From: Acidobacteriota bacterium
GTDB lineage: Bacteria > Acidobacteriota > Holophagae > Holophagales > Holophagaceae
NCBI GenBank assembly: GCA_021802985.1
Contig: JAJZQW010000026.1
Coordinates: 1-32,354 of the forward strand
Direction of reading: 5' to 3'
DNA length: 32,354 nucleotides
The notes under the pieces were generated by a model. It ran no database searches. It had not been told where the DNA came from and worked only from the letters and a program-made list of their open reading frames with translations. Positions 1-32,354 of this stretch are shown here, piece by piece (positions within the stretch are counted from its first letter, which is position 1; each line of letters begins with the position of its first letter). The translations under genes and the position numbers were made by a program.

Positions 1-42
1 GGCGCCCCCACCACCTCGCGGGAGTCGGGGGGGATCTGAAGT

Positions 43-2718
43 TCAGGCCTTCCGCAGGGCCACCGCCGTGACCTTGTACTCCGGCGTGCCCGTCTGGCGA
101 TCGCGGCCCGGTCCCGTGGCCCGGTTCACGAAGGCGGGCACGGAGTGGAAGGTGGCAAAGGGTTCGCCGGGCTTCACCCGATCCGTGAGGTGGGCCCGGA
201 GGGTGAAGCTACCATGCCGGCTGCTCACCGTCACGGCATCGCCGTCGGCCACACCCAGGTTCGCCGCATCGGCGGGATGCAGATCCAGGGCATCGTCGCG
301 CCGGATCTCCCCATTGCGAGTGCGGCCCGTCATGGTGGCAGCGTTGAAGTGGAAGAGGCCGCGCCCGGTGTTGAGCAGGTAGGGATGGGCGTCCGTGGTC
401 ACCTGGGCGCTGGGCGTGTAATCGAGGATGCGGAACGCCGCCTTCCCCCCACCGGGAAAGGCCTCGGCGTGCAGCACCGGCGTGCCGGGGTGGGCCTCAT
501 CGGGACAGGGCCATTGCAGCCCGCCCTCGCGGTCCAGGCGCGCATAGGTGATCCCCTGGACCTCGCGCCACACTTGGCGGACTTCGTTCCAGACCGACTC
601 GGCGTCGGAAAAGCGGAAGTGCTCCCCGGCGCCCAGGCGCTCCGCCAGGGCGCAGAGGATCTCCTGATCCGTGCGGCTGTGCCCCCTGGGGGGTAAGGCC
701 CTGCGCACGCGCTGGACCCGCCGCTCGCCGTTCATGAAGGTGCCCTCCTTTTCGAAGGTGCTGGCCGCGGGCAGGAAGACCGTGCCGAAGGCCCGGGCCG
801 TCTCCGTCATGAACAGGTCCAGCACGATGAGGGCATCCAGACCATGCAGGTTCTCGGCGGTGGTCCGGGCATCCGGATGGCTGAGCAGCACGTCGTAGCC
901 CACGACGAGCAGTGCCTTGAGGCGATCCTCCCCGGCGGCATCCAGCATCCCCATGACGGTGAGTCCGGGCGCCTCGGGAAGCGCCGCGCCCCAGACACGG
1001 ACATGCGTCGCCAGCGCCCGGGCGAAGGGCTGGTACCCCGTCAGGCGGGTCGGCTCGCAGCCCATCTGGGCGCTGCCCTGGACGTTGTTCTGGCCCCGGA
1101 GGGGGTTCACACCGGCACCGGGCACCCCGAGGTTTCCCGTGAGCAGCGCAAGATGGGCCAGGGCCATGACGCCATCCGTGCCCTGGAGGTGTTCGGTGAT
1201 GCCCAGCCCGTGGAAACACATCGCCGGCTTCCGGGTGGCGTAGATGCGCGCCGCGCGGCGGATGTCCTCCGCGGCCACGCCGCAAAGCCCCGCGGCCCGC
1301 TCCGGCGCCCAGGCCCGGAGGGAGGCGGCATAGGGTTCCAGGTTCTCCGTGCGTGCCTGGAGGAAGGCCAAGTCGGCCAGCCCTTCAAGGAGGATGACGT
1401 GGGCCATGGCCTGCAGCAGCGGAAGGTTGGTGCCGAGGCGAGGGGCGAGGTGCACCGTGGCCTCGTCGGCCAGCTCGGTGCGACGGGGATCGATGACCAC
1501 CAGCGGCACCCCGGCACGGGCCCGCTGGCGGATCCGTGCGCCCACGATGGGATGGTTCTCCGTGGGGTTGGCGCCCACCACCAGGAGCATGCCCGCCCGC
1601 TCGATGTCGGCGAAGCTGTTCGTGGCGGCGCCGGTACCGAGGACCTGGCCCAGACCCGCCGCGCTGGGGGCGTGGCACACGCGGGCGCAGCAGTCCACGT
1701 TGTGGGTGCCCAGGGCCAGCCGGGCGAACTTCTGGGTGAGGTAGTTCTCCTCGTTGGTGGCGCGGCTGGAGGCCAGCACGCCCACGGCGCTGGGACCGCG
1801 ACTCATCAGCGTCTGCCGCAGCGCGGAGGCGGCTGCATCCAGCGCCTCGTCCCAGCTCACCACCTCCCAGGCTTCCCCGCGGCGGAGCATGGGCTCGGTG
1901 ATGCGGTCCGGGGCCTCGTTGAAGCCGAAGCCGTAGCGCCCCTTCACGCAGAGGTGCCCCCGGCTTACGACCGAGTCGGCCACCGGCCGGGCTTCAGTGA
2001 TGTGGCCGCTCTGCACGCCCAGCTCCAGCTCACAACCCGTTCCGCAGTAGGGACAGGTGGTCCGGACCCAGCGTTCCGGCCGCCCATGGACAAGCCGGGC
2101 CACGTCCTCGATGGCGCCCGTGGGGCAGGTGTCCGCACAGGCCCCACAGCTCACACAGCCGCTCTCCAACAGACTCGCCGCAGCCTGGGGCGCCACGTGG
2201 CTGTCCATGCCCCGCGACGCTTCGGTCCACACCCCCTGCCCCTGCAGCTCGTCGCAGATCCGAACGCAGCGGCCGCAGGACACGCAGTAGGACAGGTCCA
2301 CATCCAGGTAGGAGTGGGCCGCATCCCGCCGCGCGGGTTGGCGTTGCCCGGCCGGCGCCACGCCGTACTGGTCCAGGAGCGCCTGGAAGGGCTTCCCCGC
2401 CAGACGTTCCGGTGCCTCGGCAGGGATGTGGCGGGCGTAGAGCTCCAGCATGGTCCGCCGGAACGCCTCCAGGGCCGGCGTGTGGGTCTCCACCACCATG
2501 CCTTCAGTCACCGGCGTCGCACAGGCGCAGAGGGGACGCTCCTGGCCGCGGACCTCCACCTCGCAGAGCCGGCACGCGGAGGCGGGTGCCAACCGCGGGT
2601 CAGAGCAGAGCGTGGGCACCTCGATGCCATTCCGACGCAGCACCTCCAGCAGCATCAGCCCTGCTGGGGCTGTGATGTCCTGGCCGTTCACGCGCAGGCG
2701 GATGGAGGATCCTTCCAT
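43..2718 (-). CDS. fdhA: Formate dehydrogenase alpha subunit (molybdopterin oxidoreductase, Cys form)
   Basis: Predicted to oxidise formate to CO2 at a bis-molybdopterin Mo/W centre and pass electrons through Fe-S clusters. From the chosen ATG the protein is 891 residues. An N-terminal 2Fe-2S domain has C38, C49, C52 and C64 or C66. Two 4Fe-4S motifs follow (C145/148/151/155 and C188/191/194/198), then the Mo-domain cluster C222/C225/C229/C257. The active-site stretch is NVDCCARVCHAPSAAGL, with C348 where E. coli FdhF has selenocysteine, followed by the conserved His. The C-terminal cofactor domain ends in the usual NRATGP...PEYKVTAV. The frame stays open upstream to 3234, but that part overlaps the deaminase gene and lacks family similarity; the ATG at 2718 has GGAG about eight bases before it. 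The His/Cys cluster common in NuoG-type N-termini is missing (around residues 90-120 there are no Cys). The electron-accepting partner is not in the window. Confidence 0.93.
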   Translation of the reverse strand: MEGSSIRLRVNGQDITAPAGLMLLEVLRRNGIEVPTLCSDPRLAPASACRLCEVEVRGQERPLCACATPVTEGMVVETHTPALEAFRRTMLELYARHIPAEAPERLAGKPFQALLDQYGVAPAGQRQPARRDAAHSYLDVDLSYCVSCGRCVRICDELQGQGVWTEASRGMDSHVAPQAAASLLESGCVSCGACADTCPTGAIEDVARLVHGRPERWVRTTCPYCGTGCELELGVQSGHITEARPVADSVVSRGHLCVKGRYGFGFNEAPDRITEPMLRRGEAWEVVSWDEALDAAASALRQTLMSRGPSAVGVLASSRATNEENYLTQKFARLALGTHNVDCCARVCHAPSAAGLGQVLGTGAATNSFADIERAGMLLVVGANPTENHPIVGARIRQRARAGVPLVVIDPRRTELADEATVHLAPRLGTNLPLLQAMAHVILLEGLADLAFLQARTENLEPYAASLRAWAPERAAGLCGVAAEDIRRAARIYATRKPAMCFHGLGITEHLQGTDGVMALAHLALLTGNLGVPGAGVNPLRGQNNVQGSAQMGCEPTRLTGYQPFARALATHVRVWGAALPEAPGLTVMGMLDAAGEDRLKALLVVGYDVLLSHPDARTTAENLHGLDALIVLDLFMTETARAFGTVFLPAASTFEKEGTFMNGERRVQRVRRALPPRGHSRTDQEILCALAERLGAGEHFRFSDAESVWNEVRQVWREVQGITYARLDREGGLQWPCPDEAHPGTPVLHAEAFPGGGKAAFRILDYTPSAQVTTDAHPYLLNTGRGLFHFNAATMTGRTRNGEIRRDDALDLHPADAANLGVADGDAVTVSSRHGSFTLRAHLTDRVKPGEPFATFHSVPAFVNRATGPGRDRQTGTPEYKVTAVALRKA

Positions 2719-2777
2719 CGGGGCAGCTCCGTTGCTTCGAGGTCGCGTGGTCGAGTATGCGCCCCTGCGGAACCCCA

Positions 2778-3215
2778 TCAAGAACCTTCGAGGCACTCCC
2801 ACCGCACCGCGAAATGCTCCAGGATGGCCTGGCGCTCCGCCCGCTCCTGCTCGGCGATGCTGGTGTAGGGATGCCGGAACACCACCCGGCGCACCCCGCG
2901 CCGCACCAGGGCCCGGGTGCAGACCAGGCAGGGCTCGTGGGTGATGTAGGCGGTGGCCACCGGCCCATCGCAGAAGCCCAGGGCATTCTCCTCGGCGTGG
3001 CTCGTGTGGAGACAACGCTGGCCGGGCCGGCAGGTGTCCGGGGTGCAGTGGGGCATGCCCGGCAGGGCCCCATTGAAGCCGGCGGCCGCGATGCCGCCGT
3101 CCGCCCGGAGCAGGACCGCCCCCACCTGCAGGCGGCAGCAGGTCCCCAGCCGACTGAGTTCGAGGGCCATGTTCATGAAGACTTCGTCCTTGAGCTGGGA
3201 GCGGGCCACGATCAC
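2778..3215 (-). CDS. Deoxycytidylate deaminase family protein (ComEB-like)
   Basis: Zinc-dependent cytidine/dCMP deaminase fold, 145 residues, likely converting dCMP to dUMP for dTTP synthesis. The catalytic zinc motif is H73-A-E75 with P95-C-L-V-C99. A Cys/His-rich insert before it (C57, C62, C68, H70) resembles the extra zinc site of dCMP deaminases such as phage T4 and ComEB proteins. The start is read as GTG at 3215 with a GGAGG nine bases upstream; the next in-frame Met is residue 14 and would cut into the first helix. It is followed 59 bases later by the formate dehydrogenase on the same strand, so the two may be cotranscribed, although no functional link is known. A related activity on riboflavin or tRNA substrates is less likely because of the insert. 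Confidence 0.85.
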   Translation of the reverse strand: MIVARSQLKDEVFMNMALELSRLGTCCRLQVGAVLLRADGGIAAAGFNGALPGMPHCTPDTCRPGQRCLHTSHAEENALGFCDGPVATAYITHEPCLVCTRALVRRGVRRVVFRHPYTSIAEQERAERQAILEHFAVRWECLEGS

Positions 3216-3295
3216 CTCGGAAGTCCTCCATCATCGCAGCCCCGCTGACGAATCGTGTCCAAGGTCACAGCCCGGAGCATTCCCATCTACGGCCG

Positions 3296-3327
3296 GATGG
3301 TCATAATAAAATATAGGCAGGTAATTT
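3296..3327 (+). promoter_or_regulatory. A+T-rich putative promoter and ribosome-binding region
   Basis: A run rich in A and T (CATAATAAAATATAGG, 3302-3317) stands out in otherwise GC-rich DNA just before the secreted protein gene. CATAAT at 3302-3307 could serve as a -10 hexamer; no good -35 is visible at the usual distance. AGGCAGGT lies a few bases before the ATG and would serve as a ribosome-binding site. Confidence 0.3.
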
Positions 3328-4416
3328 ATGAAGAATCGCGTGGCAAGCGCCCTCTTCCTCCTCACCTTCGCTGTGGGCATTGGGCTCCGGGCCCAGGGCC
3401 AGGGCCAGGGCTGGGATCCCGGAAAGACCGCCAAGGGCTGGGCCTTTCAGGATGTCGACGGATCCCTCTTCTTCTATGACGGCGGCACCCGTTCCCTGCG
3501 GCAGTGGCAGAAGGGCGGCGGCCTCCTGTCCAGCCAATCCCTGCCCCTGCCCGACCCTCCCAAGGCGCCCCGGGCGAAGCCAGCGGCACCCGCGCGTGCA
3601 GCCTCGACCTCGGACTACGATGAGGCGGCGGCCCTGCTCTACGGCATCCCCGCCGCCCAGCGGACCCAGGTCCAGCGTGGCAAGCCCGCACCCAAGGTCG
3701 AGGAGGCGCCTCCCGCCGCCTGTGCCGCCGTGCCCGAGCGTTGGGTGCTCGACACCTACAATCGCGTCTGGGTGGTCTGCGAAGATCGCCTCGTGGTGAT
3801 CGACAAAGACGGCAAGCTGGGCGCCATCTACACCCTCCCGGGCCAGGTGGAGGATCTTGCGGCCGACCACGATGGCATCTACCTGAACTACCGGACCCTC
3901 AAGCCCTACGTGGAGAAGCGCAGCATCAAGGGCGGGGATGTGGTGTGGAACTACGGCGACAAGGGCGCGCTCCGGGAGGCCGCGGCCTCGCCCCTGCTGG
4001 TGCCCTTCAATCGCATGGCAGTTCGCACCGATGGGACCGTCTACCTGGCCGAGGGCGGTGGCCTCATGTTCACGGTGCTGGATGGCGACAAGGGGCCCAA
4101 GGCTCCGGGACAGAGTTTCTTCACCTACCGCGATACCCTGCCCTCCCGGGCGAACCTGGGCCACACCGGCCGCGGCCCCCTCCTCCTCTGGGCGGGCAAG
4201 GACGTCCTCTTCTCCGCCTTCAGCGGCTCCCAGTTGAAGGGCACCGGCGCCCCCGAGGCCAAGGGCGTGGTCCTGGCCCGCTTCGACCTCGCAAAGGGCA
4301 GCCTCGACTGGATCCCCACCCCCCTCACCGAGGGCCACGAACTCGTGGGCCTCCTGGATCACGAAGCCATCTTCCTCAACCCCGAGGGTGGCCTATCCTA
4401 CGCCCCGATCCACTGA
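3328..4416 (+). CDS. Secreted protein of unknown function, possibly a beta-propeller
   Basis: 362 residues. The N-terminus (MKNRVASALFLLTFAVGIGL then RAQG) is a signal peptide: two basic residues, a hydrophobic core and a likely cleavage site after the AQ region. A Pro/Ala-rich linker at about residues 75-95 is followed by a C-terminal part from about 135 with repeated short beta-type motifs (RVWVVCEDRLVVIDKDGKL, DGIYLNYRTL, DGTVYLAEGGGLMFTVLDGD). These are reminiscent of PQQ- or NHL-type propeller blades, but I cannot name a family. It is a single gene between a minus-strand pair and the tRNA, so context gives no function. Function is not assigned. Confidence 0.75.
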   Translation: MKNRVASALFLLTFAVGIGLRAQGQGQGWDPGKTAKGWAFQDVDGSLFFYDGGTRSLRQWQKGGGLLSSQSLPLPDPPKAPRAKPAAPARAASTSDYDEAAALLYGIPAAQRTQVQRGKPAPKVEEAPPAACAAVPERWVLDTYNRVWVVCEDRLVVIDKDGKLGAIYTLPGQVEDLAADHDGIYLNYRTLKPYVEKRSIKGGDVVWNYGDKGALREAAASPLLVPFNRMAVRTDGTVYLAEGGGLMFTVLDGDKGPKAPGQSFFTYRDTLPSRANLGHTGRGPLLLWAGKDVLFSAFSGSQLKGTGAPEAKGVVLARFDLAKGSLDWIPTPLTEGHELVGLLDHEAIFLNPEGGLSYAPIH

Positions 4417-4470
4417 CCGCAGGAAGTTCACCGAACCGCGAGATTCGCTGCCCCGTCCTTGGCGCCTCAC

Positions 4471-4595
4471 GCGGGGGTCCGGGGGTGTGCGCGCAGCGTG
4501 GAACCCCCGGGAAATGGAGGCGGCGCCGAAGGCGGGCCCCGCCCGCACGAGGCGCGGGGGTCCGGGGGTGTGCGCGCAGCGCGAAACCCCCGGAG
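4471..4595. repeat. Two copies of a 42-base hairpin repeat
   Basis: Copy 1 is 4471-4512 and copy 2 is 4554-4595; 38 of 42 bases agree and the first 28 are identical. Each holds an inverted repeat, CCGGGGGT against ACCCCCGG (4479-4486 with 4503-4510; 4562-4569 with 4586-4593), enclosing a 16-base GC-rich loop. The pair lies between the 3' end of the secreted protein gene and the 3' end of the tRNA, so it could stop transcription from both sides, though no T tract follows. It resembles a REP-type intergenic repeat. Confidence 0.75.
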
Positions 4596-4600
4596 AATAC

Positions 4601-4677
4601 TGGTGATCCCAGCGCGATTCGAACGCGCGACCTTCTCCTTAGGAGGGAGACGCTCTATCCATCTGAGCTATGGGATC
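4601..4677 (-). tRNA. tRNA-Arg (anticodon CCU)
   Basis: A full cloverleaf can be folded on the minus strand. The acceptor stem is GATCCCA with TGGGATC, the D arm GCTC/GAGC, the anticodon stem TCTCC/GGAGA with loop CTCCTAA (anticodon CCT, reading AGG), the variable loop AGGTC, and the T arm GCGCG-TTCGAAT-CGCGC. Discriminator A and an encoded CCA follow. The length is 77 bases with CCA. The second hairpin repeat begins a few bases past the 3' end and may help termination. The 5' end overlaps open frame upstream of tatD, which argues against starting that gene inside the tRNA. Confidence 0.95.
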
Positions 4678-4774
4678 CCCGCCCGGCCATTGTGCCACAG
4701 GGCGGGACCAGGTGCCCGACCCGGCGGGCGGGACAGGTCCAGCGTGCGATGATGGGCCCTCGCCCCTGGACCCC

Positions 4775-5527
4775 GTGCCTGCCTTCTTCGACGCCCATTG
4801 CCATCTCCAGGCTCTCCCCCATGGAGAAGTGGCGGAGGCCCTGGACCGCGCCCAGGCGGCGGGCGTCACGCGGATGGTCTGCTGCGCCACGTCCGAGGCC
4901 GACTGGGCGGCGGTCCTCGCCCTCGCCAGCGCGCATCCCCGGATCATCCCCATGCTGGGCCTCCATCCCTGGAAGGCGGCCGAGGCTCGCTCCGGCTGGG
5001 AGGTGCGGCTGGAGGCTCTGCTGGTCCAGCATCGGGCGGGCATCGGCGAATGCGGCCTCGACTTCGCCCGGCGACCGCTGGATCGAACCACTCAGGCAAG
5101 CGTCTTCCGCCAACACCTGCGCCTCGCAGCGAAGCTTCGCCGCCCCTTGGCCATCCACTGCGTGCGCGCCTGGGGCGCGCTGAAGACCATCCTCCTCGAA
5201 GAAGGCCTGCCCCCCGCTGGGGCCATGGTCCATGCCTTCGGCGGCAGCGCGGAGACGGCCCGTGAATTGCAGGACCTGGGCCTCCTGCTCTCCTTCTCCG
5301 GCCGTCAGCTGGCTCCCACCGCCTCGCCCGGACCCGCTGCCCTGGCCGCCGTCCACGACGACCACCTGCTGCTGGAATCAGACGCGCCGGGCCCCTCCGC
5401 CTCGGAGCCCGCGGCCCTGCCCATCCTCGCCGAGGCAGCCGCCGCCCTGCGGGGTTGCACCGCGGTGCATCTGGCCGGAATCACGCGCCGCAACGCAGAG
5501 CGGCTTTTCGAGGAGGTCCTGGCATGA
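4775..5527 (+). CDS. tatD: TatD-family metal-dependent deoxyribonuclease
   Basis: TatD hydrolases are TIM-barrel nucleases with two metal ions, involved in DNA repair and turnover. All expected ligands are visible in the 250-residue protein: H8 and H10 in DAHCHL, E92 in GECGLD, H128 in IHC, H153 in HAFGGS and D203 in LESDAPG. The start is taken as GTG at 4775 because family members begin a few residues before the HxH motif. The only in-frame ATG upstream, at 4670, lies inside the tRNA gene. The ribosome-binding site is weak. The stop overlaps the start of tcdA (ATGA), so the two are translationally coupled. Confidence 0.88.
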   Translation: MPAFFDAHCHLQALPHGEVAEALDRAQAAGVTRMVCCATSEADWAAVLALASAHPRIIPMLGLHPWKAAEARSGWEVRLEALLVQHRAGIGECGLDFARRPLDRTTQASVFRQHLRLAAKLRRPLAIHCVRAWGALKTILLEEGLPPAGAMVHAFGGSAETARELQDLGLLLSFSGRQLAPTASPGPAALAAVHDDHLLLESDAPGPSASEPAALPILAEAAAALRGCTAVHLAGITRRNAERLFEEVLA

Positions 5528-6300
5528 GGTGGTTCGCCCGCACGGAGCTGCTCCTCGGGGAGGCGGCCCTGGTCCGTCTGACCCAGGCGCGGGTGGTAGT
5601 CTTCGGACTGGGGGGCGTCGGCTCCTTCGCCGTGGAGGCCCTGGCCCGGGCCGGCGTAGGGCATCTGCGCCTCGTGGACCACGACGTGGTGAGCCCCAGC
5701 AACCTGAACCGCCAGCTCTTCGCCCTGCGCAGCACCCTCGGCCTGCCCAAGGCCGAGGTCGCCGCCGCGCGGGTCCTGGACATCAACCCCGGCTGCGATG
5801 TGGAGGCCCGGCACGTCTTCATCCACACCGACACCCTGCCGGCGCTGCTGACGCCAAGGCCCGATGTGGTGGTGGACGCCATCGACTCGGTGAGTTGCAA
5901 GGTGGCCGTGCTGAAGACGGCCTACGAGCTGGGCCTGCCGATTCTCTCCAGCATGGGCGCGGGCGGCCGTCTGGACAGTGCGCAGATCCGCGTGGGCGAC
6001 CTGAGCGAGACGCGCATGTGCCCCCTGGCCACCGTCATGCGCCGCAGCCTGCGGAAAGTGGGCATCGCCACGGGCATCTGCTGCGTCTACTCCCTGGAGC
6101 CCGCCGACAACAAGCGCCCCGCCAACCCGCTGGATATCGAGGCCCACCGCGGCCCCGGCCGGGCGCGGCGGCCGGTGGGAACCATCTCCTACATGCCAGC
6201 CATCGTCGGCCTCAGGGTCGCCGAGGAAGTACTGCGCCTCCTCCTCGCCAATCCAGTCAGGCCTGATGCGATTCCAGGGCCTGACGAAGCACGGCCATGA
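5524..6300 (+). CDS. tcdA: tRNA threonylcarbamoyladenosine dehydratase (TcdA/CsdL)
   Basis: ThiF/E1-like adenylating enzyme of 258 residues. TcdA uses ATP to cyclise t6A at position 37 of ANN-decoding tRNAs to ct6A. The nucleotide-binding loop is GLGGVGS (28-34), followed by LVDHD (50-54), the arginine motif NLNRQ (60-64), K76 and the AIDS aspartate D121. The segment GAGGRLDSAQIRVGDLSET matches the E. coli TcdA pattern. A longer open frame begins at 5455, but the ATG at 5524 overlaps the tatD stop and aligns with family N-termini. Its 3' end runs 44 bases into the convergent histidine kinase gene. Confidence 0.9.
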   Translation: MRWFARTELLLGEAALVRLTQARVVVFGLGGVGSFAVEALARAGVGHLRLVDHDVVSPSNLNRQLFALRSTLGLPKAEVAAARVLDINPGCDVEARHVFIHTDTLPALLTPRPDVVVDAIDSVSCKVAVLKTAYELGLPILSSMGAGGRLDSAQIRVGDLSETRMCPLATVMRRSLRKVGIATGICCVYSLEPADNKRPANPLDIEAHRGPGRARRPVGTISYMPAIVGLRVAEEVLRLLLANPVRPDAIPGPDEARP

Positions 6301-7879
6301 ACTGGGACTGCTGATAGGGCTTGGGCAGGAACCCCACCAGCCCGCGGCCCAGGAACTCGCCCAGGACATCCTGTTCGTTGTAGCCGCTGGACAGCACCAC
6401 CGGCACGGCGGGATTCACGGCTCGCATCTGGAGAAAGGCCTGGCGGCCATCCATGTGCGGCATGGTGAGGTCCATGATCACTGCGCTCAATTCGCGGTGA
6501 CGCAGCTCGAAGATGGCCACGGCCTCCCGTCCATCCGCGGCTTCGACCACCTGGAACCCCAGGGCCTCCGCCATGGCCTGGGCGATGGCCCGGGCACTGG
6601 GTTCGTCGTCCACCAGGAGCAGGGTGCCCTGCCCGGTCCAGGACGGCCTGGCGTCGGCCGGTGGGCACTCCGAACGGGGGCCGCCCGCAGCGGGGAGGAA
6701 CAGCTTGAAGACGGAACCCCGACCCTCCTCGCTGTAGACCCTCAGGCTTCCCTGATGCGAACGAAGGATGCCCAACATGGCCGAGAGCCCCAATCCGCGG
6801 CCCGTGAACTTGGTCGTGTAGAAGGGATCGAAGATCCGGTCCTGGATCGCAGGCGACATCCCGCAGCCGGTGTCACTGACCTCCAGGGTGACGTACCGCC
6901 CGGGCGCCAGGGGGAGCGAGGGATGAAGGCCCGTGATGTAGGCCTCGCCCAGCGTCTGGACGCCGGTACGCACGGTGATGAGGCCGCTCCGCTCATCGCC
7001 GATGGCCTCCGAGGCGTTGGTCACCAGGTTCATGACCAGCTGCTGCATCTGGGAAGGATCCGCAGAAATGCAGGGCAGCCCCGCCGTCAGGTCGTAGCGC
7101 ACCGCCGCCTTCTTGGAAATGGACACGGCCATCAACTGCGTCATCTCCTCCACGAGACGGTTGAGGTCCACGTCCAGCACCTGGAGCTGCCCCCTCCCTG
7201 CATAGGTCAGGAGCTGGCGGGTCAGATCGGCCGCGCGCAGGCAGGCTGCCTCGATCTGGACGAGGTAAGGCCGGGCGGCACTTTCCGAAGGCAGGCTCAA
7301 GGCGCCCAGGTTGGCGTTGCCCAGGATGACGGTCAGGAGGTTGTTGAAATCGTGGGCGATCCCCCCCGCCAGCACGCCCAGGCTCTCCAGCTTCTGGGAC
7401 TGACGCAGGGCCTCTTCGCTCTCCTTCCGCTGGGTGATGTCTGCGCGAATGGCCAGGAACTGCACCGGTTTCCCATCGGGCCCCAGGAACGGCACGATGG
7501 TCGCTTCCACCCAGTAGAAGGTGCCGTCCTTCGCCCGGTTCTTGATCTCGCCCTTCCAGACTTGGCCCGCCAGGATCGTATGCCAGAGGTCCTGCATGAA
7601 GGCCTTCGGATGGTGGCCGGAATTGACGATCCGGTGATCCTGGCCCAGCAGTTCCTCGCGCGAGTATTTGGAAATGGCGCAGAACATGTCGTTGACATAG
7701 GTGATCCGGCCCTGCGCGTCCGTGATGGCCACGATGGCATGCGCATCGAGGGCCCGCTTGAAGTCCGCCAGCTCCTTCAAGGCCTGGGCCGCCCGATGGA
7801 CGGCCTTCCCGCCCCCGTGCTCGGCGCCATCATCCCCCGGCCCCTGGCTGGTGTCGCTGTTCTCCTGCCGAAATACCAC
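6257..7879 (-). CDS. Hybrid sensor histidine kinase (PAS-HisKA-HATPase-REC)
   Basis: Soluble hybrid kinase of 540 residues with no membrane segment. A PAS domain spans about 40-155 with a PAC-like end (RADITQRKESEEALR). HisKA carries H176 in GGIAHDFNNLL. The ATPase domain shows an N box (NLVTNASEA), G1 (SDTGCGM) and G2 (GRGLGL). The C-terminal receiver starts near 419 with DDE and phospho-acceptor D470 in MDLTMPHMDG. The start is read as GTG at 7879 with TAGG and AAGG upstream. Architecture and motif wording closely match the kinase at 27347-29269, so they are likely paralogues. No output regulator is adjacent; the signal is unknown. Confidence 0.88.
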   Translation of the reverse strand: MVFRQENSDTSQGPGDDGAEHGGGKAVHRAAQALKELADFKRALDAHAIVAITDAQGRITYVNDMFCAISKYSREELLGQDHRIVNSGHHPKAFMQDLWHTILAGQVWKGEIKNRAKDGTFYWVEATIVPFLGPDGKPVQFLAIRADITQRKESEEALRQSQKLESLGVLAGGIAHDFNNLLTVILGNANLGALSLPSESAARPYLVQIEAACLRAADLTRQLLTYAGRGQLQVLDVDLNRLVEEMTQLMAVSISKKAAVRYDLTAGLPCISADPSQMQQLVMNLVTNASEAIGDERSGLITVRTGVQTLGEAYITGLHPSLPLAPGRYVTLEVSDTGCGMSPAIQDRIFDPFYTTKFTGRGLGLSAMLGILRSHQGSLRVYSEEGRGSVFKLFLPAAGGPRSECPPADARPSWTGQGTLLLVDDEPSARAIAQAMAEALGFQVVEAADGREAVAIFELRHRELSAVIMDLTMPHMDGRQAFLQMRAVNPAVPVVLSSGYNEQDVLGEFLGRGLVGFLPKPYQQSQFMAVLRQALESHQA

Positions 7880-7911
7880 GAGATGCCTACCTTCTGATGA
7901 CCAGCCACATC

Positions 7912-7940
7912 CAAGATTGCGTCTCAGTTCTTATTGTCAA
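7912..7940 (-). promoter_or_regulatory. Possible sigma70-type promoter for the hybrid kinase
   Basis: On the minus strand a perfect TTGACA (7935-7940) is followed after 17 bases by ATCTTG (7912-7917), a poor -10. The gene's GTG start lies about 32 bases further on. The -35 is convincing, the -10 is not. Confidence 0.3.
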
Positions 7941-7964
7941 GTCATTCAGCTAGGCAATCGATCC

Positions 7965-8026
7965 CTAGGAGCGTGTCCAAGTAATGGGTGGGGGCTGCAC
8001 TATCGATTACTTGGACACGCTCCTAG
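7965..8026. mobile_element. 62-base palindromic element, MITE-like fused ends
   Basis: Two perfect 21-base inverted arms (7965-7985 and 8006-8026) face each other across 20 bases. The outer sequence CTAGGAGCGTGTCCAAGTAA occurs again at 32138. The right end, 8000-8026, is the exact reverse complement of 32138-32164 (27 bases). The left end also matches the other site beyond the arm: both have GGGGCTGCA five bases inside. This is what an internally deleted element, or two ends joined head to head, would look like. ATCGAT stands close to both borders (7957-7962 and 8031-8036), but no convincing target duplication is seen. Confidence 0.8.
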
Positions 8027-8115
8027 CCGCATCGATAACCAGGGACAGGCCCACCTTTCCGATGGGATTCATCGGATGGCCTTGCTGGAAATCGTGGCGA
8101 CGCGTTTCCCCCGCC

Positions 8116-9729
8116 TCAGGCCCCGATCTTCGCCTGGTACTCCCCGTACGGCCCCTTGAAGTCCTCGATGCCGTCGTCGGTGAGGTGCCAGACGCGGGTG
8201 GCCACTTCATCGATGAGGTCCTCGTCGTGGGTCACCAGCAGGAGCGTGCCCTCGTAGCGCTGCAGGGCGTCATTCAAGGCGATGACAGCCTCCAGGTCCA
8301 GGTGGTTGGTGGGCTCGTCCATGACCAGGATGTTGGGCTTCTGGAGCATCAGCTTGCAGAAGAGCAGGCGGCAGGATTCGCCCCCGCTGAGCACGTCCGT
8401 CATCTTGTTGCCTTCCTCGCCCCGGAAGAGCATCTGGCCCATGACGCCGCGGATCTGCTCCTTGGTGGCGTCGGGGTCGAACTGGTGCAGCCAGGTCACC
8501 AGCTCGTAGCCCTTGGGAATGCTTTCGGCGAAATCCTGGGAGAAGTAGCCCACATTGGCCTCGTGGCCCCACTTGACCTCGCCGCCGTCCAGCTTCAGGC
8601 CCAGCTCGGTGACCTGGGGGGCGTTGGCCAGCAGGGCATTGATCAGGGTGGTCTTGCCGATGCCGTTGCGGCCCATGAGCGCGATCTTCTCGCCCCGCTG
8701 CACCATGGCCGAGAAGCCCTTGATGACTTCGAGGCGGCCCTTGTCAGTGTCATAGCCCTTCTTCACGCCCTCGAATTCCAGGGCGTAGCGGCCCCCAGGC
8801 TTGTTCTGGTTGAACTTGATGAACGGGCGCTGGATGTTGCTGCGCGCCAGATCGCTGGGCTGAAGGCGCTCGACTTCTTTGCGGCGGCTGTTCACCTGGC
8901 TGCTGCGGGTGCCCGCGGCGAAGCGCTGGATGAACTCGTTCAGCTGGGCGATCTTCTTTTCGCGCTGGGCGTTGTCCGACTCGATGCGCGACCGCACCTG
9001 GATCTTGGCCATGACCATGTCGTCGTAGCCGCCGGTGTACTGGATGATCGTCTGGTAGTCGATGTCGGCGATGTGGGTGCAGACGTTGTTCAGGAAGTGG
9101 CGGTCGTGGGAGATCACCACCACCGTGCCCTTGTAGCGGCTGAGGAACTCCTCCAGCCAGTGGATGGAGTCGAGATCCAGGTGGTTGGTGGGTTCGTCCA
9201 GCAGGAGGGCCTGGGGATTCCCGAAGAGGGCCTGGGACAGCAAGACCCGCACCTTCTGCCCGCCCTGCAGCTCACCCATCTTCCGGTTGTGCAGCGCCTC
9301 GGGGATGCCCAGGCCATCCAGCAGGACGGCCGCATCGCTCTCGGCGGTATAGCCATCCTCGTCGGCGACCACGCCTTCCAGCTCGGCCACCCGCATGCCG
9401 TCCTCGTCCGTCATCTCGGCCTTCTCGTAGATGGCGTCCCGCTCCTGCAGGGCCTTCCAGAGGCCGGCATTGCCCATGATCACCGTGTCGATGACGCGGA
9501 AGGCGTCGAAGGCGAACTGGTCCTGGCGCAGGATGCCCATCTTGCGGGGCCGGATCACGTTCCCCATCTGCTGCTCGAGCTCACCCGACAGGATCTTCAT
9601 GAACGTCGACTTCCCCGACCCGTTCGGCCCCGTCAGGCCATAGCGCCGGCCCGGGTTGAAGGTCGTGGTGACGTCCTCGAAGAGGATCTTCGCGCCGTAG
9701 CGCATGGTGACATTCTGCACTGCAAGCAT
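8116..9729 (-). CDS. ybiT: ABC-F family ATPase, YbiT-like
   Basis: A soluble twin-ATPase protein of 537 residues without membrane segments. ABC-F proteins bind the ribosomal E site and act in translation. Walker A motifs are GPNGSGKST and GRNGIGKTT, signature motifs LQGGQ and LSGGES, and Walker B motifs LLLDEPTNHLD and LVMDEPTNHLD. A charged linker of about 80 residues between the halves carries RSRIESDNAQREKKIAQLNE, the P-site tRNA interaction region. The wording (GILRQDQFAFDAF, VIDTVIMG, HDRHFLNNVCTHIADIDY) follows E. coli YbiT rather than EttA or Uup. The ATG at 9729 is preferred over the upstream Met because GGGAG stands five bases before it and the first beta strand starts here. It lies downstream of ssb on the same strand. 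Confidence 0.92.
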   Translation of the reverse strand: MLAVQNVTMRYGAKILFEDVTTTFNPGRRYGLTGPNGSGKSTFMKILSGELEQQMGNVIRPRKMGILRQDQFAFDAFRVIDTVIMGNAGLWKALQERDAIYEKAEMTDEDGMRVAELEGVVADEDGYTAESDAAVLLDGLGIPEALHNRKMGELQGGQKVRVLLSQALFGNPQALLLDEPTNHLDLDSIHWLEEFLSRYKGTVVVISHDRHFLNNVCTHIADIDYQTIIQYTGGYDDMVMAKIQVRSRIESDNAQREKKIAQLNEFIQRFAAGTRSSQVNSRRKEVERLQPSDLARSNIQRPFIKFNQNKPGGRYALEFEGVKKGYDTDKGRLEVIKGFSAMVQRGEKIALMGRNGIGKTTLINALLANAPQVTELGLKLDGGEVKWGHEANVGYFSQDFAESIPKGYELVTWLHQFDPDATKEQIRGVMGQMLFRGEEGNKMTDVLSGGESCRLLFCKLMLQKPNILVMDEPTNHLDLEAVIALNDALQRYEGTLLLVTHDEDLIDEVATRVWHLTDDGIEDFKGPYGEYQAKIGA

Positions 9730-9800
9730 GGAAACTCCCGAACCCACCATTCTACTTCAGGGGACCGGGATCTCCGAGGGGCGATCTCCAACGGACGATG

Positions 9801-9889
9801 CTCCAGGCTGCGCCTGGAGGTAGGCTGCTTCGCAGCAGAAGGAATCCTTTCCTATCTGCGAAACGGCGCTGTTGGGCGCCGTTTCGCAG
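9801..9889 (-). terminator. Cluster of three hairpins downstream of ssb
   Basis: Between ssb and the ABC-F gene lie three inverted repeats in a row: CTCCAGGC/GCCTGGAG (9801-9808 with 9812-9819), CTGCT/AGCAG (about 9825-9838), and CTGCGAAACGGCGC/GCGCCGTTTCGCAG (9856-9869 with 9876-9889, 14 perfect pairs, six-base loop). The last is strong enough to stop or slow RNA polymerase after ssb, but no T run follows on either strand. They may instead be REP-like repeats. Confidence 0.5.
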
Positions 9890-9922
9890 CCCTGCCATGA
9901 CGACAGGCGGAACCACTACCCA

Positions 9923-10402
9923 TCAGAACGGAATGTCGTCGTCGGGGAAGCTGCCGCCGGTGGCGGGGGGGGCGCCGCTGTCCTCGAAATCCTGAGCGCC
10001 GCCGCCCGAGGCGCGTCCGCCGTAGCCACCGGAATCGCGCCCGCCGCCCTCCCGGCCGCCGCCCTCATCCATGCGGCCCAGCATGACGAAGTTATCGCAG
10101 CGGATCTCGCAGAAGGTCTTCTTCACGCCGGCCTGATCCGTGTACTCGCGGTACTGGATGCGGCCCTCGATCATCACCTGTTTGCCCTTGCGCAGGTACT
10201 TCTCGGCGATCTCGGCCTGCTTGCCCCACACCACGATGTTGTGCCACTCGGTCTTGCTCTGCTTCTCGCCGGCCTGGTTCTTCCAGTTCTCCGTGGTGGC
10301 GATGGAGAACCGGGCCACGCTCTGGCCGCTGGGCGTCGCCTTCAGTTCGGGGTCGCGCCCCAGGTTTCCGATGAGCAAAACCTTGTTCAATGAACCGGAC
10401 AT
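9923..10402 (-). CDS. ssb: Single-stranded DNA-binding protein
   Basis: Binds single-stranded DNA in replication, repair and recombination. 159 residues: an OB fold (NKVLLIGNLGRDPELKATPSG ... WHNIVVWGKQAE ... GRIQYREYTDQ), a Gly-rich flexible linker from about residue 115, and the acidic tip DDDIPF that recruits partner proteins. The open frame continues 13 codons upstream, but the ATG at 10402 has a perfect AAGGAGGA ribosome-binding site and the family N-terminus. The gene stands alone, apart from the rpsF/rpsR context common elsewhere. Confidence 0.96.
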   Translation of the reverse strand: MSGSLNKVLLIGNLGRDPELKATPSGQSVARFSIATTENWKNQAGEKQSKTEWHNIVVWGKQAEIAEKYLRKGKQVMIEGRIQYREYTDQAGVKKTFCEIRCDNFVMLGRMDEGGGREGGGRDSGGYGGRASGGGAQDFEDSGAPPATGGSFPDDDIPF

Positions 10403-10420
10403 GATGTCCTCCTTAGTTAT

Positions 10421-10462
10421 CGGCGGAGCTCTCCGCCGCACCGTCGACTCAGACCATCTGAG
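10421..10462. promoter_or_regulatory. Palindromes between divergent ssb and hydrolase genes
   Basis: The 99-base gap between the divergent starts holds two inverted repeats: CGGCGGAG-CT-CTCCGCCG (10421-10438) and CTCAGA-CCA-TCTGAG (10448-10462). The first lies in the ssb leader and could form an RNA hairpin close to its ribosome-binding site. The second is operator-sized. No convincing promoter hexamers are seen. Confidence 0.35.
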
Positions 10463-10501
10463 GGGGTGGTAGGGTAATCACGATTCTCCTGAGGCCACCC
10501 C

Positions 10502-11236
10502 ATGTCAAGCATTCTGGTGAGCTGTAAAAACAAGTCCGGCGCAGAGAAGCATTACCTTCCCGCCCTCCGGGCCGCGGGCTGGACGGGGCCCATCCTCCTG
10601 GTTGCACCCGGTGATCCCCTGCCCGATTTCGCGGACGTCTCCGGCCTGCTCCTCACGGGGGGCGACGACATCCATCCCCGCCACTGGGACGCCGCCGAGA
10701 CCCTCCACCCCAGGGCCGAGGTGGACGAAGCACGGGACGCCTTCGAGATCCCGCTCATCCGCTCGGCCTGGGACCGGAAGCTGCCCCTGCTCGGCATCTG
10801 CCGGGGCGAGCAGATCCTGAATGTGGCCCTGGGTGGATCCATGATCCAGGACGTGCCGGACCACTTCGACTGCGAGCCCACCCGCCACCAGCACGGCACA
10901 CCGGCGGTCGCCGACATGCACCACCGCGTGCAGCTGGCCCCAGGTTCGCGGTTGCGCGCCCTGCTGGGCGAGGATGTCTTCCTCGTGAACAGCCGCCACC
11001 ACCAGGCCGTGAAGCGCGTGGCCCCGGGCCTCGCAGCCGTGGGCTGGCACCTGGACACCACGCACCCCGCCACCGGCCCCCTCGTCGAAGCCATCGAAGC
11101 CGCTGACCCGACCCGCTGGGTCTTCGGCATCCAGTGGCACCCCGAGAACCTCATCCACCTGAAGGGCCCCGCCGGCGACGCCGCCCGGGACCTGTTCGCC
11201 GCCTTCGTTCAAGTCGCAAAACGGGGAGAGGATTAA
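10502..11236 (+). CDS. Class I glutamine amidotransferase-like hydrolase (peptidase C26, PuuD-like)
   Basis: 244 residues, cytoplasmic. The family includes PuuD, which splits gamma-glutamyl-GABA in putrescine breakdown, and related gamma-glutamyl hydrolases. The nucleophile elbow is GICRGEQ with C100; the His/Glu pair is H213 and E215 in GIQWHPE. LLLTGGDDIHPRHW and NSRHHQAV are the substrate-side motifs typical of C26 members. It starts at an ATG preceded by CTGAGG. No other putrescine genes are nearby, so the exact substrate is open. Confidence 0.88.
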   Translation: MSSILVSCKNKSGAEKHYLPALRAAGWTGPILLVAPGDPLPDFADVSGLLLTGGDDIHPRHWDAAETLHPRAEVDEARDAFEIPLIRSAWDRKLPLLGICRGEQILNVALGGSMIQDVPDHFDCEPTRHQHGTPAVADMHHRVQLAPGSRLRALLGEDVFLVNSRHHQAVKRVAPGLAAVGWHLDTTHPATGPLVEAIEAADPTRWVFGIQWHPENLIHLKGPAGDAARDLFAAFVQVAKRGED

Positions 11237-11280
11237 CAGGCTTTAAGAGCCCATGACCGGTCCTGTTCTTCCCTCGCTTG

Positions 11281-11303
11281 AATCCTGTTCATCCTGCCCT
11301 GCC
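11281..11303. repeat. Short degenerate ATCCTG repeat before the crotonase gene
   Basis: AATCCTGTTCATCCTGCCCTG contains three spaced CCTG units, two of them ATCCTG. A partial inverse, ATTAACAGG, lies at the end of the preceding gene (about 11233-11241). It is part of an 84-base gap with no other feature. Confidence 0.3.
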
Positions 11304-11320
11304 TTTTCCATGGAGTGTCC

Positions 11321-12109
11321 ATGTCCGCCCCCATCCGCTTCGAGATCCGCGGCCGCATCGGCGTGCTGACGCTCAACCGCCCGGACAAGCTGAATGCCCT
11401 GGTGCCCGAGATGCGCGCGGGCTTCGAGGAGGCCCTGGCAAAGAGCGCTGAACCTGGTGTGAAGGCCCTGCTGATCCAGGCCGAAGGCAAGGCATTTTCC
11501 GTGGGCGGCGATATCGGCTGGATGATCCAGTGCCTCAAGGAAGGCCGCCAGGCGGACATGGACGACCTGCTGAACCTGGGCGGCCAGGTGGCCTACGGGC
11601 TGCTGACCCTGCCTAAGCCGGTGGTGGCCGTGGTGCAGGGCGCGGCGGCGGGCGGCGGCATGGGCCTGGCCCTGTCCGCGGATCTGCGTCTCGCCACGCC
11701 GGACCTGGTGTTCAGCATGGCCTTCGTGAAGATCGGCCTGCATCCGGACTGGGGCAGCAGCGTGGCCCTGGGGCGACTGCTGAACCCCGCCATCGCCGCG
11801 GAACTGATGCTCACCGGCGACCGGGTGGATGCCCCCCGCGCCCTGGCCCTGGGGCTGGTGAATCGCGTGGTGCCCGCCGAGCAGCTGGAGGCCGCCGTGC
11901 AGTCCCTCTGCCGTCAGTTGGCGGGTGGTCCCGCATCCACCTTCTCCGCCATCAAGGCCACCGTGCTGCGCAACCAGGGCTTCGAGGCCCCCCGACTCAA
12001 GGCCCTGCTGGAGGCCGAAGCCGCCCAGATGAAGGCCGCCATGGCCCGGCCCGACGCGCAGGAAGGCCTCGCCGCCTTCCTGGAGAAGCGGTCGCCCCGG
12101 TTCGCCTGA
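11321..12109 (+). CDS. Enoyl-CoA hydratase/isomerase family protein (crotonase)
   Basis: 262 residues of the crotonase fold, acting on acyl-CoA thioesters. LTLNRPDKLNAL opens the domain. The oxyanion hole is built from GKAFSVGGDI and GAAAGGGMGLALSADLRLA. The second catalytic region reads KIGLHPDWGSSVALGRLL: D143 stands where hydratases have Glu, as in PaaG/enoyl-CoA isomerase-like members, so isomerase or another activity is as likely as hydration. The ATG at 11321, with GGAG five bases upstream, is preferred over a GTG two codons earlier. No fatty acid genes adjoin. Confidence 0.87.
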   Translation: MSAPIRFEIRGRIGVLTLNRPDKLNALVPEMRAGFEEALAKSAEPGVKALLIQAEGKAFSVGGDIGWMIQCLKEGRQADMDDLLNLGGQVAYGLLTLPKPVVAVVQGAAAGGGMGLALSADLRLATPDLVFSMAFVKIGLHPDWGSSVALGRLLNPAIAAELMLTGDRVDAPRALALGLVNRVVPAEQLEAAVQSLCRQLAGGPASTFSAIKATVLRNQGFEAPRLKALLEAEAAQMKAAMARPDAQEGLAAFLEKRSPRFA

Positions 12110-12170
12110 TCCGCTCGCCGGACGACGATCTCTATCCCCTGGCCGCCAAGCTCGCGGGCTCACGCAAGGG

Positions 12171-14960
12171 CTAGCCGCGCCGCTTCCCCGCCAGGAACAG
12201 CGTCTGGGTGGCCGCCAATTCGGGTTGGATCTCGGGGGCCTCGTGGTGCGGATCGGCCAGGGCCTGTCCCAACTCGTCCAGCGCCGCCTTCGGGTGGCCC
12301 GAGACGAACTCGAACCAGGCCCTGGCCCGATGCACGATGGGCGAATCGGCCACTTCAGGCCCGATGCCCCCCAGCAGTTGCCCGGCCCGGGACAGCTCCG
12401 GCCGAGGCTGACGGACGAGGCACTCCGCCAGGCCGGCCTGGGCGTTGGCACGCACCACCGGAGTCACCCCGGGCGGCAGCAGCGTGAGCACCTTCTGGTA
12501 GCCTTCCCGGGCACGGCCGAAGTGGCGTTCGATGCGGTCCAGATCCGCCGCATAGAACTGGCATTCGGCCTCGATCGTCCGCAGGCCCGTTCCCTGCGCA
12601 AGATCCAGGGCCCGCGCGTAATCCCCGGCGGCGGCTCCCAGTTGTCCCTTCATCGAGGCCAGGATCCCCAGGTTGCGGAGGCAGGTGATCTGCCCCGCCT
12701 TGTCCCCCACCGATTCCCGGACGGAGAGGGCCTTGACGAGCAGGCCTTCGGCCCTGGGAAGGTCCCTCGACATGAGGGCCACCACGCCGAGGTTGTTCAG
12801 GGCGAGGGCCTCGCCCCAGCGGTTCCCGAGTGCCTGCTGGAGATGCAGGTTGTTCAAATACAGGGCCGTGGCCGCAGCCAGGTCTCCGTGCTTCAGGGCC
12901 AGATTCGCCAGGTTGTTCTGGGCCAGGGACTGGTAGACCTGGTCCCCAGTCCCCTGGCTGAGCTTCAGTGACTGTTCATAGAAGGCCTTGGCTTCGCGAT
13001 CCTGTCCCCGCTCGGCCGCGATGATTCCCAGATGGTTCGTAGCGACGATCTCCCCATCGGAATCCCCGATGGCATGGGCCAGGGCCAGGGACGCCTGGCG
13101 AAGCCGCTGAGCCTCGTCCAGGTCCCCCCGGTCCTTGGCCAGGTAGGCCTTGAGCCCCAGGGCCTGGACCTCGGTCCAGCGGTCCCCCGTGGCCCTGGCG
13201 GACATCAGCGCCCAGTTCGCCGCCAGGGGCGCCTGGTCCCCTCCGAGGCGCCGGAGGCAGGCCGCATAGGTGGACACGGCGCTGGAAAAGGCCGGTGCCT
13301 TCATGGCGGCCTCCTGCAGCGGTGCCTCGCTGTCCTTGAAGTCCCCCTTGAGGAACAGGGCCTTCCCGTTGGCGTAGGTGGCGAAGACCTCCGGCGTCAC
13401 CGGGGCGTTCTGCGTCTCGGCGGATCGGAGGGGATCCACCTTCCGGAGCAGGGCGTGGACCGCGGGATCCACCAGGGTGTAGGGCTCGAAGGAAGTCAGG
13501 CGCGGGATCCGGGAAACACCCGCCAGGCGGAGCCGACCCTCCGTGTCCACCAGCTGGTAGCTGAACACCAGGGTGTGCCGGCCGGCATCCTTCCTCACGA
13601 CGCCACGAAACAGCAGCCGTGCCCCCAGGGCCTTGGCAAGCCGCGCCTCGCGCCCCGGGTCGCGGACCCCGGAGGACAGGTGGAGACTGGACACCACCCG
13701 ATTCACCGATTCAGGCGCCACCACGGTCAGGCTGGGCGATCCTCGCAGGGCCGTCGCCACCAGTTCCGTCATGCCCACGTTCACGAGGGCATCGAGGGTC
13801 GGATCGCCCGTCTCGTTCTGGAGGGGCATCACCACGAGACGGGGCGGGTGATTCCGGGCCAGGTCGGCAATGACGCTGCGTCCGAAGAGGAGGTAGCCGA
13901 GGCCGGACATCGCAATCACCACCGCCGCGGCGCCCCCCAGCCACCAGCCGGCCGGGATCCGGGCCAGCTGGCGGGAGAGGATGCCCGCCACCTCGGCGCT
14001 GGTCGGGCGTTTCTCGGGATCGCGGTGGAGCATGGCCCGAAGGAGGCCGGTGATGCGGCGGGGCAGCCGCGCCTTCAGGGGGTTGAGTTTACCCCGGAGG
14101 ATGGCTTCCAGCCGCTCCCGGCCCTGACCGGGAAAGGGCGCCTCTCCCCCCAGCAGCTCCCAGGCCACCAGCCCCAGCGAGAAGATGTCGCTCGACGGTC
14201 CGACCCGCTGGCCGGCGATCTGTTCCGGCGAGGCGTGGCTGGGGGTCCCCATGAAGACCCCGATGCGCGTCATGTCGAACCAGCTGGTCCCCGGGGAGGA
14301 GCCTCCGCCAGCGGAGGACCCCAGCCCGCGTCCGGGAGGCGCCAGGGTCGGCTCGTCGCCCGTGGCCTCAGGGAGCTGCGGGAGGCACGGCACGTTCCCC
14401 GTAAACGACTCGTCCGGGGCCTGGGCGGCATCGACCAGCCGGGCGAGTCCGAAGTCCAGCACCTTCACCCGGCCTCGGCCATCCACCATGACGTTGCCGG
14501 GCTTCAGGTCCCGATGGACGATGCCCTTGGCATGGGCCGCCTCCAGCGCACGGGCGATGGAACGGAGGACCCGGAGCTTCTGGCGGAAATCCATCCCCGC
14601 GGAGGCGGCGGCAAGGGTGTCCCCTTCAATGAACTCCATGGCGATGTAGGCGCTGCCCCGGGCCTCGACCCAGTCGTGGACCTGGCACACGTTCGGATGG
14701 TTGAGCTGGGCCAGCGCCATGGCCTCCCGCCGGAAGCGGGCCATGGCCTCCTCCGCCTCGTCCCCACCCAGGCGGATGGCCTTGAGCGCCACTTTCCGCT
14801 CCAGCACGGGATCCCAGGCCTGGTACACCGCGCCCATGCCGCCCTGGCCCAGGAGGTTCTGCACCCGGAACCGGCCGATCTGGGTGTCGGGGGCCAGCGT
14901 GCCGGGGCCTGGATCCTCGCGGGATCCAACACTGGGGGTGTCGGGAGGAGGGGGCGGCAT
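12171..14960 (-). CDS. Membrane Ser/Thr protein kinase with TolB-like and TPR domains
   Basis: 929 residues. The kinase domain (about 30-335) has GQGGMGAVY (39-46), K60, HRDLKPGN (149-156), DFG (169-171) and GTPSHASPEQ (238-247). Between DFG and GTP the activation segment is stretched by about 45 residues of Pro/Gly/Ser-rich sequence. One membrane helix follows (WWLGGAAAVVIAMSGLGYLL, about 339-358). The outside part begins with a TolB/FlgO-like region (PRLVVMPLQNETGDPTLDAL onward) and continues with TPR repeats (for example ALALNNLGVVALMSRDLPRAEGLL). It is a predicted transmembrane Ser/Thr kinase of the acidobacterial/myxobacterial style. The ATG at 14960 with AGGAA upstream is chosen; the frame opens 23 codons earlier. 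It is convergent with the crotonase gene. Confidence 0.88.
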   Translation of the reverse strand: MPPPPPDTPSVGSREDPGPGTLAPDTQIGRFRVQNLLGQGGMGAVYQAWDPVLERKVALKAIRLGGDEAEEAMARFRREAMALAQLNHPNVCQVHDWVEARGSAYIAMEFIEGDTLAAASAGMDFRQKLRVLRSIARALEAAHAKGIVHRDLKPGNVMVDGRGRVKVLDFGLARLVDAAQAPDESFTGNVPCLPQLPEATGDEPTLAPPGRGLGSSAGGGSSPGTSWFDMTRIGVFMGTPSHASPEQIAGQRVGPSSDIFSLGLVAWELLGGEAPFPGQGRERLEAILRGKLNPLKARLPRRITGLLRAMLHRDPEKRPTSAEVAGILSRQLARIPAGWWLGGAAAVVIAMSGLGYLLFGRSVIADLARNHPPRLVVMPLQNETGDPTLDALVNVGMTELVATALRGSPSLTVVAPESVNRVVSSLHLSSGVRDPGREARLAKALGARLLFRGVVRKDAGRHTLVFSYQLVDTEGRLRLAGVSRIPRLTSFEPYTLVDPAVHALLRKVDPLRSAETQNAPVTPEVFATYANGKALFLKGDFKDSEAPLQEAAMKAPAFSSAVSTYAACLRRLGGDQAPLAANWALMSARATGDRWTEVQALGLKAYLAKDRGDLDEAQRLRQASLALAHAIGDSDGEIVATNHLGIIAAERGQDREAKAFYEQSLKLSQGTGDQVYQSLAQNNLANLALKHGDLAAATALYLNNLHLQQALGNRWGEALALNNLGVVALMSRDLPRAEGLLVKALSVRESVGDKAGQITCLRNLGILASMKGQLGAAAGDYARALDLAQGTGLRTIEAECQFYAADLDRIERHFGRAREGYQKVLTLLPPGVTPVVRANAQAGLAECLVRQPRPELSRAGQLLGGIGPEVADSPIVHRARAWFEFVSGHPKAALDELGQALADPHHEAPEIQPELAATQTLFLAGKRRG

Positions 14961-15120
14961 GGGCGTTCCTGGGTGGTGTTTCGGAAGATGGACCTCCGCA
15001 CTCAAGAAGCGTCCGGGACGCCTCACCACCGAGGATCAGATCGAGGTCGTGGCCGTGAAACCGATCCCCGAAAAACGGGCCAAGCCGCCTGGTGGAGGAC
15101 CTGAAAAAGAATGCCCGACC

Positions 15121-15140
15121 ACAGATGAATACAGATAAAC
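15121..15140. repeat. Short tandem 10-mer
   Basis: ACAGATGAAT is followed directly by ACAGATAAAC: two units agreeing at 8 of 10 bases. They lie in the 217-base gap between the kinase gene and the PH-domain gene, which otherwise holds only the terminator at 15171-15193. Confidence 0.35.
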
Positions 15141-15170
15141 GCTGGCCTCGATCTGGGTCATCTGAAGTTC

Positions 15171-15193
15171 AAAAAAGCTACCGGGCCCCCCGG
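15171..15193 (-). terminator. Intrinsic terminator at the end of the PH-domain gene
   Basis: Read on the minus strand, CCGGG-GGG-CCCGG is followed by TAGC and a run of six T (A at 15171-15176 on the plus strand). The stem overlaps the last codons and the TAG stop of the PH-domain gene. It would end the transketolase/PH-domain transcript before the kinase gene. Confidence 0.6.
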
Positions 15194-15480
15194 CTCTGGG
15201 CGGCTTCGATGAGTTCCTTGATGCGGCGGGCGTCGGCTTTGCGGTGCCCGTGGCTCGTGAGGGGATCGCTGCCGCCGGTGCTCTCCACCAGGATGTCCGC
15301 CCAGAACAGACCCGTGTCGATGCGGACGCTGGCGACCTTGGAGAGGTGGATGCTGATCTCGTTCACGGTGAACCAGGCGCGCTTGCGGCGGACGACGGCG
15401 GTGTCGGTCACCTCGATGGTCGTGGCGAAGAGGTGGTTCCCCTTGGTCCACCGGCTGGCATGAAAGGTCTCGGTGGCCAT
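15178..15480 (-). CDS. Small PH-domain-like protein
   Basis: 100 residues, no signal peptide or membrane helix. The pattern of short strands followed by a helix (FATTIEVTDTAVVRRKR, NEISIHLSKVASVRIDTGLF, ADILVESTGG, HRKADARRIKELIEAA) fits the bacterial PH (bPH_2/YdbS-like) fold; the family has no single known function. The start codon overlaps the transketolase stop (TGATG), so it is translationally coupled to that gene. A much longer frame extends upstream but is antisense to nothing real and reads through the transketolase in the wrong frame. Confidence 0.7.
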   Translation of the reverse strand: MATETFHASRWTKGNHLFATTIEVTDTAVVRRKRAWFTVNEISIHLSKVASVRIDTGLFWADILVESTGGSDPLTSHGHRKADARRIKELIEAAQSRGAR

Positions 15481-16448
15481 CAGAGCGCCTCCTTCGCGGC
15501 GGTGGCAACGGCCTGGGGCGTGATGCCATAGGCCTCCAGCAGCTTCTCGGGCTTGCCGCTCTGACCGAACAGGTCCTGCACACCCACCCGGCGCAGGGGC
15601 ATGGGATGGGCCTCGGAGAGGAGCTCGGCCACCACGCCGCCCAGGCCGCCGTGGGCCTGGTGTTCCTCGCAGGTGACGACGGCCCTGTGGGTCTTCGCCA
15701 GGGCCAGCAGGGTTTCGCGGTCGAAGGGCTTGATCGTCGGGGCATGGAGCACGGTCGCCTCGATGCCCTCGGCAGCCAGCAGCTCCGCAGCCTCCAGGCA
15801 GATCGACGTGCCCAGGCCGCAGCCCACCAGCAGCACGTCCTTGCCCGGGCGCATCACCACGGCTTTGCCGATCTGGAAGCGGTAGTCCGACCCATGGATG
15901 CGGGGGAACTTGTCGCGGGTGAGGCGGATGTAGACGGGGCCCCGGTGTGCGAAGGCGGCACGGACGGCCTGCTTCGTCTCCAGCGCATCGGCGGGCGAGA
16001 TCACGGTCATGCCCGGGATCATGCGCATGAGGGCCAGATCCTCCAGGCACTGGTGGGTGCCGCCGTCTTCGCCGACGGTGAGGCCCGCATGGGTGGCCAC
16101 GATCTTCACGTTCTGGTGACCCACGCCCACGGCCTGGCGCACGAACTCGTAGGCCCGGCCCGTGGCGAACATGGCGAAGGTGCTCACGAAGGGCACCACG
16201 CCCGTGGTGCTGGCCCCAGCGGCGGCGGCCACCATGCCCTGCTCGGCGGCGCCCATGTTGAAGAAGCGCTCCGGGAAGGCCTTGGCGAACTTGCTGGTGC
16301 GCGTGGAGCCGGCCAGGTCCGCGTCGAAGACGATGAGGTTGGCGCCCTCGTTCCCCAGTTCCACCAGGGTGTCCCCGTAGGCGTCCCGCAGGCTGTCCAT
16401 CACGACGCCCGTCTTGCCACCCACGCCCGCCGTTTCCATGCCCGCCAT
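15480..16448 (-). CDS. Transketolase C-terminal half (split subunit)
   Basis: 322 residues, matching the pyrimidine-binding and C-terminal domains of transketolase, which moves two-carbon units with thiamine diphosphate in the pentose phosphate pathway. GAAEQGMVAAAAG carries the catalytic Glu (E69); THAGLTVGEDGGTHQ and the C-terminal LLVGCGLGT...CEEHQAHGGLGG are typical of the two-subunit form. The ATG at 16448 has AAGGAGA four bases before it. The matching N-terminal subunit is not next to it: upstream is hrpB, divergent, and downstream a PH-domain gene. The partner must be encoded elsewhere. A one-half DXP-synthase-like protein is the main alternative. Confidence 0.85.
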   Translation of the reverse strand: MAGMETAGVGGKTGVVMDSLRDAYGDTLVELGNEGANLIVFDADLAGSTRTSKFAKAFPERFFNMGAAEQGMVAAAAGASTTGVVPFVSTFAMFATGRAYEFVRQAVGVGHQNVKIVATHAGLTVGEDGGTHQCLEDLALMRMIPGMTVISPADALETKQAVRAAFAHRGPVYIRLTRDKFPRIHGSDYRFQIGKAVVMRPGKDVLLVGCGLGTSICLEAAELLAAEGIEATVLHAPTIKPFDRETLLALAKTHRAVVTCEEHQAHGGLGGVVAELLSEAHPMPLRRVGVQDLFGQSGKPEKLLEAYGITPQAVATAAKEAL

Positions 16449-16556
16449 GTCGTCTCCTTGGAGGTTCCATTCTACGCGAAGGCAGGGCGGCGCCGCTGCG
16501 CGGTGCCGGTACCAGGATCGCCAGAGGCGCTCCTGGAGATCCGGTAGGCTGAAAAG

Positions 16557-19025
16557 ATGCGACTTCCGCTCCCCATCGACCCGCTTCTGCCGGAACTCAC
16601 GGCCTCGCTGCGGGCTTGCCCGAATCTCGTCCTTCAGGCCGATCCCGGCGCGGGCAAGACCACGCGGGTCCCGCCGGCCCTGCTGGACGCCGGCCTCCTG
16701 GGGGAGGGCGAGTGCTGGATCCTGGAGCCCCGCCGCCTGGCCGCCCGCCTGGCCGCCACCCGGGTGGCGGACGAGCTGGGCGAACCCCTGGGTCAGCGGG
16801 CGGGCTACGCGGTGCGCTTCGAGCAGAAGGTATCGAAGGCCACGCGGCTGCGCTTCGTCACCGAGGGCCTGCTGCTGCGGCGCCTGCACGGCGACCCGGA
16901 GCTGAAGGGCCTCGCGGCCGTGGTGCTGGACGAGTTTCACGAACGGCATCTGCACACGGACCTGGCCATCACCTTGCTGCGTCGCCTGCAGCGGAACCGA
17001 CGCCCGGATCTCAAGCTGCTGGTCATGTCCGCCACCCTGGATCCTGGCCCCGTGGCGGCCTACCTGGACGCGCCCGTGCTGCGCAGCGAGGGCCGCGTCT
17101 TCCCCGTGGCCACGGCCTTCCTGCCCCGGCCTGACGACCGACCCATCGACCAGCAGGTATCCGACGCCCTGGACCGCCTGTACGGCGAGGGACTGCGGGG
17201 CCACACGCTGGTGTTCCTGCCGGGGGCCGCGGAGATCCGCGCCTGCCTCCGGGGCTGCGAGGCGGTGGCGGCTCGGCGCGGCCTGAGCCTGAGGCCCCTG
17301 CATGGCGACCTGTCGCCCGAGGCCCAGGCCCAAGCCCTGGCGGTTTCCGAAACGCCCAAGGTGATCCTCAGCACCAACGTGGCGGAGAGTTCCGTCACCC
17401 TGGACGGCATCGGGGCCGTGGTGGACAGCGGCCTGGGCCGCGAGGCCTCGCACTCGCCCTGGTCCGGCCTCTCGGGCCTGCGCACCACCCGCATCAGCCA
17501 GGCCCGCTGTGCCCAGCGCACGGGCCGCGCGGGCCGCACGGGCCCTGGCCGCTGCCTCCGCCTCTACACGGAGGCGGACTACCAGGCCCGCCCAGGTTTC
17601 GATACGCCGGAACTCCAGCGCGCCGATTTGGCGGAGCCCCTGCTTGTGCTGCACGGCATGGGCATCGGCGAGCCCGCGGCCCTGGACTGGTTCGAGGCGC
17701 CCCCCGCCCCCGCGATGGCAGCCGCGGAGACCCTGCTGACGCGCCTGGGGGCCCTGGAGGGCGGCAGCCTCAGCCCCACTGGACGCCGCATGGCCGCCCT
17801 GCCCCTGCATCCCCGCCTGGCGCGGCTGGCCGTGGCGGGCGAGGAGCTGGGCATCCCGCAGTTCGCGCTGCGGGCGGCGGCCCTGTTGGAAGCCGGTGAC
17901 CTCGCCGCCCGCCAGGGGCTGGACCGCGCGTCCGCCCATGCCGGACATGGCGCCGATTCGGACCTGCTGCTGCGACTGGACCAGTTCGAGGAGGCGGAGG
18001 CCGCCGGCTTTTCCGCCGGGGCCTGCCGCGCCGCGGGGCTGGACGCCGCCGCCGTCCACCGGGCCCACCGCGCCGTGCAGAGCCTGCGCCGGCACCTGCC
18101 CGCCCCGGCCGAACCCGCAGACGCGGAAACGCGCCTGCTCCGGGCCCTTCTTCGGGCCTACCCGGACCGGGTGGGGCAGCTCTCCGCCAATGGCACCTGC
18201 ACGCTCGCGGGGGGCGGGGGCGCCCGGCTGGATCCGCGCAGCCGGGTCCGGCGGCCCGGGCTGGTGCTCGCGCTCGAGGCCGACGCCGCGAAGCAGGGCA
18301 CGGGCACCCAGACCCTCCTCCGCCTGGCCAGCCGCTGCGAGGCCGACTGGCTGCTGGACGCCTTCCCCGAGCGGCTGGAGGACGTGGACGAGCTGGCCTT
18401 CAACACCAGTGCGGGCCGGGTGGAGCGCCGCACGGAGATCCGCTACGAGGGCCTGGTCATCGATGCCAGTCGCGGGCCCGCGGATCCTGCGGATCCACGG
18501 GTTAGGGAACTGCTGGCGGCAGCCCTGAGAACGCGCTCCCTTGACGAGGTGCCGGCTCGACTTCTCGCCCGCCTGGCCTTCCTGCGGAAACACCGCCCCG
18601 ACCTGGATCTGCCGGAGGATCTCCTGGGTCCCCTGCTCGCCGGTGCCTGCGCGGGCCGGACCTCCCTGCGCGAGGTGCAGGACGTGGACTGGAGTGCCGC
18701 CCTGCGCCAGGGCTTCCGCACCGAGACCCTGCGCCTGCTGGACACCTGGGCGCCCGAGGCCATCCAGCTGCCCAAGGGCCGGCCGACCAAGGTCCACTAC
18801 GAAGACGATCCGCCCTGGATCGCCTCGCGGCTCCAGGACTTCTGGGGCCTGAAGAAGACGCCTGCCGTGGCCGGTGGCGCCGTTCCCCTCGTGCTGCACC
18901 TGCTGGCCCCCAACCTGCGGGCCCTCCAGGTCACCACCGATCTCGCCGGCTTCTGGCAGCGGGTCTACAAGGAGCTGCGGCCGGGCCTGTCGCGGCGGTA
19001 TCCCAAGCACCACTGGCCGGAGTGA
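16557..19025 (+). CDS. hrpB: ATP-dependent helicase HrpB
   Basis: DEAH-box-related RNA helicase of 822 residues, close to the usual length. Motif I is ADPGAGKTT (K34), motif II DEFH (125-128), motif III SAT (158-160), and motif VI QRTGRAGRTGPG. The HA2/winged-helix region follows and the C-terminal HrpB domain ends in PKHHWPE, diagnostic of HrpB rather than HrpA. Its cellular role is not well defined. The ATG at 16557 is preceded by TAGG. It is monocistronic and ends at a long inverted repeat shared with the convergent aldolase gene. Confidence 0.93.
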   Translation: MRLPLPIDPLLPELTASLRACPNLVLQADPGAGKTTRVPPALLDAGLLGEGECWILEPRRLAARLAATRVADELGEPLGQRAGYAVRFEQKVSKATRLRFVTEGLLLRRLHGDPELKGLAAVVLDEFHERHLHTDLAITLLRRLQRNRRPDLKLLVMSATLDPGPVAAYLDAPVLRSEGRVFPVATAFLPRPDDRPIDQQVSDALDRLYGEGLRGHTLVFLPGAAEIRACLRGCEAVAARRGLSLRPLHGDLSPEAQAQALAVSETPKVILSTNVAESSVTLDGIGAVVDSGLGREASHSPWSGLSGLRTTRISQARCAQRTGRAGRTGPGRCLRLYTEADYQARPGFDTPELQRADLAEPLLVLHGMGIGEPAALDWFEAPPAPAMAAAETLLTRLGALEGGSLSPTGRRMAALPLHPRLARLAVAGEELGIPQFALRAAALLEAGDLAARQGLDRASAHAGHGADSDLLLRLDQFEEAEAAGFSAGACRAAGLDAAAVHRAHRAVQSLRRHLPAPAEPADAETRLLRALLRAYPDRVGQLSANGTCTLAGGGGARLDPRSRVRRPGLVLALEADAAKQGTGTQTLLRLASRCEADWLLDAFPERLEDVDELAFNTSAGRVERRTEIRYEGLVIDASRGPADPADPRVRELLAAALRTRSLDEVPARLLARLAFLRKHRPDLDLPEDLLGPLLAGACAGRTSLREVQDVDWSAALRQGFRTETLRLLDTWAPEAIQLPKGRPTKVHYEDDPPWIASRLQDFWGLKKTPAVAGGAVPLVLHLLAPNLRALQVTTDLAGFWQRVYKELRPGLSRRYPKHHWPE

Positions 19026-19041
19026 GGCAGGACGACCGGCT

Positions 19042-19150
19042 GGTCGCGGAAGACACGGAAAACGGCCGGAATGCACGGAAAAAAGCGGATGCCTGCGGAT
19101 ACCGTTCGGTTCTTCCGTGCCTTCCGTGAACTTCCGCGCCTTCCGCGACC
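19042..19150. repeat. Long imperfect inverted repeat with TTCCGTG units
   Basis: The ends are a perfect 11-base inverted pair, GGTCGCGGAAG (19042-19052) and CTTCCGCGACC (19140-19150). Inward, the arms remain partly complementary for roughly 45 bases and consist of repeated CACGGAA / TTCCGTG units. It fills the gap between convergent hrpB and the aldolase gene and could stop transcription from both sides. Confidence 0.65.
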
Positions 19151-19164
19151 CGTGCTTTTCTCTC

Positions 19165-19845
19165 CTAGATCCGGGGCCGGCCCCGCAGTTCCACCAGCAG
19201 CGCCCGGGCCCCGGCGTCCAGCAGGGTGCCGTCGGTGCCGGCGGCGAGGAGGGTGAAGCCCTGGGCCTCATGGGCGCGGAGTTCGGCGCCGGTCATGCGG
19301 AAGATGCCGAGAGGCATGCGGGCCTCGCGGCAGGCGCGGGCGATGGCGTCCAGGGCCGCATGGAAGTCTGGATGGTCGAACTGCTCGGGGATGCCCAGGC
19401 TCGCGGTGAGGTCGTAGGGGCCCACGAAGACCGCATCCAGGCCGGGCACCCGGACGAGGGCCTCGATGTCGGTCACGGCCTCGCGGGACTCGGCCTGGAC
19501 CACCACCAGGCCCCGGCCGCGGACCGCGCGCACGGCGGCCTCCGCCTGGTCCGCGGAGTCCACATGGGGCACGATGAGGCCCGCGGCCCCGCAGCGGGCC
19601 GCGTCATCGAGCACGTCCGGGTCCGCGGATGGCACCCGCAGCAGGCAGGGGACGGCGTCCGCCAGGGCGGCCAGGGTTCTTGACCCTTCGGCAGGCCCGA
19701 AACCGCCGTGCTCACCGTCCAGGAACAGCCAGTCGAAGCCCTGGCGAGCCAGGCAGACGGCCACCTCCGGCCGGGGGATCTGAACCAGGGTCCCCAGCAG
19801 GCGCTCCCCGGCACGGAGACGGTCGCGGAATGCGGAAGGGGGCAT
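19165..19845 (-). CDS. HpcH/HpaI aldolase family protein, compact form
   Basis: 226 residues of the class II pyruvate aldolase family, which splits or joins 2-keto-4-hydroxy acids using a divalent metal. Metal and catalytic residues are visible: DGEH (43-46, H46 the likely base), R70 in LLRVP, E119 in QAES, and D145 in VGPYDL. It is shorter than the usual 250-260 residues: the segment with RYPPxGxRG between the PHVDSADQAEAAV helix and the QAES strand is missing. Because that segment shapes the active-site entrance, substrate use may differ. The start has GGGGAGG five bases upstream. It is divergent from the GNAT gene. Confidence 0.85.
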   Translation of the reverse strand: MPPSAFRDRLRAGERLLGTLVQIPRPEVAVCLARQGFDWLFLDGEHGGFGPAEGSRTLAALADAVPCLLRVPSADPDVLDDAARCGAAGLIVPHVDSADQAEAAVRAVRGRGLVVVQAESREAVTDIEALVRVPGLDAVFVGPYDLTASLGIPEQFDHPDFHAALDAIARACREARMPLGIFRMTGAELRAHEAQGFTLLAAGTDGTLLDAGARALLVELRGRPRI

Positions 19846-19913
19846 GGGACACCTCCCCTCAAGCTTGGCCTCCCCGGCGTGCCCAGGACAGTCATTCGCG
19901 GTACCGTAGAGCC

Positions 19914-20399
19914 ATGCTGAGCTTCCGCCCCATCGAACCCCAGGATGATGCTGCCGTGGCGGCCGTGATCAGGGCGGTGATGCCCGAATTCGGTGCCGAC
20001 GGTCCGGGGTTCGCCCTCCACGACCCCGAGGTGGATCACATGAGCCGGGCCTATTCGGTGCCCGGGGCCGCCTACTTCGTGGTGGTGGACGAGGGCGGCC
20101 GGGTGCTGGGCGGCGGCGGCGTGGCGGCCCTGGACGGCGGCGAACCTGGCATCTGCGAGCTGCGCAAGATGTACTTCCTGCCCGAGGCCCGGGGACAGGG
20201 CTTGGGCGAGACACTGCTCCGCCACTGCCTGGCCGTGGCCCGGGACCTGGGCTACCGGACCTGCTACCTGGAGACCCTCACCGGCATGGACCAGGCCTTG
20301 AAACTCTACGGGAAGCTCGGTTTCCAGCCCCTCTGCGCTCCCCTGGGCCGCACCGGTCATGGCGGCTGCGACCGCTGGTTCGCGCGGGAGTTGGCGTGA
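19914..20399 (+). CDS. GNAT-family N-acetyltransferase
   Basis: 161 residues, a single GNAT domain transferring an acetyl group from acetyl-CoA. Strand beta-4 and the acetyl-CoA loop read ELRKMYFLPEARGQGLGETLL (motif A, with RGQGLG as the pyrophosphate-binding loop), and ALKLYGKLGFQPL is motif B. The frame opens well upstream, but only the part from the ATG at 19914 matches. The ribosome-binding site is weak. The stop overlaps the acpS start (GTGA), suggesting coupled translation. The substrate is unknown. Confidence 0.85.
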   Translation: MLSFRPIEPQDDAAVAAVIRAVMPEFGADGPGFALHDPEVDHMSRAYSVPGAAYFVVVDEGGRVLGGGGVAALDGGEPGICELRKMYFLPEARGQGLGETLLRHCLAVARDLGYRTCYLETLTGMDQALKLYGKLGFQPLCAPLGRTGHGGCDRWFARELA

Positions 20400-20764
20400 T
20401 CCTCGGCATCGGCACCGATCTCTGCCCCCCCTCTCGCTGGCACCACCTCGTGGCGCGCTTCGGGGCGGAGAAGTGCGCGGGGCGCATCCTGGCTCCGGAC
20501 GAGGCCGCCTACCTCCTGGCCGGGAACCGGGACCGGCTCCCGGAGCGCCTGGCGGGGCGCTGGGCCCTGCGGGAGGCCTTCGGCAAGGCCCTGGGCACCG
20601 GCCTGGACGGGTGGTCCTGGAAGGAACTCCGGTACAAGAACGGCCGGATGGGCGCCGAGGGGGCCCTGGCCGACCTGCTGGCGGCGCGGGGGATCCGGGT
20701 CCTCCATGGCACCGTCAGTCACGACGGGGACCTGGCCCTGGCGATGGTGGTGCTGGAGGGCTGA
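20396..20764 (+). CDS. acpS: Holo-[acyl-carrier-protein] synthase
   Basis: Transfers 4'-phosphopantetheine from CoA to the acyl carrier protein. 122 residues, AcpS-type length. The motif GIGTDL with metal ligand D8 and RWALREAFGKALGTGL with E60 and K64 are the family's binding motifs; VSHDGDLALAMVV is the C-terminal strand pair. The start is GTG, overlapping the GNAT stop. Usual partners such as pdxJ are not adjacent. Confidence 0.88.
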   Translation: MILGIGTDLCPPSRWHHLVARFGAEKCAGRILAPDEAAYLLAGNRDRLPERLAGRWALREAFGKALGTGLDGWSWKELRYKNGRMGAEGALADLLAARGIRVLHGTVSHDGDLALAMVVLEG

Positions 20765-20769
20765 AAAAC

Positions 20770-20796
20770 TCAAGGTGTGCCCCGGCAGGCCGATCC
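20770..20796 (+). promoter_or_regulatory. Candidate flagellar sigma28 promoter before cheR
   Basis: TCAA (20770-20773), 15 bases, then GCCGATCC (20789-20796): close to the sigma28 consensus TAAA-N15-GCCGATAA. Transcription would start about 12 bases before the cheR ATG, leaving a very short leader with only AGGACGA as ribosome-binding site. The match could be chance in GC-rich DNA. Confidence 0.35.
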
Positions 20797-20814
20797 CGCG
20801 GGTAGGACGACTCG

Positions 20815-21672
20815 ATGGACCCCCTTCAGGCCAAGCAGCAGATGACCCTCGCCGAGTTCCGGAGCCTCCGGGACTTTATCTATGCAAAATCGGGGATCTT
20901 CTTCAGTGAGTCCAAGCAGTATTTCCTGGAGAACCGGCTCAGCAAGCGGGTAGGGGAACTGAACCTGCGGGGCTATGGGGACTACCTCACCCTGCTTCAG
21001 GGGAGCCAGGGGGCCGTGGAGCTCAAGCGGCTCTTCGTGGAAATCACGACCAACGAGACCAGCTTCTGGCGGAACCCCCCTCAGATCGAGGCCTTCCAGA
21101 ACATCGTGCTCCCCGACGCCGCCAGGCAGGCCCGGGAACGGGGGCAGACCCGGTTGCGCATCTGGTCCGCGGCCTGTTCCAGCGGCGAGGAGCCCTACAC
21201 CCTGGCCATGATCGCCCACGAACTCCGGGACACCGTGCTGCGGGGCTTCACCGTGGAGATCCTCGGCACGGACATCAGCGAGAAGGTGCTGGCCCAGGCC
21301 GAGGATGGGGTCTACAACGCCTATACCCTGCGCAACCTGGCCCCTGAGCAGCTCCAGCGGCATTTCCTTCCCCTCGGGCGGGACCTGTTCCAGGTCAAGC
21401 CCGACCTCCAGCGCTACACCAGCTTCCGGAACTTCAACCTGGTGGACTACCCGTCCTACCGGTCCCTGGGCACCTTCGACGTGATCTTCTGCCGGAACGT
21501 GCTCATCTACTTCGACGAGGCCGTGAAGGCCCAAGTCTTGAAGGGCTTTCATGCCCAGCTTCATGCACGGGCCCATCTCCTGGTGGGCCACAGCGAGAGC
21601 ATCCACGCCTTCAACACCGGCTTCGAACTGATGCATTTCAGCAAAGCCATGGGCTACCGGAAAAGGGCCTGA
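20815..21672 (+). CDS. cheR: Chemotaxis protein methyltransferase CheR
   Basis: Methylates glutamates of chemoreceptors with S-adenosylmethionine. 285 residues: an N-terminal helical domain (to about 78), then the methyltransferase domain with TTNETSFWRNP (78-88), SAACSSGEEPYT (118-129) and CRNVLIYFD (226-234). It lacks a C-terminal pentapeptide-binding or TPR extension. First gene of a tight plus-strand run of seven; the next starts 12 bases after its stop. No receptor or CheA/CheW is in the run, so the target is encoded elsewhere. Confidence 0.94.
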   Translation: MDPLQAKQQMTLAEFRSLRDFIYAKSGIFFSESKQYFLENRLSKRVGELNLRGYGDYLTLLQGSQGAVELKRLFVEITTNETSFWRNPPQIEAFQNIVLPDAARQARERGQTRLRIWSAACSSGEEPYTLAMIAHELRDTVLRGFTVEILGTDISEKVLAQAEDGVYNAYTLRNLAPEQLQRHFLPLGRDLFQVKPDLQRYTSFRNFNLVDYPSYRSLGTFDVIFCRNVLIYFDEAVKAQVLKGFHAQLHARAHLLVGHSESIHAFNTGFELMHFSKAMGYRKRA

Positions 21673-21683
21673 GGGAGCGCACC

Positions 21684-22532
21684 ATGCCGATCACACCGCA
21701 AGAACTCATCGCGAACCTGGGCGACCTGCCGCCCCTGCCGCAGGTGGCGACGCAACTGCTGCGCATCTCGGCCGATCCGGACGCGTCCGCCGAGGACCTC
21801 CGCAAGGTCATCGCCACGGATCAGGCCCTCACCAGCCAGATCCTGAAGATCGCCAATTCCGCGATGTTCGGGATGATGCGCGAGGTGAACACCCTCACCC
21901 AGGCGATCATGACCCTCGGTTTCTCCACCATCAAGAGCGTGGTCATCGCCAGCTCGGCCAAGAACCTCTACCACCGGGGGACCGTGGGGCTCCAGGAACG
22001 GCTCATCTGGGAACACGCCCTCGTGACCGCCATCGCCAGCCGCGCCTTCGCCAAGGCCGTGCGGTTTCCCAGGGTCGAGGAGGCCTTCATTGGCGGCCTG
22101 CTGCACGACATCGGAAAGTCGGTGCTGGGGGTGAAGTTCCCGGAGCGCTACGGGACCCTCCTGCGCACCGTCTACAACGAGCATGGGGACTGCCTGGCCC
22201 TGGAACTGGACACCTTCGGCTTCGACCACGCCATGGTGGGCGAGGCCCTCGTCCAGCAGTGGAACCTGGCCCCCAGCCTGCAACAGGCCGTCCGCTGGCA
22301 CCATGACCCCATCCACGCCGCGGAGGACCACCGTTCCCTCGCCGCCATCGTGGCCCTGGCCAACCACATGGCCCTGGAGCAGAAGGCCGGCATCGGCGAC
22401 CCTGGTCACCTGGAGGGAGCCTCCCTCCAGGCCATGGAGATCCTCAAGCTGGGCCCCGAGGCCCTGGAAGCCCACAAGGAGGGCGTCCGCAACGCCATCG
22501 AGCAGGACAAGACGATGATCGCGGAGTTCTAG
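21684..22532 (+). CDS. HDOD domain signalling protein 1
   Basis: 282 residues; the HDOD domain (HD-related output domain) covers about residues 5-215. The wording LGDLPPLPQVATQLLRISADPDASAEDL, IATDQALTSQILKIANSAMFG and GLLHDIGKS is typical. H141-D142 is retained, but HDOD proteins generally lack full HD hydrolase ligands and are thought to bind partners or act in signalling. The C-terminal 65 residues are helical with no named domain. GGGAG precedes the ATG. The stop is followed without a gap by a second HDOD gene. Confidence 0.88.
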   Translation: MPITPQELIANLGDLPPLPQVATQLLRISADPDASAEDLRKVIATDQALTSQILKIANSAMFGMMREVNTLTQAIMTLGFSTIKSVVIASSAKNLYHRGTVGLQERLIWEHALVTAIASRAFAKAVRFPRVEEAFIGGLLHDIGKSVLGVKFPERYGTLLRTVYNEHGDCLALELDTFGFDHAMVGEALVQQWNLAPSLQQAVRWHHDPIHAAEDHRSLAAIVALANHMALEQKAGIGDPGHLEGASLQAMEILKLGPEALEAHKEGVRNAIEQDKTMIAEF

Positions 22533-23396
22533 ATGATCACCCGGGAGCAGTTGGCCTCGTGCCTGAAGGCCAAGACCCTGCCCAGCCTCCCCCTCACGGT
22601 GGTGGCGCTGGGCGAGGCGGTCCAGGACGATCGCTGCACCGTGGACCGGATCCTGGCCATCCTCTCCAAGGACCCCCCGCTCTCCGCGGCCCTCCTCCGC
22701 CTTGCCAACTCCGCCCTGTACGCCGGTGAGGGCTCCGTGGCGGATCTGCGCACGGCCGTCCTCCGCCTGGGCTTCGACGCCATCGCCAACCTCGGCACCG
22801 GCGCTGGCGTGATCCGGACCCTCCGGAGCGGCACCCACCTCGATGCCGTCCGCCTGTGGCAACACAGCGTGGCCGTCGGCCTGACGGCCAAGGGCATCTG
22901 CAAGCTCGCCCGGCGGCACGGACAGGTCGAAACGGCCTTCCTGTCCGGCCTGCTCCACGACATCGGCAAGATCGCCCTGGATACCTGGTTCCCCGAGGCC
23001 TACCAGGCCGTGCTGAACCGGGTGGCGGAAGGCTCCTTCTTCGTGGACGCCGAGCGGGATCTGCTCGGCCTGGACCATGCCGAGGCGGGCGCCATCCTGG
23101 CGGCCGACTGGCACTTCCCGGACACCATCGTCGACGTGATCCGGGACCACCACGATCCGAAGCCCGGGGACTTCCTGCCGAACCTCATCCACCTGTCGGA
23201 CCTGCTGGTCCGGACCCGGATCCCCATGGGACCCGCCGACGATCGCCTGGCTTTCTCCATCGAGAGCCTGCCCGCCTTCAAGGAAGTGCTGGCCGGGGCC
23301 CTGGAAAAGGACCTGGACGTGGAGCGCCTGACGTTCTCCATCGATGACGAACTGGACCACGCCATGGCCTTCGTCGAACTGGCGTTTCAGGCCTGA
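22533..23396 (+). CDS. HDOD domain signalling protein 2
   Basis: 287 residues, the same family as its upstream neighbour: LPSLPLTVVALGEAVQDDRC, LSKDPPLSAALLRLANSALYAG and SGLLHDIGKIALD, with H142-D143 kept. The sequences are clearly diverged, so if they arose by tandem duplication it was old. The ATG directly follows the preceding TAG; the upstream coding end supplies GCGGAG-type bases as ribosome-binding site. It lies between a CheR and a CheB gene, so an output tied to receptor modification is possible but unproven. Confidence 0.88.
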   Translation: MITREQLASCLKAKTLPSLPLTVVALGEAVQDDRCTVDRILAILSKDPPLSAALLRLANSALYAGEGSVADLRTAVLRLGFDAIANLGTGAGVIRTLRSGTHLDAVRLWQHSVAVGLTAKGICKLARRHGQVETAFLSGLLHDIGKIALDTWFPEAYQAVLNRVAEGSFFVDAERDLLGLDHAEAGAILAADWHFPDTIVDVIRDHHDPKPGDFLPNLIHLSDLLVRTRIPMGPADDRLAFSIESLPAFKEVLAGALEKDLDVERLTFSIDDELDHAMAFVELAFQA

Positions 23397-23405
23397 GGAG
23401 CAGTG

Positions 23406-24506
23406 ATGACCATTCGGATCCTGGTGGTGGATGACAGCCCCTTCATGCGGAAGTCCCTGCAGAAGATGCTGGAGGAGGCGCCCGACCTGAAGGTGGTGGC
23501 CACCGCCCGGGACGGCGTGGACGCCCTGGAGAAGATCGAGGAGTACAACCCCGACATCGTCACCCTGGACATCGAGATGCCCCGGATGGACGGGATCACG
23601 TGCCTGAAGAAGATCATGGCCACCCATCCCCTGCCGGTGCTCATGGTCTCCAGCCTCACCCAGGAAGGCGCCCAGGCCACCCTGGACGCCCTCTCCCTCG
23701 GCGCCCTGGACTTCATCCCCAAGGAGAGCAGCTTCGCCACCATGACCATCATGCAGATCCAGCAGGACCTGCAGGAGAAGGTGCGGCGCCTGGCCACCAG
23801 CCCCAAGTTCCACCCTCGCTCCCCCGCCGAGCCGCCGGCCCATGCCGCACCTCCGGCCCCGGCGGCCGCCCGGCCCCTCCCCGCCCGGCCGGCGGTTCCG
23901 CTGCCGCCCGGCACCGCCCTGCCGATCTCACCCATGGCGGACCTGCTGGTGATCGGCAGCTCCACCGGCGGGCCCAAGGCGCTCCAGGACATCCTCCCGG
24001 CCCTGCCGGCCGACCTGCCTGTGCCCTGCCTCGTCGTCCAGCACATGCCCAGCACCTTCACCAAGCCCTTTGCCGACCGCCTGGATGGCCTGTGCCAGGT
24101 CCACGTGAAGGAGGCCGAGCAGGGTGAGTCCCTCAAGGCCGGCACCGTCTACATCGCCCCGGGCGGCATCCACATGCTCTACGGAGCCAGGGGCCCCAAG
24201 GGCTGCGTGGAGCTCAGCCCCGAGCCCGTGACCTCGCTCCACCGGCCCAGCGTGGATGTGCTGTTCCTGAGCGTGGCGGAACAGTACCGCGGCCAGGTGC
24301 TGGCGACCATCCTCACGGGCATGGGCGCCGATGGGGCCAAGGGCATGGAACAGCTCAAGCGGAAGGGCGCCCACACCCTGGCGGAATCCGAGGAGTCCTG
24401 CGTGGTCTACGGCATGCCCCGGGCCGCCGTCGAGCGTGGCTGCGTGGACCTGGTGGCGCCCCTGCCGGACATCGCGGGCCACCTGCGCCGCCACTTCAGG
24501 CTCTGA
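23406..24506 (+). CDS. cheB: Chemotaxis response regulator / protein-glutamate methylesterase CheB
   Basis: Removes methyl groups from, or deamidates, chemoreceptors. 366 residues: receiver domain with D9-D10 and phospho-acceptor D55 in LDIEMPRMDG; a Pro/Ala-rich linker (about 135-172); and the methylesterase domain with S186 in GSSTGGP, H213 in QHMPSTFT and D309 in TGMGADGAKG. All three catalytic residues are in place. The ATG at 23406, with GAGGAG five bases upstream, is chosen over a GTG one codon earlier. It pairs with cheR in the same operon, separated by two HDOD genes. Confidence 0.94.
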   Translation: MTIRILVVDDSPFMRKSLQKMLEEAPDLKVVATARDGVDALEKIEEYNPDIVTLDIEMPRMDGITCLKKIMATHPLPVLMVSSLTQEGAQATLDALSLGALDFIPKESSFATMTIMQIQQDLQEKVRRLATSPKFHPRSPAEPPAHAAPPAPAAARPLPARPAVPLPPGTALPISPMADLLVIGSSTGGPKALQDILPALPADLPVPCLVVQHMPSTFTKPFADRLDGLCQVHVKEAEQGESLKAGTVYIAPGGIHMLYGARGPKGCVELSPEPVTSLHRPSVDVLFLSVAEQYRGQVLATILTGMGADGAKGMEQLKRKGAHTLAESEESCVVYGMPRAAVERGCVDLVAPLPDIAGHLRRHFRL

Positions 24507-25387
24507 TGAGCGGGCTTGGCCCCCTGGTCCCGCAGGTCCTCGGCACCGTCCAGGTGACACCGGCCGCGGCTGCGGCCACGTCGTTCCTGGAACTGCTGGG
24601 GGGGCAGACCCTGGAAGCCACCCTGCTGGAAAACCTGCCCCAGGGCGTGCTGCTCCAACTGGCGGATGGCCAGGAGCTGTTGGCCCAGGGCCAGCTGCCC
24701 TTCCCGGTGGGGAGTCTCCTCGCCCTCAAGGCCCAGCCCCTGCCCGGTGGCGCGGGGATCCGGCTCCAGGTTCTCCGGTCCTCGCCGCCGCCCACGGACC
24801 CGGTCCTCGCCCCCCTCGCCCAGGGCGAAGCCGCCCCGCTCCTGGCCCGTCTACAGTCTCCCGCGGCGGCCCTGAAGCCCTTGGCGGCACTGTTCCAGGC
24901 CCTGGCCGGGCCTGGATCGCCGGAAACGCCGGAGGCCTGGTCGGCCTGGATGAAGGCGGTCTTGACCACCCTGGCCGACCCCGCCGCCTCGCCACGGGAG
25001 GCCCCCTTCCACCAGTTGCAGGCCCGGGAGGGCACGGCCCTGTTCGAGATCCCCCTGCCCTGGGCCCCCGGGGCCGAACCCATGCGGCTCTGGGTGGAAG
25101 CCGACGCGAAGGGGAGCGCCACCGGGGAGGGCACCCGCCGGGTCTTCCTCAGCGTCCCCTTCAGCGCCCTGGGCGAAGTGCGGCTGGGCGTAGAGCGGAG
25201 CGTCGCCGGCCTTCGGGCGCGGATCTGGGTCGAGGATCCAACCCGCCTCGAACCCCTCCGGGCCGGGTTGGAGGGTGAACTGGCCGCCCTCGGCGCCCCG
25301 GCCACCCTCCAGATCCTGCCCCTGCCGGAGGCCGCCCCCGACCTGCGGGCCCTGGCCGGGGGCACGCCCCTCTCGGCCCTCGGATGA
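24506..25387 (+). CDS. FliK-like protein of unclear function
   Basis: 293 residues, rich in Ala, Leu, Pro and Gly, without signal peptide or membrane helix. The last 80 residues (RRVFLSVPFSALGEVRLGVE, VAGLRARIWVEDPTRLEPLR, LEGELAALGAPATLQILPLP) follow the strand-helix pattern of the C-terminal domain of flagellar hook-length control proteins (FliK), in which a LG.V.V strand and AE...L helix recur. The N-terminal half is low in complexity, as in FliK, but FliK is usually longer. Its start overlaps the cheB stop by one base. The similarity is judged by eye and moderate; no other hook genes are present. Confidence 0.5.
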   Translation: MSGLGPLVPQVLGTVQVTPAAAAATSFLELLGGQTLEATLLENLPQGVLLQLADGQELLAQGQLPFPVGSLLALKAQPLPGGAGIRLQVLRSSPPPTDPVLAPLAQGEAAPLLARLQSPAAALKPLAALFQALAGPGSPETPEAWSAWMKAVLTTLADPAASPREAPFHQLQAREGTALFEIPLPWAPGAEPMRLWVEADAKGSATGEGTRRVFLSVPFSALGEVRLGVERSVAGLRARIWVEDPTRLEPLRAGLEGELAALGAPATLQILPLPEAAPDLRALAGGTPLSALG

Positions 25388-27346
25388 ACCCCCTGGATCC
25401 CACCCCCCGCCTGCCGGAGGCCAGCGGCGCGCAGGTTCCGCTGCACGGTGCGGCGCCACGGGCCCGGATCCACCCCGCCGTGGTGGTGGTGGTCTATTGG
25501 GTGCTCTTCCTCCTGCTGCAACGGGCCTCTGCCCTCCTCGCACCGACCCCTGCGGTGAGTGTCTGGTACTTCCCCGCCGCCCTGAGCCTGGCCCTGCTGC
25601 TGATCCTCGGGCCTGCCTACACGCCGGTGCTGCTGGTGGCCCCCTTCCTCGGCAACCTGTCCCTGGTCCTCCGGCCGGGGGGGATCGCCATGGCCGATGC
25701 CGTCGTCAACGCCGTGACCCACGCCCTGGGTTACGGACTGGCAGCCCTGGCCTTCACCCGGGCCCGCCTGTCCCCCCGGCTGCGCCGCGTGTCCGATGCG
25801 GGGGGGCTCATCCTCGCGGCGGTGGTGGCTCCCCTGCTGGTGGCCATCCCGGCGGTGATCTCCCTTCAGCGGGGAGGGGCCCTGGGTCCGCTGCACCCCA
25901 TTCCCGCCTTCCGGGCCTTCTGGTTTGGCGACACCCTGGGCGTGCTCACCCTGGCCCCCTTCCTTCTGGTGTGGACCCTGCCCGTGGTACGGGGGGAACC
26001 CCCTGCCCACGGGGCGTCCTGGCGACCCGAACGCCCGGTGGAGGCGATCCTCCAGTCGATGGCCCTTGTCCTGGGGGCTCTGCTCACGGTCCGGATGAGC
26101 TCACCCGGCACCCTGCACCTGGAGTACGTGCTCTTCCTGCCCCTGCTCTGGGTGGCGCTGCGGGGCGGCCTCAAGGCCGTGAGCCTCGCCATCCCCTTCC
26201 TCAGCCTCACCCTGCTGACGCTGCTCCTCTGGAGCGGCCATCCTCCTTCCAACCTGCTGGATGCCCAGGCCTTCCTCGTCATCCTCTTCGGGACCACCTT
26301 GCTGATGGGTTCGGCCGTGGATGCCCAGGGCCGGGCCCTCCGTGCCTGGCAGCGGGCCGAGGAGGACCGCAGCCGGTTCTTCCAGATGACGCGGGAGCTG
26401 CTCGCGATCTGGGATGCCGAGGGCCGTTTCCAGGACCTGAACCCCGCCTGGGAGGCGCAGCTCGGCTACCCGCGCAGGGACCTGCTCGACACCCCGCTGC
26501 TGGAGCTGGTGCATCCCGAGGATCGCGAGGAGGTCCAGGCCGGGCATGAGCGGCTCTTCCGGGGCGAGGATCCGGTGGCCTTCGAGAGCCGCTTCCGATC
26601 CCGGGACGGGTCCTACCGCTGGCTCCTCTGGTCCGCCACCCCCTTGCGCGACCGGGACCTGGCCTATGGGGTGGCCCGGGACATCACCGACCGCAAGGAG
26701 CACGAGGCATCCGTCCGGAGTGCCCTGCGGGAGAAGGAGGTGCTCCTGAAGGAGATCCACCACCGGGTGAAGAACAACCTCCAGGTGGTCTCCAGCCTCC
26801 TCCGCCTCCAGGCCAATTCCCACGGTGACCCGGCGGTCCAGGCGGCCCTGCAGGAGGCCCAGGAGCGCATCCACGCCATCGCCCTCATCCACCAGAAGCT
26901 CAAGCACGCTCCGGATCCTACCCGCCTGGATCTGGCGGCCTACATTCAGACCCTGGCGGAGCGGCTGGTGCGGAGCTACGCCAGCACGCCGACCCTGGTG
27001 GATCTCCAGATCCAGGTGGACCCGGTGCGGCTGGGCCCGGACGAGGCCGTGCCCCTGGGCCTGATCCTGAACGAGCTGGTCTCCAATACCCTCCAGCACG
27101 CCTTCCCGCCTGGAGAGGGCGGCACCATCGAAATCCAGGTCGAGGCCCTGCCGGGAGGCCAGGCCCTGTTGCGGGTCGCGGATTCAGGGGTGGGGCTGCC
27201 CAAGGGCATCGATCTGGACTGCGGTGGTCTGGGCTTCCAGCTCGTGCGGGCCCTGGCCGACCAGCTCGGTGGCACACTTGAACTGGAGCGGCGCTGCGGC
27301 GCCGCCTTCCGCCTCACGTTCACCCCCCATCCGAGCCCCAACCTCC

Positions 27347-27357
<11 letters not shown>
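25384..27357 (+). CDS. Membrane sensor histidine kinase (MASE1-like, PAS, HisKA_2)
   Basis: 657 residues. The first 310 contain about eight hydrophobic helices, with a MASE1-like look (VWYFPAALSLALLLILG, FWFGDTLGVLTLAPFLL). A PAS/PAC domain covers about 330-440 (WDAEGRFQDLNPAWEAQLGY ... YGVARDITDRKEHE). The dimerisation helix is of the HisKA_2/HWE kind, LLKEIHHRVKNNLQVVSSLL, with H460 as phospho-acceptor. The ATPase domain has NELVSNTLQHAF and ADSGVGLP. MASE1 is a predicted integral membrane sensor; its ligand is unknown. The start overlaps the preceding stop (ATGA), and its end overlaps the next gene by 11 bases, so it probably signals with that protein's receiver. Confidence 0.88.
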
Positions 27358-29269
<1,912 letters not shown>

Positions 29270-30262
29270 TCAGCCCTTGGCCCGCAGCTGCTTGAGGATC
29301 CGCGGCAACCGGTTGAGGGCGGCCTGGGCTTCGGTCCACTCGCGGTGGGGACGGGCGGGGAAGCCGGTGACAAAGCTGCCCTCGGGCAGACTCTTGGCCA
29401 CCACGCTGTTGCCGCCGACGATGCTGCGGCTGCCGATCTCGATGTGGCCCACCACGCCCACCTTGCCGGCCAGGGTCACGTAGTCGCCCAGCTTTGTCGA
29501 GCCGCTGATGCCCGTCTGGCTCACCAGCAGGCAGTGCTGCCCCACCTGGACGTTGTGGCCCACCTGCACCTGGTTGTCCACCTTGGTGCCTGCGCCAATG
29601 CGGGTGGGCCCCAGCACGCCGCGGTCCACCGTCACGCAGGCGCCGATCTCCGCCTCGTCCCCCACCTCCACCCAGCCCACCTGGGGCACCTTCTGGTGGC
29701 GGCCATCCACCAGCACGTAGCCATAGCCGTCGCTGCCGAGCACGGAATTGGCGTGGATCCGCACATTCCGGCCCAGCCGGGTGCGCCGGTAGAGGACCAC
29801 GCCGGAGAACAGCTCGCAGCCATCTCCCAGGACGCAGTCGTCGCCCACATGGACCCCCGGATGCAGGACACAGCCCGCGCCCAGCACGGCCCGGGCCCCC
29901 ACGGTGGCCCCAGGGGCGACGCGGCAACCAGGTCCGAGGGCGGCCGTGGGATGCACGGAACTCCCCCCCCAGTCCGGCTCGGGTTCCGGGTGCAGCCAGC
30001 CGATGGCCTGGGCGAAGGCCCAGTAGGGATTGGGCACGCGGAGGACGGGATGCCCCCCCAGGTCGGAGACGGGATCCACCAGGATCAGGCCCGCTTCACT
30101 CTCCTGGGCCTTGGCGGCGTACTTGGCGTTGGCCAGGAAGGAGACTGAGCCAGCCCTGGCCTCATCCAGGGGCCGAACTTCGGAAATGAGGCGATCCGGG
30201 GGACAATGGTCCAGTTCACCCCCCAGCCTCGCGGCCAGTTCGTGGGCAGTCATTGTCGGCAT
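29270..30262 (-). CDS. lpxD: UDP-3-O-acylglucosamine N-acyltransferase LpxD
   Basis: Adds the second 3-hydroxyacyl chain in lipid A synthesis, using acyl-ACP. 330 residues: an N-terminal uridine-binding domain (to about 100, SVSFLANAKYAAKA), then a left-handed beta-helix of hexapeptide repeats (VHPTAALGPGCRVAPGATVG onward) with catalytic H236 in QVGHNVQVG, and a C-terminal helical tail. The length fits. GAGGAGG stands four bases before the ATG at 30262. Other lipid A genes (lpxA, fabZ) are not adjacent. Its presence implies an outer membrane. Confidence 0.94.
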   Translation of the reverse strand: MPTMTAHELAARLGGELDHCPPDRLISEVRPLDEARAGSVSFLANAKYAAKAQESEAGLILVDPVSDLGGHPVLRVPNPYWAFAQAIGWLHPEPEPDWGGSSVHPTAALGPGCRVAPGATVGARAVLGAGCVLHPGVHVGDDCVLGDGCELFSGVVLYRRTRLGRNVRIHANSVLGSDGYGYVLVDGRHQKVPQVGWVEVGDEAEIGACVTVDRGVLGPTRIGAGTKVDNQVQVGHNVQVGQHCLLVSQTGISGSTKLGDYVTLAGKVGVVGHIEIGSRSIVGGNSVVAKSLPEGSFVTGFPARPHREWTEAQAALNRLPRILKQLRAKG

Positions 30263-30285
30263 GGGGCCTCCTCATCGGTGCAAGG

Positions 30286-30327
30286 TTCAGTCTTCAGTCT
30301 TCATCCTCCAGTTTCCACCCTCCAGCC
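30286..30327. repeat. Degenerate heptamer tandem repeat
   Basis: Six seven-base units in line: TTCAGTC, TTCAGTC, TTCATCC, TCCAGTT, TCCACCC, TCCAGCC. They fill much of the 76-base gap between divergent lpxD and lgt, where promoters would be expected; none is evident. Confidence 0.5.
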
Positions 30328-30338
30328 CCGGATTTTCG

Positions 30339-31157
30339 ATGCATCCAGTTCTATTCCAGATCGGCAACTTCCCCATCGGCACCTATGGCCTGCTGCTGGC
30401 CCTGGCCTTCTTCGCGGGCACGGCCCTGGCCCAGCGCCAGGGCAAGCTGGACAAACTGGTGCCGGGCGCCATCACCGACCTGGCCATCGCCGTCCTCATC
30501 GCGGCCATCGTCGGGTCCAAGCTCCTGATGGTCATCGTCGGCCTCTTCACGCCGGCGGGTCAGGAAGGCGCCATGGCCTTCCGGGACATCTTCACCCTGG
30601 CCACCATGCGCGCCGGCGGCGCCATCCATGGGGGCATCATCGCCGCCACCCTGGTGTTCTTCTGGAAACTGCGGAAGGGCCAGGGCCTGCCCCTGCGCAC
30701 CACCGGCGACGCCCTGGTCCCCGGCGTGGCCCTGGGCCAGGCCATCGGCCGCCTGGGCTGCTTCTCCGCCGGCTGTTGCTACGGCACCGAAACCCATGTG
30801 CCCTGGGCCGTGACCTTCACCAATCCCGTGGCCCAGGCCTTCAGCGGCACGCCGCTTGATATTCCGCTGCACCCGGTCCAGCTCTACAACACCGTGGCGA
30901 ACCTCACGGTCATGACCATTCTCCTGCTGGCCCGGAAACGCCGGGGCTTCGAGGGCCAGATCTTCGCGCTCTACTTCCTGGTGGAGGGCCTGGGCCGCAT
31001 CGTGACCGAGACCTGGCGGGGCGATGGCGACCGCGGCACGGGCTGGCTGGGCTGGAACTGGCTCAGCACCGGCCGGGCCACCGGCCTGGGTTTCATGATG
31101 CTGGGCCTGGGCCTCTGGCTGGCCTGGAGCCGCCGCCGCCCCGTGGCGGCCCGATGA
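30339..31157 (+). CDS. lgt: Prolipoprotein diacylglyceryl transferase, Cys-variant signature
   Basis: Integral membrane enzyme that moves diacylglycerol from phosphatidylglycerol to the lipobox Cys of prolipoproteins. 272 residues with about seven helices. H97 in AIHGG, R138 in the signature and the late EGLGRIVTETWRGD arginine are kept, as is HPVQLYN. The Lgt signature, normally GRxGNFxNxExxG, reads GRLGCFSAGCCYG: the Asn that is essential in E. coli is C141, and the later polar residues are also changed to Cys. This is either an active variant subfamily or an Lgt-like protein with another role. The chosen ATG aligns with family starts; the ribosome-binding site is weak. Its stop overlaps the next gene's ATG. 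Confidence 0.85.
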   Translation: MHPVLFQIGNFPIGTYGLLLALAFFAGTALAQRQGKLDKLVPGAITDLAIAVLIAAIVGSKLLMVIVGLFTPAGQEGAMAFRDIFTLATMRAGGAIHGGIIAATLVFFWKLRKGQGLPLRTTGDALVPGVALGQAIGRLGCFSAGCCYGTETHVPWAVTFTNPVAQAFSGTPLDIPLHPVQLYNTVANLTVMTILLLARKRRGFEGQIFALYFLVEGLGRIVTETWRGDGDRGTGWLGWNWLSTGRATGLGFMMLGLGLWLAWSRRRPVAAR

Positions 31158-32164
31158 CTCGCATCTGCGTCGAGGCCGACGCCCCCCGCCTGGATCGCTT
31201 CCTGGCCGACCGCTATCCCGAGGTCCCCCGCGCGCGCTGGGATGCCCACATCCGCACCGGTGGCGTGTCCCTGAATGGACAGCCCGTGTCCAAGGGAGGC
31301 GTCCGCCTGCGGATCGGTGACGAGGTGGACACCGACCTCCCGACCCCGCCCCCACCCGCCGCCCACCTGATGGCCGAAGCCATCGAGCTGCCCACCCTCT
31401 ACGAGGACAACCTCCTCTGGATCGTGGATAAGCCCACGGGTATGGTCGTCCATCCCGGCCCCGGCCATGCCGGAGGCACCGTGGTGAACGCCCTGCTGCA
31501 CCGGTTGAAGGCCCCCGTAGCCGCCCCGGAAGAGGGGGATGGCACCGATGCCGAGGACACAGAGGAGCTGGCCACGGGCTGGCCGGGCCTCGTCCACCGG
31601 CTTGACCGCTACACCACCGGCTGCCTCTGCCTGGCCAAGACCCTGGAAGCCCAGCGGGCCATCCAGGCCCAGTTCAAGGCCCGCACCGTGGAGAAGCGCT
31701 ACCTGGCCCTGGTGCGCCATTCCCCCAAGCTGCCCCAGCTGGGGTCGCTGCTCATCGACGCCCCCATCGCGCGCCACAAGCATGACCGCCTGCGCATGGT
31801 GGTGGCCCTGGGCGGGCGCTCCGCCCAGACGCGCATCCGCGTGCTGGCCCGCACCACCAGCGCGGCCCTGGTGGAATGCGAGCTGCTCACCGGGCGCACC
31901 CACCAGATCCGCGTCCACCTCGCCTCGCTGCGGGCCCCCCTCATGGGCGACCCGCTCTACGGCGGCCCCGGCCGCTGGAAGGACACGGACGGCGAGGCCC
32001 TGCTGCTGCCGCACCCGGCCCTGCATGCCTGGAAGTTGTCCGTGGATCAGCCGGACACCGGCGCTCGCATCGAGGCCGAGGCCCCCCTTCCCGCGGCCTT
32101 CTGTGCCCTGGCGGCCGCGCTGGGCCTGGAGCTGCCTCTAGGAGCGTGTCCAAGTAATCGATAG
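31154..32164 (+). CDS. RluD-like 23S rRNA pseudouridine synthase, 3' end replaced by a repeat element
   Basis: RluA/RluD family enzyme, converting uridines in structural RNA to pseudouridine. 336 residues: an S4 RNA-binding domain (about 1-65), then the catalytic domain with IVDKPTGMVVHPG (90-102), HRLDRYTTG with catalytic D151, and GRTHQIRVHLASL. The last eight codons (329-336) and the TAG stop come from the repeat element that begins at 32138, so the original C-terminus has been replaced. Because the loss is beyond the core domain, the enzyme may still work. It is translationally coupled to lgt (ATGA). Confidence 0.88.
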   Translation: MTRICVEADAPRLDRFLADRYPEVPRARWDAHIRTGGVSLNGQPVSKGGVRLRIGDEVDTDLPTPPPPAAHLMAEAIELPTLYEDNLLWIVDKPTGMVVHPGPGHAGGTVVNALLHRLKAPVAAPEEGDGTDAEDTEELATGWPGLVHRLDRYTTGCLCLAKTLEAQRAIQAQFKARTVEKRYLALVRHSPKLPQLGSLLIDAPIARHKHDRLRMVVALGGRSAQTRIRVLARTTSAALVECELLTGRTHQIRVHLASLRAPLMGDPLYGGPGRWKDTDGEALLLPHPALHAWKLSVDQPDTGARIEAEAPLPAAFCALAAALGLELPLGACPSNR

Positions 32165-32354
32165 GGGCTGCATTGATGGCAAAGGGATTCCAGGCAAGGA
32201 AGCGGGCGCAGGGCGGTGCGGGTTCACCGTTCAAGCCCGGTGACGCCGCATGGGAGCCCTTTGCCATCAACCCTTCGGGCTGGGGCGGCAGCCGTCGGGA
32301 TGCTGCGTCAGGCTCCTCGTCCTTGGAACCGCCAAGGCCTTCGTCGCCTTCCTT
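32138..32354. mobile_element. End of a probable transposable element, cut by the window edge
   Basis: It starts with CTAGGAGCGTGTCCAAGTAA; bases 32138-32164 recur as an exact reverse complement at 8000-8026, and the outer 21 again at 7965-7985. Inward lie GGGGCTGCA, also shared, and a 14-base inverted pair (next entry). No coding frame with a recognisable transposase is seen in these 217 bases, so this is the non-coding edge of a larger element. The family cannot be named from the terminus alone. Confidence 0.65.
32173..32270. repeat. 14-base perfect inverted repeat inside the element
   Basis: TTGATGGCAAAGGG (32173-32186) and CCCTTTGCCATCAA (32257-32270) are exact reverse complements separated by 70 bases. 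They could fold an RNA or DNA arm near the element's end, as seen in transcription-shielding or transposase-binding subterminal sites. Confidence 0.7.

Follow-up and report, generated by a model that had tools for sequence, protein, structure and literature searches.

Based on the comparison of its copies within and between genomes, the 62-base palindrome at positions 7965-8026 of the window (the whole stretch of 32,354 nucleotides that was analysed) appears to be an internally deleted, gene-less MITE that consists of its two ends only and has moved as a 56-bp unit to several CTAG sites, a reading to which we assign a probability of roughly 0.8. Direct support comes from several observations: the elements form a family with common ends; three genomes together have one and the same short junction at about seven places; relatives show clean empty sites; a congener has an IS whose ends and flanks are the same; and the two arms change in pairs. 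The elements are short and non-coding, have terminal inverted repeats, occur as dispersed copies with empty sites and have ends in common with an IS, as MITEs do, and the palindrome belongs to this already known kind of element; what is unusual about it is how small the amplified unit is and that its arms change in pairs.

Structure of the palindrome and its family

Pairwise comparison within the window gave two arms of 21 nt each (7965-7985 and 8006-8026), 100% complementary and 20 nt apart. The initial annotation had seen in them a left and a right end of a single element family, lacking the interior, and this description was borne out: 7965-7999 is 91% identical over 35 nt to 32138-32172, with GGGGCTGCA at an equal distance in both as had been noted, the right end (8000-8031) matches 32133-32164 at 94% over 32 nt with the final 27 nt (32138-32164) exact, and elements of 267-473 bp with the same ends were found in addition to whole 62-base units. 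The palindrome is no chance hairpin, as was also claimed then, because its fold energy as single-stranded DNA is −24.6 kcal/mol, whereas shuffled versions average −5.5 (z −11.7) and none of 200 equals it. The arms are best read with their outermost C-TA and TA-G as target sequence and target duplication, and with G7968 and C8023 as the first and last bases of the element itself (Table 1). Within the 56-bp unit the spacer is oriented from GGGTGG to CGAT on the plus strand, with a 2-base CT overlap at its junction, and the long copy at the end of the window has its CTAG flank at 32138-32141.

Table 1. Positions of the palindrome, its parts and the long copy in the window.
Feature	Position	Strand	Basis
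Complete palindrome of 62 bases (56-bp element with CTAG target and TA duplication)	7965..8026	.	arm pairing, fold
Mobile unit proper, 56 bp, G-GAGCGTG...CACGCTC-C	7968..8023	+	flank statistics (73 copies), empty sites
Left terminal inverted repeat, GGAGCGTGTCCAAGTAAT	7968..7985	+	arm pairing, 73-copy compilation
Right terminal inverted repeat	8006..8023	-	arm pairing, 73-copy compilation
Spacer GGGTGGGGGCTGCACTATCG, sub-terminal sequences from the two ends of the 267-bp form, fused	7986..8005	+	full-length copy comparison
TA, putative left target-site duplication within CTAG	7966..7967	.	flank statistics, empty site
TA, putative right target-site duplication within CTAG	8024..8025	.	flank statistics, empty site
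Long copy (~267-bp class), CGATAG end first, truncated by contig end	32141..32354	+	matches full-length copies

The window is contig 28 (C28) of its own genome, G000, an assembly of 86 contigs that is 72% complete and contains 24 end matches. Four of its copies are 62-base units, of which C28:7965 and C60:14826 are identical and C60:17422 and C84:10295 stand at 94%, and two are full-length copies of 273 bases, on C49 and C24. Eight more end matches lie near contig ends (C5, C9, C18, C28, which is window position 32138, C31, C41, C50 and C61), so it is probable that contigs broke at this repeat, and the family helps to explain why the assembly is fragmented. The match at C18:31197 is a lone end with its partner absent nearby. 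Ends within one mismatch occur in 24 of the 47 genus genomes, matches in an exact search of GTDB representatives with the 21-base end were confined to Holophagaceae and Geothrix records, which very probably makes the source a Geothrix-like bacterium within the Holophagaceae, and no IMG/VR contig matched in a search for viral carriage.

In total, 73 non-redundant two-ended copies of 47-473 bp were compiled, all too small for a transposase gene; 19 measure 47-57 bp, a few 68-240 bp and most 266-270 or 309 bp, with the longest at 473 bp. Two end types, GAGCGTG and GAGCCTG, are found in the family and the window palindrome is of the GAGCGTG type. The long form is non-coding; its fold (MFE −176.7, z −11.6) combines a terminal stem and a pair of long hairpins, and in 13 copies of it 96.6% of the predicted pairs are kept, 12 pairs being changed on both sides. 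Some longer copies (L107, L108, L114, L115 and L122) contain additional hairpin modules (such as CTCGGTATCGGC...GCCGATACGCGAGAC) that were inserted at recurring internal positions.

In its target, the family comes closest to MITEPsy1 of Pseudomonas syringae pv. phaseolicola, a gene-less element of 100 bp with 18-nt inverted repeats that targets CTAG or YTAA. Movement of MITEPsy1 in vivo has been demonstrated and presumably depends on the transposase of a related IS, its partner being ISPsy2 (PMC3189936). MITEPsy1 differs in its length, end sequence and partner and in a reported 4-nt duplication, as opposed to the TA that seems likeliest here, and the part of its description used here mentions neither a 56-bp form nor nested hairpins. 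The MITEs of Methanosarcina acetivorans related to ISMac2 (160-169 bp, one with 4-bp direct repeats) have an IS1182-family partner, as we propose for the 62-base family, but they differ in their archaeal host, greater length and inverted repeats of 25-26 bp (PMC3852290).

Target site and empty sites

Eight relatives share the two genes of the window locus (histidine kinase and ABC-F) but lack the element there, the intergenic region being too diverged to give the exact target. The comparison of empty sites, which in the own genome covered copies of the 62-base form, showed that the site of C60:17422 is empty in G001 and G041 (86-87%), that of C84 in G041, G013:C279 in G005 (84%), G039:C18 in G048 (91%) and G046:C8 in seven relatives. 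None of the empty sites examined points to loss of a larger target, and the gain consists of the element and 2-4 duplicated bases. In G048 the empty site reads GCTTTAGGTCAG and the occupied site of G039 reads GCTTTA, the element and TAACTCAG, which amounts to the element and a duplicated TA, with two substitutions nearby.

CTAG is present on both sides in 36 of the 73 copies. The base that adjoins GAGC/GCTC is G/C in 145 of 146 flanks, whereas the three positions beyond it show 60 deviations in 438 (p 4e-7), and because the adjoining base is near-invariant while the others vary, this G...C was counted as part of the element. The flank statistics, together with the G048/G039 site, thus suggest ends of the form GG...CC, CTAG as the preferred target and a probable duplication of TA at CTAG. 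A strict 4-bp CTAG duplication was rejected: among the 37 copies that are not flanked by CTAG on both sides, none has identical flanking 4-mers. Only 7 of these 37 have TA on both sides, so many copies lack a clean duplication.

CTAG, the preferred target, is far scarcer in the window than expected (7 against 33), and three of the seven belong to the two family copies. At one orthologous site, G009:C5 (L037) and G013:C19 (L045) both hold a short copy, with the asymmetric sub-terminal hexamers swapped, and about 20 bp beside the element, located between two CTAG-like sites in G009, are missing from G013; the difference may represent independent insertion, inversion or replacement. A pseudouridine-synthase-like frame at 31154-32164 extends into the end of the element, where it terminates (...LPLGACPSNR*); insertion at the end of the gene has thus added a short tail to it.

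Origin and spread of the short form

The spacer of the 62-base unit reads ...GGGTGGGGGCTGCACTATCGAT..., that is, one sub-terminal part of the long form followed directly by the other, the two overlapping in CT. Five sites in two genomes have the junction GCTGCACTATCGATTAC exactly (C28, C60:14826 and C84 of G000; C5 and C37 of G009), and two further sites have a near-identical one (G009:C1 and G013:C238). In most of the other short copies the junction is a different one, usually a singleton, and derivatives of 48, 51, 52, 68, 71 and 92 bp arose by internal deletion with other junctions; as the GCTGCACTATCGATTAC junction recurs while most others are unique, it follows that deletions arise repeatedly and that one of them has multiplied. 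The minimal non-autonomous unit considered in the initial annotation is the better of its two explanations, since the junction recurs at several unrelated sites in the own and other genomes and the checked sites are empty in relatives. The other, a leftover of excision at 7965-8026, is not supported: scars at about seven sites flanked by CTAG-type sequence would not all show one internal junction. As a general account, too, an excision footprint was rejected, given the recurrence of one junction at separate sites.

We propose that the interior of a non-coding parent, about 267 bp long and sharing these ends, would have been removed by a deletion between short homologies (CT/CT), and that the resulting 56-bp unit would have moved as such to several CTAG sites rather than being formed repeatedly by an identical deletion. 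It was most likely moved by an IS1182-family transposase acting in trans, probably duplicating the central TA of CTAG rather than all 4 bp of this target, and the arms would later have been kept alike, most likely via template switching across the palindrome. If so, the 62-base family would set a lower limit, drawn from nature, on the requirements of an IS1182-type transposase, which may be two ends about 20 bp apart.

The candidate source of the transposase is a 1.5-kb IS in G044 (C487:101-1635) that has 16-bp ends and CTAG flanks like those of the MITEs, with a G/C difference at one position. It carries a frame of 445 codons of the IS1182 family, which scores 382.9 bits against NF033551 (cut-off 270) and contains the Pfam domains DDE_Tnp_1, DDE_Tnp_1_6 and DUF772; G047 has a transposase 95% identical to it, with similar ends, and few other members of the genus have IS1182-family proteins above the cut-off. 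The G044 IS resembles the MITEs only in CTAG and the terminal 16 bp, and it has GAGCCTG-type instead of GAGCGTG-type ends; no autonomous element with GAGCGTG-type ends is present among the end pairs listed, and neither a transposase gene with these ends nor an IS1182-family protein above the cut-off was found in the 72% complete assembly of G000. An element of the G044/G047 kind is nevertheless the likely source of transposase for the 62-base unit, judging from these sequence similarities. A neighbouring frame, at whose 3' end the G044 IS is located, continues into this IS, comparable to the frame at 31154-32164 in the window.

The main rival to movement of the short unit is repeated identical deletion, by which a 267-bp element inserts and then loses its middle in place, always with the same CT/CT junction, for instance by slippage across a cruciform. 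Internal deletions with other junctions clearly occur (the 48- to 92-bp forms) and the stem and two long hairpins of the long form (z −11.6) are a structure expected to favour them; however, the same junction would have had to form at about seven sites in three genomes with only 2 bases in common, while the other junctions are mostly singletons, and no site turned up that has the long form in one genome and the 62-base unit in a second. We therefore regard this explanation as rather unlikely, and in-place deletion of a longer copy as possible for 7965-8026 alone.

Neither of two further readings has much to recommend it over that of a MITE that moves as a 56-bp unit. The paired arm changes (see below) and the pairing kept in the long form (96.6%, 12 double-changed pairs) could reflect selection for a hairpin, as in a REP/RAYT-type or other independent palindromic repeat that serves as functional hairpin, terminator or protein-binding site and involves no fusion of transposon ends, but longer elements and an IS carry the same ends and no Rfam family was matched by the element, the sole Rfam match in the window being a tRNA at 4604-4677. 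REP and BIME sequences with their RAYT transposases (PMC2817692) are similarly short, dispersed, extragenic palindromes, whereas here two inverted ends are common to longer elements and a DDE-type IS, and target bases are added. REP/RAYT elements are single hairpins with a GTAG/CGTC foot and a RAYT gene, the foot of the 62-base element is CTAG, and the gain of an element with a few target bases at CTAG-like sites is unlike the single-strand mechanism of REP/RAYT, so that an independent repeat seems to us very improbable. IS1272, a member of the IS1182 family, to which the candidate partner IS also belongs by its transposase (NCBIfam NF033551), replaces stem-loop targets without duplication (PMC5678879), and on this precedent the 62-base palindrome could be a landing site that elements replace. 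IS1182-family copies in the distant relative G024 (L228, L258-L263) indeed lie within small palindromes, such as TTGAGCAGCT|GCTTGCTCAA, with about 3-5 bases duplicated, and the roughly 20 bp missing from G013 would fit replacement. Replacement is nonetheless disfavoured, and we give it very little weight: the 62-base family inserts cleanly at CTAG, empty sites gain the element and 2-4 duplicated bases with nothing larger lost, and the 62-base units bear the family's own ends and are not unrelated palindromes.

Paired changes in the arms

Among copies of the GAGCGTG type, 15 changes are identical in both arms compared to 1.6 expected when ends are shuffled among copies (0 of 5000 shuffles reach 15), a count that kinship among copies inflates although each case still requires a change in both arms. 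In G000:C84, for example, the ends read GAGGCTG/CAGCCTC and the spacer is otherwise unchanged. Template switching between inverted arms is an established arm-homogenising mechanism (PMC8604942, PMC8794818), and the terminal arms probably change together through palindrome-templated repair, the alternative being selection for matched ends. More tentatively, and with less than even confidence, we suggest that a 56-bp element, barely more than two 18-bp ends, may move efficiently and form a lineage of its own in several Geothrix species, and that template switching, by which the arms mutate in pairs, may preserve its palindrome, a self-repair of the ends without selection. The paired changes provide a natural data set on palindrome-templated sequence correction. 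Two near-identical copies, L116 (G045:C225) and L118 (G046:C55), have a common right flank and different left flanks, which reflects either recombination between copies or an assembly chimera.
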